Source: Methylicorpusculum sp. (lineage in GTDB: Bacteria > Pseudomonadota > Gammaproteobacteria > Methylococcales > Methylomonadaceae). Taken from it: a stretch of DNA of 64,000 nucleotides. Made by a program: the position numbers and the translations under genes. The notes under the pieces are model-generated. The model searched no databases. It was not told the origin of the DNA and worked only from the letters and a program-made list of their open reading frames with translations. The stretch covers positions 62,001 through 126,000 of the forward strand of contig NZ_JAUSBX010000011.1 of assembly GCF_030651835.1 (NCBI RefSeq). Reading direction: 5' to 3'. Positions 1-64,000 of the stretch are shown here, one piece after another. Numbering within the stretch: the stretch's first letter is position 1; each line of letters starts with the position of its first letter.

Positions 1-392
1 AATTGATTCAACTCATTCATTACCTCAAAACAATCATCGACGCCGGTAAAATCCAAAACGTCATCCGCCGGGTTTTCAGCACACAGTCCCGCTCCGGATG
101 TTGCCGATATGTCAGGCCTATCCCGGTAACGACCGCCGTCCAGGGTATGCAGCATTTCCAGCGTAAGGCCATCGTTTGAAATCCTGATACTGTTCGGTAA
201 GGCTCTGCGGATATCCCTTTGCATTCTTCGCAAGGCCAGTTCGGCATTGTCGGTCAGTGAAGCACGGTTTTCCATAGTCAAATAAGCTTTGACCGGTTTT
301 GTAATGACATCGCCGCTTACCGCCACCAGAATACCGATGATGACCATCACCAGGATCAGTTCAACCAAGGTAAAGCCTTGAGTTTTACGCAT
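1..392 (-). CDS. mshO: MSHA minor pilin MshO, 3' part outside the window
   Basis: This partial gene begins at an ATG at 392 and runs off the left edge after about 130 codons. It starts with MRKTQGFTLVEL, a class III/type IV prepilin signal: cleavage by the prepilin peptidase is expected between G6 and F7, leaving Glu5 of the mature protein, followed by a hydrophobic assembly helix. The stretch ALRRMQRDIRRALPNS is typical of MshO minor pilins. It lies 2 bp after mshD in an apparent mshA-C-D-O operon. The role (minor pilin of an MSHA-type surface pilus, inner membrane to periplasm) comes from the family. The remaining mshP/mshQ-type genes would lie beyond the edge. Confidence 0.85.
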   Translation of the reverse strand, partial: MRKTQGFTLVELILVMVIIGILVAVSGDVITKPVKAYLTMENRASLTDNAELALRRMQRDIRRALPNSIRISNDGLTLEMLHTLDGGRYRDRPDISATSGAGLCAENPADDVLDFTGVDDCFEVMNELNQ

Positions 393-394
393 CG

Positions 395-856
395 TCAAAA
401 AGCCATCCGATAGCCTATTAATTCAATCGAGTCGGCCCCGGTTGATGCCACGGTCACCTTGATTCTTTTTGCCGAGACACCATCGACCAGGGTTATTGGA
501 GCAGAAACGGAGACGGAAACGGTATAGCGAGACAAGTTGGCATCGTCCTGTCCCTGCCGATTTTGTACACCGTTATCGGTGAGTCCATTGTAGTCATCGA
601 CATCATCGAAGGTTGAGCGGGTTTCTCCAGCTTCATTGCCGTCAGGATCGGCATAAGCCTGCAAGATGATTTCTTCAAGATAGGCTTCAGCAACAGCAAT
701 TGCCTGATGCTGCACCATCGGATCGCTACTATGACGGATGGTAAAAGTCATGGCGCTGAACAAGCCTGTTATGGCAATGCTGATAATCACCATAGATAGA
801 ATCAATTCGATCAACGTGACACCGGTTTGGGCTTCAGGATGAACTGTCATAAACAA
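395..856 (-). CDS. mshD: MSHA minor pilin MshD
   Basis: A 153-residue prepilin. The leader MFMTVHPEAQTG is followed by VTLIELIL, so processing is expected after G12, and a hydrophobic N-terminal helix follows. The C-terminal half is a typical variable globular minor-pilin domain ending in SIELIGYRMAF. Its start overlaps the 3' end of mshC by 23 bp and its stop is 2 bp before mshO, so translation is probably coupled. Length and position between mshC and mshO fit MshD of the mannose-sensitive haemagglutinin pilus cluster. The family call is solid; the exact role of this minor pilin is inferred. Confidence 0.82.
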   Translation of the reverse strand: MFMTVHPEAQTGVTLIELILSMVIISIAITGLFSAMTFTIRHSSDPMVQHQAIAVAEAYLEEIILQAYADPDGNEAGETRSTFDDVDDYNGLTDNGVQNRQGQDDANLSRYTVSVSVSAPITLVDGVSAKRIKVTVASTGADSIELIGYRMAF

Positions 857-1397
857 AACCGGTATCGGAGACGATTGTCATTTTTTTCCGGCCTAATTTT
901 ATCTCGATACTGTTTGAGGCCTGACCCAACGCATTGAAATAAATAACGGCATCAGTGATAGTAATACCGGGTTGAATGCCGGTATAGCTTTGCCCACTAC
1001 TGCCCGGATGAAAAACAGTCTGCGTGAAATGGGATGAATCAGTCGAACGGCATTGACTTCTATCGCCTGCATCAGGCCTATGCAGTGCGTACTGATTGTT
1101 GGCGATACTGACTTGCACATTGCAAGCCGTGGCAATGGCCAATTTCTGTGCGTAACGAAATGCTCCAAGGGTATCGTCAAAAAAAGCCTTCTCCTGGTAT
1201 TCATTCAACTGAAAAAAACGAGGGATTACATTCAAAGACAGTATGCTCATAATAACCAGCGTCATTATGAGTTCAACCAGCGAGAAGCCTGCTTGAAAGG
1301 ATAATTTAGCCGATAATTCACAAGATCCGGATACCTTGAGCGAAACAGCCGCCGGCTTCCGGCTAATTGACTCTATGGCAGGCACTGTCAACGTCAA
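834..1397 (-). CDS. mshC: MSHA minor pilin MshC
   Basis: A 187-residue prepilin with an unusually long leader: the processing site AGFSLVEL puts the cleaved glycine at residue 37. I found no ATG, GTG or TTG closer to the cleavage site, so the ATG at 1397 is kept. After the hydrophobic helix (about 38-60) comes a globular domain with a Cys pair (ATACNVQ and RSQCRS) that could form the minor-pilin disulfide. It sits 25 bp downstream of the mshA stop and overlaps mshD. It probably helps initiate or cap MSHA pilus assembly, by analogy with GspH-like minor pilins. Confidence 0.82.
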   Translation of the reverse strand: MTLTVPAIESISRKPAAVSLKVSGSCELSAKLSFQAGFSLVELIMTLVIMSILSLNVIPRFFQLNEYQEKAFFDDTLGAFRYAQKLAIATACNVQVSIANNQYALHRPDAGDRSQCRSTDSSHFTQTVFHPGSSGQSYTGIQPGITITDAVIYFNALGQASNSIEIKLGRKKMTIVSDTGFVYDSSS

Positions 1398-1422
1398 CCA
1401 TACCTATGATTTACAGACAGAA

Positions 1423-1893
1423 TCAAGAACAATCCAAGCCGTCTGCTAATGATGCCGATGCGGGTGTAACTGCCGTCGTATCTTTCGCTATGCTCGCCGC
1501 GGTATAGATGACATTGCATTTGTCGTTTGATGCAGGACCTGAGGTAAAGCCAATAAGAACACCGTCTTTAATAAATGTTAAATCACCTGTTAAAGAGATA
1601 GCTGCTTGAATACCGTCTGCTGTCGCTGCCGGATAGCCATAAACCATGGCAATTGACTGACCTTCCAGTTCAATTTTACCTTCCTTAGCGGTTTGAGCTT
1701 TCAACAATGCCTGCGAATGCGCAATCGCAATGGCTGAATTGACTGCCCCCAATGCGGCTTTAAGCGCAGATTCTCTGGCATCACGCTGCATATCGGCAAA
1801 TTTGGGCAGTGCCGTTGCAGCCAAAATACCCAAAATAACGATAACCAGCACCAACTCTATTAGAGTGAACCCTTTTTGATGATTAATACTCAC
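1423..1893 (-). CDS. mshA: MSHA major pilin MshA
   Basis: A 156-residue type IV pilin. The short leader MSINHQKG is followed by FTLIELVLVIVILGILAA, so processing is expected after G8 with Glu5 conserved. ALPKFADMQRDARESALKAA is the typical MshA alpha1 continuation. A C-terminal Cys pair (NDKCNVI and GLDCS at the very end) should form the D-region disulfide loop. It is the first gene of the minus-strand mshACDO block and is divergent from the gene at 2033; the promoter must lie in 1894-2032. It is the structural subunit of an MSHA-type pilus used for attachment and surface sensing. Confidence 0.9.
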   Translation of the reverse strand: MSINHQKGFTLIELVLVIVILGILAATALPKFADMQRDARESALKAALGAVNSAIAIAHSQALLKAQTAKEGKIELEGQSIAMVYGYPAATADGIQAAISLTGDLTFIKDGVLIGFTSGPASNDKCNVIYTAASIAKDTTAVTPASASLADGLDCS

Positions 1894-2032
1894 ATTGACA
1901 CCTGTAAATTGAATTAAACCTCTAACGGCGATTAAATTGCCTATACTTCAGAACCAATAGTAGAACACTCTCAGCCTAATTCAACTGAGTTTAAATAATT
2001 CTTCCGTATCAATATCGACAACTGCGACTGAC

Positions 2033-2245
2033 ATGAGCATACGCAAATTTATTTTTTGTGACATCTGCAATCCTCAAGGCTTGCGATCAATCGAGTTTCG
2101 CCGGTCCACTCGCATAGACGAACGTAACGGACGCAGAATTTCCGATGGCCGCGCCTGGTTTGAAGGGGATGTTGGCAGCGCACTTAAAAACGGCTGGCAA
2201 GTCACGCCTGAAGGCACGCATATTTGTCCTGCCTGTCAAAAATAG
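2033..2245 (+). CDS. Small CxxC...CxxC zinc-ribbon-like protein
   Basis: A 70-residue ORF of unknown function. It has two Cys pairs, CDIC near residue 9 and CPAC near the C-terminus (CPACQK), spaced as in a treble-clef or zinc-ribbon fold. The middle is charged (RRSTRIDERNGRR). It lies 9 bp upstream of the DUF6701 gene on the same strand and diverges from mshA, so the two may be co-transcribed. No clear Shine-Dalgarno sequence precedes the ATG, which lowers confidence in the exact start. Metal binding is inferred from the Cys spacing only. Confidence 0.6.
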   Translation: MSIRKFIFCDICNPQGLRSIEFRRSTRIDERNGRRISDGRAWFEGDVGSALKNGWQVTPEGTHICPACQK

Positions 2246-2254
2246 CCGGCTTAC

Positions 2255-4762
2255 ATGAGCACAAAATTTACCTGGCTTATTGTTTTTGCGATTGGGCTGA
2301 TTTATCCCGGTTATCAATTATCAGCAGCAACATACAGCAACACTCCCACGCCAATCAGTTGGATAGACGAAACCAGACACATTAAGCTGGGGCCTACGAA
2401 AGGGGGCATTTATTCGCCATTGTATTCATTCATTAACAATGCCGGTTGCGGCACTGTTCCCCCGGTTATAGACGATTCCATTACCAGCGCTATTCCATTG
2501 GGTTTCACTTTTACGTATGGAGACAAGTCATTTACATCCGCGCGGATCATGAGCAACGGCCGTTTGCAATTTAACAATACCACCTGCGGCTTCGGCAGCC
2601 CTGTTACGCAGCTACCCTACCCCGATGTGGGTCTTAATTATACGATGCGGATTTACGGAAACGATCTTGATCCAACATCCTCTCAAGAAGTAAAAGGCTA
2701 CGACACCTCGTGCAATAGCCCAAATCGCAGTAGTTGCTTTATCAGCTATGCCTCCCTGGGTTCAGCGCCGAATCGCCGCTTTGTCGTTACCTGGAATAAA
2801 GTTCCGGAATGGACAGCCGCCTCCAAAGCTTCCGGAGAATATAATTTACAACTTATACTTCAAGAAAATGGTGATTTCATTTATCAATACGGCCTATCAA
2901 AACCAGCCGCCACATCAGAACCGGCACAAATCGGCTGGCAAATTAATTCGACCGATTACGATGTAATCAGCACCCAATTTCCAGTCAATAACTCGGCCAT
3001 CAAATTTTTTATTCCCAAGCCCGTTGTAATACCTACCCGGTTTAATGCAATTGAAGTCAGCGGCAACGCTTTTACCAGCCCCATCAAAACCAAAATTGCC
3101 GGTGATTCTTTTAGTTTGGATCTGGCTGCACTCGATGATGCCACTTCCAGCGTTTTGACCTCATTTACCGGCGACGTGTCTCTGGAACTGGTCAATTCCG
3201 AATCAGGAACCTGCGCTAACCACACAGTCATCGGCACACCGCAAGTCATTAACTTTACTGAACCCGACCAAGGTAAAAAACGGATCTCCATCACTGAACT
3301 TAATGCCTGGCGTCAGGTTAAATTGCGTATCAACTATCCGGCATCAAAGCCGACAACGACGGCGTGTTCAGCCGATGCATTTGCCATTCGTCCGGCAACT
3401 TTTTCGCTGTCCATAACCGATCAGGATTGGTTGACACCGGGCAATAGCCGAAAATTAAACTCAGGTACGGCATCGGCAGATCCAACTCATAAAGCCGGTC
3501 AACCCTTTTCAATCCAGGCGACGGCTAATAATTCTAAAGGATCAGTCACCACTGGTTATTCGGGCATGCCCCTATTGAAGATCTCGCGCTGCATCCTCCC
3601 TAACGTTGACTGCAAGCTAGGACAACTTTCAACCGGAATAATCTCAGCGAAGCAAGGAACCCTCAGTTCAAACACCGCTACCTACAGTGAAGCCGGTGTG
3701 ATTGAAGCCGTTCTTATCGATGACAGTTTTGCAGAAATTGATGCTTCAGACGGATCGTCAACTGACGAGCGCAGAATCAGCTCAGCCAAGATTACCGTAG
3801 GCCGCTTTGTGCCGGATCACTTTACCGTCAGCGCAAATACGCCGTCATTTAAACCCGCCTGCAACCGCTTTAGTTATATCGGCCAGCCTTTTGGCTTTGG
3901 CACTGCACCGGAACTGACCGTTACCGCCAAAAACAGCACCGGCGACATAACCCTAAACTATGACGGTGTTTTATGGCGCATGCCGGCAAATGGAGAAACC
4001 TTTGGCGAACAAATTTGGACAGCATCTCAGGGTGAAGTGAGCGTAGTCAGTACTTTACCGTTACCCGACATCACGCAAACCGCTCGCGGCACCGGACAAA
4101 TCAGCATTTCGGTGGGTGATCCAGAAAACAATCACGGTCTGAAATTCACTCGAAACACTCCGGTTGAGCCTTTTGACGGACAGCTGACTTTTTCAGTAGA
4201 CATCAAAGATAGCGACAATGTGGCCTATGCTGACAATCCCTTTGTCTTAAAAAACATCGGCTTTGATGATAGTGACATCACAACAGGTTATGACAACCAA
4301 TTTCGTTACGGAAGGCTGGCAATATCAAATGCGCATGGATCGGAACGGTTAACCTTGCCCGTTGGCATGACGGTTCAATTTTATAGCGACGCTAACTTTA
4401 GTGTTACCACCGATGATCAATGTTCAACCGCCGAGTTGACGATCACCGGCCAGAAAGATGGTTCGTTATCGCCACAAGATACCTGCATCTGGGATAGCAC
4501 TAAAACGAGCGGCAACTTTTATTGCTCGGTCAGTGGACAGGCAACAACTAACTTTGGTGAAGCAGATCAACTTGTAAATGGTTCATTTAATCTGCATTTA
4601 AAAGCCCCGAAAAAAACAGGCTCACTGGATTTAACCGCTGAGGTTGCAGACTGGCTCAAGTTTAGCTGGCAAGGAAAGGAAAACGAAAATCCAAAAGCGA
4701 GAGTCACTTTCGGCATTTTCAAAGGAGATTCCAAGCAAATTTATTTTCAGGAAATTTACTGA
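2255..4762 (+). CDS. Secreted MshQ-like protein with DUF6701 region
   Basis: An 835-residue exported protein. A signal peptide covers about residues 1-25 (cleavage near LSA-ATYS). Residues about 30-260 form a beta-rich region resembling a nidogen-like/lectin sandwich (IMSNGRLQF, RRFVVTWNKVPEW, LILQENGDFIYQY). From about residue 380 onward it resembles the DUF6701 region of MshQ (GRFVPDHFTVS, SFKPACNRFSYIGQPFGFG, NYDGVLWRMP). MshQ normally closes the msh operon; here the gene stands on the opposite strand, divergent from mshA. It is probably a pilus-associated or surface adhesin. The DUF6701 assignment is from recognition of these motifs, not from a search. Confidence 0.75.
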   Translation: MSTKFTWLIVFAIGLIYPGYQLSAATYSNTPTPISWIDETRHIKLGPTKGGIYSPLYSFINNAGCGTVPPVIDDSITSAIPLGFTFTYGDKSFTSARIMSNGRLQFNNTTCGFGSPVTQLPYPDVGLNYTMRIYGNDLDPTSSQEVKGYDTSCNSPNRSSCFISYASLGSAPNRRFVVTWNKVPEWTAASKASGEYNLQLILQENGDFIYQYGLSKPAATSEPAQIGWQINSTDYDVISTQFPVNNSAIKFFIPKPVVIPTRFNAIEVSGNAFTSPIKTKIAGDSFSLDLAALDDATSSVLTSFTGDVSLELVNSESGTCANHTVIGTPQVINFTEPDQGKKRISITELNAWRQVKLRINYPASKPTTTACSADAFAIRPATFSLSITDQDWLTPGNSRKLNSGTASADPTHKAGQPFSIQATANNSKGSVTTGYSGMPLLKISRCILPNVDCKLGQLSTGIISAKQGTLSSNTATYSEAGVIEAVLIDDSFAEIDASDGSSTDERRISSAKITVGRFVPDHFTVSANTPSFKPACNRFSYIGQPFGFGTAPELTVTAKNSTGDITLNYDGVLWRMPANGETFGEQIWTASQGEVSVVSTLPLPDITQTARGTGQISISVGDPENNHGLKFTRNTPVEPFDGQLTFSVDIKDSDNVAYADNPFVLKNIGFDDSDITTGYDNQFRYGRLAISNAHGSERLTLPVGMTVQFYSDANFSVTTDDQCSTAELTITGQKDGSLSPQDTCIWDSTKTSGNFYCSVSGQATTNFGEADQLVNGSFNLHLKAPKKTGSLDLTAEVADWLKFSWQGKENENPKARVTFGIFKGDSKQIYFQEIY

Positions 4763-4873
4763 ATTACGTTTCATTTTTTTCTCACTTTTCTCGGTATTTC
4801 AATTCAATCTGCCCCTATTGACTTGAAAATGCGAGGTTTATTCTTCCTTGAAAATGCTTTTTTTTAAAAGCAG

Positions 4874-4882
4874 TGTTAAAAT
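4874..4882 (+). promoter_or_regulatory. Possible extended -10 promoter of minCDE
   Basis: TGTTAAAAT matches an extended -10 (TGnTATAAT) with one mismatch. It lies about 31 bp before the minC ATG, just after the small inverted repeat TGCTTTT/AAAAGCA. A GAGAG ribosome-binding sequence follows at about 4905-4910. This is inference from sequence only. Confidence 0.35.
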
Positions 4883-4913
4883 TTGCCAAAATCCCTGATT
4901 TAACAGAGAGAAA

Positions 4914-5666
4914 ATGTCGAAAGAGTCTCAAATCCACCCTTATCATAGACCCGATCTTGAATTCAAAAGCAGTTCTCTCTCTGTGCCGGTGTTAGTGTTA
5001 GGCACAAACGATTTATCTGTCATCGAGCAACAATTGCTGTTAAAAATCAAGCAGGCTCCGGATTTTTTCCGCTATTCCCCATTAATTATTGACTTGCAGG
5101 AACTTAACAAACTTGACCTGAACTTGGATTTAACTGACGTTATAGCCCAATTAAGAAAACAGGATTTGTTACCCATCGGGATTCGCGGCGGCACGCAAGA
5201 GCAAAACCAAGCTGCTTTAAAATTAGGCATCCCTAAAATGTCGGCCCAGAGCGCCACGGCTTCGCCCCAAGCCAAGCCGGTTCAAAAATTGCCATTGGAA
5301 CCCGAGCCTGAACCGGAACCGGTCAAGAATGAAGCTGAGGCAACAGTAACCCGCGTGATAACACAACCTGTTCGCTCAGGACAGCGTATTTACTCACATG
5401 GAGATTTGATCGTGCTGGCACAGGTCAGTGCCGGTGCTGAAATCATGGCGGAGGGCAATATTCACGTTTACAACACGTTGCGAGGCAGAGCCTTGGCGGG
5501 CGTTCAAGGCGACACTGAAGCCCGGATTTTCTGCTCCGACTTACAAGCGGAGCTTATCTCGATTGCTGGAAACTATAAGATAAGCGAGGACCTTGATTCA
5601 TCGGTTCGAAACAAGCCCGTCCAAATCTATTTGAATGAACTCGCTTTAATCATTAAAGCTTTATAA
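4914..5666 (+). CDS. minC: Septum site-determining protein MinC
   Basis: A 250-residue inhibitor of FtsZ polymerisation. The N-terminal FtsZ-inhibitory domain covers about residues 1-105. A Pro/Glu-rich linker (PEPEPEP) follows at about 125-135. The C-terminal right-handed beta-helix domain (about 150-250) has RIYSHGDLIVLAQVSAGAEI and the RGRALAGVQGD stretch that contacts MinD and septal partners. It is the first gene of minCDE, 28 bp before the minD start. MinC with MinD blocks Z-ring assembly near the poles. Confidence 0.95.
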   Translation: MSKESQIHPYHRPDLEFKSSSLSVPVLVLGTNDLSVIEQQLLLKIKQAPDFFRYSPLIIDLQELNKLDLNLDLTDVIAQLRKQDLLPIGIRGGTQEQNQAALKLGIPKMSAQSATASPQAKPVQKLPLEPEPEPEPVKNEAEATVTRVITQPVRSGQRIYSHGDLIVLAQVSAGAEIMAEGNIHVYNTLRGRALAGVQGDTEARIFCSDLQAELISIAGNYKISEDLDSSVRNKPVQIYLNELALIIKAL

Positions 5667-5694
5667 TTTTACTGTCTCGTTGGAGGACAAACAG

Positions 5695-6507
5695 TTGGCT
5701 AGAATTATCGTCGTAACATCTGGTAAAGGCGGTGTGGGCAAAACCACAACCAGTGCCGCCATCGCTATGGGGCTTGCCAAAAAAGGGCATAAGACAGCCG
5801 TCATTGATTTTGATGTGGGCTTGCGGAACCTTGATTTAATCCTGGGTTGTGAACGTCGCGTCGTTTATGATTTCGTCAATGTCATCAATGGGGAAGCTTC
5901 GCTAAATCAGGCGCTCATCAAAGATAAACGCTGTAATCAGTTGTATATCCTCCCTGCCTCTCAAACCCGAGATAAAGACGCGCTGACTGTAGAAGGCGTT
6001 GGTCGGGTCCTGGAAGAACTCTCAAAAGATTTTAAATATATCGTCTGCGATTCGCCTGCAGGCATAGAAAAAGGCGCGCACCTGGCCATGTATTTTGCCG
6101 ATGATGCGTTTGTGGTTACCAATCCCGAAGTTTCGTCTGTGCGTGACTCTGACCGAATGTTAGGCATTATGGCCAGCAAGTCCAAAAGAGCCGAAAATAA
6201 TGAAGAACCCATCAAAGAATATCTGCTTTTAACCCGCTACTCACCTGAACGCGTTAAATTGGGTGAAATGCTGAGTGTGGAAGATGTGCAGGAAATTTTG
6301 TCATTACATTTATTAGGCGTCATACCCGAATCAAAATCAGTTCTTAATGCCTCAAACTCAGGCATTCCGGTGATTCTTGACGATAAAAGCGATGCAGGTC
6401 AAGCTTATGAAGACATTGTTGCCCGCTATTTAGGCGAGGACAGGCCGCACCGTTTTATCGACGAGGAAAAAAAGGGTATTTTTGGGAAGCTATTCAGGAG
6501 TAAATGA
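5695..6507 (+). CDS. minD: Septum site-determining ATPase MinD (TTG start)
   Basis: A 270-residue deviant Walker ATPase. The start chosen is the TTG at 5695, giving MARIIVVTSGKGGVGKTT as in other MinD proteins; GGAGG at 5682-5686 is 8 nt upstream. An in-frame TTG at 5680 is rejected because it would precede that ribosome-binding site. GKGGVGKT at residues 10-17 is the Walker A motif with the signature lysine. DFDVGLRNLDL and CDSPAGIE are conserved, and the C-terminus EEKKGIFGKLF is the membrane-targeting amphipathic helix. It binds membrane in the ATP state and recruits MinC and MinE. The stop overlaps minE. Confidence 0.96.
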   Translation: MARIIVVTSGKGGVGKTTTSAAIAMGLAKKGHKTAVIDFDVGLRNLDLILGCERRVVYDFVNVINGEASLNQALIKDKRCNQLYILPASQTRDKDALTVEGVGRVLEELSKDFKYIVCDSPAGIEKGAHLAMYFADDAFVVTNPEVSSVRDSDRMLGIMASKSKRAENNEEPIKEYLLLTRYSPERVKLGEMLSVEDVQEILSLHLLGVIPESKSVLNASNSGIPVILDDKSDAGQAYEDIVARYLGEDRPHRFIDEEKKGIFGKLFRSK

Positions 6508-6776
6508 TGAGCTTACTGGACTATTTTAGAACCACAAAAAGAGGCACTGCTTCCTTGGCCAAGGAAAGGTTGCAAATATTGGTTGCACATGAGCGTTCAT
6601 CAAGAACCCAGCCCTCCTATCTCCCTCAGTTACAAAAAGAGTTACTGGAAGTCGTGCGAAAATATATCAATGTAGAACAGGATGCTATTTCGATTAACTT
6701 TGAACAAGATGAAGACCAGGAAGTCTTGGAACTGAATATTGTCTTGCCTGACGAACACAACAAATCTTCTAAATAA
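6504..6776 (+). CDS. minE: Cell division topological specificity factor MinE
   Basis: A 90-residue protein, near the usual MinE size. The N-terminal part, MSLLDYFRTTKRGTASLAKE, is the anti-MinCD/membrane-binding segment, followed by RLQILVAHERS. The C-terminal half (about 35-90) is the topological-specificity dimerisation domain. The minD stop overlaps tandem start codons ATGATGA at 6504-6509, so translation is coupled; either ATG is possible and the second gives the family-like N-terminus. MinE stimulates MinD ATPase to drive pole-to-pole oscillation. Confidence 0.94.
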   Translation: MMSLLDYFRTTKRGTASLAKERLQILVAHERSSRTQPSYLPQLQKELLEVVRKYINVEQDAISINFEQDEDQEVLELNIVLPDEHNKSSK

Positions 6777-6792
6777 CTTAAAGGTGATAAAA

Positions 6793-6993
6793 ATGGTTGA
6801 AACAATTGGTCAAACTGCCGGGAAAGTGTGGAAATTCCTTGAGGATAACGGCACTGCAACTGTCAATAAAATTACTAACGAAACCGGATTGAGTAAAAAC
6901 GATATTCAACGCGCAATCGGCTGGTTAGCGAGAGAAGAAAAAATTATTATCGAAATGGTCAACGGCCGCATCGAAAATATTTCACTGGTTTAA
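6793..6993 (+). CDS. Small winged-helix protein (DUF2582-like)
   Basis: A 66-residue protein, MVETIGQTAGKVWKFLEDNG... The ATG at 6793 is preceded by AAGGTG at 6781-6786; a longer in-frame ORF from 6739 overlaps minE and is rejected. The sequence folds as a winged helix: helix 1 (GKVWKFLE), helix-turn-helix (TVNKITNETGLSKNDIQRAIGWLAREEKI) and a C-terminal wing (IIIEMVNGRIENISL). It resembles the small DUF2582 winged-helix family. It lies 16 bp after minE and may share its transcript. The function is not known. Confidence 0.75.
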   Translation: MVETIGQTAGKVWKFLEDNGTATVNKITNETGLSKNDIQRAIGWLAREEKIIIEMVNGRIENISLV

Positions 6994-7110
6994 ACCGGAT
7001 TGACTAACAGATGAGCGAAACGGATTTCGCCGTTTGTGGCTTAAAAAACACAAGTTGGCCTGCGTCAGTCAAGAGCATTCATGCTTTAAATCTAATGTGA
7101 TCAAAAGCTC

Positions 7111-7968
7111 TCAACGCAGTTCGCGATGACGGACAATCACTTTCAGCGATTGTTGTGAAAAATGCTGGGCTAACGCTTCTGCTAAATAAACTGAACGATG
7201 CTGCCCACCGGTACAACCTATCGCAACCGTTAAATAACTGCGGCCTTCGGCTTCGAAACGGGGCACCCAACGATCCAGGAAGTGGGTAATATCTTCAAAA
7301 AACTCACGAACCTGCGACTCTCTTTCAAGAAACTCAATTATCAGTTCATCTTTACCGGTAAACCCGCGCAATTCGGGCACCCAATACGGATTGGGAAGCG
7401 CTCTGGCATCAAACATAAAATCAGCATCCAAAGGCACGCCGTGTTTGAATCCGAACGATTGAAACTGGATAGAGATATGCCTGACATTTCTCTCGCCTAC
7501 CTGATCCCTGATCAGATCACGAAGCTGATGATAGTGCGTTCGACTGGTATCAATGACCAAATCGGCGATTCTGGCCAACGGCTTGAGAATTTCCTTTTCA
7601 ATACCCAGCGCTTCTCTTAACGGCACATTATTGTTGGTTAAAGGATGTCTGCGCCGGGTTTCACTGTAACGTTTTAATAACGTTGCTTCCTCGGCCTGCA
7701 TATACAGGACTTCGCAATCGATACCTTTTGCGCGAATCAGATTCAGGCTGTCCGCAAAATTGACTAAATTCTCGCTTTGATTTCTGGCGTCAATGCCTAT
7801 CGCTGTTTTGTTATACGTTTTTGGATCGGCGAGCATTACTTGATTAATAAAGCCCTCAAGTAAACTCATGGGTAAATTATCGATGCAATAATAGCCACAA
7901 TCTTCCAGAGTCGCTAAGGCGATACTTTTTCCTGATCCGGAGAGTCCGCTGACAATTAAAAGTCTCAT
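7111..7968 (-). CDS. rapZ: RNase adapter protein / nucleotide-binding RapZ
   Basis: A 285-residue P-loop protein of the RapZ/YvcJ family. The N-terminal kinase-like domain has Walker A GLSGSGKS (residues 8-15) and the conserved CGYYCIDNLP. The C-terminal RNA-binding domain has VAIGCTGGQHRSVYLAE near residues 245-265. In E. coli RapZ delivers sRNA GlmZ to RNase E and so controls glucosamine-6-phosphate synthase; that role is assumed, not shown. It is downstream of rpoN and hpf, but ptsN and npr, which usually accompany it in enterics, are absent here. A strong stem-loop lies in its leader (8052-8078). Confidence 0.94.
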   Translation of the reverse strand: MRLLIVSGLSGSGKSIALATLEDCGYYCIDNLPMSLLEGFINQVMLADPKTYNKTAIGIDARNQSENLVNFADSLNLIRAKGIDCEVLYMQAEEATLLKRYSETRRRHPLTNNNVPLREALGIEKEILKPLARIADLVIDTSRTHYHQLRDLIRDQVGERNVRHISIQFQSFGFKHGVPLDADFMFDARALPNPYWVPELRGFTGKDELIIEFLERESQVREFFEDITHFLDRWVPRFEAEGRSYLTVAIGCTGGQHRSVYLAEALAQHFSQQSLKVIVRHRELR

Positions 7969-8051
7969 AATGGAAAATATTCGATAACGGCTAGTCAGTT
8001 GGGAGGAATTTAAGCGTGTTGCTGAAATGTAAACGCTGTTCTTGCAACGTT

Positions 8052-8078
8052 AACCAACGGCAAAAGCTGCCGTTGGTT
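8052..8078 (-). other. Perfect 10-bp stem-loop between hpf and rapZ
   Basis: AACCAACGGC (8052-8061) and GCCGTTGGTT (8069-8078) form a perfect 10-bp stem with a 7-nt loop. No T-run follows on the minus strand, so it is not a standard terminator. It lies in the hpf-rapZ gap, about 85 bp upstream of the rapZ start. It could be an mRNA-processing or stability element; RapZ is itself an RNA-binding protein, but any link is speculation. Confidence 0.5.
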
Positions 8079-8137
8079 CTCAAAATCAATAAGTCAGTGC
8101 TTCATGATTTTGTCTGTGCCTAATTTTGAGGAACAAA

Positions 8138-8428
8138 TTAACGATGATTACTGATTTTTTCTTTGTGTTTCAAAATTTGTCGATCCAATTTGTCGACCAG
8201 ATTATCGATCGACGCATACATATCTTCTTGTGTATCTTCAGCAAAGATTTTGGCTCCGCTAATTTGTACAGTGGCTTCGGCTTTTTGATTCAGTTTTTCA
8301 ACGGTCAAAATAACGTGTACGTCGGTGACATTATCAAAATGCCTTTCTAATTTTTCAAATTTAGTTTCAACGTAATCTCTCATGGACTCAGTTACTTCGA
8401 TATGGTGGCCTGTTACACTGATTTGCAT
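8138..8428 (-). CDS. hpf: Ribosome hibernation-promoting factor, short form
   Basis: A 96-residue protein, MQISVTGHHIEVTESMRDYV..., of the HPF/YfiA family and the usual short-form length. The start is the ATG at 8428, preceded by AAAGGAGT; a longer frame back to 8497 would run into rpoN and has no family match. It binds the decoding region of 30S subunits in stationary phase to form inactive ribosome dimers. It sits 31 bp downstream of rpoN, the classical rpoN-hpf arrangement. Confidence 0.93.
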   Translation of the reverse strand: MQISVTGHHIEVTESMRDYVETKFEKLERHFDNVTDVHVILTVEKLNQKAEATVQISGAKIFAEDTQEDMYASIDNLVDKLDRQILKHKEKISNHR

Positions 8429-8459
8429 GGAATAAACTCCTTTAGTTGTAATTGTTGCG

Positions 8460-9902
8460 TTATAAGGTACGCTTTCTCTGGCTAGATGAAGCAACATTCA
8501 TTGCTTCACGGTATTTGGCAATCGTCCTTCTTGCGACATTGATGCCTTTTTCTTGTAATAAGTCGGCTATTTTACTATCACTGAGCGGTTTTGCTTGATT
8601 TTCATTATCCACAAGCTCTTTAATGAGCGCTCTAATCGCTGTGGAGGAACACTCCCCCCCTCCGGTGGTGGAAACATGACTGGAAAAAAAGTACTTGAAT
8701 TCAACGATACCATTGGGGGTATGCATGTACTTTTGCGTCGTAACCCGCGAAATGGTTGACTCATGAAGCTCCAATTCTTCAGCAACATCCCTAAGCACCA
8801 TCGGCCTCATAGAAATTGAACCATGCTCAAGAAAATCCTGCTGTTTATCAACAATACAGCGCGCCACTCTCAACAGTGTTTCATTCCGACTGGTTAAGCT
8901 TTTAATAAACCATCGCGCCTCCTGCAAATGATCTTTCATACGGCTATTGTCGACGCTGTTGTCGGCCCTTTTTATCATGCCGGAATAAAAAGGATTAACC
9001 CGCAATTTAGGCGCAATTTCAGGATTCAGATTGACTGTCCAGACTCCGCCCACCTTAACCACGTATACATCGGGAATAATGTATTCGGAATCACCTTCAC
9101 TTATTTGCGCACCCGGTCTTGGGTCCAAGGTTCGGATCAGCGCGATAACACCCGCCAAATGCTGCTCGCTGACACCTAAACGCCGCAGCAGCTTTACCCT
9201 ATCATGCGTTGCCAGCAAATCCAAATAGCGCGTTACCAGGACCAAAGCCTCTGCCTTGTATTGCGTATCATCAGGCAGCTGTAACAATTGCAAGCGCAGA
9301 CAATCCTGCAAATCAGCGGCAATGACGCCAGGTGGATCAAAATTTTGCAGCCGGTGCAATACGGCTTTTACCTCATCAAACTCCAACTCATCCAACTGGG
9401 CCTGTAAACCCTGAAAAATATCATCAATTGAACTGATGAGGTAGCCATCTGCATTGACCGAATCGATGATCGTGGTGGCAATAGCTCGATCTCTATCTGA
9501 AAACGGCGTCAGTTCCAGTTGCCAGAGCAAATGATCCTGCAAAGAAACCGACTTGCTGCGTTGACTTTCAAATTCAACGTTCTCGGAAGAACTGCTGTTG
9601 GATGTTTGCGAGTTATCAAAAACATCTTCCCAGTTCGAGTCAGTGGGCAACTCATCGGGAATATCGGTTTGGGAACCTTCCGCAGTTATTTCATCATATT
9701 TTTCGGTTTTTTTCTCTAACTGGCTGTCATTGATGTCCAGAGGATGATCTTCCTCAACTTCAAGCATCATGTTTGATTCTAGCGCTTGTTGAATTTCCTG
9801 TTGTAAATCCAGAGTGGAAAGTTGCAGAAGCTTGATGGCTTGTTGCAGCTGAGGGGTCATCGTCAGCTGCTGACCCAATCGAATTTGTAGAGACTGTTTC
9901 AT
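8460..9902 (-). CDS. rpoN: RNA polymerase sigma-54 factor RpoN
   Basis: A 480-residue sigma-54. Region I is Gln/Leu-rich (LGQQLTMTPQLQQAIKLLQL). An acidic region II follows at about 50-115. The core-binding region covers about 120-320. The helix-turn-helix LELHESTISRVTTQKYMHTP is near 375-400, and the RpoN box ARRTIAKYREAM is close to the C-terminus. It recognises -24/-12 promoters and needs AAA+ activators; one such activator (50091-51497) and a candidate -24/-12 promoter (51875-51889) are in this window. Its neighbours are lptB upstream and hpf downstream. Confidence 0.96.
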   Translation of the reverse strand: MKQSLQIRLGQQLTMTPQLQQAIKLLQLSTLDLQQEIQQALESNMMLEVEEDHPLDINDSQLEKKTEKYDEITAEGSQTDIPDELPTDSNWEDVFDNSQTSNSSSSENVEFESQRSKSVSLQDHLLWQLELTPFSDRDRAIATTIIDSVNADGYLISSIDDIFQGLQAQLDELEFDEVKAVLHRLQNFDPPGVIAADLQDCLRLQLLQLPDDTQYKAEALVLVTRYLDLLATHDRVKLLRRLGVSEQHLAGVIALIRTLDPRPGAQISEGDSEYIIPDVYVVKVGGVWTVNLNPEIAPKLRVNPFYSGMIKRADNSVDNSRMKDHLQEARWFIKSLTSRNETLLRVARCIVDKQQDFLEHGSISMRPMVLRDVAEELELHESTISRVTTQKYMHTPNGIVEFKYFFSSHVSTTGGGECSSTAIRALIKELVDNENQAKPLSDSKIADLLQEKGINVARRTIAKYREAMNVASSSQRKRTL

Positions 9903-10090
9903 GAGCTAATTGCCGTTAAATAAAGTATGACTTGTGTGTCGTGAGTTGTATAACGTCCAAAACTAAACCGTATTGATGCCTGTCTTTAGTATTTAGTAAG
10001 TGGAAACATAGCCAGGCTTTCTCCTGTTTCATTATCCTCCATAGACCGAAACAGTGTGCGCCAATAGCAAAAGCCAACTGAATCACGTTC

Positions 10091-10816
10091 CTAAAGGCTA
10101 AAGTTTTCACCCAGATAGACCTTGCGAACTTCCGCATTATTTACAATAGCTTTTGCATCACCCTCGGCGATAACCTTGCCATCATTCAAAATATAGGCGC
10201 GGTCACATATTCCCAGAGTTTCTCTGACATTATGTTCAGTAATCACGACCCCTATTCCCCGTTCTTTAAGATGTACGATAATCTGTTTGATATCTTCTAC
10301 AGAAATGGGATCCACCCCGGCAAAAGGCTCATCAAGCAAAATAAACTGGGGTTCCGTCGCTAATGCTCGAGCTATTTCTACTCGCCTGCGTTCACCACCC
10401 GATAGTCCCAGAGCAATCTGGTGACGCAAATGCTCGACATGAAATTCCTGCAACAACTCCTCTATGGTCAGTTCTATCTGGCCGTTACTTAAGTCGCCTC
10501 GAATCTGGAGGACTGCACGCAAATTGTCGGCAACGCTTAATTTACGGAACACCGATGGCTCCTGAGGCAAATAACCCAAACCCATCTGTGCTCTGACGTG
10601 CATGGGAAAATGGGTAATCACTTGATCATTCAGTGTTATTTCACCGGCATCGGCTTTTATCAAGCCAACCAGCATGTAAAAACTGGTCGTTTTACCGGCC
10701 CCATTAGGACCCAGCAAGCCCACGATCTCGCCCGTATTCACATCGAGCGTGACACCGTTAACGACATTTCGTTTATTGTAGTTTTTAATCAGCGCAGTTG
10801 CCGCGAGTTTCGTCAT
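10091..10816 (-). CDS. lptB: LPS export ABC transporter ATPase LptB
   Basis: A 241-residue ABC ATPase, the usual LptB length. Walker [10 protein letters not shown] is near residues 36-44, the signature is [15 protein letters not shown], Walker B is [14 protein letters not shown], and the switch His is in [10 protein letters not shown]. It powers LptFG extraction of lipopolysaccharide from the inner membrane. The stop of lptA lies 5 bp upstream, and rpoN follows after about 190 bp. lptFG are not in this window, as is usual. Confidence 0.96.
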
Positions 10817-10821
10817 GTTTT

Positions 10822-11328
10822 TTATTGTCCTTTCGGTTTCAAGATGACTCGCACACGTTTCGAATCAGACGATTGCTCACCGGCTTTGACAATAGCATTT
10901 TTACTGTCATAGCGGATTATGTCACTGGCATAGGTATTTCCATCCTGCCAGACAACCGCTTCGTTTATCAAAATCAACAACGATTGCTCCGGGTAATATT
11001 CTCCGGTTAACGCCTTACCCGTTATTTCGCCGCCATTATCGGGCTGCTGTTTGAATCGAGCAGGATTTCCGGTTGCAACCAGTTTATCGACATTCCCGTT
11101 CTTAAAGTAAACCACCAATTTATCTGATTTAACCTCAAGACTGCCTTGAGTCGAAATGACATTACCCGTGTAGGTGCTGATTTCGGTGTTATTGTCATAG
11201 CTTGCGGCATTTGAATCGATATAAACCGGCTGCTCTGCATCACTTTTCAGTGAGTAACCGATCGGACTGTAAATCGCCATTGCGATCCAAATGCCCCAAA
11301 ATAACCCTTTATTTTTTCTTAAATTCAT
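10822..11328 (-). CDS. lptA: LPS transport periplasmic bridge protein LptA
   Basis: A 168-residue OstA-fold protein. The start is the ATG at 11328 ([17 protein letters not shown]...), preceded by GAGGGA; it overlaps the lptC 3' end by 20 bp. A longer upstream frame lies inside lptC and is rejected. A signal peptide covers about residues 1-28. The beta-jellyroll repeats are visible as [33 protein letters not shown] and [16 protein letters not shown]. It forms the periplasmic oligomeric bridge between LptC and LptD. It is in the kdsD-kdsC-lptC-lptA-lptB operon. Confidence 0.92.
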
Positions 11329-11881
11329 ACTTCCCTCGCACCTTTGCAAACAATTTGACACGAATGGGGTCGCCATAATTGAGCTGCATTCCGACACCTT
11401 CTGTTCTATTGGGCGGACTGAGTAATTCAGCCCACTCATCTGTTTCTGCATAGCTTTCTTCAGGCTTGACTCGTAAATTGGAGCTGTTAATTTTCATTGG
11501 CCTGCCCCCTTGAGCGCCCTCTCTCTTAACAACGGCTTTACCATTTAGAAAAATCAGCTTCCCATCACCGGACACTTTGGCCGTCTCAGACTCAATGACC
11601 CATGGCGGAGTCGTTTTGTTTATCAACGTCATTACCGGTTTTGTTAAATGGATAGTGCCATCGTCGCTATAATGCTTCATCTCGTCAGCTATTAATTTAT
11701 TTTTTAATTGACCGTTAGTGCCCATTTCCCATTTGGTATAGCCGTTGCTAAAATAATCCGGACTGTGAACGCCTGCCCCGGACAATAGGCTTGCTTGCTC
11801 GGTTTCATTGAGCAATAACAGCCACCAACTGATTAATGCAAAAGCGGCTGCATAAACATAGATCTTATAGTTTCCAGACAT
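11309..11881 (-). CDS. lptC: LPS export protein LptC
   Basis: A 190-residue bitopic inner-membrane protein. One N-terminal membrane helix (about 6-23, IYVYAAAFALISWWLLLL) is followed by a periplasmic OstA-like beta domain (GTIHLTKPVMTLI, WVIESETAKVSGDGKLIFLNG, INSSNLRVKPEESYAETDEW). It docks LptA to the LptBFG transporter. Its start lies 3 bp after the kdsC stop, and its 3' end overlaps lptA. Length and order match the usual operon. Confidence 0.92.
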   Translation of the reverse strand: MSGNYKIYVYAAAFALISWWLLLLNETEQASLLSGAGVHSPDYFSNGYTKWEMGTNGQLKNKLIADEMKHYSDDGTIHLTKPVMTLINKTTPPWVIESETAKVSGDGKLIFLNGKAVVKREGAQGGRPMKINSSNLRVKPEESYAETDEWAELLSPPNRTEGVGMQLNYGDPIRVKLFAKVRGKYEFKKK

Positions 11882-11884
11882 GAT

Positions 11885-12427
11885 TTAAAGATACGGTTGG
11901 AGCGCCAAATCAAAAGTGCCTTGAGCCAACATGATCAGATCACACACTTCCCTTACCGCGCCTTGCCCGCCCTGCATACTGGTGCACCAATCTGCGCGCT
12001 GTTTCACTGCAAAATGCGCATCCTGAACTGCGACAGCCAATCCGGCGCGCAGCATGACTGGCAAATCCAGTACATCATCTCCGACATGAGCCGTTTGTTC
12101 CGGTTCGATATTAAGTGCCTGCAACATTTCCTGAAAAGCGGCGAGCTTATGCTCATGCCCCTGGTAGACAAATTGAATGCCCAGACTTCTCATGCGCAGT
12201 TCTACGGAATTTGATTTACGTCCTGAAATGACGGCTACTTCCACACCTGATTGCCTTAAAAGTTTAATGCCGTGACCGTCCCGCGCATGAAAACATTTAT
12301 ACTCTTTGCCAAAATTATCAAAAAAAAGTCGGCCATCAGTCAGCACGCCATCCACATCCAAGATAAGTAACTTTAATTTTTTTGCCTTGTCCACTATCGC
12401 TGGATCAATCGAATTTATATCCATCAT
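11885..12427 (-). CDS. kdsC: 3-deoxy-D-manno-octulosonate 8-phosphate phosphatase KdsC
   Basis: A 180-residue HAD-superfamily phosphatase. Motif I is LDVDGVLTDG (about 22-31), motif II is VISGRKS, and motif IV is GDDVLDLPVM. It hydrolyses Kdo-8-phosphate to Kdo in the cytoplasm for the LPS inner core. The kdsD stop overlaps its tandem ATGATG start, so translation is coupled. KdsC tetramers are cap-less HADs, consistent with this short length. Confidence 0.95.
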   Translation of the reverse strand: MMDINSIDPAIVDKAKKLKLLILDVDGVLTDGRLFFDNFGKEYKCFHARDGHGIKLLRQSGVEVAVISGRKSNSVELRMRSLGIQFVYQGHEHKLAAFQEMLQALNIEPEQTAHVGDDVLDLPVMLRAGLAVAVQDAHFAVKQRADWCTSMQGGQGAVREVCDLIMLAQGTFDLALQPYL

Positions 12428-13401
12428 ACGATCCCTGCATGAATCAGGTCATGCATATTTAGAGCGCCTATTGCGCAACGTTTATCATCAACAACAATCA
12501 GCCCGTTTATTTTTTTGGACTCCATGATCTGCATGGCTTCAGCCGCCAAACGATCTGAACCGATCACAGCACATTGCCGGGTCATGACCTGACCGATAAG
12601 CGTAGTATTAAGATCAATATTCTTCTCCAGCATTCTTCGCAAATCGCCATCAGTAAACACACCTGCCACTTTTTGGTGGTCATCGACAACAACGGTCATC
12701 CCTAATTTTTTGTTGGTCATCTCAATCAATGCCACTTTTACCAATGCGCTTTCACTAACTATAGGCATATCTGCGCCCGTATGCATCAGATCACTGACCA
12801 AAATCAGCAAGCGCTTGCCCAAGCTACCGCCCGGATGAGACATTGCAAAATCATCACGGGTAAAACCTCGCGCCTCAAGCAGGGCAACAGCCAGTGCATC
12901 ACCCATTACCAACGCCGCAGTAGTACTGGAAGTAGGCGCCAAACCCAATGAGCAGGCTTCCTTGGCCACACTGACATTAATATGCCGGGAGGCAAACCTG
13001 GCCAGTGTCGAGTCAGGATTCCCGGTCATCGCTATCAGAGGCACGCCAATGCGTTTGATTAAAGGCAATATTGTCAACACTTCGCCGGTTTCTCCCGAAT
13101 TTGACAAAGCCAGCACGACATCCTGACGGGTAATCATCCCCAGATCGCCATGACTGGCCTCTCCGGGATGCACAAAAAAAGCGGGCGTCCCGGTACTTGC
13201 CAAAGTCGCGGCAATTTTACCGCCGATATGACCTGATTTACCCATGCCGGTAACAACCACCCTCCCACGGCAGTCAAACATCAACCGGCACGCCGCTTCA
13301 AAATCTTCGTCGATGCGCTCCGATAGTGCGGCTATAGCAGCCAGCTCGATATCTATGACTGTTTTTGCCCGCTCTCTCAATTCTAATCCATTGATTTTCA
13401 T
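12424..13401 (-). CDS. kdsD: D-arabinose 5-phosphate isomerase KdsD
   Basis: A 325-residue protein from the ATG at 13401 (MKINGLELRERAKTVIDIE), the usual length; an upstream in-frame extension to 13479 is hydrophobic and unlike the family. The SIS domain (about 35-180) has GMGKSGHIGGKIAATLASTGTPAFFVHP. Two CBS domains (about 205-325) follow, including VFTDGDLRR. It converts ribulose-5-phosphate to arabinose-5-phosphate, the first step of Kdo synthesis. It heads the minus-strand kds-lpt operon and diverges from mlaF. Confidence 0.94.
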   Translation of the reverse strand: MKINGLELRERAKTVIDIELAAIAALSERIDEDFEAACRLMFDCRGRVVVTGMGKSGHIGGKIAATLASTGTPAFFVHPGEASHGDLGMITRQDVVLALSNSGETGEVLTILPLIKRIGVPLIAMTGNPDSTLARFASRHINVSVAKEACSLGLAPTSSTTAALVMGDALAVALLEARGFTRDDFAMSHPGGSLGKRLLILVSDLMHTGADMPIVSESALVKVALIEMTNKKLGMTVVVDDHQKVAGVFTDGDLRRMLEKNIDLNTTLIGQVMTRQCAVIGSDRLAAEAMQIMESKKINGLIVVDDKRCAIGALNMHDLIHAGIV

Positions 13402-13601
13402 TCTAAGCAAACCCAATAATAGAAACCACACTCGCCTGCCCCTGTTTTTGAGCGCTCGCTGCATGCTTCCCTGAGCCAAAATCCGGTTTTCTTTTAGCCA
13501 TGATTATCACACTTCAACAGTAAGAATTCATTCTTATGGTTCGAAAATTGCTAATTATGGCACGAATTAATGACCATTGTCGTCCGAGATAGAGACGTTT
13601 G

Positions 13602-13634
13602 TTGACTTATTTAGTCCAGGTCAGACAAAATAGA
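13602..13634 (+). promoter_or_regulatory. Weak candidate promoter for the mla-murA-his block
   Basis: TTGACT at 13602-13607 is followed after 17 bp by the A/T-rich ACAAAAT, about 40 bp before the mlaF ATG. The -35 is good and the -10 poor. It lies in the 267-bp divergent gap between kdsD and mlaF. Confidence 0.25.
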
Positions 13635-13668
13635 CCGTTTATTTCTTAGCATTATTGAAGCTTACGCA

Positions 13669-14613
13669 ATGGATGAGGACGATAGTATCATCAGCACGAG
13701 TTTAGTATCCGTTCGTAATTTGTCATTTCGTCGCGGCAATCGTGTCATATTTGACAACCTGTCGCTGGACATTCAACGCGGCAAAATCACGGCCATCATG
13801 GGACCCAGCGGTACCGGAAAAACCACCCTGCTAAAGCTGATAGGCGGGCAATTATGCCCCGATCAAGGCACAGTTACGGTGGACGGGATAGATGTGCACA
13901 AATTAAAACGTAAAGATCTGTTTGAGTTACGCAAGCGTATGGGCATGCTGTTCCAAAGTGGTGCACTGCTAACCGATATCAATGTGTACGATAACGTCGC
14001 CTTTCCTATCAGGGAACACAGTCATTTGACCGAACCCATGATTCGCACCCTGGTATTGATGAAACTCCAGGCTGTAGGTTTGAGAGGCGCCGCCAAATTG
14101 ATGCCCAGCGAACTATCCGGAGGCATGGCTAGGCGGGTGGCACTGGCGCGAGCTATTGCCCTGGATCCGATGATGATCATGTATGACGAGCCCTTTACCG
14201 GCCAGGACCCCATTTCAATGGGCGCGCTTATCCATTTGATCAAATCTTTAAACACTACTCTGGGATTGACGAGCATCATTGTTTCTCATGACGTACAGGA
14301 AACATCATTGATATCCGACTACATCTATGTCATTTCCGACGGCAAAGTGGCGGTTCAAGGGACGCCTGCAGAAATTGAGGCATCCGATTCTCCCTGGGTT
14401 CAGCAATTTATGAAAGGCGAGCCTGATGGCCCTGTGCACTTTCATTATCCAGCCAGTGATTATGTAAAAGACTTATTTTATTCACCCGAAAAGCCTTTAA
14501 AAAGGCCATCAAAACCAAGAGGCCCAAGTTTTTTTGGCAAAAAAAGCAGCCCAAGCCCTAAAACTGCCGAATCTAAAAAAAGCAGCCGGTCGCGATACCA
14601 TAGCCAGGATTAG
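13669..14613 (+). CDS. mlaF: Phospholipid-transport ABC ATPase MlaF
   Basis: A 314-residue ATPase of the Mla outer-membrane lipid-asymmetry system. Walker A is GPSGTGKTT (about 44-52), the signature is LSGGMARRVALARAIA, and Walker B is MIMYDEPFTGQDP. After the conserved part (to about residue 265) there is a basic Lys/Ser/Pro-rich tail of roughly 45 residues (PSKPRGPSFFGKKSS). E. coli MlaF stops near residue 269, so this tail is extra. It is the first gene of mlaFEDB-murA-hisGDC, 1 bp before mlaE. Confidence 0.94.
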   Translation: MDEDDSIISTSLVSVRNLSFRRGNRVIFDNLSLDIQRGKITAIMGPSGTGKTTLLKLIGGQLCPDQGTVTVDGIDVHKLKRKDLFELRKRMGMLFQSGALLTDINVYDNVAFPIREHSHLTEPMIRTLVLMKLQAVGLRGAAKLMPSELSGGMARRVALARAIALDPMMIMYDEPFTGQDPISMGALIHLIKSLNTTLGLTSIIVSHDVQETSLISDYIYVISDGKVAVQGTPAEIEASDSPWVQQFMKGEPDGPVHFHYPASDYVKDLFYSPEKPLKRPSKPRGPSFFGKKSSPSPKTAESKKSSRSRYHSQD

Positions 14614-14614
14614 C

Positions 14615-15397
14615 ATGATGGATTTTTTGACACAATTAGGAAAAACGACGCGTGCTGCCTTTAACAAACTCGGACGGGCCACCTTCTTTTTAATTCATAC
14701 CCTGTTTGGCATCGGTGATGTCATCATTCGCCCCCGGTTGTTGATCAATCAAATTTATTCCGTCGGGGTTTTGACTTTTTTGATTATTACCATCTCCGGC
14801 CTGTTTGTGGGCATGGTACTGGGACTTCAAGGTTACAACATTCTTTCTGATTTTGGTTCGGAAGAAGCGTTGGGCGTTATGGTCGCCGCCTCATTGGTCA
14901 GAGAACTGGGCCCTGTTGTTTCGGGACTTTTATTTGCGGGCCGAGCCGGCTCAGCCCTGACGGCGGAAATCGGACTTATGAAAGCGACTGAGCAGCTTTC
15001 AGGCATGGAAATGATGGCAATAGACCCCATCAAACGCATCATGACCCCCCGCTTTTTGGCAGGATTTATTTCAATGCCTCTACTGGCGGCTTTGTTCAGC
15101 TCTGTCGGCATATTGGGCGGGCATTTGGTTGGCGTAGGTTTGCTGGGCGTAGATGACGGCTCTTACTGGTCACAAATGCAGGCTAATCTGGATTTTCAGG
15201 ATGACATTATCAACGGAGTGATCAAAAGTATTGTTTTCGGTTTTGTCGCAACCTGGATCGCCATATTTGAAGGGTACGACGCTATTCCTACTTCAGAAGG
15301 AGTCAGCAGGGCAACGACTCGAACCGTTGTCAATTCTGCTTTCAGCATATTAGGATTGGATTTTATATTAACGGCTCTCATGTTTGGAGATCAATAA
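14615..15397 (+). CDS. mlaE: Phospholipid-transport permease MlaE
   Basis: A 260-residue integral membrane permease. The start is the tandem ATG at 14615/14618 just after the mlaF stop. The MlaE signature is clear: ASLVRELGPVVSGLLFAGRAGSALTAEIG, then MKATEQLSGMEMMAIDP. About five membrane segments are visible. It forms the inner-membrane MlaFEDB complex that moves phospholipids between the periplasm and inner membrane. The stop is 1 bp before mlaD. Confidence 0.95.
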   Translation: MMDFLTQLGKTTRAAFNKLGRATFFLIHTLFGIGDVIIRPRLLINQIYSVGVLTFLIITISGLFVGMVLGLQGYNILSDFGSEEALGVMVAASLVRELGPVVSGLLFAGRAGSALTAEIGLMKATEQLSGMEMMAIDPIKRIMTPRFLAGFISMPLLAALFSSVGILGGHLVGVGLLGVDDGSYWSQMQANLDFQDDIINGVIKSIVFGFVATWIAIFEGYDAIPTSEGVSRATTRTVVNSAFSILGLDFILTALMFGDQ

Positions 15398-15398
15398 C

Positions 15399-15862
15399 AT
15401 GCAGCACACCCATTCCCAAGATACTCTGGTAGGACTTTTTGTCGCTGCCAGTATCACAGGTTTGTTTTTTTTGGCTATGCAAGTCAGCAACCTCAGCTCA
15501 TTTGGCTCTGAAGATACTTATAAAGTCACGGCACGATTTTCCAATTCCGGCGGATTAAAAGTCAAATCACCGGTTTCGGTGGCCGGAGTTCGCATCGGAA
15601 GGGTCAGTGCGATTTCGTTTGACAAAGAAACGTTCGAATCCATCGTGGAAATGAGCATCGAGTCCAAATATGACACCATTCCCGAAGATACGTCAGCCAC
15701 TATTTACACGGCCGGTCTGCTTGGCGAGCAATACATCAATCTTCAACCGGGAGGCTCCGATGAACGCCTTGAAAATGGCGGGCAGATTGAAATTACTCAA
15801 TCAGCCATAGTTCTGGAAGAAGTGATAGGCAAATACCTTTTCAACAAGGCAGAAGAAAAAAA

Positions 15863-15866
<4 letters not shown>
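15399..15866 (+). CDS. mlaD: Phospholipid-binding MCE-domain protein MlaD
   Basis: A 155-residue protein from the ATG at 15399, with GGAGA at 15386-15390. One N-terminal membrane helix (about 8-28, TLVGLFVAASITGLFFLAM) is followed by an MCE domain (VTARFSNSGGLKVKSPVSVAGVRIGRV ... TAGLLGEQYINLQPGG). MlaD forms a periplasmic hexameric ring that receives lipid from MlaC in E. coli. The next gene is mlaB, overlapping by 4 bp; there is no mlaC. Confidence 0.94.
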
Positions 15867-17489
<1,623 letters not shown>

Positions 17490-17499
17490 GAGATTGGAT

Positions 17500-18126
17500 A
17501 TGATTACAATAGCTGTCTCAAAAGGACGAATTTACGAAGAAGCCCTGCCTTTACTCGAAGAAGCCGGCATCAAACCCGTTGATGATCCTAAAACCAGCCG
17601 CAAACTTATCTTGCAAACCACACGTGAAGACGTTCAACTGGTCATCATACGCGCGACGGATGTTCCCACTTTTGTAGAGTACGGCGCTGCAGATATGGGT
17701 ATTGCGGGTAAAGATGTCTTACTGGAACATGGCGCAGAAAGTCTTTATGAACCTCTGGATCTTAAAATCGCCACATGCCGCCTGATGACGGCAATGCACA
17801 AAGATGCTCCGGAAATCAAGCGTCGAGTCCGAGTAGCGACCAAGTACGTTAAAACCGCCAAAAACTATTTTGCCCAGCACGGCATCCAGGCCGATATCAT
17901 AAAGCTCTATGGCTCAATGGAATTGGCACCCCTGGTCGGCCTGGCTGACTGCATTGTCGACTTGGTCGATACTGGAAATACACTAAAAGCCAATAACCTG
18001 GAACCCCGTGAATTAATCATGAATATCAGCTCCAGGCTTGTCGTCAACAAAGCGTCAATGAAAATGAAGCACCAGGCCATTCAAACGCTGATCGATCAAT
18101 TTGAAAAAACCCTTTCGCAACGGTAA
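17500..18126 (+). CDS. hisG: ATP phosphoribosyltransferase, short form HisG
   Basis: A 208-residue protein from the ATG at 17500 ([23 protein letters not shown]). It has the PRPP-binding region [17 protein letters not shown]. Length shows the short form, which lacks the C-terminal regulatory domain and needs HisZ for activity and histidine feedback. No hisZ is in this window. It catalyses the first step of histidine synthesis. It is 10 bp after murA and 6 bp before hisD. Confidence 0.95.
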
Positions 18127-18132
18127 TTTGCA

Positions 18133-19443
18133 ATGAGCGATTTTAAAATCACCCGGCTCGATCATGCTGACGCCAATTTTAAGCAACAACTGGCAGAGCT
18201 CTTGGCGTGGGATGAAACCGACGACCTGGAAATCCATCAGCGGGTACTGGACATCATCGCAAACGTCAAAAAAAAGGGTGACTCGGCCGTCATCGAATAC
18301 ACCAATCGGTTTGATCAACGGCAGATTAGCCAGGCAGATGAACTTGTCATAACTCAAGAGCAACTTGAGCAGGCTTGGCATTCCCTTAAGCCTGAACAGG
18401 CGCAAGCACTGGAAACCGCCGCCAACCGCATCAAAGCTTATGCAGAACATCAGAAAATCGAGTCGTGGCAGTTCACCGAAGCCGACGGCACTATTTTAGG
18501 GCAGAAAATCACCCCGTTAGACCGTGTAGGTCTTTATGTACCCGGCGGTAAAGCCGCTTATCCCTCGTCGGTTTTGATGAATGCGATACCGGCTAAAGTG
18601 GCCGGCGTTTCCGAATTGATCATGGTCGTCCCCTGTCCCAAAGATGAAATAAATTCATGGGTGCTGGCGGCCGCGTTTCTTGCCGGTGTCGATAAAGTAT
18701 TTACCATCGGGGGCGCACAGGCAGTTGCTGCACTTGCCTACGGAACTGAATCGATCCCGGCTGTTGCGAAAATTGTCGGCCCCGGCAACATCTATGTCGC
18801 CACGGCAAAAAAACTGGTATTTGGCCAAGTGGGCATCGACATGATCGCCGGTCCTTCCGAAATTCTGATCATTTGTGACGGCAAAACTGATCCGGACTGG
18901 ATTGCAATGGATTTATTTTCTCAAGCGGAACATGACGAAAATGCCCAGTCAATTTTGATTTCCGATGATGCCGATTACCTGAATCAGGTTGAACAAAGCA
19001 TCCATAAATTACTGCCCGAAATGGAACGTGCCGAGGTCATTAAAACCTCTCTGAGCAACAGAGGCGCGTTTATCAAAGTCAATTCGCTGGATGAAGCCGC
19101 AAATGTCGCCAACACCATTGCTCCGGAGCACTTGGAATTATCGGTCGCAGACCCGGCTGACTTATGTGCAAAAATCCGTCACGCCGGCGCCATTTTTATG
19201 GGCAGGCACACGGCCGAGGCATTAGGCGATTATTGCGCAGGACCCAATCATGTATTGCCCACCTCAGGTACTGCGCGTTTTTCATCGCCCTTGGGTGTCT
19301 ATGATTTCCAAAAGCGAACCAGCTTGATTAACTGCTCCGAGTCAGGTGCGCATGAACTCGGCAAAACCGCCTCCGTTCTCGCCCGGGGAGAAAGCCTGAC
19401 CGCCCATGCCCGCTCAGCGGAATTCAGAATTAAATCATCGTAA
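18133..19443 (+). CDS. hisD: Histidinol dehydrogenase HisD
   Basis: A 436-residue enzyme of normal length. Visible motifs are [39 protein letters not shown], the Zn/substrate region [11 protein letters not shown] and [12 protein letters not shown], and [19 protein letters not shown]. It oxidises L-histidinol to histidine with two NAD+. It lies between hisG (6 bp) and hisC (42 bp) in a partial his operon fused to murA. Confidence 0.96.
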
Positions 19444-19485
19444 CGATCGCGTTCACGCCTTCGCCTTAAACCATGTCATTCTTTT

Positions 19486-20550
19486 ATGAACAGCGAGCAA
19501 ATCAAAACACTTTTCAGAGCTGAAGTCCTTGCCTTGTCAGCTTACAAGGTGACAGATGCCCGTGGCTTCATTAAACTTGATGCCATGGAAAATCCTTTCT
19601 CATGGCCTGAAGATACCAAACAGCAATGGCTTAAAAGCCTCACTGATTGCGCGCTAAACCGTTATCCTGACCCTGAAGCCCGTCAACTGTGCCTGACATT
19701 AAGACAAAATAACGGGATTGCCGATGAACATGGCTTGATATTGGGCAACGGCTCGGATGAAATCATCCAGATGTTACTGATGGCGTTACCTTCGGGTGCC
19801 AGTGTCTTGGCACCTGATCCCAGTTTTGTCATGTACAAACAAGTCAGCCTGTCGCTTGGCCTTAACTATCTCGGTGTGCCGCTAAATAGCGAGACTTTTG
19901 ACCTTGACCTGAAAGCCATGCTGGACGCCATCGCTCTTCATAATCCTTCTCTGGTGTTTCTGGCTTACCCCAATAATCCTACCGGCAATCTATTTGAAAA
20001 AGAGGCAGTTATCGAAATCATTAAGGCCTGTAAAGGCTTGGTCATAGTGGATGAAGCTTACGCCCCTTTTGCGAACGCCAGTTTCATGGGTGAGTTGGGG
20101 AAATTTGATAATCTGCTTGTGATGCGCACACTTTCCAAATTGGGCTTGGCCGGTTTAAGGCTGGGTTATTTGGCAGGACATCCTCTTATAATTCAGGAAC
20201 TCAACAAAATCCGCCTGCCCTACAACATCAATATTTTAACGCAGGCCACCGCTGAATTTGCGTTACAGCATAGCGAACTGTTTAACGCTCAAACCGCTAT
20301 TCTTTGCAGCGAACGAAGTCGCGTACTTAGCTCATTGGAAGCGATGAACCGCTTTTGCGTCTACCCCAGTGCCGCCAATTTTATTTTATTCAGAACCCAT
20401 CCAGACCAGGCAAACACGCTGTTTGAACACCTTAAAAAACAAGGTGTGCTCATTAAAAACATGTCACCTCAAGGAGGACTGATGAAAGATTGCCTGAGAG
20501 TCACGATTGGCAAACCGGAAGAAAATGACGCCTTTTTACAGGCGCTGTAA
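19486..20550 (+). CDS. hisC: Histidinol-phosphate aminotransferase HisC
   Basis: A 354-residue fold-type I PLP aminotransferase. Motifs include LGNGSDEIIQMLL, YPNNPTGN, the substrate/PLP region IVDEAYAPF, and the PLP lysine in MRTLSKLGLAGLRLGYL. It transaminates imidazole-acetol phosphate in histidine synthesis. The stop codon belongs to an inserted 153-bp element: the last codon CTG straddles the junction and TAA comes from the element. Reading through the duplicated target on the far side gives CAA GCG CTA TCA GCC TAA, so the ancestral protein probably ended two residues later (ALSA). Confidence 0.94.
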   Translation: MNSEQIKTLFRAEVLALSAYKVTDARGFIKLDAMENPFSWPEDTKQQWLKSLTDCALNRYPDPEARQLCLTLRQNNGIADEHGLILGNGSDEIIQMLLMALPSGASVLAPDPSFVMYKQVSLSLGLNYLGVPLNSETFDLDLKAMLDAIALHNPSLVFLAYPNNPTGNLFEKEAVIEIIKACKGLVIVDEAYAPFANASFMGELGKFDNLLVMRTLSKLGLAGLRLGYLAGHPLIIQELNKIRLPYNINILTQATAEFALQHSELFNAQTAILCSERSRVLSSLEAMNRFCVYPSAANFILFRTHPDQANTLFEHLKKQGVLIKNMSPQGGLMKDCLRVTIGKPEENDAFLQAL

Positions 20551-20699
20551 CTACTCGCCCGCTTGAAATAGAAGGTGTAGGTGCTTGATTGAAAAGGCTT
20601 CTGCAACAGGGATGTTGCAGAGAGCTACAAGGATGTATTCATGCGTCCTTTGAAATCAAGCACCTACACCCAATAAAATAGGAAGGGGTGAGCAGATAC
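20547..20699 (+). mobile_element. MITE-like element, GTA family, copy 1 (153 bp)
   Basis: The ends are inverted repeats: GTAACTACTCGCCC on the left and GGGTGAGCAGATAC on the right. Flanks CAGGCGCT (20539-20546) and CAAGCGCT (20700-20707) are an 8-bp duplication with one mismatch. Inside, GTGTAGGTGCTTGATT and ATCAAGCACCTACAC pair, enclosing a core hairpin GCAACAGGGATGTTGC. A second near-identical copy is at 62189-62341. There is no coding capacity. GTA ends with 8-bp duplications would suit an IS66-type transposase, but that is a guess. Confidence 0.8.
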
Positions 20700-20713
20700 C
20701 AAGCGCTATCAGC

Positions 20714-23700
20714 CTAATCCGAAACCTTTGTGTAATAAGGACTGGTTTTTAGTATTGCCAAGGCCTTTTCGTAGTCAAAAATCTCGAGTTGATGCATAAA
20801 ATCTGTATAACGATCACCAAATATTACGCGCAACTGATCATCTGACTCAGATGCAAGCCGTCCGGCCCGGATATTACTTTGGGTCAAAAGGCTTTCCATT
20901 TCTGCAAGTATTTGCTTGATAGGCCCTGGATCAATTTCGCCGCCGCAAGTTTGTTGTGGCGCATTGGGCAAATCAAGTATCACCTCTGCCAATCGTCTCA
21001 ACTCACTATCACATAACCGGACCAGTTCCATACACTCGTTCATCTCAGCATTTTTGAGTAAGGCATTTTCCAGTTGAGTTACCAGAGCACAGACCCGATA
21101 AGCACCCAACGTCGAGGACACGCCTTTTAGGCCATGCGCCAAATGCCGGACCGCCTGTGTATCGCCATCGGCCAGCAGTTTTATCGCAGCATGCATATCA
21201 TCTTTATGCGACTGCGCAAAAAGACGAAGCAAGGCTTTATATTTGGTGATATTGCCGCGGAGAACCAGAAGGGACGGGGCATAGTCCATTCCGTCTATCG
21301 GCGGCAAGGTTTGTGGTATGGCGGAGTCCTGGGGAGTAGTCAATGCCGATGCAGCTAAGGTTTTGTCAGCGCTTTCGGGCTCTGCAGGGGCAACCCCAGG
21401 TTGTCCCTTTTTTGACAACCAGCGCAACAATGACGCATAAAGCTCTGCTGGCATAACCGGCTTGGCGACAAAATCATCCATACCTGCAGCAAGACAAGCC
21501 TGCCGGTCTTCATTAAAAGCATTAGAGGTCATTGCCAAAATCGGCAAGGAGGCCTGCCCCGGTTGCGCCCGAATCATTTGGGTTGCCGTCAAACCATCCA
21601 TCACAGGCATCTGTACATCCATTAATATCAAATCGTAATCCATTTTGCTCGCCTTCTCTAAAGCTATGAGGCCGTTTTTCGCCGTATGCACGGCCAGACC
21701 CACCCCATACAACAGCTCCAAAGCCACCTCGCGATTGATCAGATTGTCCTCCACCAACAACACGCGTGCGCCACTATGGTCCCGGCGTAAAACAACCTCG
21801 GCGGCCTCTGCTGCTTCCGATCTTTCCGGCATTTGACCTTGCCCTCGTTGAAGACGGGACGTAAACCAGAAAGTGCTGCCTTTTCCCACGGTACTAATTA
21901 CACCTGCATCGCCACCCATCATGCTTGCCAAACGCCTGGTAATTGCCAGCCCTAATCCGGTGCCACCGAATTTACGAGTGGTCGACGCATCCGCTTGAGC
22001 AAATGCTTCAAATAATAGTGGCAATTTATCCTCTGCTATTCCGACCCCGGAATCCTGAAATTCAAAACGAATCAATAAGCCTTCGCCGCTCTCTTCCAGA
22101 ACGTGGACACCCAGACAAATTTCGCCGGATTCAGTAAACTTGACCGCATTGTCGGCATAGTTAAGCAAAGCTTGGCGCAAACGGGTTGGATCACCCCGCA
22201 GCCACTTCGGAACCTGTTCGCAATCAAATCGAATACTTAAACCTTTAGCCCGAGCTTTATCGGAAATCATTGAATAGATATTATCCAGCACCACGCTCAG
22301 TGAAAAATCGACTTCTTCCAACTGCATATGACCCGCCTCAATTTTCGATATATCGAGGATGTCATTAATGATAGAAAGCAGATGCTGTGTAGCCGTATCT
22401 ATTTTATTCAAGCGCTCATTTTGCTCGGCTGACAGACCGCTTCGCCTGAGTAAATAAGTCATGCCGATGATGGCATTCATGGGCGTGCGAATTTCATGGC
22501 TCATGTTGGCCAGAAATGAACTCTTGGCACGATTAGCCGCATCAGCTGAAGCCCATGCTGTTTCCAGCTCCAAAGTGCGCTGCTTTACCAACGCTTCCAG
22601 ATGATGACGATGCTGATCCAGCTCTTCATTGAGCCTTTTCTTATCAGAGATATCCTCTTTCAAACCGGCATAGTGGGAAATGCTTCCATCAGCGTCACGG
22701 ATAGGAATAATAATCGCATATTCCACATATTCGCTGCCGTCTTTGCGTTTATTGACAAACTCACCCTTCCAGGTCTTGCCGGACTTAAGCGTATCCCACA
22801 ATTTTAAATAAATCTCGGCCGATGTCTTGCCTGACTTCAAAACACGGGGATTTTGACCCATCAACTCCTCACGGCGATAGCCTGAGACTTGAATGAACGC
22901 CTCATTGACATATTCAATATTGCCATCCAGGCAGGTGATAATGGTACTTACCGGGCTTTGCTCGACTACTTCAACCAATTTGCGTAATTGCTGTTCACTA
23001 TTTTTGCGTTCGGTAATATCCAGATTGATGCCGGACAGTCTGATCGGTTTGCCGTCCTCGTCATATTGAGCCTGCCCCTTACTGACTAACCAGCACACCT
23101 CACCCGAATCGCGCCTGAAACGGAACTCTACCTCGAAAGGCTTGCCCTGCATGATATGTGTCGCCCACACCGCCTCAAACAATGGCAAATCATCAGGATG
23201 CACCCGTGCTAAAAAATCTTCATTCCTTTTTAATTCACCTGGGGCAAGTCCGTAAATCCGAAAACATTCGGGCGACCAATAGGAGTGATCATTACTAATA
23301 TCCCAATCCCAGATACCGACATGGGCGCCTTCCTGGGCCAGCATCAACCGCTGCTCGCTCTCGAGTAACGCAGCATTAATGGTCTCTGCCTGATTTCGCG
23401 CAATGATGGCATCTTCCATCAAATTCATTGCGGCCAATTGCGCCTGACGCTGCACTTTCAAGGCGCGTTCCTGAGTTTCGTGCAACACCTTTTCAGCGGC
23501 GTGCCGAATGCGGCGCTCATTAACCTCTTCTATCGCACGCCGCATAGCCGGCACCAAGCGGATAAGGTTATTCTTAAAGACAAAATCAACCATCCCCAAG
23601 CGTAGCAGTTCTACCGCCATTTCTTCGCCTACGCTACCGGACACTAAAATTACAGGCAATTCAGGATTAGATTTGTGGATTCGTTGCAGAGTGATACGGA

Positions 23701-23884
23701 AATCCATACCGGGCACGTTATAATCCGATAACACGACATCCCAAGAGGACTGTAAAGCGCGCTCTAAATCTTGATTAGAAGCGATACAAAGGAACTCGCC
23801 GTCAATTCCATTCAGTCGGAGAAATCGCTCCAGCAATAAAAAATCTGAGGTGACATCTTCAATGATTAAAATTTTCATCGACAT
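20714..23884 (-). CDS. Hybrid sensor histidine kinase, REC-PAS-PAS-HisKA-HATPase-REC-HPt
   Basis: A 1056-residue cytoplasmic hybrid kinase. An N-terminal REC (about 1-120, phospho-Asp 54 in LSDYNVPG) leads through a coiled coil to PAS1 (about 180-295) and PAS2 (about 300-420). HisKA has His463 in SHEIRTP, and HATPase has [10 protein letters not shown] and GTGLGLAI. A second REC (about 710-830, [13 protein letters not shown]) and an HPt (His in [13 protein letters not shown], about residue 900) follow. No transmembrane helix is seen, so input is probably intracellular or through REC1. The start overlaps a response-regulator remnant by 10 bp. The target output is unknown. Confidence 0.9.
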
Positions 23885-24024
23885 GGACCCGCGTTAGTCG
23901 CCAGCCAATAGACCCCTAAACGCGCCACAGTCTCGCCGAAATCGTTAAAATCCACTGGCTTTCGGACAAAATTAAAGCTGATCAAGCGAGCTTCTTCTAA
24001 TAAAATGCTTTTTGTCGAACTCAT
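23875..24024 (-). pseudogene. Internally deleted single-domain response regulator remnant
   Basis: This 49-codon frame starts MSSTKSILLEE and continues FNFVRKPVDFNDFGETVARLGVYWLATN. The first part matches the beta1 start of an Rcp1-type response regulator (normally MS..SILLVEDN). The rest matches its last 30 or so residues, the conserved K-P lysine motif and final helix. The middle of the domain, including the phosphorylated Asp, is missing. A GGAG precedes the ATG, so it may still be translated. It overlaps the start of the hybrid kinase, as intact regulators often do, which suggests an original regulator-kinase pair. Confidence 0.6.
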
Positions 24025-24375
24025 AACAACTCCGATTTATACTTCTCAGCATGAAAGGGTGCTCCTGAAAGCGAAAAACAGATGACCGCGTCTTCACCTG
24101 ATTCATACTTAGGTCCAATTACTCCACCTTGGCGATGCTACCTCAGCCAGCTCGGAATTAGTTACAAAACGGAAGTCATTTTGTGCAAAGTCTCACTCAG
24201 CATAGTCCCTAGCACGCCGTTGATACCTAAAATTCCCCACTAAAATAAAACATAACCCAATGAAATAGCTAAATTGCTTTGCAGAACCGGAAAAATAAGT
24301 CTTAGAAGTTGCCGTCATCAAGATAATGGATATAGATTGATACAAACCCAGTTGGGTTGTCACCTTGTAAGCTGT
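24025..24375 (-). other. Noncoding gap between sensor gene and kinase gene
   Basis: I see no ORF with a recognisable product here, and no repeat of the families found elsewhere in the window. It may hold the promoter of the regulator remnant and hybrid kinase. Confidence 0.4.
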
Positions 24376-26595
24376 TCATGCCTCGCCGCCTTCATCCGAC
24401 TCATCCAAAAAAGACAACTTGAAAGGCGGCTCCTTACTCAGTTGCCGGGACAGTTCGTTAATCTGTTGTTTCAAGGCAATCATGTCCAGTTCTCGGCCAA
24501 CTGAGGCACGATTGAAACGTTCCATTTCTGCGTTTCGCTCAGCCAATTCCTCCGTTTGTTTGCGCAGCGCGTGTTCGGTAACCTTTGCGGCACTTATATC
24601 GGTAATCGTCCCTATCATCCTGAGTGGTTTACCCTCGACCGTCCGTTCGACGACTCGGCCTCTTTCTTTAACCCAGGTGATTTGCCCAGCCGGGTTTTGA
24701 ACTCGATAATCGACATCAATACAGGGAATACTACCCAACAAGTGATCGTCTAGGGCTTTCAATACAAAAGGCCGATCGTCCGGATGAATGGTGCTTTTAA
24801 AAAAGGCAAAATCAGACGTCACCTCATCAGCCCGGTAACCGGTAATTTCATAGTAACGGGGCGATAGATAGGCAATATCGCTCTGAATATCCCAATCCCA
24901 AAGCCCTAAATTCGTAACTTCAAGCGCCAACTTCAGACGTTCCTCACTGATGCGGAGTCGTTCTTCCGCCTGCTTACGCTCGGTGATGTCCCGCGAAATA
25001 CCAAACAAACCGATGACATGACCTTCTCCATCATACAAAGGCCCCTTGATCGCAGAAAACACCCGCACTCCATCCACCGTCGTAAGTGTTTCTTCCTCAA
25101 TAATGGTTTTATTCTCTTCCTGTACGCGGCGGCCTAAAGCCTTGATCATTTCAGCCTGAGCCGCCGGAAACAAAAAAGCATCATCCTGACCGAGTACCTC
25201 ATCAACCGGCTTACCGGTAATAGAGCTGGCTGCAACATTAAATAGAATATAGCGGCCCTGTAAATCCTTGGCAAAAATAGCATCGGAGGAACTATCGGCG
25301 ATAGCGGACAAAAGATTCAAAGTGCGCAGCTGTTCTGCCTGAGATTCCTGCACAACTCGAGATAATTCCAATTGCTGGCTCTGTCGCAACAAATAATGAC
25401 CCGCTCCGGCCATAAAAAGAGACAATAACCCTACCAAGCCTATCCAGACAATATCTGCACCGGCTTCAGCATAAAGTTCAGCCATATCCAGCTTGCAAAT
25501 CAACACCCAATCACTGCCTACGACAGCCTGCGCCACACCAATAACAGGTTCGTTACGGTAATCAACGCCTTCAATCGCATCACCCAAGCGAACTTCGTTG
25601 CGAAATAACTGGGCGGCTAATAGCTTGGGTGTCGCGACCGGTAAACGGAGATTGACTTCAGCATTAGCGTTATCCTTTAGCGGATTAAGATAAAGCACCT
25701 GATCATCGTCTTTTCTGATCAATAATGTTTCGACACTAGCGCTGAGCCTAGGCCAATGAGTCAGCGTAGGAAAAAGCCACTTATCCAGCTCAAAATGCTG
25801 AATAACAACCGGTGCCGCACCGGCATTAGAAAAACGATTAAGTGGTACCACAAAATCCAGCCTGGCAGTACCTGTCGCGTCGCGATAAGGGCCGATTTCA
25901 CGCACTTTTCGATCGACACTCGTTAAAAGAACCGCATCCATTAGTTTCTGTGAAAGGACGGCCGAATCAGAATAAGAACTCCATAACCGAACGCCTGCCG
26001 GACCGATTAAAGTGACACCGTCAGACATCCGGTTTCTGGCTGATTGCTCCAATCGGATTTTTAACTCTTCCCCGCTTTGCTGATTACCAGATTCTTGCCA
26101 CAAACGGTATTGTCTGGCATGAAAAAAGCTGGTTTGGACAAATTCCGCATAACGCTGCCGTTCCTGCCGCCAATCTCCAATTTGCCGTGACTTTAGATCG
26201 GCCACTGCCTGCAGTTGACTAATCTTTTGTTCTTTATGATGTTTCATAGCCAATAACATGGCGGAACAGGTCAGCACAATAATGACTACCGCCAACAACC
26301 CAAACAACCAGGCCCGTCGAATAGTCACTTTTGCTTCAACGGCAACTTCTTCAGGCCCCAGAAACCAGCGCCGCATCAAGCCATAGAGCATCAGCGAAGT
26401 AATAATGACGAATAGCCATCCTTTTAACAAACTGACGAGAATAATTTTCTCCGGCTCATCAAAAAATAGGCGAGTCAATTGATCGGAAAGTAAAATCCAA
26501 CCGGTGGCAAACAGCGCATAGATGAGAACGATAGAAAGTATTTTGCCGCGTCTGGCGACATCAGGCGATTGGGTTGTCAACGAGTTAGAGGACAT
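24376..26595 (-). CDS. Membrane PAS-domain sensor lacking a kinase or other output domain
   Basis: A 739-residue membrane protein. Hydrophobic segments lie near 20-40, 50-72 and 93-113. An extracytoplasmic sensor region of about 260 residues and another membrane helix (about 375-395) follow. PAS1 (about 425-545, DSSSDAIFAKDLQGRYILFN ... GISRDITERKQ) and PAS2 (about 555-675, NLGLWDWDIQSDIAYLSPRYYEITGY) come next. The protein ends after FNRASVGRELDMIALKQQINELSRQL, a linker that often precedes, or ends before, an output module. No HisKA, GGDEF or EAL is present. It may act through partners such as the HD-GYP regulator upstream (26829-27935) or the hybrid kinase downstream. Confidence 0.85.
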   Translation of the reverse strand: MSSNSLTTQSPDVARRGKILSIVLIYALFATGWILLSDQLTRLFFDEPEKIILVSLLKGWLFVIITSLMLYGLMRRWFLGPEEVAVEAKVTIRRAWLFGLLAVVIIVLTCSAMLLAMKHHKEQKISQLQAVADLKSRQIGDWRQERQRYAEFVQTSFFHARQYRLWQESGNQQSGEELKIRLEQSARNRMSDGVTLIGPAGVRLWSSYSDSAVLSQKLMDAVLLTSVDRKVREIGPYRDATGTARLDFVVPLNRFSNAGAAPVVIQHFELDKWLFPTLTHWPRLSASVETLLIRKDDDQVLYLNPLKDNANAEVNLRLPVATPKLLAAQLFRNEVRLGDAIEGVDYRNEPVIGVAQAVVGSDWVLICKLDMAELYAEAGADIVWIGLVGLLSLFMAGAGHYLLRQSQQLELSRVVQESQAEQLRTLNLLSAIADSSSDAIFAKDLQGRYILFNVAASSITGKPVDEVLGQDDAFLFPAAQAEMIKALGRRVQEENKTIIEEETLTTVDGVRVFSAIKGPLYDGEGHVIGLFGISRDITERKQAEERLRISEERLKLALEVTNLGLWDWDIQSDIAYLSPRYYEITGYRADEVTSDFAFFKSTIHPDDRPFVLKALDDHLLGSIPCIDVDYRVQNPAGQITWVKERGRVVERTVEGKPLRMIGTITDISAAKVTEHALRKQTEELAERNAEMERFNRASVGRELDMIALKQQINELSRQLSKEPPFKLSFLDESDEGGEA

Positions 26596-26740
26596 AATGG
26601 ATTTGCTTGGACATAGCTCTATTGACCCGAAAATGATTTGTTAAATAATGAGCTCACTTTACGACTCCTATCTAATCGAAAATCGTCTGGCTTACAATAG
26701 TATTTGGCGAGGATATCGACAACATGAATGCTGCCGCCAA

Positions 26741-26756
26741 GCCCTTCCACGGAAGG
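26741..26756. other. Short perfect hairpin
   Basis: CCCTTCC and GGAAGGG form a 7-bp stem with a 2-nt loop, between the HD-GYP gene and the PAS-sensor gene. It could be a weak terminator; on the plus strand TTTAT follows. Support is low. Confidence 0.3.
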
Positions 26757-26828
26757 GTTTATAATCCAAATCAATGGCTGGACCCTAGTCGTGTAGTGCT
26801 GTTTTTCCGGCCAAATGGCGTTACTCGG

Positions 26829-27935
26829 CTAGGAGTCCGAATGAGAATCGCGGTATCGATCGGCAATTTTACAAAAGACATCAAATTGGGAAATGAAGAT
26901 ATCGACCACATCCGGGTCAAAATGCGTGCCCCGTCCATTCAGGATGATGTCTTTGGCCTCCTCATAAGGCATAGGTAGTTTATAGACGCGTGGAGAAATC
27001 AAGGCATCAAATACATCCGCTAAAGCCATGATTCGAGCCGAAATGGGCGTAGCATCGCCAATCAAGCCATCAGGATAACCGCTGCCATCCCATTTTTCAT
27101 GATGCCAACGGGCAATTTCTTTGGCTAATGAAAGAAACTCCACAGGCTCGGCCGCATCCCGCTCAGCAAAGTCTATTGCATCGCTCCCCAACTGAGCATG
27201 AGTCTTCATAATTACCCACTCCTGCGGCGTAAGCGGCCCTGGTTTTTGGAGTATCGCGTCAGGAATTCCCACTTTGCCGATATCATGCAATGGTGCCGAA
27301 CGAGTCAATAACTTGATATAAACATTTGTTAATGCATCGGCATAATCAGGATTTTTTTGCAGGCCCAAGGCCAATTGTTCTACGTAAGCTTGCGTACGAA
27401 GAATGTGATAGCCGGTTTCCGAATCGCGAATTTCGGCCAGATGGGCCAGCGCACGAATACTAACCTCCTGGATAAGCTCATTTTCCATCATCCTTCGCGT
27501 TACCTCGGTTTCCAACCACGCATTCTGATTGGCCAAATATTCACGCGCTTGTTTTAATTCGAGTTGGGTATGTATCCTGGCTAAGACAATCGGAGGAACA
27601 ACCGGTTTGGTAATATAGTCGACAGCCCCTACGTTGAGTCCATGCAATTCCGCTTCCTTGCTGTCCATGGCGGTAACAAAAATTACGGGTATATCATGGG
27701 TAGATGGATCTGCCCGCAGTTGTTCGAAAACCTGATAACCATCCATTCCCGGCATCATCACATCGAGCAAAATGAGGTCCGGGTAAGGCTTTATATGCGC
27801 CACACGTAAAGCTTTTTCGCCCGAAGTGGCCACTCGCACATCGTAATAGGGTTGTAATAATTCACTAAGGACGGTCAGATTCTCGGGTAAATCGTCAACA
27901 ATCAGTATGATTGCGTGAGGGGCTTGCGCCGACAT
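26829..27935 (-). CDS. Response regulator with HD-GYP phosphodiesterase domain
   Basis: A 368-residue protein. The REC domain (about 8-130) has the acidic pocket IVDD and phospho-Asp in LILLDVMMPGMDG. A coiled linker follows, then an HD-GYP domain (about 160-350) with HDIGK, the metal-binding HH of ARWHHEKWDGSGYPDGL, including the GYP motif, and ALADVFDAL. Such proteins hydrolyse cyclic di-GMP when phosphorylated. It is the first gene of the minus-strand signalling cluster and is followed by the kinase-less PAS sensor and the hybrid kinase. Confidence 0.93.
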   Translation of the reverse strand: MSAQAPHAIILIVDDLPENLTVLSELLQPYYDVRVATSGEKALRVAHIKPYPDLILLDVMMPGMDGYQVFEQLRADPSTHDIPVIFVTAMDSKEAELHGLNVGAVDYITKPVVPPIVLARIHTQLELKQAREYLANQNAWLETEVTRRMMENELIQEVSIRALAHLAEIRDSETGYHILRTQAYVEQLALGLQKNPDYADALTNVYIKLLTRSAPLHDIGKVGIPDAILQKPGPLTPQEWVIMKTHAQLGSDAIDFAERDAAEPVEFLSLAKEIARWHHEKWDGSGYPDGLIGDATPISARIMALADVFDALISPRVYKLPMPYEEAKDIILNGRGTHFDPDVVDIFISQFDVFCKIADRYRDSHSDS

Positions 27936-28353
27936 AGGGGCTCCGCGATTGAATTATTATTTGAATGATCAAAAGGGAAGATCAATAAAGCTTTTGCCTA
28001 ACAATACTAGCACCTCTGCCACGGAATGACAGGTTTAAGTTATCCAGTGACCGGTGCAACAAACTGCAGCGCCTAATCCATAACCCACTGCCGTAAGATG
28101 TTAGTCCGCATCCTTATTTCCAAACTCTCAACATCCGTCAGGAAAATCTAATTTGACCTTAAATATCAATTACATAAATAGAGCATGAAGGAAGTATTTG
28201 ACTTAACGCATGGGTAGAACACCTGTTAACTCGCTGAGTTGAGTTAATTTCAATTTTTATTACTTCAAATAACCTCAGCTGAAGTGGTATATTGACTCGA
28301 TAAAAATAACAAAAGAGTCACCTGTAGCTCAGTAATAACCAGGAGTGTTACCT
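27936..28353 (+). other. Noncoding upstream region of petABC
   Basis: This divergent gap lies between the HD-GYP gene and petA. It is A/T-rich near petA. A ribosome-binding AGGAG is at 28341-28345, 8 nt before the chosen petA ATG. Promoter-like TTGACT elements occur, but none has a convincing partner. No coding sequence is seen. Confidence 0.4.
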
Positions 28354-28953
28354 ATGAATAATGAAGGCGTCGACAAATCAAAACGCCAATTTCTGACCTC
28401 GGCCCTCACTGTAGTCGGTGCGGTTGGTACAGGCTATTTGGCCGTTCCATTTCTCGCGCAAATGCAACCCAGCACGAAAGCCATGGCTGCAGGCGCTCCA
28501 GTACAAGTCGATATCAGCAAAATGGAAACAGGGCAACTTATCAGAGTCGCCTGGCGTGGAAAGCCCGTATGGATAGTCAATCGCACAGAAGAAGTTTTAG
28601 CGACTCTTTCGACGCTTAATGACAAATTAAGAGACCCTCTTTCAAACGAATCAACTCAACCGCCTTACAGTAAAAATCCCAACCGATCGATCAAGCCTGA
28701 TATTTTCATCGCAGTCGGCTTGTGTACGCATCTGGGCTGCTCACCGACCTTCAGACCTGAAATAGCCCCCGTCGATTTAGGCAATGATTGGAAAGGCGGT
28801 TTTTTCTGCCCTTGCCACGGATCTTGGTTCGATCTGGCCGGACGCGTCTACCGGGGAGTCCCGGCACCGACTAATCTTGAGATTCCCCCTCATCGCTATG
28901 TCAGTGACTCCTTGATAATCATTGGTGAAGACACTATGGAGAAGACAGCATGA
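28354..28953 (+). CDS. petA: Ubiquinol-cytochrome c reductase, Rieske iron-sulfur subunit
   Basis: A 199-residue subunit from the ATG at 28354, 8 nt after AGGAG; an in-frame GTG at 28345 lies within that ribosome-binding site. The N-terminus KSKRQFLTSALTVVGAVGTGYLAVPFL is a Tat-like/Rieske transmembrane anchor. The cluster-binding motifs CTHLGC and CPCHGSWF supply two Cys and two His for the [2Fe-2S] centre. It passes electrons from ubiquinol to cytochrome c1. Its TGA overlaps the petB ATG. Confidence 0.96.
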   Translation: MNNEGVDKSKRQFLTSALTVVGAVGTGYLAVPFLAQMQPSTKAMAAGAPVQVDISKMETGQLIRVAWRGKPVWIVNRTEEVLATLSTLNDKLRDPLSNESTQPPYSKNPNRSIKPDIFIAVGLCTHLGCSPTFRPEIAPVDLGNDWKGGFFCPCHGSWFDLAGRVYRGVPAPTNLEIPPHRYVSDSLIIIGEDTMEKTA

Positions 28954-30350
28954 AATCAAATCGCTGGACTGATTGTGGCAACTGGGTCCTGGACAGGTTC
29001 CCACTGACCAAACTTTGGAATGATCACATGGCGCATTACTATGCGCCCAAAAACTTTAACTTCTGGTATTTTTTCGGCTCACTGGCCTTACTGGTTCTGG
29101 TTAACCAATTCCTGACCGGCATTCTGTTGACGATGAACTACAAGCCGGATGCCAAATTGGCTTTTGACTCGGTCGAGTACATCATGCGAGATGTCAACTG
29201 GGGATGGCTGGTTCGCTATATGCATTCAACCGGCGCCTCGGCCTTTTTTATCGTGATTTATCTGCATATGTTCAGAGGCATCATGTACGGCTCATTCAAG
29301 CAACCGCGTGAGTTGATCTGGATATTCGGCATGCTGCTGTTTGTCGCATTGATGGCTGAAGCGTTTATGGGTTATTTGCTGCCTTGGGGACAGATGTCCT
29401 ATTGGGGTGCTCAGGTTATTATCTCTTTATTCAGCGCCATACCTATTATAGGTGACGAATTGTCCTTATGGGTCAGAGGCGATTATGTTGTCTCTGATGC
29501 GACACTGAACCGCTTCTTTGCCTTCCACGTCATTTCGGTCCCTCTGGTATTGGTCTTGCTAGTTCTGCTTCACATCATCGCGTTACATGAAGTGGGCTCC
29601 AATAATCCGGACGGCATTAATATAAAAGAATTCAAAGATCCATGGGGACATCCTGTCGACGGCGTTCCATTTCACCCTTATTACACCGTTAAAGATCTTG
29701 TCGGTGTTGCGGTATTTTTGTTCTTTTTTGCCACCGTCATTTTTTACATGCCGGAAATGGGCGGATACTTCCTTGAACACGCCAACTTCATACCGGCCGA
29801 TCCGCTAAAAACACCGGAACATATTGCACCGGTTTGGTATTTCACACCTTTCTATGCCATTCTCAGGGCGGTACCGGATAAATTCGCCGGTGTAATTGCG
29901 ATGGGAGGCGCCATCGTTGTGCTGTTTCTTCTGCCTTGGCTGGATCGTAGCGAAGTACGCTCTATCCGTTACCGGGGTGGAATTTACAAAAAAGCCTTAC
30001 TGTTGTTTGTTATCAGTTTTGTCAGCCTGGGTTATTTGGGCACTCAACCAGCAACACCAACAGCGACCACTTTTGCACGGATATTCACCGCGATCTACTT
30101 CGGCTTCTTTTTGTTGATGCCGATCTACTCTCGCTGGGAAAAATTCAAGAAAGTGCCGTCCCGATTAACCCCGGTGATCAGCCTGGAAGACCGAATACCG
30201 GCCCTGATTGAGACATTCGAAGAAGTTACAGTCAAAACCCCGGTGACCAAGGAGGATGGAACTACTGTAGTGAGGAGAAAACCTAACTTTAACGGCATGG
30301 CAAACGTAGTTGTTCGTTTGGCAAAAAAACTAAAAGAAAGCCTCGATTGA
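28950..30350 (+). CDS. petB: Ubiquinol-cytochrome c reductase, cytochrome b subunit
   Basis: A 466-residue fused cytochrome b. Haem-ligand histidines are in RYMHSTGASAFFIVIYLHMFRG and RFFAFHVISVPL...LLHIIALHEVGSNNPDG. The Qo-site motif appears as PVWYFTPFYAILR. It has about eight to nine membrane helices and a charged C-terminal extension. It overlaps petA by 4 bp and is followed by petC. Complex III operates in the inner membrane of this aerobic organism. Confidence 0.96.
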   Translation: MKSNRWTDCGNWVLDRFPLTKLWNDHMAHYYAPKNFNFWYFFGSLALLVLVNQFLTGILLTMNYKPDAKLAFDSVEYIMRDVNWGWLVRYMHSTGASAFFIVIYLHMFRGIMYGSFKQPRELIWIFGMLLFVALMAEAFMGYLLPWGQMSYWGAQVIISLFSAIPIIGDELSLWVRGDYVVSDATLNRFFAFHVISVPLVLVLLVLLHIIALHEVGSNNPDGINIKEFKDPWGHPVDGVPFHPYYTVKDLVGVAVFLFFFATVIFYMPEMGGYFLEHANFIPADPLKTPEHIAPVWYFTPFYAILRAVPDKFAGVIAMGGAIVVLFLLPWLDRSEVRSIRYRGGIYKKALLLFVISFVSLGYLGTQPATPTATTFARIFTAIYFGFFLLMPIYSRWEKFKKVPSRLTPVISLEDRIPALIETFEEVTVKTPVTKEDGTTVVRRKPNFNGMANVVVRLAKKLKESLD

Positions 30351-30352
30351 TT

Positions 30353-31075
30353 ATGAATAAATTACTCACATTATTTTTAATATTCATGCTCCCCTTCACA
30401 GTGCTTGCCAGTGAAGGCCTTCAACTACAGAAAGCAGACATTGATCTGACGAATAACGCATCCCTGGAACGGGGTGCGAAGCATTTTGTAACCTATTGTT
30501 TAGGCTGTCACTCCGCCAAACACATTCGCTATTTGCGAATTGCTATCGATTTTGATCTCAAGGAAGACAAAGTACTGAAAGAAATCGCTCCATTGGGTGC
30601 CAATATTTACGACAAGATGACCTCGGCCATGAATGCGCACGATGCGGAGAAATGGTTTGGCATCATGCCGCCTGATTTGTCTTTGATCGCCCGATCACGG
30701 GGTGAAGATTGGATTTATAGTTACCTTAAAGGGTTCTATACCGACAAGTCCAAACCCTTGGGCGTTAATAACACTGTATTCCCTGATGTTGGGATGCCTA
30801 ATGTGTTATGGCAACTTCAAGGCGAACAAACGCCTATCTATAAAAACGTCGATGGCAGAGAAGTCATAGAGAAACTGTCTATCAAAGAAGCCGGTCAATT
30901 ATCAGAAAAGGAATTCGATGTAATGATCAACGACTTGACCAACTTCCTGGTCTATGTCGGCGAGCCGGTTAAACTGGAAAGAGAGCGAATGGGCAAATAT
31001 GTTTTATTCTTTATTTTTATGATCTTCATACTTTCGTATTTGCTCAAAAAAGAATACTGGAAAGATCTGCATTAA
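30353..31075 (+). CDS. petC: Ubiquinol-cytochrome c reductase, cytochrome c1
   Basis: A 240-residue protein from the ATG at 30353. A signal peptide (about 1-19) is followed by a haem c motif CLGCH near residue 50, and the axial-Met region IMPPDLSLIARSRGEDWIYSYLKGFY. A C-terminal anchor helix (about 213-232, YVLFFIFMIFILSYLL) precedes KKEYWKDLH. It is the periplasmic electron acceptor of complex III. It lies 2 bp after petB and 124 bp before sspA, the common pet-ssp order. Confidence 0.95.
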   Translation: MNKLLTLFLIFMLPFTVLASEGLQLQKADIDLTNNASLERGAKHFVTYCLGCHSAKHIRYLRIAIDFDLKEDKVLKEIAPLGANIYDKMTSAMNAHDAEKWFGIMPPDLSLIARSRGEDWIYSYLKGFYTDKSKPLGVNNTVFPDVGMPNVLWQLQGEQTPIYKNVDGREVIEKLSIKEAGQLSEKEFDVMINDLTNFLVYVGEPVKLERERMGKYVLFFIFMIFILSYLLKKEYWKDLH

Positions 31076-31198
31076 CATTATTTTGAAAACAGGGACGTTT
31101 TCCAGCTTTACGTTGGAGCCGAGGTTCGGCAAATAACACTGTTTTTTCATGATATACTCACCTCTTTTTTGTTGTGTATTCGAAAGAGGTTTTGTTTT

Positions 31199-31834
31199 GT
31201 GGCCAATACCCATACTCGTAGATCAGTTATGACGCTTTTTTCATCACCCACTTGCGCATTAAGTCACGGAGCCCGCCTCGTCCTGCACGAAAAAGGAATA
31301 ACGGCCGACATAGAATATTACGACACCAATGAACCGCCTGAGGATCTGCTGGAATTAAACCCGACCGGTGTTTCGCCAACGCTCATAGAACGCGGCCTGG
31401 TACTCTATGATTCACGCATTATTATGGAATACCTGGACGAACGCTTCCCCCATCCCCCGCTACACCAAATGGACCCCGTCTCACGCGCTAACGCCCGAAT
31501 GATTATCAAGCGAATTGATCAGGATTGGTATTCTTTAATGGATGAAATTCTCGTTTCCGGCGAAAAGAAATCGGCACGCGCCAAAAAATTACTCAAAGAA
31601 AGCCTGCTTTCCGCTGGTCAAATTTTTGAAGCCCGGCCATTTTTCATGAGCGATGAATTTTCTTTAATCGATTGCACAATGGCGCCTCTGTTGTGGCGGC
31701 TTCCAAGCATGGGCATAGAACTGTCGACTACCGGCGAAGCATTGCGTAATTATGCCAACCGCTTATTCAGAAGACCTGCTTTTATTGCAAGTTTAAGCAG
31801 CGCTGAAAAAGAAATGGGTGAATTACCTAGATGA
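31199..31834 (+). CDS. sspA: Stringent starvation protein A (GTG start)
   Basis: A 211-residue GST-fold protein. The start is set at the GTG at 31199, giving VANTHTRRSVMTLFSSPT as in other SspA proteins, with AGAGG at 31185-31189; the in-frame start at 31169 has no such support. Conserved stretches include LNPTGVSPTLIERG, YDSRIIMEYLDERFPHPPL and DEFSLIDCTMAPLLWRLP. SspA binds RNA polymerase and adjusts transcription in starvation and acid stress. The stop overlaps sspB. Confidence 0.93.
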   Translation: MANTHTRRSVMTLFSSPTCALSHGARLVLHEKGITADIEYYDTNEPPEDLLELNPTGVSPTLIERGLVLYDSRIIMEYLDERFPHPPLHQMDPVSRANARMIIKRIDQDWYSLMDEILVSGEKKSARAKKLLKESLLSAGQIFEARPFFMSDEFSLIDCTMAPLLWRLPSMGIELSTTGEALRNYANRLFRRPAFIASLSSAEKEMGELPR

Positions 31835-32214
31835 CCCCGATAAAGCCTTATTTGATTCGTTCGATCTACGAATGGGTCTTGGATAATGATCTTACGCCTC
31901 ACATGCTGGTTGACTCTGAAACAGAAGGTACCGTTTTACCCAGAAATTATGTGGAAGATGGCAAAATTGTTCTGAATATCAGGCCGGAAGCAATACACGG
32001 CCTAACACTGGGTAACGAAACAGTAGAATTTAATGCCCGCTTCAGCGGAAAACCCATGCATATCATCGTTCCCATCAAAGCGGTTCTTGCCATTTATGCA
32101 AAAGAAAACGGCAAAGGGATGATTTTTGATCAGGAAGAATACGATGAAACCGACCCACTCCCCACGCCACCCGGCAAATCCCCAAACAGACCTAAACTGA
32201 GAGTGGTCAAATAA
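31831..32214 (+). CDS. sspB: ClpXP protease specificity-enhancing factor SspB
   Basis: A 127-residue adaptor. The folded domain (about 1-105) has KPYLIRSIYEWVLDNDLTPH, VLNIRPEAIHGLTLGNE and FNARFSGKPMHIIVPIKAVLAIYA. A flexible acidic/proline tail leads to the ClpX-binding end LRVVK. It delivers ssrA-tagged proteins and other substrates to ClpXP. It overlaps the sspA stop by 4 bp. Confidence 0.95.
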   Translation: MTPIKPYLIRSIYEWVLDNDLTPHMLVDSETEGTVLPRNYVEDGKIVLNIRPEAIHGLTLGNETVEFNARFSGKPMHIIVPIKAVLAIYAKENGKGMIFDQEEYDETDPLPTPPGKSPNRPKLRVVK

Positions 32215-32724
32215 TCTGATTTCGGCTGAGCCTAACAAGGCGCCCTTTTTCGACTTGCAGATGCTGGTCGCTTTGTTTTAGATACACGGATTACTTGAAA
32301 GAAATAACGAATATCGCCTGCATGAGTTGAGTTTTGACAACAGACCCTTCTGGAATCAATAAAACTATAATAGCGTCCTGGATTTTTGACCCGCCCAACA
32401 CCTAAAAAATGATGCCAAATAAGCGGCATTTTTTAGACTGTTTGTACAAAAAACCGCTAAGTGGTTAACCTTATTGAATTTATCGAGTTACCCACAAATA
32501 TTGGGGATAACTCTGTGAATATCTTGCTAGCACTTGAGCCGACACTGCGTGTTTTTTACCATTTTGTTAAATTGTCCACTTTTTATACAAAATTGTTAAT
32601 TACCAAAAATCAATTGCTTAAGTATCTTTTTTTGCATTAAATGCACATCAAAGGCTTTAAACAAAGTAGACCAGTCAATATTATTAATAATGTGAATAAA
32701 AGAAAAAAACTGACCGGGAAATCA
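32215..32724 (+). other. Noncoding stretch downstream of sspB
   Basis: No recognisable gene. A weak terminator-like sequence, ATGCC/GGCAT followed by a T-run, occurs near 32409-32434. An ORF on the minus strand (32232-32429) has no recognisable features. The rest is A/T-rich and leads into the MITE at 32725. Confidence 0.4.
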
Positions 32725-32937
32725 CAGCAATTCTCAATTTGAAGAGAAAAAGGACCGGGGAAGCTTTTTGAGGATGTCGGCAGCAAGGCAGATTTTTATT
32801 CCTGACAAAATCTGCATTTCCACCCTCCTTGGCGGTCAGATGCTGATGTCAAGCCCCCATAGAAGGGTTTACGGCGTTCCTCAAAAGGCTTTCCCCAGCC
32901 CAAAATGACGCCGAAAAGATCAAACTGAGAATTGCTG
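32725..32937 (+). mobile_element. MITE-like element, CAGCAA family, copy A (213 bp, long form)
   Basis: The termini CAGCAATTCTCAATTTGA and TCAAACTGAGAATTGCTG are inverted repeats. Flanks GGGAAATCA (32716-32724) and GGGAAATCA (32938-32946) are an exact 9-bp target-site duplication. The inner arms GGACCGGGGAAGC and GCTTTCCCCAGCC pair only imperfectly. This copy carries an extra segment of about 49 bp absent from the short form, with its own perfect stem GCAGATTTT/AAAATCTGC. No coding capacity and no transposase nearby, so it was presumably mobilised in trans. Confidence 0.85.
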
Positions 32938-33301
32938 GGGAAATCAAGTTAAACACATCACTTAATTAAGTCGTTCCTGAGTTATAGGGAAGTGTAATTA
33001 AGTGCACCAACTGCCATATATTCCCTTAAAATCTTTGAGCGATAGACGGCGTTCTCCTAAATTTGCTAAACTTAAGTTTAATTTTTTAGCCCCAAGGGAA
33101 TTGTTAAGTTTTTTACAATTACCGCATTGCATTGACGAAAAGTTAAAATCAATAGCTCAATGATATTGATTTTATAAATCTACAGCTAACCTAGTTGTCT
33201 GTGGGTGATTTCCGAAAAAACCTATAAGGTTTTTGTCGGCTTTTTCCTTGGCGGCGTTGCTTCCACCTCAATTGAAATTTTCAACCAACCGGAGAAACTC
33301 T
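32938..33301 (+). other. gapA leader region with A/T-rich hairpin
   Basis: Noncoding. After the right-hand target duplication the region is A/T-rich. AAAAACC (33216-33222) and GGTTTTT (33228-33234) form a 7-bp stem-loop about 70 nt before the gapA ATG; it ends in a T-run like a short attenuator. GGAG at 33291-33294 is the ribosome-binding site. No promoter could be fixed with confidence. Confidence 0.4.
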
Positions 33302-34312
33302 ATGCCAATCAAAGTTGCAATTAATGGTTATGGTCGTATTGGGCGCAATATTATGCGCGCAGTGTATGAAGCAGGCCGCACCAATGAAATCCAAATCGTT
33401 GCTATCAACGACCTGGGTGATTCAGCAACAAACGCACATTTAACTCAATTTGACAGCGTGCACGGCAAATTCCCCGGACAAGTCGGCGTTGACGGCGACT
33501 ATTTGGTAATCAACGGTGACAAAATCAGAGTTTTCTCTGAAAGAGATCCGTCTAAACTGCCTTGGGGAGAGTTAGGGGTAGACGTTGTTCATGAATGTAC
33601 CGGCTTTTTCACAAGCAAAGCCAAAGCTTCTGCACACATCGCTGCCGGCGCAAAAAAAGTGATCATCTCTGCACCCGGCGGCAACGACGTTGATGCAACT
33701 ATTGTTTTTGGCGTCAATCACCAGGTTTTGAAAGCATCCGATACCGTTATTTCGAATGCATCATGCACCACTAACTGTCTGGCACCTCTGGTTAAGCCAT
33801 TGCATGATGCTATCGGTGTTGAACATGGATTGATGACCACTATTCACTCGTACACCAACGACCAAGTACTGACTGACGTATATCACAGCGATTTACGCCG
33901 CGCCCGTTCAGCCACACAATCAATGATCCCTACCAAAACAGGCGCTGCTGCCGCTGTTGGCTTAGTACTGCCTGAATTGGCCGGTAAACTGGATGGCTTT
34001 GCGATGCGTGTACCTACGATCAATGTATCCGTGGTCGATTTAACTTTCCAGGCATCAAGACCGACCACAAAAGAAGAAGTGGACAGCGTTTTAAGAGCTG
34101 CATCGGAAAAATCTAACGGCATACTGGCAGTTAACGATCTTCCTCTGGTGTCTATAGATTTCAACCACAATCCTGCTTCTTCTATCTACGAACCCGCTCT
34201 GACCAAAGTTACCGGTGGCAACTTCGTTAAAGTCTTATCCTGGTATGACAATGAATGGGGCTTTTCTAATCGCATGTTAGACACTACGGTTGCTCTTTTT
34301 AATGCCAAATAA
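33302..34312 (+). CDS. gapA: Glyceraldehyde-3-phosphate dehydrogenase, type I
   Basis: A 336-residue enzyme from the ATG at 33302 ([16 protein letters not shown]). The Rossmann motif is NGYGRIGRN, the catalytic Cys is in [13 protein letters not shown], and [20 protein letters not shown] and [15 protein letters not shown] are conserved. It interconverts glyceraldehyde-3-phosphate and 1,3-bisphosphoglycerate with NAD+. pykA follows at once, so lower glycolysis genes are paired here. Confidence 0.96.
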
Positions 34313-34325
34313 TTCAACCCCCTCT

Positions 34326-35765
34326 ATGCTAAGAAGAACCAAAATATTGGCCACACTTGGACCGGCAACAGACAAACCCGGCGTCCTTGAAGAACTCTTC
34401 AATGCCGGACTCGATGTCGTCAGATTAAACTTTTCACATGGCTCTGCACAAGACCATATTGACAGGGCTAATCAAGTCAGAGCATTAAGCAAAGCAACGG
34501 GGCGTCGGGTCGGCATATTGGCTGATTTGCAGGGCCCGAAAATCCGCATTGCACGGTTTAAGAACACCAAGGTTTTGCTCAAAGAAGGCCAAGCCTTTGC
34601 ACTTGACATGAACCTGCACATTAACGACGGCGATGAAACCCAAGTAGGCATCACTTACAAACCCCTGGCTAAAGAAGTCAAACCAGGAAGCCGATTGCTG
34701 CTTGATGATGGAAGAATCGTTCTTGATGTTGTCAAAACCGATGGCTCGCGCGTGGATTGCGAGGTAGTTGTGGGCGGTGACTTATCCAATAACAAAGGCA
34801 TCAACTTGTTGGGTGGTGGTCTATCTGCCGCAGCCTTGACCGAAAAGGACAAAGAAGACATTAAAACCATTGGCAAAATCGGTTGCGATTTTGTCGCCGT
34901 GTCTTTTCCTCGTTGCGCCGCCGATCTTCATGAAGCACGCGAACTGCTATTGGCTGAAGGCTGCCATGCCGGCATCGTCGCAAAAGTAGAGCGCGCTGAA
35001 GCACTGGAAGTGATTGATGAAATCATTCTTGCCTCGGACGTGATCATGGTGGCTCGTGGAGACTTGGGTGTGGAAATCGGCGATGCTAACCTGCCCGCCG
35101 TACAAAAACACCTGATTAAACGCACGCGGGAACTGAATCGTGTGGCCATCACGGCAACACAGATGATGGAATCCATGATCGAAAACCCTATCCCAACCCG
35201 GGCTGAAGTATTTGATGTCGCCAACGCCATTGTTGACGGTACAGACGCCATCATGCTCTCTGCTGAAACCGCATCCGGTAAGTACCCGGTCAAAGCGGTG
35301 GAAGCGATGGTGCGGATTTGTATGGAAACGGAAAAGCAGCCTAGCGTCAGGGTTTCGGATCACCGTCTGGATGTTCAATTCGACCGTGTTGACGAAGCCA
35401 TCGCAATGTCTGCCATGTATATGGCTAATCACACCACGATCAACGGCATAGCCACATTGACTGAATCCGGCTCCACGCCTTTGTGGATGTCCAGAATCAG
35501 TTCGGGCATTCCTATCTTTGCGTTCAGCAGCCAAGAGGAAACTCTGGGAAAAGTAACCTTGTACCGGGGTGTTTTTCCGTTTTACTTCAAAAATGACCAG
35601 CTGGATCATGCAGAAGTCAACCGGTCCATCGTAAATCGTCTCCGCAAACGTGGACAGGCCAAAAATGGAGATAAGTTTATTATCACCAAGGGCGACCTGA
35701 CCGGTATCGAGGGCGGCACTAACGCACTAAAAGTCATAACTGTCGGTGAAGGTTTAACACCTTAA
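34326..35765 (+). CDS. pykA: Pyruvate kinase, PykA type
   Basis: A 479-residue protein from the ATG at 34326 ([16 protein letters not shown]); an upstream in-frame ATG at 34302 overlaps the gapA stop and cannot be excluded, as neither has a clear ribosome-binding site. Conserved parts are [35 protein letters not shown], the catalytic region [12 protein letters not shown] and [12 protein letters not shown], and [10 protein letters not shown]. The sequence is closer to E. coli PykA than PykF. It makes pyruvate and ATP from PEP. A terminator follows. Confidence 0.95.
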
Positions 35766-35777
35766 GCTGATAATCTT

Positions 35778-35820
35778 ATACGCGGCCGGTTTCTATATTA
35801 CCGGTCGCGTATCTTATTTT
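35778..35820 (+). terminator. Rho-independent terminator of gapA-pykA
   Basis: ATACGCGGCCGGT (35778-35790) pairs with ACCGGTCGCGTAT (35800-35812) through 13 positions including one G-T wobble, with a 9-nt loop, followed by the T-rich CTTATTTTT. It begins 12 bp after the pykA stop. Confidence 0.88.
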
Positions 35821-36335
35821 TACCCAAAAGTCACTCAACCTTTAGACCGAATCAGATGATATAGGTCATTACCGATTATCACTTTTTGATGTTCTTTTTT
35901 ACAGAATGCCCAGAATAGGTCGAAATTAAGCAGCCCGTCATATTTGCAAGCTACAATCCTAATAATAAAAATAATTGAAATTCAGTTTGCCGGACGACAT
36001 TCCCTATTTGAGATGACATTAAGCCAGGAGATTCGCTCTTTTGGACTCTCATCGGCGAGAAAAATGCACTTTTAAAGAAAAATCCAACATAATTGAATAG
36101 CAGAAAAATAGTTATTTCCAGAAAAAATGCGGATCAATTCACAGTTTGACCGGCTAATTAACCTTAACTTTATATTCAGCCAGTCATTGATGGCTTATGG
36201 TTTGCAGCACTTTATTCTGAACGCGTCAGGAAATATTCTATGATTCGCCGGTATATCAACAACCTGTAAAAGATGGGTACTTTCCCGAAACATAAAGTAA
36301 ATTGAAGTAATAAATTTAATTTTTGGTATCACCTT
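35821..36335 (+). other. Noncoding region upstream of the glycosyl-phosphate transferase
   Basis: About 515 bp, A/T-rich, with no recognisable ORF or repeat. A long leader is common ahead of exopolysaccharide loci, but no promoter could be assigned. Confidence 0.35.
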
Positions 36336-37748
36336 ATGACGAGCTTAGACAAAGGATTGATAAGACAATTTGACACCCAACTAAAGGCCTTATTCCGCCT
36401 TTCTGATATGGTCATTATTTCTGCTGTATTAGGCGGGATTGTTGAATACTACTATCTGGAATGGGACACCAACTATTCTCTGTGGCTTTTGTTATCCACA
36501 TTAAGCTTTGCATTTTTCGCAGAATTATTAAGAGTCTACGATCGATTTAGAGGCAACAGCTTCTCCAGCACAGGACGCAGCCTTGCTTTATCATGGATCG
36601 GCGTTATTTTTGTCATTTCTATGGCGCGATTTTATTACCCTGTTATCGATGAAGATCAGGAATTTTACTTCATGGTTTGGGTTAATCTTGCCCCGTTAAC
36701 CTTATTCATCTGGCATTTTACCATTTTTACCGGCCTCACCCTGATCCGGTCTTTAGGCAGAAATTCAAGAACCGTAGCCATTATAGGCTCCACCCGCCTG
36801 GGCCACGAAATTGCGCAAATCATAACCGCTGAAAGCTGGCTCGGACTTAATCTGACAGGCATATTCGACGACAGAAGAATTAAACAAAAACAAAGAATAT
36901 TGGCAGAAAGCCAAGATCTGGCCGGCAATATTAACGATGTCGTCATCAGAGCAAAACAAGGCGAAATCGACATCGTTTACATTACATTGGAACTCAAAGC
37001 ACAAGATCGGATTAAGTTTATTCTGGGTGAACTGGCCGATACCACCGTTTCCGTATTTTTTGTACCCGATCTATTTGTATTTGATTTATTGCGTTCCCGT
37101 TGGAGCCATTTAGAGGGCATCCCAATCGTCAGTATTTACGACACGCCTTTTTACGGGATAGATGGCGCAGTTAAACGTATGTTTGACATCATCGCTGCAT
37201 CCATCATTCTGATCATCATTGCAATTCCCATGCTGATTATCGCCATCAGCATCAAATTGACCAGTCCCGGCCCCATCATCTTCAAACAACGGCGGTACGG
37301 CTTTAAAGGTGAAGAAATACTGGTTTGGAAATTCCGCTCCATGACTACCTGCGATAACGGTGACAACGTCAAACAAGCCACACAAAATGATGCCCGCATC
37401 ACCAAGTTGGGTGCATTCTTAAGACGCACGTCATTAGATGAACTACCTCAGTTTATCAATGTATTGCAAGGCCACATGTCGATCATCGGCCCCAGGCCCC
37501 ATGCCGTTGCCCACAACGAACTGTACCGGACCAAAATTAAAGGCTACATGCTGAGACACAAAGTCAAGCCGGGCATTACCGGTCTAGCACAAATCAAAGG
37601 CTACCGGGGCGAAACAGACACCCTTGAAAAAATGGACGGCCGTATCAGATACGACCTTGAGTACATCAGTAAATGGTCGCTTTGGCTCGACATCAAGATA
37701 TTCTTTTTAACTGTGTTTAAAGGATTTATAAGCAGCAAAGCCTATTAG
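36336..37748 (+). CDS. Undecaprenyl-phosphate glucose phosphotransferase (WcaJ/EPS type)
   Basis: A 470-residue polyprenyl glycosyl-phosphotransferase. The N-terminal half has four membrane helices (about 20-140) and a Rossmann-like domain (TVAIIGSTRLGHEIAQII). The C-terminal catalytic domain starts with membrane helix KRMFDIIAASIILIIIAIPM and continues SPGPIIFKQRRYG, VWKFRSM, LRRTSLDELPQFINVLQGHMSIIGPRP and KVKPGITGLAQIKGYRGET. It loads sugar-1-phosphate onto undecaprenyl phosphate to start an exopolysaccharide repeat unit. No other polysaccharide genes follow, so it is an orphan initiator. The exact sugar is not certain. Confidence 0.88.
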   Translation: MTSLDKGLIRQFDTQLKALFRLSDMVIISAVLGGIVEYYYLEWDTNYSLWLLLSTLSFAFFAELLRVYDRFRGNSFSSTGRSLALSWIGVIFVISMARFYYPVIDEDQEFYFMVWVNLAPLTLFIWHFTIFTGLTLIRSLGRNSRTVAIIGSTRLGHEIAQIITAESWLGLNLTGIFDDRRIKQKQRILAESQDLAGNINDVVIRAKQGEIDIVYITLELKAQDRIKFILGELADTTVSVFFVPDLFVFDLLRSRWSHLEGIPIVSIYDTPFYGIDGAVKRMFDIIAASIILIIIAIPMLIIAISIKLTSPGPIIFKQRRYGFKGEEILVWKFRSMTTCDNGDNVKQATQNDARITKLGAFLRRTSLDELPQFINVLQGHMSIIGPRPHAVAHNELYRTKIKGYMLRHKVKPGITGLAQIKGYRGETDTLEKMDGRIRYDLEYISKWSLWLDIKIFFLTVFKGFISSKAY

Positions 37749-37850
37749 TGCCGAAGACAACTGTTCGTGCTAAGCCAAACGCTGTATGAAGAGCTTGTAA
37801 CTCTCTCACTTGCAAGGTGAAGCTCCAAAACAACAGCAATAATGATCCAT

Positions 37851-38972
37851 TCATTTAAAACTAAAATTTGACCTGTTTTTCTGATTTCCATTCAAGCGAT
37901 GCCATAACCAAGCTATCAGACATCCGTTTATGATGCCGCCACTATCAATCAAAACATCACCCAACTGGGCGGTCCGTCCGTCCATAAACAACTGCAAAAC
38001 TTCGCTAATCAAAGCAAACAACACCAAATAAGCCAGCAGAGAAGCTGTAGATTTTTTATAAGGCCGGCCGCCAAAAACAGCAATTGATAGCAAGGTAAAC
38101 AGCATAAAATGCCCGACTTTATGTATGTCCAGTTCCGGCAAATGCGGATTCAAGTTAAATGATTGCGTATTGTTGAATTGAGTGGGAATGTAGGTGGTAG
38201 ATGCCACGGTATCAGATGCTGTGATTGCCGCTCCCATTGACTCCTTCATACTTTCCGGCATAAGAACCCCGACAATAACCCCTATCCCCAGCAATAGAAC
38301 AAAACCATGTTTTACACTACTGAATCCGGATTTAAAAAAGGGAACAGTTACCCAGAACAAAATGACTACCCAGATTAGCATCAGTGCTAGCCGATAGTCT
38401 CTGAAAGCAGTTTTAAGCGTTACAGGATGCAAGCTGATCGACTTTATCCATAGACTTCCCGTACTCTTGATAACCTGCGCAGCCACCATTATTTTTGATA
38501 CATCACCAGGAATCGCAAAAACCTTTTCGTGCCGCCGCCAATCACGACTACCTTGCTGACGCACCAACACATGAGGAAGACTGTACATCGCTTCACCTGC
38601 AGCATTAAAGGAAACCAAAACTATTCGGGCAGTTTTCCAGCTAGTGTCGCCATTGATGATATCTTCAGTTTTTATCTCGCAGCCTAACTTTACTAAACGA
38701 GTATGTCCGCTTGGGCGGATAAACTGGGAAATGAACGCGGATTCGATCGGAACAGTCGTTTCCAGTTTTGCAATCATTTCGTTATTCAAAGCAAAAATAC
38801 TGACATTACCGGTGTGTTGCCAATGAGCCAAGCCTTTGCTGAAATCCGCATTTTCAATGAGCTCAGGCCCAACAAGTTGGTACCTTTCGTAACCATTAAA
38901 AAACAATATCGAACAACAACTCATCAATATGAGCATTGAAATTTTGAAGATAGCGGAATTTAAGCAGGACAT
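37851..38972 (-). CDS. VanZ-family membrane protein with carbohydrate-binding-like domain
   Basis: A 373-residue protein. An N-terminal membrane helix (about 10-27) precedes an extracytoplasmic beta-sandwich-like region (about 33-185, ELIENADFSKGLAHWQHTGNVSIF), reminiscent of carbohydrate-binding modules. Then come about five membrane helices with VanZ-like features (HKVGHFMLFTLLSIAVFGG, ALISEVLQLFMDGRTAQLGDVLIDSGG). VanZ-family proteins accompany teicoplanin resistance and surface-polysaccharide loci. Convergent with the glycosyl-phosphate transferase. The function is unknown; a cell-envelope role is inferred. Confidence 0.75.
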   Translation of the reverse strand: MSCLNSAIFKISMLILMSCCSILFFNGYERYQLVGPELIENADFSKGLAHWQHTGNVSIFALNNEMIAKLETTVPIESAFISQFIRPSGHTRLVKLGCEIKTEDIINGDTSWKTARIVLVSFNAAGEAMYSLPHVLVRQQGSRDWRRHEKVFAIPGDVSKIMVAAQVIKSTGSLWIKSISLHPVTLKTAFRDYRLALMLIWVVILFWVTVPFFKSGFSSVKHGFVLLLGIGVIVGVLMPESMKESMGAAITASDTVASTTYIPTQFNNTQSFNLNPHLPELDIHKVGHFMLFTLLSIAVFGGRPYKKSTASLLAYLVLFALISEVLQLFMDGRTAQLGDVLIDSGGIINGCLIAWLWHRLNGNQKNRSNFSFK

Positions 38973-39320
38973 GGCTTATAAGAAACGAAAGGAAGATGCG
39001 CTTACGCGAGGTGCAAGCAAGTCGAGGAACAATTACCCATCAATCATGTAAAAAAGTCAGTTTTCGGTATTGACTGTCAGCTATGGATTAGCACACCAAC
39101 AGCCGGAATTGAGGTGAACTTCACTTTTAGGTCGAAAGATGACAATCAGGAAACTATTAATAGGATGATTTCCAGTGTTTACTTTTTCAGTCATTTTAGC
39201 TTAAGTAATGGAATTATAATCAATGACAAAAATCGTACCCTTCTGTTCAAATGCGACCTAGGGTTTAATGGAAGAAGTCAGGTTACTTTTACCACTAAAG
39301 CTGATTCGTGAAAACGTTTG
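38973..39320. other. Noncoding, possibly degraded sequence
   Basis: No intact gene. A plus-strand stretch near 39140-39200 reads MTIRKLLIG then a stop and more hydrophobic residues, which might be a decayed membrane-protein start, but the similarity is too weak to name. It borders the decayed toxin gene. Confidence 0.3.
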
Positions 39321-39702
39321 TTAGACACGAAATACTGTTGACGGCAGCAGTAATCGATCAGACTGACCCGGCAATGATATACAGCCAAAATGCTGGTAAA
39401 AACCAACAGTAGCCTTGTTTTTAGCATGAACAACGTTGCCGACCACTGCCAACGTTGTAGTGACGCTTATCACTTTTTGGCAGGCATCTACCAAAAGAAT
39501 TGACCCTAAACCTTTTCCCTGAAAGTGGCTGTCTCAGGCCAGCGCCCAATCAGCTCAACTGGAACAGGATAATGGGGAAGCGTCTTGGCTAATGACAGCG
39601 GCAAATCTGAGCAACTCACGCTACCTGTGCTCAACGTATAAATCCAGCCAATCGATCAGCATCATGAACCGAAGTAGCAATAAATACTCTAGCAACATTT
39701 CG
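39321..39702 (-). pseudogene. Decayed GNAT-family toxin (TacT/AtaT-like)
   Basis: Conceptual translation in three frames gives RNVARVFIATSVHDADRLAG, then YTLSTGSVSCSDLPLSL...YPVPVELIGRWPET, then GLGSILLVDACQKV...VVHAKNKATVGFYQHFGC and LLLPSTVFRV. This matches the GNAT acetyltransferase toxins that pair with DUF1778 antitoxins: the FYTLS strand, the P-V-P-V-LIGR strand, the acetyl-CoA loop KGLG and the FYQHFGF-like helix. Two single-base frameshifts (after LAGF and after FREK) and loss of roughly the first 40 residues make it nonfunctional. It directly follows the antitoxin remnant. Confidence 0.72.
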
Positions 39703-39703
39703 T

Positions 39704-39967
39704 TTAATGCCTTGTAAAGGCCTTTTTCAATGCGGGAGTGGGCTGTGTTTGGACATCGAGTACTGCCAAAAGCCACGAAAATCCTCTGGTCGTAACGTAA
39801 CACTTTCGTTCGCCTGTACAACTTTCTCTACGGAGGTTATCGCGTGGAGATAGCACGAACTCAGAAATACTGACATGAGAGTAAGTAGCCGCTTTGTTGA
39901 GCAATTCGCTTGCACGAATATCCCAGCGAATATTAAGAAGGTTTTCTTCGACAGTAGAATTTGCCAT
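39704..39967 (-). pseudogene. Decayed DUF1778 (TacA-like) antitoxin
   Basis: It starts MANSTVEENLLNIRWDIRAS and continues LLNKAATYSHVSISEFVLS, the ribbon-helix-helix part of DUF1778. A frameshift then moves the homologous sequence to another frame (HAITSVEKVVQANESV and TLRPEDFRGFW). A second shift restores the first frame for LDVQTQPTPALKKAF, the usual toxin-neutralising C-terminal tail. The annotated reading frame is open, but the middle is scrambled. A TATA-like -10 lies upstream near 39985-39995. With the toxin remnant it forms a dead type II toxin-antitoxin module. Confidence 0.68.
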
Positions 39968-40155
39968 TCGAAAATCCAAATTTATTTATATACTGTAATT
40001 GTGCGATTATTGTGAGTTCAGTTCAAGAGGTATCTGACGGCAGTATACTATGCCAGCTCCAGACCAAAACTTTTAACGACGACTTTCCGTCTTGATTAAG
40101 GTTGTTCTTTAGAATTAACTGTCCGTTTAATGATGAATTGTTGTCATTAAATCAG

Positions 40156-40478
40156 ATGGAACAATTGGCTGAAACGGGGCGTTATGAAAAGCTTTGCATA
40201 ACGGCAGCAACTCTCAATTTGAAGAGAAAAAAGGGCTGGGGGAAGCGTTTTGAGGATGTCGGCAGCAGGGATGCTGCTGTCAAGCCCCCATGGAAGGGTT
40301 TACGGCGTTCCTCAAAAGGCTTTTCCCAGCCCAAAATGACGCCGAAAAGATCAAACTGAGAATTGCTGGCATAACGGCGGCCAAACAAACTGTCGCCGAA
40401 CAGCACCTGTTACAAAGACGCAAACTGGCTTTATTTAGGACTAACCAAGGTAAGGGTTTTGTGGATTATTTACAATAA
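40156..40478 (+). pseudogene. Small ORF interrupted by MITE copy B
   Basis: The frame begins MEQLAETGRYEKLCIT (an upstream TTG at 40102 is also in frame) and is cut by a 164-bp element at 40205. Removing the element and one copy of the 9-bp duplication GCATAACGG restores a single frame: ...KLCITAAKQTVAEQHLLQ...GKGFVDYLQ and a TAA at 40476. The restored product is about 57 residues, of unknown function and with no motif I recognise. That the frame closes exactly supports a recent insertion. Confidence 0.6.
40205..40368 (+). mobile_element. MITE-like element, CAGCAA family, copy B (164 bp, short form)
   Basis: The ends are CAGCAACTCTCAATTTGA and TCAAACTGAGAATTGCTG. An exact 9-bp duplication GCATAACGG flanks it (40196-40204 and 40369-40377; a tenth base C also matches). 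Inner arms GGGCTGGGGGAAGC and GCTTTTCCCAGCCC, then TTTTGAGGA and TCCTCAAAA, pair. The core contains hairpin GCAGCAGGGATGCTGC and CCCCCATGGAAGGG. It interrupts a small ORF. Confidence 0.88.
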
Positions 40479-40609
40479 AACGGACGGGGAAGCCAGATAC
40501 CTTTTTTGCTATTGCGTTGCTAATCACTGTTAGACTGTCATCGAGTGGATCACATCCAGACTCAATTTAACTCCCGCTACAGAACCGAAACACTTTTGCA
40601 CTGAGCCTG

Positions 40610-41725
40610 ATGAAACCTCAAAAACCAATCGCTATATTATTGACGCTCAGCCTGATTCCGTTGCTATGGACCTTTCTAGGCGTTATTTTGATGTTTGTAA
40701 GCACTGATAAGATTGGAACCTTATCTGAGGCCTTATCCAACTTGCTGCTGATTTTTTTAAGTGCTTTGCTAATCGCTTTATTACTTAGTCGGTTTTATTC
40801 AGGCAAGCTCAAACGCATCATGGATGGGCATGCAGAAAACAGAGACACGAAGGCCAAACAATCCCAAGATATCAGCAAAGAAACTCAAGCGACCCGTTTA
40901 GGCAGATCCGCTAACGAGTTAATGGCAAAAACAAATGTTAGCCAGCAGTCTTCCGGGATTGGACTCGTTGAAACCGGCCACCGTAAACTTGAAGTATTGA
41001 TTGCCGATGACAACGCGATCAACCGTTTATTACTTCAGAAACAATTGGAACCTTATGATTTATGGGTCACGGAAACCAAGGATGGCACCGAAGCCCATGA
41101 CGCTTTATTAAAAAAACGTTTCGATCTGGTGCTCCTGGATTTGAAAATGCCCGGATATACAGGCCACGAATTGATCAAAATCATCAGAGCAAAGGAATCA
41201 CTTAACGTGGATACGCCTGTCGTTGCAATAACCGCACATGCACAAAAAGAACAATTAAGCGGCATTATCGCTGAAGGGTTTGATGAATGCCTGATCAAGC
41301 CTGTTTTACGCGAACACTTGGACGAAACGCTGAGCTTATGGCTGCCGATGTCCCTGGAAACAGATAAAAAAAGGGGCTATGCCGAACAACTGCTTGCCAA
41401 GACTCATAACGACACTAACCTGGCCGCGACATTATTAACAAAACTTTGCGAAGAACTGCCTCAATTATCCGCTCAAGCATCAACCCTGTTTAACAAGAAA
41501 GACTTTCATGAGACGCGCAATCTTATTCACAAGCTTCATGGATCGGTCAGTTTCTGCGGACTGACGAACTTTCAAGCTATTGCACGTCAAATTGAGGACG
41601 GATTGTTGTCTCAAAATTACGCATCGATAGAAACTGACTTTCAGCAACTTAATACGCTAATACAACACTTATTGGACATAAAGCAGGAAATCCTAAACGT
41701 TATTAATGGCGAAAATTCGCAATAG
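40610..41725 (+). CDS. Membrane-anchored REC-HPt protein without kinase domain
   Basis: A 371-residue protein. Two N-terminal membrane helices (about 6-32 and 40-62) are followed by a polar linker (about 65-125) and a REC domain (about 127-245): IADDNAINRLLL, phospho-Asp in LVLLDLKMPG, Thr in VAITAH, Lys in CLIKPV. An HPt domain (about 270-365) has phospho-His in LIHKLHGSVSF. It looks like a BarA/GacS-type hybrid kinase from which sensor, HAMP, HisKA and HATPase are missing. It could act as a membrane phosphorelay intermediate or be a degraded kinase. The stop lies inside the target duplication of MITE copy C. Confidence 0.85.
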   Translation: MKPQKPIAILLTLSLIPLLWTFLGVILMFVSTDKIGTLSEALSNLLLIFLSALLIALLLSRFYSGKLKRIMDGHAENRDTKAKQSQDISKETQATRLGRSANELMAKTNVSQQSSGIGLVETGHRKLEVLIADDNAINRLLLQKQLEPYDLWVTETKDGTEAHDALLKKRFDLVLLDLKMPGYTGHELIKIIRAKESLNVDTPVVAITAHAQKEQLSGIIAEGFDECLIKPVLREHLDETLSLWLPMSLETDKKRGYAEQLLAKTHNDTNLAATLLTKLCEELPQLSAQASTLFNKKDFHETRNLIHKLHGSVSFCGLTNFQAIARQIEDGLLSQNYASIETDFQQLNTLIQHLLDIKQEILNVINGENSQ

Positions 41726-41728
41726 CGC

Positions 41729-41930
41729 CAGCAATTCTCATTATGAAGGGGAAAAAGCTTTTTGAGCATGTCGGCAGCAGGGCAGATTTTTATTCCGGAT
41801 AAAGTCTGAATTCCACCCTCCTTGGCGGTCAGATGCTGCTGTCAAGACCCCACGAAAGGGTTTACGGTGTTCCTCGAAAGGCTTTCCCCAACCCAAAATG
41901 ACGCTAAAAATATCAAGCTGGAAAAGGCTG
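41729..41930 (+). mobile_element. MITE-like element, CAGCAA family, copy C (202 bp, long form, degraded)
   Basis: The left end CAGCAATTCTCATTATGA is clear; the right end TCAAGCTGGAAAAGGCTG is degenerate. Flanks CAATAGCGC (41720-41728) and CAATAGTGC (41931-41939) are a 9-bp duplication with one transition, so this is probably the oldest copy. It carries the same extra segment as copy A (GCAGATTTTTATTCC and CACCCTCCTTGGCGGTCAGA). The left duplication contains the TAG stop of the REC-HPt gene. Confidence 0.78.
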
Positions 41931-41949
41931 CAATAGTGCCTAATAAGTT

Positions 41950-42240
41950 TCAATATTTATTTTTATTTTTTACGAACAACTCAAACTCGCCCGGCGGTAA
42001 GGGCCTGCTGAAAAAATACCTTTGTACTTCATCACACCCCTTCTCTGTCAAATATTCAAGTTGCTCTGAAGTCTCGACGCCCTCGGCTTCATGAATGACT
42101 TCGCGCGCAAAAGACTGATCGATCTTAATCGTGTAAATAGTGAACCGCTTCAGATAATTTAAGAATGAATGCCGGTACCGAAATCATAAATTGACATCCG
42201 GATGCCTGCTTCATAAAGCCTGTTTATTATTGCAATGGCA
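41950..42240 (-). pseudogene. Remnant of an EAL-domain (c-di-GMP phosphodiesterase) C-terminus
   Basis: Two minus-strand frames together read FGAIAIINRLYEAGIRMSIYDFGTG, then LNYLKRFTIYTIKIDQSFARE...EGVETSEQLEYLTEKGCDEVQ and RYFFSRPLPPGEFE, ending at a TGA at 41950-41952. These are the DFGTGYSSL, LKIDRSF, AEGVET and CDxxQGYxFSRP regions of an EAL domain. A frameshift follows DFGTG, and about 40 residues before EGVET are deleted. It may be the far end of the gene whose start is the fragment at 42390-42791. Confidence 0.7.
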
Positions 42241-42389
42241 CCAAAACGCAGCGCACTATAGCCTGATTACACAAACTTAAGGCCGCATAAAAATGATTGA
42301 TTTGCGTTGTTTTTTTCATTGAAGCTGTGGCAGGAAATGTCTTGCAACGATGCGATCAGTTGCAGCGGTCTAGCTTCAGCGTCTCGTAA

Positions 42390-42791
42390 TCATTTGATGT
42401 TGAAAAGTACATCAACGGTTTTCCCGCATTTGGTAATCAAGCGTATATCGAACTGACATGACTCGGCTTCTCCATTCAAAAACGAGTGTAGCTCAAGATT
42501 TTGCTGCCTTTGCTCCGATTTTCCGCTTTTCTCCATTACCAAAACCTTATCGAGAGAACGATGTGGTTTCAACAGCCTCGGCAAAAAAGCAAGTAAGCAA
42601 CTGCTGGTCATAATTACACTCAAAACCATCAGAATTTCGGTAAAACCTTCTTGCGGTAAATCGTTTAAAACCCGGGAAAAAAGATAGCCAAAAGCTGCGA
42701 TCCAGATACATAAAAGCGCAGCGTAAAGAGTTTCGGTAAAATCGGACTTACATAAAGAATATTTGTTCTTCACCGCATTATTCTTATTCAT
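42390..42791 (-). CDS. Small two-helix membrane protein, possibly truncated sensor with PAS start
   Basis: A 133-residue ORF. Two membrane helices are visible (about 22-40 and 53-72). The end, FLNGEAESCQFDIRLITKCGKTVDVLFNIK, resembles the middle of a PAS domain (…DIRLI.K.G...V). Beyond the stop, in-frame-like QLIASLQDIS resembles a PAS end. Together with the EAL remnant 150 bp further downstream it suggests a decayed membrane PAS-GGDEF-EAL protein. It may also be a short real protein; no function can be given. Confidence 0.45.
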   Translation of the reverse strand: MNKNNAVKNKYSLCKSDFTETLYAALLCIWIAAFGYLFSRVLNDLPQEGFTEILMVLSVIMTSSCLLAFLPRLLKPHRSLDKVLVMEKSGKSEQRQQNLELHSFLNGEAESCQFDIRLITKCGKTVDVLFNIK

Positions 42792-43055
42792 ATTGCACGG
42801 TTCACGGTATCTGTCAGCCTTGAGTTTAGTTTCAGACTGGCTCGATATTCAATCACCTGTAAGCCGATCCCTGTAGACATCCCAGGAAATTAACACTTAA
42901 CAGCGTTGTTGGGGCTATTAGACAAGCCGAGGAAAAAGATGAAAAAAATATAAAATGAGATCTCTACTCTTTATGCTAATCTGAATTAATCCAGTTTTTC
43001 TGATGGAAGTTTCAGGCAGAATGATGGAACTCAATCGCAATTCTACAACTTATCT

Positions 43056-43544
43056 TTATCCAAGCACTCGGACTGACTTCCAGTATTTACTCGCCCAATA
43101 TCGGTCATCCAGACTGGAAATAGCGACGCCTTTGGTAGAGGATACATGCATGAATCGTCTGCGCTCTAGATAAATGCCGACATGGTTTTGCGTGGGCTCG
43201 GTCTTGAAAAACACCAGATCACCGGCTTTCAATTCATTCTGGCGAACCGGAAAACCGGTTTGAGACTGATGACCGGAAGAGCGGGGTAAACGAATGCCTA
43301 GCTTTTGCTGATAGGTCAAATAAACAAAGCCTGAACAATCAACACCTGTTTTCGATAAGCCGCCATTTCTGTAACGAACGGATGCCCATTCCTGAAACTG
43401 CTCATAGAACAGTTTCTTTAATACAGGTTCGGAATAGGTCAAACGCGGCACCGGTACCTCCGGTTTATTTGGCTGACTGGCGCATCCAAATAACATCAGT
43501 GCCGGTAAAATGATCTGGATCAATTTAATTAACAAACAGCGCAT
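43056..43544 (-). CDS. NlpC/P60 family lipoprotein, cell-wall endopeptidase
   Basis: A 162-residue lipoprotein. A signal peptide with lipobox LFGC (Cys about 21) is followed by an NlpC/P60 domain (about 45-162). The catalytic Cys is in GVDCSGFVYLTYQ, the His in QNHVGIYL, with FMHVSSTKGV following. Spr/MepS-type enzymes cleave D-Glu-diaminopimelate or cross-links during peptidoglycan growth. It is the first of a minus-strand run with the OmpA-like lipoprotein, about 180 bp apart. Confidence 0.9.
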   Translation of the reverse strand: MRCLLIKLIQIILPALMLFGCASQPNKPEVPVPRLTYSEPVLKKLFYEQFQEWASVRYRNGGLSKTGVDCSGFVYLTYQQKLGIRLPRSSGHQSQTGFPVRQNELKAGDLVFFKTEPTQNHVGIYLERRRFMHVSSTKGVAISSLDDRYWASKYWKSVRVLG

Positions 43545-43726
43545 GGCGTTGCATCACGGGTCAATAAACATAAGAAAGACTATACCGCAGGGTCAATGCC
43601 AATAAACTAAAATTTTTGGCAAAACCGAAACCAATGAACCGCAAATTAGGTGCTGAATTACCAGCACCTAAAGATTGCTGAAACCAAGAGCCCTGCACCA
43701 CTAATACAACCTCATCGAATATAGAC

Positions 43727-44545
43727 TTACCTTGGATAGACCGGTTGCTGTGGATACTGCTGTTGCGGAAATTGTTGTTGTGGGTATTGCTGCTGAGGGT
43801 AGCCGCCTTGTGGGGGGTAGCTTTGCTGTTGCGGATAACCTTGTTGCTGCTGTTGTTGTGGGTAAGCACCTTGAGGTTGCTGCTGAGGCGCAGGCGTTTG
43901 ATTTGCCACGATGGCCAGTTCGACACGTCTGTTGATAGACCGATTTGCCTCACTGTTATTCGGAACTTTGGGCATGGATTTACCCATACCTTGCTGGGTA
44001 ATCCGATTATAAGCAACACCGCGTTGAGTCAAGTAATTGGAAACACTAGAAGCTCTCTGATCCGATAGCTTTAAATTGTAACTTTCACTGCCTTTGTCGT
44101 CAGTATGGCCGGTAACGCTGATCCTGGATTCAGGGTAGTGATTCAACACATTAGCAACAGAATCCAGCGCCGTAAAAGCCTGGGGCGTCAGTTGAGCAGA
44201 ATCAAAACCAAAAGTAATATTGTCAGGCATGGTCAGATTGAGCGTGTTTTCTGCCGTTCTCTGCACTTCAATCCCTGTACCCTGTAATGATTCACGCATT
44301 TCCTGCTCCTGATGATCCATATAAGCGCCAATCCCTGCACCCAGCAAGCCACCTGCCAAGGCTCCCCATCCTGCGTTTTGAAGATCATTTCCTCCAAACA
44401 ATGTTCCCGCTCCAGCGCCCACTGCGGCTCCAATACCGGCCCCTTTAGCCGTTGTACTGATTCGTGACTCTCCTGTGTAAGGATCTGTCACACAACCTGC
44501 CAGCAAAGTTGAACTGATAGCAAACATGACCCATTTATTTTTCAT
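43727..44545 (-). CDS. OmpA-family lipoprotein (YiaD-like) with Gln/Pro-rich tail
   Basis: A 272-residue protein. Lipobox LLAGC (Cys about 18) is followed by a glycine-zipper region (about 35-80, AGIGAAVGAGAGTLFGG, GGLLGAGIGAYMD) and an OmpA peptidoglycan-binding domain (about 105-215, FGFDSAQLTPQAF, GHTDDKGSESYNLKLSDQRA, NRRVEL). The tail from about 218 is almost only Gln, Pro, Tyr and Gly in short PQQQ/YPQQ repeats. It anchors the outer membrane to peptidoglycan. The tail is low-complexity and possibly length-variable. Confidence 0.88.
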   Translation of the reverse strand: MKNKWVMFAISSTLLAGCVTDPYTGESRISTTAKGAGIGAAVGAGAGTLFGGNDLQNAGWGALAGGLLGAGIGAYMDHQEQEMRESLQGTGIEVQRTAENTLNLTMPDNITFGFDSAQLTPQAFTALDSVANVLNHYPESRISVTGHTDDKGSESYNLKLSDQRASSVSNYLTQRGVAYNRITQQGMGKSMPKVPNNSEANRSINRRVELAIVANQTPAPQQQPQGAYPQQQQQQGYPQQQSYPPQGGYPQQQYPQQQFPQQQYPQQPVYPR

Positions 44546-44769
44546 ATGAACATACCCGAATAGTTAGAAATAGTTGGTCAACATCGAAATTGGCAACTGA
44601 TCTTGCCAAAATCAAAGTGATAGCCTAGAAAATAAAAATAAAGCTAAGCTGAATAAAAAGTTTTATGCTGCAGGCGACCAGGCAAATGGACATTGACATT
44701 ATACTTTTTTAACCCGAAAACCTCGAAACACAAGTCATCTAGCGATCTTATGCCAAAAAGCCGGAACGG

Positions 44770-45258
44770 TCATAAACGCGTATTTGATATCAAAATTTTC
44801 AGCGCCTCTATAACAGTTTGTTGCCTCACTTCACTTCGACCGCCGGAAAACAAGAATTTTTGACAGAAAATCTCATTGCGAATAGAGGCCCAAGCAATAT
44901 AAACAGTTCCAACCGGTTTTTCCTCGGTCCCGCCGTCTGGCCCTGCAATACCTGTTACAGCAACCGCTTGTGTCGCCGAGCTGTTTTTCAACGCACCCAA
45001 GGCCATCTCTGTCGCTGTTTCAGAACTGACCGCACCAAATGTTGCCAATGATTGCGGCTTAACGCCTAACATTTGAATTTTCGAAGCATTGCTATAGGTT
45101 ACAAAACCTCGATCAAACCAAGCAGAACTCCCGGGGATCTCGGTCAACGTTTGGGCAATACCTCCGCCGGTACAAGACTCGGCAGTAACAATGACCTCGC
45201 CTTTACTTTTGAAAAGGACGCCTAAATCTTTTGCCAATCTAACTGAGTGAGTGTCCAT
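44770..45258 (-). CDS. pncC: Nicotinamide-nucleotide amidohydrolase PncC (CinA C-terminal family)
   Basis: A 162-residue stand-alone CinA C-terminal domain. Motifs are TAESCTGGGIAQTLTEIPGSSAWFDRGFVTYSN and VAVTGIAGPDGGTEEKPVGTVYIA. It deamidates nicotinamide mononucleotide to nicotinate mononucleotide in pyridine-nucleotide recycling. Length matches E. coli PncC. In many relatives it precedes recA; recA is not in this window. Confidence 0.93.
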   Translation of the reverse strand: MDTHSVRLAKDLGVLFKSKGEVIVTAESCTGGGIAQTLTEIPGSSAWFDRGFVTYSNASKIQMLGVKPQSLATFGAVSSETATEMALGALKNSSATQAVAVTGIAGPDGGTEEKPVGTVYIAWASIRNEIFCQKFLFSGGRSEVRQQTVIEALKILISNTRL

Positions 45259-45556
45259 TAAGCCTGATTGAAAAAATGAAAGGTGAGATAGCTAGCTAAT
45301 GATTATAACGATATTTCAGCTCTAACTTTTTTTCCCTAGTCGACCGCATCATGTCGGCAGGGATTGCCGAAATCCAGACCCCATGGACAGCCCGAAGCTT
45401 ACCCTCCTTGGAGCTGGATACCCGTTTACAGACGGACATGACGGGTTTATGTATTTAGCTAAAACAGCTTGCTAATCAGGTAATGATTTGTGCCTCAACC
45501 GGCATGAGGAAATGAGAAAGCTATCCTTCTCATTTCCACTTCATCCGCTTGCTTGA
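45259..45556. other. Noncoding gap with one palindromic element
   Basis: About 298 bp between pncC and the NTF2-like gene. It contains the imperfect palindrome at 45347-45443 and otherwise nothing recognisable. Confidence 0.4.
45347..45443. repeat. Palindromic intergenic element related to the MITE cores
   Basis: The left arm CATCATGTCGGC...AATCCAG (45347-45377) and right arm CTGGATA...GGACATGACG (45414-45443) are imperfect inverted repeats. The left arm contains hairpin TCGGCAGGGATTGCCGA and is followed by CCCCATGGA; both features resemble the cores of the two MITE families. No clear terminal duplication was found, and only one copy is in this window. Confidence 0.45.
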
Positions 45557-45964
45557 TTAACCGCTAACTTGTGCGATCCAATCTTTCAGATTGTAATAGT
45601 TGGTAATACGGGCTACTTTATTGTCACGGATTTCAAAAAAAGCACCCGCAGGCAAACGGTATTTCTGACCTTCCGCTTCCGGCAAACCTTCATCCGTTTT
45701 TAAATATTCACCCAAAACCACAAACTCAGCCGCGGCCCGCTTTCCATCTGCAGATGCCATGATTACCATGTCAACCAGCTGTTCTTTATAGTTATTATTC
45801 ATACAGGCCATGAACTGTTTAAACGCCGCCTTGCCGACTTGGCGGTCGCCTTGATTGATGTCATGCACCACATCATCTGTCAACAGGCTTAAAAAAGTAT
45901 CCATATCACCCGAATTGAAAGCGTTGTAGTAATTTTGTATGAGGTTTATGGTTTCTTGATTCAT
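45557..45964 (-). CDS. NTF2-like / SnoaL-fold protein
   Basis: A 135-residue NTF2-like domain: INLIQNYYNAFNSGDMDTFLSLLTDDVVHDINQGD...GKAAFKQFMACMN, then RAAAEFVVLGEYL and FFEIRDNKVARITNYYNLKDWIAQ. This resembles the SnoaL/ketosteroid isomerase-like group with a HD...NQG pattern. Substrate unknown. It lies downstream of miaA, where hfq is found in many gammaproteobacteria. It probably has its own promoter in the 113-bp gap. Confidence 0.82.
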   Translation of the reverse strand: MNQETINLIQNYYNAFNSGDMDTFLSLLTDDVVHDINQGDRQVGKAAFKQFMACMNNNYKEQLVDMVIMASADGKRAAAEFVVLGEYLKTDEGLPEAEGQKYRLPAGAFFEIRDNKVARITNYYNLKDWIAQVSG

Positions 45965-46077
45965 ATCTATCTCGAGTAAGTTGAACTTTAAACGGGGTAT
46001 TTTATAGTTTTAAACCTGAGTTCGCCTAACAAAAATGGCGACAGACTCGATGAAGAGTAACTATTATTTTTCTAAAG

Positions 46078-47001
46078 TCATGACAAAAACGGCCTTAAAT
46101 GCTGCAAGACCTGCTCTACCAGGTTTTCCTCTGCTGATTCAAACCAATGCGCATCCGATTCCCTGCGCAGCCAGGTAAACTGACGCTTGGCTAACTGACG
46201 GGTGGCGGCAATACCTTTTTCTACCATTGTTGCGTAGTCATCTTCGCCTTTAAGATAAGACCAAATCTGACGATAGCCCACAGCCCTGATGGAAGGCAGT
46301 TTTTCGCTCAGGTCGCCTCGCTGAAAAAGCCCCTTCACTTCATCGATAAATCCCTGATCCAGCATCTGCATAAATCGTTGCGCAATCATCTGATGGAGCT
46401 GCTTACGGTCATCTGGAGCAACAATGATTTTGGCCATTTTAAAAGGCAAGCTATTGGCTTGACCGGCCTTGATTAAATCGCTGATCGGCCTACCGGTTAG
46501 CTCATACACTTCCAATGCTCGCTGGACGCGTTGCGGATCGTTAGGATGAATACGCAGAGCTGCAACAGGATCAATGAGGGCAAGGCGCCTGTGCATGGCC
46601 TCTTTGCCCAATTCCAGGCAGTCTTTATCCAACCGGTTTCTTACCGCTTCATCAGCCACAGGCAATTGTGCCAATCCCTGGGTCAACGCATTGAAATACA
46701 GCATGGTGCCGCCTACCAGAATCGGCAGTTTGCCTCGAGCCTGAATTTGATCAATCAAGCTCAGCGCCTGATTCCGGAAAGCGCCTGTTGAAAACGATTC
46801 GGCTGGATCGATAATATCAATCAGATGATGCGGAATTTCAGCCCGCTCAGCCAGACTCGGTTTAGCCGTACCTATATCCATCCCTTTGTAAACAAGGGCC
46901 GAGTCGACACTGATTATTTCGCCGTTTAAACGCCTCGCCAGTTCCATTGCCAAAGCCGACTTCCCTGATGCGGTCGGCCCCATGATGCCAATCACGGCCA
47001 T
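46078..47001 (-). CDS. miaA: tRNA dimethylallyltransferase MiaA
   Basis: A 307-residue protein from the ATG at 47001 with AGGA just upstream; a TTG at 47019 in the same frame is less likely. Walker A is GPTASGKSALAM, followed by ISVDSALVYKGMDIGTAKP, the DSxQ/substrate region, and the C-terminal AATRQLAKRQFTWLR. It adds a dimethylallyl group to A37 of tRNAs reading UNN codons. The mutL stop is 20 bp upstream, the usual mutL-miaA pair. hfq does not follow. Confidence 0.95.
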   Translation of the reverse strand: MAVIGIMGPTASGKSALAMELARRLNGEIISVDSALVYKGMDIGTAKPSLAERAEIPHHLIDIIDPAESFSTGAFRNQALSLIDQIQARGKLPILVGGTMLYFNALTQGLAQLPVADEAVRNRLDKDCLELGKEAMHRRLALIDPVAALRIHPNDPQRVQRALEVYELTGRPISDLIKAGQANSLPFKMAKIIVAPDDRKQLHQMIAQRFMQMLDQGFIDEVKGLFQRGDLSEKLPSIRAVGYRQIWSYLKGEDDYATMVEKGIAATRQLAKRQFTWLRRESDAHWFESAEENLVEQVLQHLRPFLS

Positions 47002-47021
47002 TTCTTCCTGTTTAAACAAGC

Positions 47022-48839
47022 CTACTGACCTCTTAAAAAAAACTTGTCCAGATCGGACTTCGTCAATTCAACCCAGGTCGGACGACCATGATTGCATTGC
47101 CCGATTCTTTCTGTTTGCTCCATATCTCTCAAGAGTGTATTCATTTCGTCGATGGTCAGTTTACGTCCGGCCCTGACAGCACTGTGACAAGCCGCTGCGG
47201 CAAGGATTTCATTGATTTTTTCCTCAACCTTCAAACTCGTCTCGTGCTCGATAAAATCGGCTAAGACGTCGCGAATCAATGCCTCCATATCCGCGCCAAC
47301 CAACAGTGCCGGCACTGATCGCAAAGTGACACTTTCCGGGCCCGAGCGGTTAATATCGAAACCCAGCTGATAAAAAAAGTCATGCTGATCTTCAGCCAAT
47401 TCGGCTTCGTGGCCGGTCACTTGAATAGTAATTGGCAATAATAAAGGCTGACTGACAATATTTCCTTGTGCAAATTGCTTTTTAAGCCGCTCATAAGTTA
47501 CCCGCTCGTGTGCCGCGTGGGTATCAACCAGAATGATGCCGGAAGGCGTTTCCGCGAGGATGAATATATTATGCAAATGCGCAATGGCATAGCCTAAGGG
47601 CGGCTTCGTCTGGTCGGCTTGTTGATGCCTGATCTCTACGGGTGCCTGATCAATCGATTTCTGATAAAGCGCCGTGTAGGCTTGTATCTGTTCTTCCACA
47701 TAAACAGGAAGCGGCGCCTGCTGAGGCCGAGATGAATAACCCGAGTCTCTACGAGGCGGTTGAAATTCCCGGGGAGCAGTATTTTTTTCAACGGGATAAA
47801 CATCGTCAACGGTATCGATCTGAGTCACCCGATGTTCCGGCCGAATATCAGCTAATGACCGGTGCAAGGCTTGAAACAGAAAATCATGGACCAAACGCCC
47901 TTCACGAAACCTGACTTCCAATTTGGCCGGATGCGCATTGACATCAACCAAAGCCGGATCCAACGCAAGATAAAGCACAAAGACAGGATGACGCCCTTGA
48001 TAAAGCACATCCTGATAGGCTTGCTTGACGGCGTGAGAGACCAGTTTGTCTTTAACCAGCCGCCCATTGACATAAAAAAACTGCATATCTTGCTGACTGC
48101 GTGAAAACGTAGGCAAACCCACCCAACCCGACAATTGCAGTCCGGATGCAGCAAAATCGATTTTGACTGAATTTTCGATAAACGCCGCACCGCAAACGTC
48201 GGCAATTCTGTGCTCTTGCTGTTCGTCAGTCAGTGCGGGTTTTAAATTGAACACTTCTTTTTGATTATGGGTAAGTTTAAAACCCATTTCGAACCGGCTT
48301 AGCGCCATCCGTTTTATCAACGTTTCGATGTGTGCAAATTCGGTTTTTTCGGCTTTCAGAAATTTTCGGCGCGCCGGTGTGTTGTAAAACAGGTCGCGCA
48401 CATCCACGGTTGTACCCGGTGGATGGGGATCCGGCTGTGGATCAAAATCCGTTTCCGTACCATCCGCTGAAACGCGCCAGGCGCAATCGGCCTCCGGCCG
48501 TCTTGAAATAAGTGTGAGCCTGGCTACAGAGCTGATACTGGGCAAGGCCTCGCCCCGAAACCCCATGGTCGCAACATGTTCCAAATCATCCAGTGAAGCT
48601 ATTTTACTGGTCGCGTGACGGGATAATGCCAGCGGCAGATCTTCCTTATCGATGCCGCAACCATCGTCCCTGATTTTTATCAATCTGGCTCCGCCTTGTT
48701 CAATATCGATAGAGATCTGCCCGGCACCGGCGTCGAAACAATTTTCAACCAATTCTTTAACAACAGAAGCGGGCCTTTCAACCACTTCCCCGGCAGCGAT
48801 TTGATTGACAAGTTGGGTAGGAAGCGCGTGTATACGCAT
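47022..48839 (-). CDS. mutL: DNA mismatch repair protein MutL
   Basis: A 605-residue GHKL ATPase. The N-terminal ATPase has QIAAGEVVERPASVVKELVENCFDAGA, DDGCGI and TMGFRGEALPSI, GTTVDVRDLFYNTPARRKFLK. The linker is about 340-410. The C-terminal dimerisation domain has LGYAIAHLHNIFILAE, DTHAAHERVTYERLKKQ and ACHSAVRAGRKL. It links MutS recognition to MutH or intrinsic nuclease steps. No DQHA(X)2E(X)4E endonuclease motif is seen (DTHAAHER instead), as in MutH-type bacteria. Confidence 0.96.
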   Translation of the reverse strand: MRIHALPTQLVNQIAAGEVVERPASVVKELVENCFDAGAGQISIDIEQGGARLIKIRDDGCGIDKEDLPLALSRHATSKIASLDDLEHVATMGFRGEALPSISSVARLTLISRRPEADCAWRVSADGTETDFDPQPDPHPPGTTVDVRDLFYNTPARRKFLKAEKTEFAHIETLIKRMALSRFEMGFKLTHNQKEVFNLKPALTDEQQEHRIADVCGAAFIENSVKIDFAASGLQLSGWVGLPTFSRSQQDMQFFYVNGRLVKDKLVSHAVKQAYQDVLYQGRHPVFVLYLALDPALVDVNAHPAKLEVRFREGRLVHDFLFQALHRSLADIRPEHRVTQIDTVDDVYPVEKNTAPREFQPPRRDSGYSSRPQQAPLPVYVEEQIQAYTALYQKSIDQAPVEIRHQQADQTKPPLGYAIAHLHNIFILAETPSGIILVDTHAAHERVTYERLKKQFAQGNIVSQPLLLPITIQVTGHEAELAEDQHDFFYQLGFDINRSGPESVTLRSVPALLVGADMEALIRDVLADFIEHETSLKVEEKINEILAAAACHSAVRAGRKLTIDEMNTLLRDMEQTERIGQCNHGRPTWVELTKSDLDKFFLRGQ

Positions 48840-48911
48840 AGAACAGCTAATCCAAACAAAAGGGCTATTTTATCTGAAGTGACCTTTGAATGTAGTTCTG
48901 ATTTAGGAAGA

Positions 48912-49075
48912 CAGCAATTCCCAGTTTAATGATAAAGACGGGGCGGTGTAAGCTTTGCGGGGATGTCGGCAGTAGGGGTGCTGCAGTCAAGCCCCCATAG
49001 ATGGGTCTACGGCGTTCCTCGCAAGGCTTACACCTCCCCACAAAGCCACATAAAAATTCAAACTGGGAATTGCTG
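48912..49075 (+). mobile_element. MITE-like element, CAGCAA family, copy D (164 bp, divergent subfamily)
   Basis: Perfect 16-bp ends CAGCAATTCCCAGTTT and AAACTGGGAATTGCTG. An exact 9-bp duplication TTAGGAAGA flanks it (48903-48911 and 49076-49084). Inner arms GGTGTAAGC and GCTTACACC, then TTTGCGGGGA and TCCTCGCAA, pair but differ in sequence from the other copies. The core GGCAGTAGGGGTGCTGC resembles copies A-C and E. It lies between mutL and the HDOD gene. Confidence 0.87.
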
Positions 49076-49149
49076 TTAGGAAGAACTGGTAAACTGGATT
49101 AAAGCATTATCACAGCTAAAAACTGAATAGATTACACTTTTAAATGACC

Positions 49150-50094
49150 TCAACTGCCCACCAGACTCGCCGCTGTCGCTTTAATATCCGGCAAGACGTC
49201 GTTAATGTCATTCAACGCGGATTCGCAGATTTTTAGATCCAAGCCCAACTCAACGAAAACATCATCCTCACAGTGTTGATTCTGAGCATCACCAATCCCC
49301 AGCTTGCCTAACAAGGAATCCGTTAAATAAACCAGAAGATTCAGCAAATAATGCTCTCCCCGGTAATAGGGATTATGGTGATGATAAACAATATCAAGAA
49401 TGGGTTTGGGCATTGCCCAACTGGTCATCAACCATGCCCCTAGCTGAGTGTGATCAACACCAAAAGTAAACTGCTCAATATTAAAGGTATTCAGCGTGGG
49501 ATTGACCGAAATGATTTTATTCAGATACAGAAACTCTTCAGGGAACTCATGTCCCAGCAAAGGAAAACCGATGTTATGCATCAGAGCGGATAAAAATAAG
49601 ACATCCGGCCGAGTTTGTTTCTCCAGCATCAATTGCCGGTTTAGCTGCTTAATCAGGCGCGTTCCCGCCAAGGACTGCACCCAAAGCATTTCTGTGCCGA
49701 TAACGCCGTGTTTAGGCGCCCGAAGCGGTTGCAATGCACTTAAACCCAAAGCCAGGTTCATCACGAAATCAAAACCCAATACACGACTGATAGCGTCTTT
49801 GACCGTCGTAATCTTGCCCCGGAAGCCATAGAGCGGAGAACTGGCCCAACGGATGACCTGTGTTGTTAAAATCGGGTCCAGTTCAATAATGCTTGCCAGT
49901 TTGGCCGCATCAGCCAGAGGATCGGCAGCCAATTTTATGACTTTTTCGGCGATGCCCGGCAATGGCGGCAGTTCTTTAATTTTTGAAACTGCACTGCGCA
50001 TATCTGAAGGATGCGAAAAATGCTCCAGCGGAGCGGCAATATTTGAAAGTGTCCAATTAATTAAAGTTGCATCCATCATATCCGGCCATTTCAA
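49150..50094 (-). CDS. HDOD-domain signalling protein
   Basis: A 314-residue cytoplasmic protein with an HDOD domain (about 35-240): IKELPPLPGIAEKVIKLAADP, LASIIELDPILTTQVIRWASSPLYG, AISRVLGFDFVMNLALGLSAL, ALMHNIGFPLLGHEFPEEF and IVYHHHNPYYRG. HDOD proteins lack full HD metal sites and usually act in regulation or signal transduction. It overlaps the sigma-54 activator gene by 4 bp, so the two are probably translated together and work in one pathway. Confidence 0.85.
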   Translation of the reverse strand: MKWPDMMDATLINWTLSNIAAPLEHFSHPSDMRSAVSKIKELPPLPGIAEKVIKLAADPLADAAKLASIIELDPILTTQVIRWASSPLYGFRGKITTVKDAISRVLGFDFVMNLALGLSALQPLRAPKHGVIGTEMLWVQSLAGTRLIKQLNRQLMLEKQTRPDVLFLSALMHNIGFPLLGHEFPEEFLYLNKIISVNPTLNTFNIEQFTFGVDHTQLGAWLMTSWAMPKPILDIVYHHHNPYYRGEHYLLNLLVYLTDSLLGKLGIGDAQNQHCEDDVFVELGLDLKICESALNDINDVLPDIKATAASLVGS

Positions 50095-51497
50095 TTTAAA
50101 TTCAAACGATTAAGTTTTCTGTACAACGTTCTTTCACTAACATTCATTTCAGTTGCAATCAATTTACGATTGCCTTGGTACTTACCGATCAACTGCCGGA
50201 TAAACTCGGCTTCCATAATTTCCATAGGTGTCAGGTTTTTACTCTCAGCCCCTGATCCGGAAAAACCATTGGCCGTTACGTTTACTGAAAAGTCTCCGTC
50301 AAAATGAGGGGTACTTTCCTTCATTGGATTAATGTAGGACTGTTGACCCATGGACTGTCCTCTTCTATCCAATTTCATAACGTTTGAGTCTTGAGATTGA
50401 CGCCGCATTATCAGAACATCCAAGGCTTCAATTTGATCATTCTTGCAAAGACTTGCGGCCAATTGTAAGCAGTTTTTAAGCTCACGAATATTCCCCGGCC
50501 ATTTGTGATTATTCAGTTTCATTAATGCATCAATAGAAATTCTGAACGTAAGGTTTTCTTTTTGACCGATCTGTTCAAGCAAATGCTGTACCAATAAAGG
50601 CATATCCTCGCTTCTATCTCTTAGCGGGGGAATTTCAATCGGAAAAACAGCAAGCCTGTAAAATAAATCCTCCCTGAACCGGCCTTCCTTAACCATGGCG
50701 GCCAGGTTACGGTGAGTAGCACTAACGACTCTGACAGTGGACTTTAAGGTTGTCGTGCCACCGACCCGTCTAAACTGACCACTCTCAAGAGCCCTTAAAA
50801 GCTTGGGCTGCAATGACAGTGGTAATTCACCGATTTCATCCAGAAATAAGGTTCCCTGATTAGCCAACTCGAACAAGCCTTTTTTTACGCCTGCCGCACC
50901 GGTAAATGAGCCTTTTTCATGACCGAAAAGCTCACTTTCAAACAAGTCTTCATTGAGTATGGTGCAATCAACAACAACAAATTCTCCATTGGCATTTTTT
51001 GACTGGCGGTGAATGTACTCGGCAGCCAGCTCTTTTCCTGTGCCGGTCTCGCCGTTAAGCATCACCGCGGCATGTGACTGGGCGGCTTGCTGCAATTTGG
51101 TTTTCAGCTTCAAAAATCCCGGTGATGTCCCAATCATTCTGGGACTTTCGGTCACAGAACTGGTTGTGCCCGAGATAATCAGCGACTCTCCCAGATACAA
51201 CTGACCATCCGAGTCAAGCAGCGGATAGCCTCGCACCCTTAACAAGCGTTGCTCTTGGTTATCCAGTTTGTCAGCATAGAGCCCCACATAGGGCTCTATG
51301 TTCTTAAAAAGCAGCGAATGCCTGCACTTTCCCGATTCATGACAACAAGGAAGACTCATCCGTCTCTCGCGACTCAAGCCAAAATGCAATTCCCAGGCCT
51401 TGTTGACGGCAACCACATTCAACGAAGCGTCGATTATCACAAAAGGAGTGTCGTGCGTTTCTAATAAAGATTCAAGCGTGACTGAATTTTTTAACAT
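50091..51497 (-). CDS. Sigma-54-dependent activator with PAS domain
   Basis: A 468-residue enhancer-binding protein. A PAS domain (about 8-120) contains a Cys/His cluster, CCHESGKCRH (residues 51-60). The AAA+ domain (about 125-365) has Walker A GETGTGKE, the sigma-54 loop ELFGHEKGSFTGA (GSFTGA variant), Walker B GTLFLDEIGEL and the R-finger region. The C-terminal Fis-type helix-turn-helix is NRKLIATEMNVSERTLYRKLNRLN. It lacks a REC domain, so it is not PrsR-like. It diverges from the PEP-CTERM gene, whose upstream region has a candidate -24/-12 promoter. Confidence 0.92.
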   Translation of the reverse strand: MLKNSVTLESLLETHDTPFVIIDASLNVVAVNKAWELHFGLSRERRMSLPCCHESGKCRHSLLFKNIEPYVGLYADKLDNQEQRLLRVRGYPLLDSDGQLYLGESLIISGTTSSVTESPRMIGTSPGFLKLKTKLQQAAQSHAAVMLNGETGTGKELAAEYIHRQSKNANGEFVVVDCTILNEDLFESELFGHEKGSFTGAAGVKKGLFELANQGTLFLDEIGELPLSLQPKLLRALESGQFRRVGGTTTLKSTVRVVSATHRNLAAMVKEGRFREDLFYRLAVFPIEIPPLRDRSEDMPLLVQHLLEQIGQKENLTFRISIDALMKLNNHKWPGNIRELKNCLQLAASLCKNDQIEALDVLIMRRQSQDSNVMKLDRRGQSMGQQSYINPMKESTPHFDGDFSVNVTANGFSGSGAESKNLTPMEIMEAEFIRQLIGKYQGNRKLIATEMNVSERTLYRKLNRLNLN

Positions 51498-51593
51498 AAC
51501 GCCAGTGAAGTTAAGTCCTTAAAGGTTTTATCTCTAAAATCATGAACAGACATCAATAGGCCAAACGCCTGAATAGCCATCTAAAAAACAATC

Positions 51594-51603
51594 TGACATG
51601 TCA
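51594..51603. promoter_or_regulatory. Palindrome TGACATGTCA, possible activator site
   Basis: A perfect 10-bp palindrome, 97 bp upstream of the activator gene start and just outside MITE copy E. It shares TGACA/TGTCA half-sites with 51808-51821. A binding site for the adjacent sigma-54 activator is a guess. Confidence 0.35.
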
Positions 51604-51613
51604 CACACCTGCA

Positions 51614-51777
51614 CAGCAAATCTCAGTTTGATCTTTTCGGCGTCATTTTTGGCTGAGAAAAGCCTTTTGAGGAACGCCGTAAACCCTTCCATGGGAGCTT
51701 GGCAGCAGGATCCCTGCTGCCGATATCCTCAAAAAGCGTCCCCCAGCCCTTTTTTCCCTTCAAATTGAGAATTGCTG
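51614..51777 (-). mobile_element. MITE-like element, CAGCAA family, copy E (164 bp, reverse orientation)
   Basis: The ends CAGCAAATCTCAGTTTGA and TCAAATTGAGAATTGCTG are inverted. An exact 9-bp duplication ACACCTGCA flanks it (51605-51613 and 51778-51786). It has the same arms and core as copy B but in the opposite orientation. It is inserted between the sigma-54 activator gene and the PEP-CTERM gene, separating two TGACA/TGTCA palindromes. Confidence 0.88.
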
Positions 51778-51807
51778 ACACCTGCATGACATGATTGACT
51801 TTGCAAA

Positions 51808-51821
51808 TGACATATCTGTCA
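51808..51821. promoter_or_regulatory. Inverted repeat TGACATATCTGTCA, possible activator site
   Basis: Half-sites TGACA and TGTCA are separated by 4 bp, about 67 bp upstream of the -24 element at 51875. This spacing suits an upstream activator site of a sigma-54 promoter. Inference only. Confidence 0.4.
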
Positions 51822-51874
51822 GTCCGGTTTCTAATTCTAGCCTATGAGTCAGGCAAAACCAGTATTTTCAAAAT

Positions 51875-51889
51875 TGGCATCAATTTTGA
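51875..51889 (+). promoter_or_regulatory. Candidate sigma-54 (-24/-12) promoter of the PEP-CTERM gene
   Basis: TGGCATCAATTTTGA fits the -24/-12 pattern TGGCAC-N5-TTGC: TGGCA is exact, spacing is correct, and only the final C of TTGC is replaced by A. It lies 40 bp before the ATG at 51929 and next to a sigma-54 activator gene. Confidence 0.55.
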
Positions 51890-51928
51890 TTAAGAGTAAT
51901 TATTCAAAACTTTTTACCGGAAAAACTC

Positions 51929-52726
51929 ATGATCAAAAACACTGCAATGATCCTCGCCCTGTTTGCTAGTTCGATGCTAGCGGTTCAAGCCAGCATTACT
52001 GTCGACGGCAACTTAAGTGACTGGGGTATCAAACGTAATGGTAACGCAAATGACTGGACACCAAACCCAGGCATTCATTTTACTGTTGAAGATCAAACTG
52101 GAAAGTTATCAGATTATCTCAATCCCGGCTATGGCGGTCAGGCTTATGATGCAGAAGCCTTATATGCCTATTTGACTGACACGCATTTATTTATTGCAAT
52201 GGCAACGGGCCACAATCCCAATACGCCTAATGATCCATCAAAAAACAGTTACGGCGCCGGAGACTTTGCCATCGACTTCGGCTTGGACGGAACTTATGAA
52301 GCGGGTATCAATGTAAAACCGGATTGGGATACGTTTGGAGTTGCTAATGGCTTATACAAGGTTGACCAATGGGCCTATGGTTTGTGGAATGACACACCCG
52401 GGTATTTAAAATCGGAACATCCTACCGCCATTATGTCCGGTACTTTGTTAGGTATCGCGGACATGGTGATCAGTAGCGCGCAAACGGGTTATGGGCAGTG
52501 GTCATCCGACACTCACTATTTTTATGAAATCGGTTTAAGTCTTGATTTGTTGAGACAAGCCGGCTGGAACGGATCCAGTTTTAATATTCATTGGACTCAA
52601 ATGTGTGCCAATGATTCTATCATCGTTGATCCACCGGCAAACGTTCCGGAAGCAGGCAGCCTGATGTTGATGTCACTGGGTTTGTTTGGTATGAGCTGGG
52701 CGCAGAGAAAAAAAACGGGTTTTTAG
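51929..52726 (+). CDS. PEP-CTERM sorting-domain exported protein
   Basis: A 265-residue secreted protein. The signal peptide covers about residues 1-21 (cleavage after VQA). The mature part starts SITVDGNLSDWGI, a pattern seen in carbohydrate-binding-like domains, and includes DYLNPGYGGQAYDAEALYAYLTD. The C-terminus VPEAGSLMLMSLGLFGMSWAQRKK is a PEP-CTERM signal (VPEA in place of VPEP), then a membrane helix and basic tail. Exosortase processes such proteins at the cell surface, often with exopolysaccharide. The exosortase is not in this window. A terminator follows. Confidence 0.85.
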   Translation: MIKNTAMILALFASSMLAVQASITVDGNLSDWGIKRNGNANDWTPNPGIHFTVEDQTGKLSDYLNPGYGGQAYDAEALYAYLTDTHLFIAMATGHNPNTPNDPSKNSYGAGDFAIDFGLDGTYEAGINVKPDWDTFGVANGLYKVDQWAYGLWNDTPGYLKSEHPTAIMSGTLLGIADMVISSAQTGYGQWSSDTHYFYEIGLSLDLLRQAGWNGSSFNIHWTQMCANDSIIVDPPANVPEAGSLMLMSLGLFGMSWAQRKKTGF

Positions 52727-52758
52727 ATTACTCAATCCCCTTGCTTAAACTGAGCGAT

Positions 52759-52790
52759 GGGCAAGTTCGTCATGAACTTGCCCTTTTTTT
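52759..52790 (+). terminator. Rho-independent terminator of the PEP-CTERM gene
   Basis: GGGCAAGTTC (52759-52768) and GAACTTGCCC (52774-52783) form a perfect 10-bp stem with a 5-nt loop, followed by seven T. It is also close to the 3' end of the convergent amiB gene and could act both ways. Confidence 0.93.
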
Positions 52791-52805
52791 ATTCTTGGAT
52801 TCGAC

Positions 52806-54215
52806 TTATAAATTATCGCTTCCTGTACTTGCAACGCGTGTTTCCATCGGTGAATAGTGCTTGAAATAACTATCGATGCCGTTAAACACGGCTCTGGCTA
52901 ACGTATCCTGGTGCGCGCTATTTCTTAGCCGCTCCTCTTCCGCTGGGTTGGAAATAAATGCCATCTCAACCAGAATAGAGGGCACATCCGGTGATTTCAA
53001 GACTAAAAACTCGGCTTTTTGAACTGCATTCTGATGAACCTGACCTGCTTTTTTCAAGCTTTTCAAAATAGTCGAAGCTGCGTTAACACTGGCTTCCTGG
53101 GTAGCTGTCTGCGAAAGATCAAGTAAAACCTTAGCCAATACATCATCTTTATCAACCAGACTGACGCCTCCGATCAAATCGGCTGCATTTTCCTGATCCG
53201 CCAGCCAGCGCGACGCCTCATTACTAGCCCCTGCAGTAGACAGTGTAAAAACCGAGGCGCCTTGAACATCAGCCTGTTGGAAGGCATCAGCGTGAATCGA
53301 AACGAATAAATCAGCATTGGCGTCTCTTGCGATATTCATACGCTCTCTGAGACTAATGTAATAATCTCCTTTTCGTACCAATACCGCTTTCATCCCTGAT
53401 TTTGCGTTGATCATACCCGCCAGTTTTTTGGCAATAGCCAAGGTCACTTCTTTTTCATGCGTTCCTTTGGGGCCATGAGCACCAGGATCTTCACCACCAT
53501 GTCCGGCATCAATCGCGATAACGATATCCCCGGCCCTTTCAGCAACCGATTTTGTTTGCAGTAGAGGTTCCTTTGACTCAACTTCTTTTTTTACGGATAC
53601 CGTTTCTGCTGGTAAAGAGACTTTTTCAACCGGAGCAGGAACAGGCGTAAGTTCTTTCTTTGCAACGTTTACAGGGCTTTCAGAAACAGAGTCCTTTTTG
53701 GCATTACTTTCTACCTTAACCGGATTCTCTGTTTCTTTGGTCACAGCAACTGATACCGGTTCACTGGCTGTGCCGGTTTTAGCCATACGGGGTTTGGATG
53801 CTTTATCCGGATCAACACCTTTGGGGAAAAAATCAACGATTAATTGATGGCCTTTATCTTTTCCAACCGAAACTGGAGAAATTCTGGGGGTTCCGGATTT
53901 TTTCAAATCAATAACCACTCGCAAATCACCATCATTACGCAGAGCGCTTCTTACTCTTGAAAATAAGGGATGATTGTTTGAAGGTTGATCTAATGGCCCT
54001 GATAAGCTCACATTTTTGAAATCGATCACCATACGCGGAGGGTTATCCAGTAAAAAAACCTGTTGCTCAGACTTTGCCGTGAGATCAAAAACCATTCGCG
54101 TGTGATCGGACGCTATCCAGTGGTGTAATGCATTCAAACCCGCCTGATCTGCATGAACACATAATGCAATCAATTGCAGTACCGGAATCATTAGGAGTTT
54201 CCAGATGCTACGCAT
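52806..54215 (-). CDS. amiB: N-acetylmuramoyl-L-alanine amidase AmiB/AmiC type
   Basis: A 469-residue periplasmic amidase. A signal peptide (about 1-22) is followed by an AMIN domain (about 25-130, MVFDLTAKSEQQVFLLDNPPRMVIDFKNV), a Lys/Glu/Pro/Val-rich linker (about 140-230), and an Amidase_3 domain. Zn ligands and catalytic residues appear in IDAGHGGEDPGA, HEKEVTLAIA, SIHADAF and SILVEMAFISNPAEE. It cleaves the peptide from muramic acid during septum splitting under EnvC/NlpD control. It is downstream of tsaE and named by position in the nnr-tsaE-amiB group. Confidence 0.9.
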   Translation of the reverse strand: MRSIWKLLMIPVLQLIALCVHADQAGLNALHHWIASDHTRMVFDLTAKSEQQVFLLDNPPRMVIDFKNVSLSGPLDQPSNNHPLFSRVRSALRNDGDLRVVIDLKKSGTPRISPVSVGKDKGHQLIVDFFPKGVDPDKASKPRMAKTGTASEPVSVAVTKETENPVKVESNAKKDSVSESPVNVAKKELTPVPAPVEKVSLPAETVSVKKEVESKEPLLQTKSVAERAGDIVIAIDAGHGGEDPGAHGPKGTHEKEVTLAIAKKLAGMINAKSGMKAVLVRKGDYYISLRERMNIARDANADLFVSIHADAFQQADVQGASVFTLSTAGASNEASRWLADQENAADLIGGVSLVDKDDVLAKVLLDLSQTATQEASVNAASTILKSLKKAGQVHQNAVQKAEFLVLKSPDVPSILVEMAFISNPAEEERLRNSAHQDTLARAVFNGIDSYFKHYSPMETRVASTGSDNL

Positions 54216-54289
54216 ATATCTACCTGAAATAATAATAAACTGGATTAAAGTATAACAATATGTCTTTGTTTTTTCATGTCAGTTTGGAA

Positions 54290-54721
54290 TTATTTTTTTA
54301 CGCCCTCATTCCGCCACTCCATTTGCATCGAACGGCCATACCCCCTTAAATCCAGACGGATCATCAGGTCAGCCTCAGGCAAAATGCCCTGCCCCATTTC
54401 GGGCCATTCAAACAAACAGACCGCCTCCTGCGCCAGATAATCTTCTATGCCCATCCAGATCAATTCTTCAGGATCCTTGATTCTATACAAATCAAAATGA
54501 AACAGAGTGCGATGGCCGACTACATACTCCTCTACTACTGTATATGTCGGGCTTTTGACCACCCCCTGGTAACCGGCAGCTCTTAACAAGCCTCTTATCA
54601 AAGTCGTCTTACCCGCCCCCAGCTGACCCTGCAGGTAAATGATGCACTTTTCCGGCAACAGTGACCATAAACCAGCACCTGCCGCCTCGGTTGCTTCGGT
54701 ATCTTCCAGTTCAGCAATCAC
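54290..54721 (-). CDS. tsaE: tRNA threonylcarbamoyladenosine biosynthesis ATPase TsaE
   Basis: A 143-residue P-loop ATPase. Walker A is GQLGAGKTTLIRGLL, followed by KSPTYTVVEEY, HFDLYRIKDPEEL and LFEWPEMG. It drives turnover of the TsaBD complex that makes t6A37 of ANN-decoding tRNAs. Its start overlaps the nnr stop by 4 bp. The pairing with nnr and amiB is the standard arrangement. Confidence 0.94.
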   Translation of the reverse strand: MIAELEDTEATEAAGAGLWSLLPEKCIIYLQGQLGAGKTTLIRGLLRAAGYQGVVKSPTYTVVEEYVVGHRTLFHFDLYRIKDPEELIWMGIEDYLAQEAVCLFEWPEMGQGILPEADLMIRLDLRGYGRSMQMEWRNEGVKK

Positions 54722-56184
54722 TCGTTCACCAACCGCCTCAAATAAGGCATCAAATCCCTCGCCAACAAACCTCTTTCACCACCCGCTTGGGCCGCCAAAT
54801 CGGCCGCGAGACCATGAATATAAACACCTTGCTCGGCAGACTCCTGCAGACTGAATCCTTGCGCAATCAAACCGCCAATCACTCCGGAAAGCACATCTCC
54901 CATACCCCCCGTCGCCATACCGGGATTACCGGTCGGCGAAATAGCGATATCTTTTGTATTGGCCACTAAAGATCCCGCGCCTTTTAATACCACTAGACCG
55001 CCATAAGCCTTTTGCATTTCACTGGCAGCATAAAATCGGTCTGCTTCAATAGCTGCAATCGATGCAGTCAACAATCTTGACGCCTCTCCGGGATGCGGGG
55101 TCAACACCCAGTTGTCACGGTGGATAGTCGCCCTTGACAAAAAATTGAGTCCATCCGCGTCAAGCACAATCGGCTTGTCAGACTGCAAAACCGCATCAAA
55201 CAAAGACCGCCCCCAAAGCTGAGAGCCCAGCCCGGGTCCCAGCACAATAACACTGGCCTGCTTGATTCGCTCGCTCAATTGATAGGCGTCAGCGATACCG
55301 TGGCACATGATCTCCGGCCTATCCAGATTCAACGTCCAGGCATGCTCCGGCCGTGTTGCGACACTCACCAGACCCGCCCCTGTTCTCAGCGCGGCTTCGG
55401 CGGCCAATCTTGCCGCACCCGAAAAACCGTAATCGCCACCGACAATCAATACATGGCCGTTTTTTCCCTTATGAGCACAGCGACTGCGCTTGACAAACGG
55501 AACACGCATCAAACGGCGCGCTGAGCAAGCCTGTCTTTCGTAAACCTGGTGAGGAATATCGAGATCCGAAAAGAGGATGGTTCCACAGAAATCCGCCGCA
55601 TCGCCGGTAAACAGACCTTGTTTCAGTCCTACCAGGGAAACTGTGTAATCCGCTTTGACAGCCGCCCCCATCACTTTGCCTGTATCGGCGTTCAGGCCTG
55701 AAGGTATATCCGCCGCTATTACAGGACAAGAAGAATTATTGATTGCCTCAATGGCTTTTTCATAACTCCCTGTAACAGGCCGATCCAACCCTGAACCTAA
55801 TAAGGCATCCACAATTAAATCTTCTGTAACAGCACAATCCGGCGTGAATGGTTTACATGTCCCGCCAGCAAAAGTGTAAGCCTCAAAAGCCAAGCCGGCA
55901 TCGCCTTTAAGCGTTGCACCGTCAACAACCGGGTACACACTTACGTTCATACCCGCTTCCAATGCAAGCCTGGCAACCACATAACCGTCCCCGCCATTAT
56001 TGCCGCCGCCACAAAAAACAGCCCAATTCCGGCAATCCGGATAGTTTTCTTTTATGGTATTTAAAATAAATAAGCCGGCCCGAGTCATTAACTCATAGCC
56101 GGCAATACCGAACTCTTCGATCGCAATACTATCGAACGTTTTTACTTGATTGACACGATAAAGTTCTATAGGTAGATCTTGCAT
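54718..56184 (-). CDS. nnr: Bifunctional NAD(P)H-hydrate epimerase/dehydratase Nnr
   Basis: A 488-residue fusion. The N-terminal YjeF_N epimerase domain (about 1-210) has CGGGNNGGDGYVVARLA and AADIPSGLNADTGKVMG. The C-terminal ADP/ATP-dependent dehydratase (about 225-488) has GHVLIVGGDYGFSGAARLAAEAALRTGAGLVSVATR, LDADGLNFL, LTPHPGEASRLL, VLKGAGSLV and NPGMATGGMGDVLSGVIGGLIAQG. It repairs hydrated NADH/NADPH. It diverges from queG over 60 bp. Confidence 0.95.
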   Translation of the reverse strand: MQDLPIELYRVNQVKTFDSIAIEEFGIAGYELMTRAGLFILNTIKENYPDCRNWAVFCGGGNNGGDGYVVARLALEAGMNVSVYPVVDGATLKGDAGLAFEAYTFAGGTCKPFTPDCAVTEDLIVDALLGSGLDRPVTGSYEKAIEAINNSSCPVIAADIPSGLNADTGKVMGAAVKADYTVSLVGLKQGLFTGDAADFCGTILFSDLDIPHQVYERQACSARRLMRVPFVKRSRCAHKGKNGHVLIVGGDYGFSGAARLAAEAALRTGAGLVSVATRPEHAWTLNLDRPEIMCHGIADAYQLSERIKQASVIVLGPGLGSQLWGRSLFDAVLQSDKPIVLDADGLNFLSRATIHRDNWVLTPHPGEASRLLTASIAAIEADRFYAASEMQKAYGGLVVLKGAGSLVANTKDIAISPTGNPGMATGGMGDVLSGVIGGLIAQGFSLQESAEQGVYIHGLAADLAAQAGGERGLLARDLMPYLRRLVNE

Positions 56185-56244
56185 GATATGTTTACATAAA
56201 TTGTTAAAGCCGGATTAAGTATTGATTATTTTCTATTATTTGCC

Positions 56245-57327
56245 ATGAACAAACAAACATTCACCGATTTTTCCGGACTAACCCATCAAATCAAGTCATG
56301 GGGCCTTGAGCTAGGCTTTCAGCAAGTCGGAATTAGCGGCACCGACCTCAGAGAAGCCGAACAACATCTTGAAAACTGGCTACAGAATGGCTATCAGGGC
56401 GAAATGAGCTACATGTCTCGGCATGGCCTTAAACGGACGCGACCGTTACTGCTGGAACCCGGCACCCAAAGTATCATTTCCGTTCGAATGGACTACCAGA
56501 CCGAAGCCGGTCCGGACATGACTCAAAACCTGGAAACGCCTCTCGCTGCTTACATATCCCGCTACGCATTAGGCCGCGACTACCACAAAGTATTACGGTC
56601 ACGTCTGCAAAAACTGGCCGATAGAATTCACGAAATAACTGGGCCTTTCGGTTATCGCGTGTTTACCGATAGCGCTCCGGTCATGGAAAAGGCGATTGCC
56701 GAAAAAGCAGGCCTCGGCTGGATTGGTAAACACAGTAATCTCATCAACCGGAAAGCCGGATCGTGGTTTTTTCTTGGTGAAATTTACACTGACTTGCCCT
56801 TGCCCGCTGATGTGCCTGCAACATCTCACTGCGGCGACTGCGTTGCCTGTATCGACATTTGCCCAACCCGGGCCATTGTGGCGCCTTATCAGGTTGATGC
56901 CAGATTATGCGTGTCCTATCTAACGATTGAATTACAAGGATCAATTCCTGAAGCGCTGAGACCGCTGATCGGAAACCGGATATACGGCTGCGACGATTGC
57001 CAATTGATTTGCCCCTGGAACCGTTTCGCGAGATTGACTTCAGAACAGGATTTCAGTCCCCGCCACCGGCTTAACAGCAGGCAGTTGATGGATCTTTTCG
57101 GTTGGGATGAAGCCGCATTTCTAACGCATACGGAAGGCTCGGCGATTCGCCGGATCGGGCATAAGCGCTGGTTAAGAAACATTGCCGTCGCATTGGGAAA
57201 TGCGCCTCCGTCTGAGGAGATAATTGAGAAACTCAATACACAAAGCTCGCACGAATCAGAGTTGGTTAGAGAGCATGTCACATGGGCTATCGGCCGCCAG
57301 CAGGAAAAACTCCATAAATCAGCTTGA
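56245..57327 (+). CDS. queG: Epoxyqueuosine reductase QueG
   Basis: A 360-residue iron-sulfur/cobalamin enzyme. The N-terminal domain has SYMSRHGLKRTRPLLLEPG, and AEKAGLGWIGKHSNLI is conserved. Two [4Fe-4S] clusters use CGDCVACIDICPT and CDDCQLICPWN. It makes the last step of queuosine at tRNA position 34. It is divergent from nnr-tsaE, as in E. coli. Confidence 0.94.
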   Translation: MNKQTFTDFSGLTHQIKSWGLELGFQQVGISGTDLREAEQHLENWLQNGYQGEMSYMSRHGLKRTRPLLLEPGTQSIISVRMDYQTEAGPDMTQNLETPLAAYISRYALGRDYHKVLRSRLQKLADRIHEITGPFGYRVFTDSAPVMEKAIAEKAGLGWIGKHSNLINRKAGSWFFLGEIYTDLPLPADVPATSHCGDCVACIDICPTRAIVAPYQVDARLCVSYLTIELQGSIPEALRPLIGNRIYGCDDCQLICPWNRFARLTSEQDFSPRHRLNSRQLMDLFGWDEAAFLTHTEGSAIRRIGHKRWLRNIAVALGNAPPSEEIIEKLNTQSSHESELVREHVTWAIGRQQEKLHKSA

Positions 57328-57388
57328 TGATACAAGGGGGAAAACACCCTGTCTTAACCTGAAAACCCTCTTTAAAAAACAGGTTAAA

Positions 57389-57405
57389 CTGGCTTTAAAA
57401 GCCAG
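57389..57405 (+). other. Short hairpin after queG
   Basis: CTGGCTT and AAGCCAG form a 7-bp stem with a short A/T loop. There is no clear T-run, so a terminator role is uncertain. Confidence 0.3.
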
Positions 57406-57464
57406 CTTAGAGTATCTTTAGAGGGATTTATCGCCTTACTAATTTAAGAAAAAGTTGCCTCAAA

Positions 57465-59330
57465 ATGCATAGAAAATATAACTACGTAACCAACCGATTC
57501 GCAATACTGAGCTGCGTGTTTTTATTCATATTTTCCGCTCATGCCAATGAGAGCAGCTTTGAAGATCAAATCAGGGAGCGTTTTGAATCAGCCATGGCCG
57601 GAACGCCTATGGTCGTCAAGCAAAAAACCCTGCATGCCCAAGAGGAAATGATCAGGTTTTATTCTGAACGCCTTTATCAACCCGCCTGGAGTAACAGCGA
57701 AAAACTGACTCCCTCGATTCAAGCGCTAAGACAGGCGCTTGCGCATACCGAAGAGCACGGCATGAACCCCGAGGTTTATCACACTTCGGCGATTACAGAA
57801 TTATTAACCGAACTTAATAGTGGCACAGGCGGCTCATCCTCATGGGTTGATCTTGATTTGCTGCTGACCGATGCCTTTCTGACTTATAGCTCTCACATCC
57901 TTTTCGGCCAGGTCAATCCTGAAACGTTAAGACCCGAATGGCGAGCCGGAAAACGTTCAACCGATTTACTGGGACTGCTAAAAAGTTCATTGGAAAACAA
58001 CAGTGTTGAAGCATCGTTGGCACAACTGATTCCCCGGCACGCAGGCTATCAGTCATTACTCAAAACGCTTTCCGAGTACCGGAGTATTCAACGCACAGGC
58101 GGATGGACTCGGGTTCCCGAGGGACCCAAACTCACCAAGGGTGCTAGTGACAACCGCATTATTCCTCTGCGACAAAGACTGATCGCGACCGGCGATGCCT
58201 CGCCGGAAAATGACACCAAAAGTAAAATCTACGATGAAACACTAAAACTGGCCGTAGTGCGCTTCCAAAAACGCCACGGCCTTGATGCGGACGGAGTAAT
58301 AGGCACGGCAACTCAACAGGCTTTGAATATCAGTGTCGACGAACGCATTGGACAGATTATCGCCAATCTTGAGCGTTGGCGATGGCTTCCGTCAGACCTT
58401 GGCCCACGGCATATTATGGTCAATATCCCCGGCTATAAATTGACCATGAAAGAAAATGACAAGACTGTTTTGGAAATGCCGGTGATTGTAGGAAAAATCA
58501 CCCGGGAAACCCCTATTTTTACCGAAAACATGACTTATCTTGTCATCAATCCCACCTGGACTGTGCCCAAAAGCATCGCCGGAAAAGACAAATTACCTAT
58601 CCTGAGAAGGGACCCTTCTTATCTAAAACGCCACAATATGGTGCTTTATAGTGGTCAAGGAGCCAATGCTGTAGAAATAAATCCTTATTCGGTTAACTGG
58701 TCGGGCATCAATCCCAACAACTTTCCTTTCCGGATTGTGCAAAAACCCGGACCAAATAACGCATTGGGAAAGATCAAATTTATGCTACCCAATAAGCACA
58801 ATGTTTATCTGCATGACACCTCGGAACCCACTCTTTTCAAGAGAAGCGAAAGGTCTTTTAGTTCAGGTTGTATTCGTGTTTCACAACCCCACACTTTGCT
58901 GAATGTCGTACTCGAAAATAACACCCGTTTGGCACCAGAAGTCATTCAGAATGCGTTAAAAAGCACTGATAAAAAAACAGTGACACTCCTCAATCCCATC
59001 CCTGTCCATATTTCTTACTGGACAGCATGGGCGGATGAGGACGGCTCTGTTAATTTCCTTAGAGACATTTATGACCGTGACCGTCAGTTGATGAGTGCGC
59101 TGGAAAAAATAACGTCGGTTAAGCAAACTCCTACGCTTCCCGTTCCCACGCCTGAACCGCCCAAGGCCGACATGGTGACAGAGCCGTCCCCTGAACCTCC
59201 AAAAGCGGCTATTCCGACTGAGGTTGAGGCTGTTGCACCGCAAGCCATACCCGCTGAAACTAAAAGCTTACGCTTTCCTTTTTTCTCATTTGGCAGAGAT
59301 AAAGAACCTTTGAAAGAAGAAATGCGTTGA
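57465..59330 (+). CDS. L,D-transpeptidase LdtD/YcbB type
   Basis: A 621-residue periplasmic enzyme. A signal peptide (about 1-27) is followed by a scaffold region (about 55-225) and a peptidoglycan-binding domain (about 230-290, AVVRFQKRHGLDADGVIGTATQQALN). The YkuD catalytic domain (about 300-500) has MVNIPGYKLTM, INPTWTVPKSIA, YLHDTSEPTLF and the catalytic SSGCIRVSQ. A Pro-rich tail (PVPTPEPPKAD) follows from about residue 565. It forms 3-3 cross-links and beta-lactam-insensitive peptidoglycan bonds. The gene stands alone, with a terminator-like hairpin after it. Confidence 0.92.
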   Translation: MHRKYNYVTNRFAILSCVFLFIFSAHANESSFEDQIRERFESAMAGTPMVVKQKTLHAQEEMIRFYSERLYQPAWSNSEKLTPSIQALRQALAHTEEHGMNPEVYHTSAITELLTELNSGTGGSSSWVDLDLLLTDAFLTYSSHILFGQVNPETLRPEWRAGKRSTDLLGLLKSSLENNSVEASLAQLIPRHAGYQSLLKTLSEYRSIQRTGGWTRVPEGPKLTKGASDNRIIPLRQRLIATGDASPENDTKSKIYDETLKLAVVRFQKRHGLDADGVIGTATQQALNISVDERIGQIIANLERWRWLPSDLGPRHIMVNIPGYKLTMKENDKTVLEMPVIVGKITRETPIFTENMTYLVINPTWTVPKSIAGKDKLPILRRDPSYLKRHNMVLYSGQGANAVEINPYSVNWSGINPNNFPFRIVQKPGPNNALGKIKFMLPNKHNVYLHDTSEPTLFKRSERSFSSGCIRVSQPHTLLNVVLENNTRLAPEVIQNALKSTDKKTVTLLNPIPVHISYWTAWADEDGSVNFLRDIYDRDRQLMSALEKITSVKQTPTLPVPTPEPPKADMVTEPSPEPPKAAIPTEVEAVAPQAIPAETKSLRFPFFSFGRDKEPLKEEMR

Positions 59331-59403
59331 TCCGTTCAACGCAATATTTCGATAACCCGCACTCAGGTATCTAAAAAAATCACTCTGTGACCTACCCATC
59401 TGA

Positions 59404-59470
59404 AAAAAACCGGCACAACAATCTCACGTTATTCTGTAATTGGTCGATAACAGAGAGAAACCGGTTTTTT
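59404..59470 (+). terminator. Terminator-like hairpin after the L,D-transpeptidase gene
   Basis: AAAAAACCGG (59404-59413) and CCGGTTTTTT (59461-59470) are a perfect 10-bp inverted repeat with a 47-nt loop, ending in a T-run. The long loop makes it weaker than a standard terminator. It ends 14 bp before the next start codon. Confidence 0.5.
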
Positions 59471-59484
59471 ACAGGCGCTGCACC

Positions 59485-60567
59485 ATGAAAATTGAGAGCT
59501 CAACTATTCATCTATCCGGCCAACGTATAGCAACTGAAACACGAACGACCGGTGAATCTCTGAGCGTATGGGTTGGCAGTCAACAACAGGGGGAGGCGGC
59601 AACCGCCTCGCGACCAACTCAAAATAACCTGCAAATTGTCGACAGAGTGAGTCTTTCCAGCCAAGGACTTGTGGAGAATCAAAAAACCAAAGCCCAACAA
59701 AGTGGTGAAATAGATACGGAAAAAGCACTGGAAAATGACCCCCGCCTGCAAATCATGAAACGTATGCTGGAAGCATTAACGGGGCAAAAAATCCATATCA
59801 CCGGCATAGGCCATTTGGAGTCACCCAATGAACAGCAGCAAATTACTTCGCCTGATGCGAATACAGGGACCACTCAGACACCCCCTAACACCTCGGCAGG
59901 TTTCGGGCTCGAATATATTCGGGTTGAAACGGTTTATGAAGCAGAACAGACTACATTTTCAGCCAAGGGAATCGTAAACACCGCAGACGGAAAAACCCTT
60001 AACCTGTCAGTTCACTTGATTATGAGCCGCGAATATTTTGAGCAGAATGAAGTCAGCGTTCGTTTGGGTGACGCTGTAATGAAAGATCCTTTAGTGCTTA
60101 ATTTCAAAGGACCGACCGCCCAACTCACTGATACAAAATTCAGTTTCGATATTGATTCCGACGGCGTCGAAGATCAAATATCGTTTGTCAGTTCCGGCAG
60201 TGGCTTTTTGGTGATCGATAAAAACCGGGACGGCAGAGTGAATAACGGTCAGGAACTGTTTGGCGCTGTCACCGGCGATGGCTTCGCCGAGTTAGCGGCC
60301 TTCGATAATGACAAGAATTTATGGATCGATGAAAACGATGCAGCCTATAAAGATCTTCGGCTCTGGACAAAAGATGAGCAGGGGCGCGACACGTTAAGCA
60401 CACTGGCTGAAAAAGAAATCGGCGCGATTTATCTGGGCCAGACCAGCACCGGCTTTTCACTCAAAAACAGTCAAAATCAGCTTCATGGACAAATCAAAAG
60501 CACGGGGCTGTTTGTCACTGAAAACGGCTCAACCGGTACGGTGCAACAAATTGATTTGGCAGTCTGA
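59485..60567 (+). CDS. Hypothetical protein with EF-hand/dockerin-like calcium loops
   Basis: A 360-residue protein from the ATG at 59485 (MKIESSTIHLSGQRI); an upstream TTG at 59440 lies in the terminator hairpin and is rejected. There is no signal peptide. Acidic loops DIDSDGVEDQISF, DKNRDGRVNNGQELFG and DNDKNLWIDENDAAYKDLRLW resemble calcium-binding loops. Similar proteins are widespread hypotheticals in gammaproteobacteria. Convergent with marC. Together with the DUF5610 gene nearby (both begin MKI...), it may belong to a flagellar or surface-related set, but that is a guess. Confidence 0.7.
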   Translation: MKIESSTIHLSGQRIATETRTTGESLSVWVGSQQQGEAATASRPTQNNLQIVDRVSLSSQGLVENQKTKAQQSGEIDTEKALENDPRLQIMKRMLEALTGQKIHITGIGHLESPNEQQQITSPDANTGTTQTPPNTSAGFGLEYIRVETVYEAEQTTFSAKGIVNTADGKTLNLSVHLIMSREYFEQNEVSVRLGDAVMKDPLVLNFKGPTAQLTDTKFSFDIDSDGVEDQISFVSSGSGFLVIDKNRDGRVNNGQELFGAVTGDGFAELAAFDNDKNLWIDENDAAYKDLRLWTKDEQGRDTLSTLAEKEIGAIYLGQTSTGFSLKNSQNQLHGQIKSTGLFVTENGSTGTVQQIDLAV

Positions 60568-60570
60568 TGG

Positions 60571-61221
60571 CTAACCGCCCATTGCCGCAATAGGCCTGAG
60601 TAATCCACTTTGCGCAATTCCATCAAAAATAAACTGAACGGCCAAGGCTGACAGCAAGATACCGGAGATGCGGGTGACGACCTGAATACCCGTAACACCT
60701 AAAAATCGTTGAATTCGGCTCGCGGCAAGCAAACTCAGCAAGGTCACCATCATCATCAGAAATAATGAGACAAAAACAACCATTTGATGAGCCCAATTAT
60801 CTTTGGCCTGAGCCATTAGTAAAACTACAGCTCCCATCGCACCAGGACCGGCAATCAGCGGCGTGGCCAGGGGAAATACCGATATATCAGCTTTCAACCG
60901 GGCTTCATGGGTTTCTTCATCGGTGGTGGAAGTCGCTCCGGATGAGCGCACAAACACCATGTCAATAGCGATGAGCAACAGCAAAATTCCACCCGATGTT
61001 CTTAACGCAGACATCGATATGCCCAGCCCTGTTAATAAAAAGTCTCCGGTCAACGCAAATAGAAACAATATTGCCGAGGCAATCAGTGTTCCACGCCATG
61101 CATAGGCAGACTTTTCTTTAGGCGATGCATCGACTGTCAATACCGCAAACACGGCAGCGACATCCAACGGACCAATAGTCGTAAACAAGGTCGCCATAGC
61201 GATGGCAGCAATTTCTAACAT
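60571..61221 (-). CDS. MarC family membrane protein
   Basis: A 216-residue protein from the ATG at 61221 (MLEIAAIAMATLF); a TTG at 61263 is an alternative. It has six membrane helices, with the MarC-like TTIGPLDVAAVFAVLT near the N-terminus and FPLATPLIAGPGAMGAVVLLM in the middle. Once linked to multiple antibiotic resistance, MarC has no proven function. It lies convergent with the gene at 59485 and 166 bp from the DUF5610 gene on the same strand. Confidence 0.88.
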   Translation of the reverse strand: MLEIAAIAMATLFTTIGPLDVAAVFAVLTVDASPKEKSAYAWRGTLIASAILFLFALTGDFLLTGLGISMSALRTSGGILLLLIAIDMVFVRSSGATSTTDEETHEARLKADISVFPLATPLIAGPGAMGAVVLLMAQAKDNWAHQMVVFVSLFLMMMVTLLSLLAASRIQRFLGVTGIQVVTRISGILLSALAVQFIFDGIAQSGLLRPIAAMGG

Positions 61222-61387
61222 GGGACTACCGAAAACAAAATTGTTACCTGCTTCTTGAAACAATCATTTGAACGTGGAACCACGAAAAAGGCTAAAAACA
61301 CGACACTATTCAACAAGTACCCACATTATGCTGCGGCACTCGAAGAGTCTCGCTTAAAATTAGTGGCCTCACAGCGCGATTTTGAGT

Positions 61388-62044
61388 TCATAGACTGATG
61401 TCTGTTTGTCCTGCCTTTGAAACAGGCGAAGATTCCTGTCCGGAAACAGGTGTTTTCTTATAATTTTCAGCAAAGGCTTTAAGCCCGGCCTGAACCAGTT
61501 CATAAGTCTTGTCGATATTACTGGCAATATCGCCGTCCAGCACTTGTAATCCTTTTAAAATATCCTTTGCCTCGCCAAAGCCCTTGTCAATACCTCCACC
61601 GATCAATTGAACAAATTGCCCCATAGCCTCATCATCTGATAATTCGCTGTGATTAGCGCGGTATTGTTCAAAAAAGGCAGTACCGAATTTAACGATACGG
61701 TCGGCGGTTGCTTCGGGAGAAATATCGATACCCTTATCATAAGCCTTCTGCAGCGCATCATCGCCAAATTCAGCTTTCAATTCCGCGTTAATTCCGTCTA
61801 AAGCCGCTTTATAGACCAAGGTTAACGGCTCATTACCCGTTGCCAGACTCACCTCAAAAGAAGCCTGGATAATGCCTTGATTGAGCACATCTTTAGGAGA
61901 AACATCCGGAGCTTGAAGCTGTTCTGATTTTTTTGCATGAGCTAATTCCGACACCTTTTTTCCAAAAGGCGCCTCGGCTTTATTCGTAGGCTCTTTGGCC
62001 AATTGACTGACCGTCTGACCAAACGGTTGGTTATTGATTTTCAT
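61388..62044 (-). CDS. DUF5610-domain protein
   Basis: A 218-residue protein from the ATG at 62044 (MKINNQPFGQTVSQLAKEP), preceded by AAGGGG. The leading 14 codons of a longer frame are rejected. There is no signal peptide. The conserved helical part (about 55-205) has VLNQGIIQASFEVSLATGNEPLTLVYKAALDGIN and GGIDKGFGEAKDILKGLQVLDGDIASNIDKTYELVQAGLKAF. The DUF5610 family has no assigned role. Repeated FG/PFGKKVSEL motifs mark its start. Confidence 0.8.
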   Translation of the reverse strand: MKINNQPFGQTVSQLAKEPTNKAEAPFGKKVSELAHAKKSEQLQAPDVSPKDVLNQGIIQASFEVSLATGNEPLTLVYKAALDGINAELKAEFGDDALQKAYDKGIDISPEATADRIVKFGTAFFEQYRANHSELSDDEAMGQFVQLIGGGIDKGFGEAKDILKGLQVLDGDIASNIDKTYELVQAGLKAFAENYKKTPVSGQESSPVSKAGQTDISL

Positions 62045-62086
62045 TTTATGACCCCTTAATAAACTACCTAAAGGATATCGGCACAC

Positions 62087-62514
62087 TCAATAAAATAATA
62101 AGCTTTTAACAGATAAATTCCAGCTTAACTCAAGAGTAAGGCGACTGTAAGCCTTATGGATTATTCTCAGTCTATTGAAACAGCCAACGTAACTACTCGC
62201 CCGCTTGACATAAAGGGTGTAGGTAATTGATTGAAAAGGCTTCTACAACAGGGATGTTGCAGAGAGCTACAGGGATGTATTCATGCGTCCTTTGAAATCA
62301 AACACCTACACCCAATAAAATAGGAGGGGGTGAGCAGATACGAGCCAACGGAATTTCCCGCTTACCTCTGATATCAAGCCCATCATCATCGAGAACGGAT
62401 AGCGCCATGCTTATTCTTGTTTCAAAATCAGAGTACCATGACACTCACAACAAATGAGCAAAACTTAAATCCCCAGGCATCATTCAGCATTGAAATAAAA
62501 TTAAGGAAATTACC
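62087..62514. other. Noncoding region upstream of the P-type ATPase gene, holding MITE GTA copy 2
   Basis: Besides the 153-bp element at 62189-62341 no feature is evident. AAGGA at about 62503-62507 is the ribosome-binding site of the ATPase gene. Confidence 0.4.
62189..62341 (+). mobile_element. MITE-like element, GTA family, copy 2 (153 bp)
   Basis: Nearly identical to the copy at 20547-20699 and the same length. The ends are GTAACTACTCGCCC and GGGTGAGCAGATAC. Flanks CAGCCAAC (62181-62188) and GAGCCAAC (62342-62349) are an 8-bp duplication with one mismatch at the outer base, or an exact 7-bp one. It is intergenic, between the DUF5610 gene and the P-type ATPase gene. Confidence 0.82.
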
Positions 62515-64000
62515 ATGAACGATCAATTGAACTGGAAAATGATTTTGCAATCTGCTGACTCATTGATTTCAGACAACTTAATAGCATTGATTGCCGGCCT
62601 GTTGGTCATCGGTCTTTTGTTCTTAAGCTTACTGGCATGGCTGTTCATCAAAAACAGACATAAACGGCAAACTGAGCTAAAACAAGAATCCTTGCCTGAG
62701 TCTACAGCCTGGCATGCAAAGTCAGCTGAAGCTGTGTTGGCTGAGTTAAAAACAAACCCGGATCAAGGTCTCAGTGATACGGAAGCTCAAGAGCGCTTTA
62801 CCCGATACGGGCCAAATCGTTTACCCGAACAAAAACCGCGCAGCGCACTGGTTCGCTTTATCAGCCAGTTCCATAACCTGCTGATTTACGTGTTGTTAGC
62901 AACAGCAGCCATTACCGCGATGCTAGAACACTGGACTGATACTTTCGTTATTCTTGGCGTCGTACTCGTCAACTCGATGATTGGTTACGTACAAGAGGGC
63001 AAAGCCGAAGACGCCTTGCAAGCCATCAAGAAGATGCTTTCTTCTCATGCGCTGGTCTTGCGCAATGAAAAAAAAACAACCATTCCGGCATCAGACTTGG
63101 TGCCGGGCGACATTGTGATGTTGCAATCGGGCGATAAAGTTCCTGCCGATCTACGCTTAATCACAGTTAAAAATCTGCAGATACAAGAGGCGGTCTTAAC
63201 CGGCGAATCAGTCCCTATCGAAAAACGTCCTCAAGAAGTTGCCCAAGATGCCGTGCTTGGCGACCGGTTTAACTTGGCCTATTCAGGCACTCTGGTGACA
63301 TTTGGTCAAGCAAGAGGTGTCGTTGTCGGAACAGGCGTTCAAACCGAAATCGGCCACATCAGCCAAATGGTTTCCCAGGTCCAAACACTGACTACACCTT
63401 TGCTGCTGCAAATGGCTGTATTTGCTCGATGGATAACGGCGGCCGTCATTGTTTTATCCGGCCTGGTATTCGCCTTTGGCATACTCGTGCGCGGCGGCGA
63501 TACTGTCGACATGTTCATGACGGTCGTGGGACTTGCGGTCGCTGCCATTCCTGAAGGGCTGCCTGCTATTTTAACAGTGACACTGGCAATAGGCGTACAG
63601 AGTCTGGCGAGTCGGAATGCAATTATCCGGCGTCTACCGGCAGTTGAAACGCTGGGCGCTGTCAGCATCATCTGTTCCGACAAAACGGGTACGTTAACCC
63701 GCAACGAAATGACCGTCAGCTCCATAATCACAGAAGAACACCATATTGATATCACCGGCACAGGCTATGAACCAGCAGGCGATTTTCAATGTGCCGGGCA
63801 ATCCATTACTCCGGAGAACCACTCAACCCTGCTAGCAACATTACAATCGGCGCTATATTGTAACGATTCGAGGTTGGAACTCGCTGATGGCACCTGCAAA
63901 ATTCACGGTGATCCTATGGAAGCAGCGTTGTTGGTTGCCGCATTGAAAGCCGGCCTGAACTCTGATGAAGCACTAAAAGAATGGCCCCGCCGAGATTTGA
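62515..64000 (+). CDS. P-type cation-transporting ATPase (P2-like), C-terminal part outside the window
   Basis: About 495 codons are visible, and the frame stays open to the edge. An extra N-terminal membrane helix (about 21-44, LIALIAGLLVIGLLFLSLLAWLFI) precedes the cation-ATPase N domain (LSDTEAQERFTRYGPNRLPEQ). The actuator has LTGESVPIEK. M4 is AAIPEGLPAILTVTLAIGVQ, the PEGL pattern of Ca2+/Na+-type pumps. The phosphorylated Asp is about residue 389 in SDKTGTLTRNEM. Ca2+ or Mg2+/Na+ transport is possible; the ion cannot be fixed from this half. Confidence 0.92.
   Translation, partial: MNDQLNWKMILQSADSLISDNLIALIAGLLVIGLLFLSLLAWLFIKNRHKRQTELKQESLPESTAWHAKSAEAVLAELKTNPDQGLSDTEAQERFTRYGPNRLPEQKPRSALVRFISQFHNLLIYVLLATAAITAMLEHWTDTFVILGVVLVNSMIGYVQEGKAEDALQAIKKMLSSHALVLRNEKKTTIPASDLVPGDIVMLQSGDKVPADLRLITVKNLQIQEAVLTGESVPIEKRPQEVAQDAVLGDRFNLAYSGTLVTFGQARGVVVGTGVQTEIGHISQMVSQVQTLTTPLLLQMAVFARWITAAVIVLSGLVFAFGILVRGGDTVDMFMTVVGLAVAAIPEGLPAILTVTLAIGVQSLASRNAIIRRLPAVETLGAVSIICSDKTGTLTRNEMTVSSIITEEHHIDITGTGYEPAGDFQCAGQSITPENHSTLLATLQSALYCNDSRLELADGTCKIHGDPMEAALLVAALKAGLNSDEALKEWPRRDL

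Follow-up and report, generated by a model that had tools for sequence, protein, structure and literature searches.

Do the two arms of a palindromic repeat change together so that its fold is kept, and if they do, what keeps them matched? The question is posed by copy D, one of five type-1 (T1) palindromic elements in the 64,000-nt stretch of DNA analysed here (the window). From the sequence alone, it had been noticed that copy D carries CCC at both ends where the other copies carry CTC, and that its inner arms differ from theirs in a matched fashion while the core stays similar; this was taken to suggest either selection or a copying mechanism that keeps the fold, for example through single-stranded or RNA intermediates, or a separate subfamily with its own ends. 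The coordinates of the element, 48912-49075, proved exact, and both inner arms, GGTGTAAGC and GCTTACACC, were present as described (Table 1). Copy D is complete, running CAGCAATTCCCAGTTT...AAACTGGGAATTGCTG with 16-17-bp inverted ends, and its RNA was predicted to fold at -84.4 kcal/mol, compared with a shuffle mean of -48.4 (z -8.45), none of 200 shuffles being as stable.

Table 1. Palindromic elements of the window and their parts, in window positions
Feature	Position	Strand	Description	Basis
Copy D	48912..49075	+	type-1 (T1) palindromic MITE, D subfamily, 164 bp	sequence, fold, own-genome matches
Copy D, left target duplication	48903..48911	none	9 bp, TTAGGAAGA	
Copy D, right target duplication	49076..49084	none	9 bp, TTAGGAAGA	
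Copy D, left inner arm	48945..48953	+	GGTGTAAGC	sequence
Copy D, right inner arm	49026..49034	+	GCTTACACC, complement of the left arm GGTGTAAGC	
Copy D, hairpin 1	48967..48986	+	loop AGGGGT; AGGGAT in most copies	
Copy D, hairpin 2	48994..49005	+	loop ATAGAT; ATGGAT common among D-like copies	
Copy B	40205..40368	+	T1, B subfamily; 9-bp duplication GCATAACGG; loops AGGGAT and ATGGAA intact	
Copy B, hairpin 1	40260..40279	+	C-AGGGAT-G, 7-bp stem	
Copy B, hairpin 2	40287..40298	+	C-ATGGAA-G, 3-bp stem	
Copy E	51614..51777	-	T1, B subfamily; 9-bp duplication ACACCTGCA; hairpin 2 alone intact	
Copy A	32725..32937	+	long T1 form; ~50-nt insert in hairpin 1; 9-bp duplication GGGAAATCA; intact loops 0	
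Copy C	41729..41930	+	long T1 form; right end decayed; 9-bp flanks with 1 mismatch; intact loops 0	
T2 element	20547..20699	+	palindromic MITE, 153 bp; ends GTAACTACTCGCCC/GGGGTGAGCAGATAC; 8-bp duplication with 1 mismatch; loops AGGGAT and AAGGAT	
Second T2 copy	62189..62341	+	loops AGGGAT and AGGGAT	

The description of ends and core was borne out in part. CCC indeed stands at both ends of D and CTC at both ends of A, B and E, but the right end of C has decayed, and genome-wide the ends mix; likewise, the core of D is similar to that of the other copies yet decayed, as both loops have lost their GGA triplet, which places D outside the ANGGAN-loop rule of CsrA/RsmA targets. Among the five T1 copies of the window, both CsrA-type loops are found in B only, one in E, and none in A, C or D. 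The window holds 2 C-ANGGAN-G hairpins with a stem of at least 7 pairs, where 0.05 would be expected from 40 shuffles. A lone CsrA-type hairpin, GAAAAC-AGGGAC-GTTTTC, was also seen at window positions 31085-31102, and no inverted-repeat pair was found around it in the surrounding 301 bases. Rfam gave no match at gathering score anywhere in the window, and copy B had only weak matches, such as DUF3800-IV with 20.9 bits against 60.7.

Copy numbers were then assayed in the genome to which the window belongs (the own genome, 4.6 Mb in 159 contigs). At least 43 places matched copy D and at least 41 matched copy B, and since 40 candidates were scored per query (of 209 first-look candidates for D and 229 for B), the true copy numbers may be higher. 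R1, a covariance model of the core, gave at least 150 matches, all 150 of the candidates scored out of 2390 being positive. The 60 copies fetched split into 30 D-like and 30 B-like ones, so that D represents a subfamily and not a lone variant. Among the 30 D-like copies, the inner-arm words GGCGTAAGC and GCTTACGCC were present in 11 copies each and together in 3, GGTG with CACC on both sides was found only in L001 and L002, and CACC alone in L006 and L030. The end triplets of 81 copies were CTC/CTC in 26, CCC/CCC in 18, CTC/CCC in 19, CCC/CTC in 5, and other in 13. CTC on the left with CCC on the right (19 copies) makes a G.U pair, and the reverse order (5 copies) an A.C mismatch. As one CCC and one CTC end are thus mixed in 24 of the 81 copies, the end triplet is poor evidence of concerted change, and subfamily exchange likely contributes. 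The suggestion of a separate subfamily with its own ends is right in part: D belongs to a subfamily, although one whose ends are mixed.

T1 bears a signature of mobility. An exact 9-bp target duplication flanks 25 of the 60 copies, and one with a single mismatch 12 more, giving 37/60 (L044 and L055 run off the contig end). By this signature, T1 is a non-autonomous DNA transposon (MITE), the 9-bp duplications and the inverted ends being those that DNA transposition would be expected to leave. These same features leave a single-stranded or RNA intermediate, which had been offered as the copying route, unsupported for T1 mobility. In the search for an autonomous partner, 139 forward and 127 reverse T1 end sites were found, and 15 stretches were fetched from the first 100 listed; no partner was found among these 15, nor any transposase in the three ORFs scanned in L120. 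A long-range end pair in L124 encloses cyclo-ligase, decarboxylase-like and LprI-type genes, and transposase is absent from it. Autonomous partner apart, T1 behaves like a MITE on the tested features.

Whether the arms change in concert was determined by comparing their covariation with a phylogenetic null, and an excess was seen. On an 81-copy tree (L016 and L020 excluded), 21 Watson-Crick (WC)-to-WC double changes were counted at paired positions, compared with a mean of 5.3 under a null that keeps the tree, and none of 2000 permutations reached 21; distinct pairs with such a change were 16 vs. 4.6 (1000 permutations). The test on a 56-copy tree was weaker, with 7 coincident pair changes, all WC-to-WC, vs. 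3.7 (p 0.065). Alignment A1 comprised 56 of the 60 loci (L011, L030, L044 and L055 excluded), and in A2, a core alignment of 35 of these 56 rows chosen by us, covariation was 0.247, whereas shuffles gave 0.134 and slid partners no more than 0.070.

Several processes could produce such an excess, and both arm-to-arm copying and subfamily exchange have to be taken seriously as rival accounts of the concerted changes. A few old changes may have been spread by copying as the subfamilies diverged, and recombination between B- and D-like copies would make linked double changes mimic concerted change; the mixed ends fit this, a single deep branch carries two of the double changes, and some others (45-112, 46-111) coincide with B/D differences. 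However, the excess survives when the deep branch and L268, L274 and L258 are removed (11 vs. 3.7 double changes, p 0.001, 1000 permutations) and on branches with no more than 10 changes (7 vs. 1.95, p 0.001, 1000 permutations), and across genomes the arms are unrelated in sequence but still paired, so that we consider divergence with recombination quite improbable as the main cause. A correction at the DNA level, by template switching during replication (quasi-palindrome correction) or by arm conversion, would also keep the arms matched, with no RNA function and with the loops as merely the unpairable part. It would account for the WC-to-WC excess, for the 18 of 21 double changes that sit on single-copy branches, and for the pattern of single changes in the stems, which showed no bias towards keeping G.U pairs: C>T and A>G changes were 125 vs. 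138 for G>A and T>C in the 81 copies, and 53 vs. 52 in the 56-copy set. From this lack of bias, it seems that no constraint at the RNA level acts on resident copies as they decay, and purifying selection on the RNA of each copy is unsupported by the same counts.

The tip of the element, on which the sequence-only reading made no comment, was then inspected. It consists of two C-[ANGGAN]-G hairpins on the same strand, typically 23 nt apart as taken from the hairpin positions, with GCAGC-AGGGAT-GCTGC and CCC-ATGGAT/A-GGG as typical forms. In the 56 own copies of A1, two such hairpins with a stem of at least 3 pairs were present in 31, one in 20 and none in 5, while no C-ANGGAN-G hairpin with a stem of at least 3 pairs was found on the opposite strand. 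The ANGGAN hexaloop in a hairpin is the recognition element of CsrA/RsmE, with RUACARGGAUGU as the SELEX consensus, and a CsrA dimer bridges sites 10-63 nt apart with an optimum above 18, according to passages of PMC7652899; there the SELEX hairpins mostly have no more than 4 pairs, and the stem of hairpin 1 often has 7 pairs in the own copies, which speaks against the match. ANGGAN is also recognised by RsmN/RsmA, as a passage of PMC3791407 reports. The fixed A and GGA, the free positions 2 and 6, the C-G closure and the ~23-nt spacing are those of the published CsrA/RsmE rule, and the tip therefore looks, in sequence and predicted structure, like a two-site CsrA/RsmA target.

The own genome carries one csrA gene. 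CsrA was present in all 13 element-bearing genomes of the class and in 40 of 54 others (p 0.033), a hand count that is confounded by kinship. Among the open-licence PMC papers listed, none was found to connect these repeats with CsrA/RsmA or to name YPAL together with CsrA; CsrA and MITE co-occur in one paper, PMC4383904, in passages that discuss them apart, and in passages of PMC4679880 CsrA was weighed for the TAACTGA repeats of Beggiatoaceae and judged unlikely.

Further, the distribution of the core was evaluated in other genomes. Within the order, R1 matched 25 of 101 genomes and 12 of 33 genera, own genome counted. In the 26 cores of relatives that were read, hairpin 2 was ANGGAN in 25 and hairpin 1 strictly so in 13, the rest having mostly GGA loops that are shorter or shifted. 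L115 (genome G099), an R1 match that misses the hairpin-2 loop, does not resemble a member. In the phylum, 13 of 249 genomes gave R1 matches, every one in the own class, and all 27 loci fetched from this sample carry the twin GGA hairpins. A scan of named genomes with a core pattern gave at least 117 stretches, of which 80 were listed and used; from their titles, we take these to be gammaproteobacterial, save two titled only Proteobacteria. Among 85 matches in the named genomes, 59 carry a C-ANGGAN-G hairpin 1 with at least 4 pairs, 13 more have GGA in the best upstream hairpin, and the hairpin-2 stem is complementary in 82. The arms of the 75 usable matches have a median of 31 pairs, compared with 9.5 when right flanks were swapped, and at least 12 arm pairs were reached by 71 of 75 true arms vs. 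89 of 222 swapped-flank controls, a control that is thus not empty.

Similar results were obtained with alignment A4, of 100 R1 matches (98 distinct rows) from 74 of the 80 named loci searched. Paired cells were 94.7% vs. 55.4% when shuffled, and covariation was 0.907, compared with 0.199 for shuffles and at most 0.139 for slid partners; the rows of A4 were picked by the model, which favours pairing, whereas the pattern scan ignored the arms and hairpin 1. Hairpin 1, which the search pattern does not fix, was ANGGAN in 83 of the 100 rows and held GGA in 97, and among 85 hairpin-1 hexaloops it is positions 2 and 6 that vary. For the 24 rows that the pattern did not cover, hairpin 2 was ANGGAN in 19 and held GGA in 22. 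Conservation extends past the loops, as GCC...TTYACGGC. Both loops are kept on one strand across genera, and the RNA fold is very probably conserved. Correction at the DNA level leaves this persistence of A and GGA, with a free N, on a single strand across genera unexplained.

Mismatches in the arms were examined for the strand from which an RNA might be made. With the arms aligned symmetrically and a score blind to G.U, the arms of pattern-found loci held 113 G.U vs. 41 A.C mismatches, in favour of G.U in 43 elements vs. 8 (65 of 77 elements usable); these pattern-found counts were relied on because counts from model-found alignments are biased towards pairing. The G.U:A.C ratio was 87:15 within 32 nt of the core and 26:26 beyond, a boundary drawn after the bins were seen. 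By genus or MAG, with genus labels typed from record titles, 28 of 36 favour G.U, 4 favour A.C and 4 tie. The balance was even in genome G018 (13:11) and in Stenotrophomonas SJTL3 (26:28), and reversed in Marinobacter (2 G.U vs. 10 A.C). The own T1 copies, with 116 G.U vs. 13 A.C, were set aside as evidence since their pairs are shared by descent. The inner-arm excess of G.U suggests that an element RNA may be made from the GGA strand, and it is a second feature that DNA-level correction leaves unexplained.

Gene context was assessed with crude ORF calls. Near stop codons, 7 sense vs. 12 antisense elements were found in the own genome and 13 vs. 19 among the named loci, so that a function by sense 3'-UTR placement is unsupported, antisense being commoner. 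The left gene has the same direction as the element in only 17 of 58 own copies (p 0.002), and 1 of 60 own copies and 20 of 85 named matches lie inside a long ORF, all by the same crude calls.

In the own genome, the core is common to three element types with different ends, T1, T2 and T3. T2 is 153 bp long with GTAACT ends, and an exact 8-bp duplication was found in 11 of 14 two-ended copies (25 loci); these ends and duplications are reminiscent of IS66. T3 is ~176 bp long, TACTCCCTTT...AAAGGGAGTA, with TA at its ends, reminiscent of IS630/mariner. It can be aligned with T1 over ~62-68 nt, where identity reaches 92%, but not outside this part. T3 was seen at L257, L264 and L419-L421, near-identical copies lie at contig ends (L127, L131-L133), and some T3 elements are nested in T1 elements (L129, L130). 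The long T1 form (copies A and C; L297-L311) has a ~50-nt insert in place of the hairpin-1 loop. In genome G018, with 42 matches, the common part is mainly the central 59 nt; across the 17 loci displayed, of 25 fetched, the arms sort into two or more groups, with further variation inside each group. In Stenotrophomonas maltophilia SJTL3 (genome G101), several elements form pairs of opposite orientation, separated by a few hundred bases (for instance 3694151- and 3694405+). These results demonstrate that the core is a module shared by elements with different ends. A common core with arms in two or more groups, as in G018, is also what correction at the DNA level would give; with the one-strand loops and the inner-arm G.U excess on the other side, we regard that explanation as rather unlikely.

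The best explanation is probably a MITE that carries an RNA stalk with two CsrA-docking loops. Its cargo would be an RNA module, a long palindromic-arm stem capped by the two C-ANGGAN-G hexaloop hairpins, the spacing of which would let one CsrA/RsmA dimer hold both, and CsrA/RsmA is, judging from loop sequence and structure, the likely partner of the conserved fold. The tip of a GGA-strand transcript might dock CsrA and couple the transcript, or the CsrA pool through all copies jointly, to the regulator. Selection on the lineages that are active and transposing may be the main force that keeps the fold, perhaps with some help from one arm being copied onto the other when the DNA replicates; resident insertions would decay neutrally. 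Both alternatives offered by the sequence-only reading, a fold-keeping process and a separate subfamily, are accordingly right in part.

The tip could instead bind another RNA- or single-strand-DNA-binding factor, such as a host factor of transposition, the match to CsrA targets being a coincidence. The conservation outside the loops, the lack of RNA-level constraint on resident copies and the lack of a sense bias near genes are all consistent with such a factor, but the fixed A and GGA, the free positions 2 and 6, the C-G closure and the typical spacing are those of the published CsrA/RsmE rule, and a coincidence seems unlikely to us. Returning to CsrA/RsmA, a broader and more tentative proposal is that the docking RNA has become common cargo for numerous miniature transposons of gammaproteobacteria, whose ends are unrelated; ends would be swapped and arms remade pairwise while the twin ANGGAN tip persists, and a genome may then hold 100 or more mobile sites at which CsrA is tethered or titrated. 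If true, many palindromic repeats, YPAL included, would be united by one structural definition and a testable protein partner, and mobile elements would be implicated in seeding the sites of a global post-transcriptional regulator, or in titrating them. The palindromes are also a natural system for how arms get rewritten in matched pairs.

ERIC, REP/BIME and similar palindromic repeats are small, intergenic and stem-forming. Further repeats of this kind are described in passages of PMC2267715. A close likeness in sequence was found in YPAL/RU-2 of Yersinia (~168 bp), which is, like T1, a palindromic miniature mobile element, intergenic and with target duplications, in the passages of PMC2229807 and PMC2759123 devoted to it. 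The Y. pestis RU-2/YPAL sequence printed in PMC2759123 holds CCGCGCC-AAGGAT-GGCGCGG, TAC-ATGGAT-GTA and then TTTACGGCGTC, which is the same core, the own copies carrying TTTACGGCGTT where YPAL/RU-2 has TTTACGGCGTC; this printed sequence folds with both ANGGAN hairpins exposed. T1 differs from YPAL in its 16-17-bp inverted ends, its 9-bp duplications and its other arms, whereas YPAL is reported, in the YPAL passages of PMC2229807, to have no terminal inverted repeats and target duplications of 3-26 bp.

Among Rfam families, RF02770 (Ysr224) was the resemblance of lowest E-value for the relatives (8 of 20 sources). Read by eye, its consensus when reverse-complemented gives the core with the twin hairpins (best match L110, 39.2 bits, E 4.4e-8), but this best score lies below the gathering score of 70, and Ysr224 is annotated on the opposite strand. 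It is possible that RF02770 models the strand that does not carry the conserved GGA loops. Passages of PMC9029176 place Ysr224, counted per instance, with the sRNAs most prevalent in bacteria, a prevalence that fits a repeat nature. No Rfam match to the CsrB/RsmZ/RsmY types was found in the window, and a search with copy B at E values up to 10 gave none either. CsrB, RsmZ and RsmY are dedicated sRNA genes, whereas the palindromes are mobile, occur in many copies that have two sites apiece, and would yield an RNA that is putative. In its GGA-loop hairpins, however, the tip is like these CsrA-sequestering RNAs, in which such hairpins are generally paired, as the passages of PMC4383904 on them describe.
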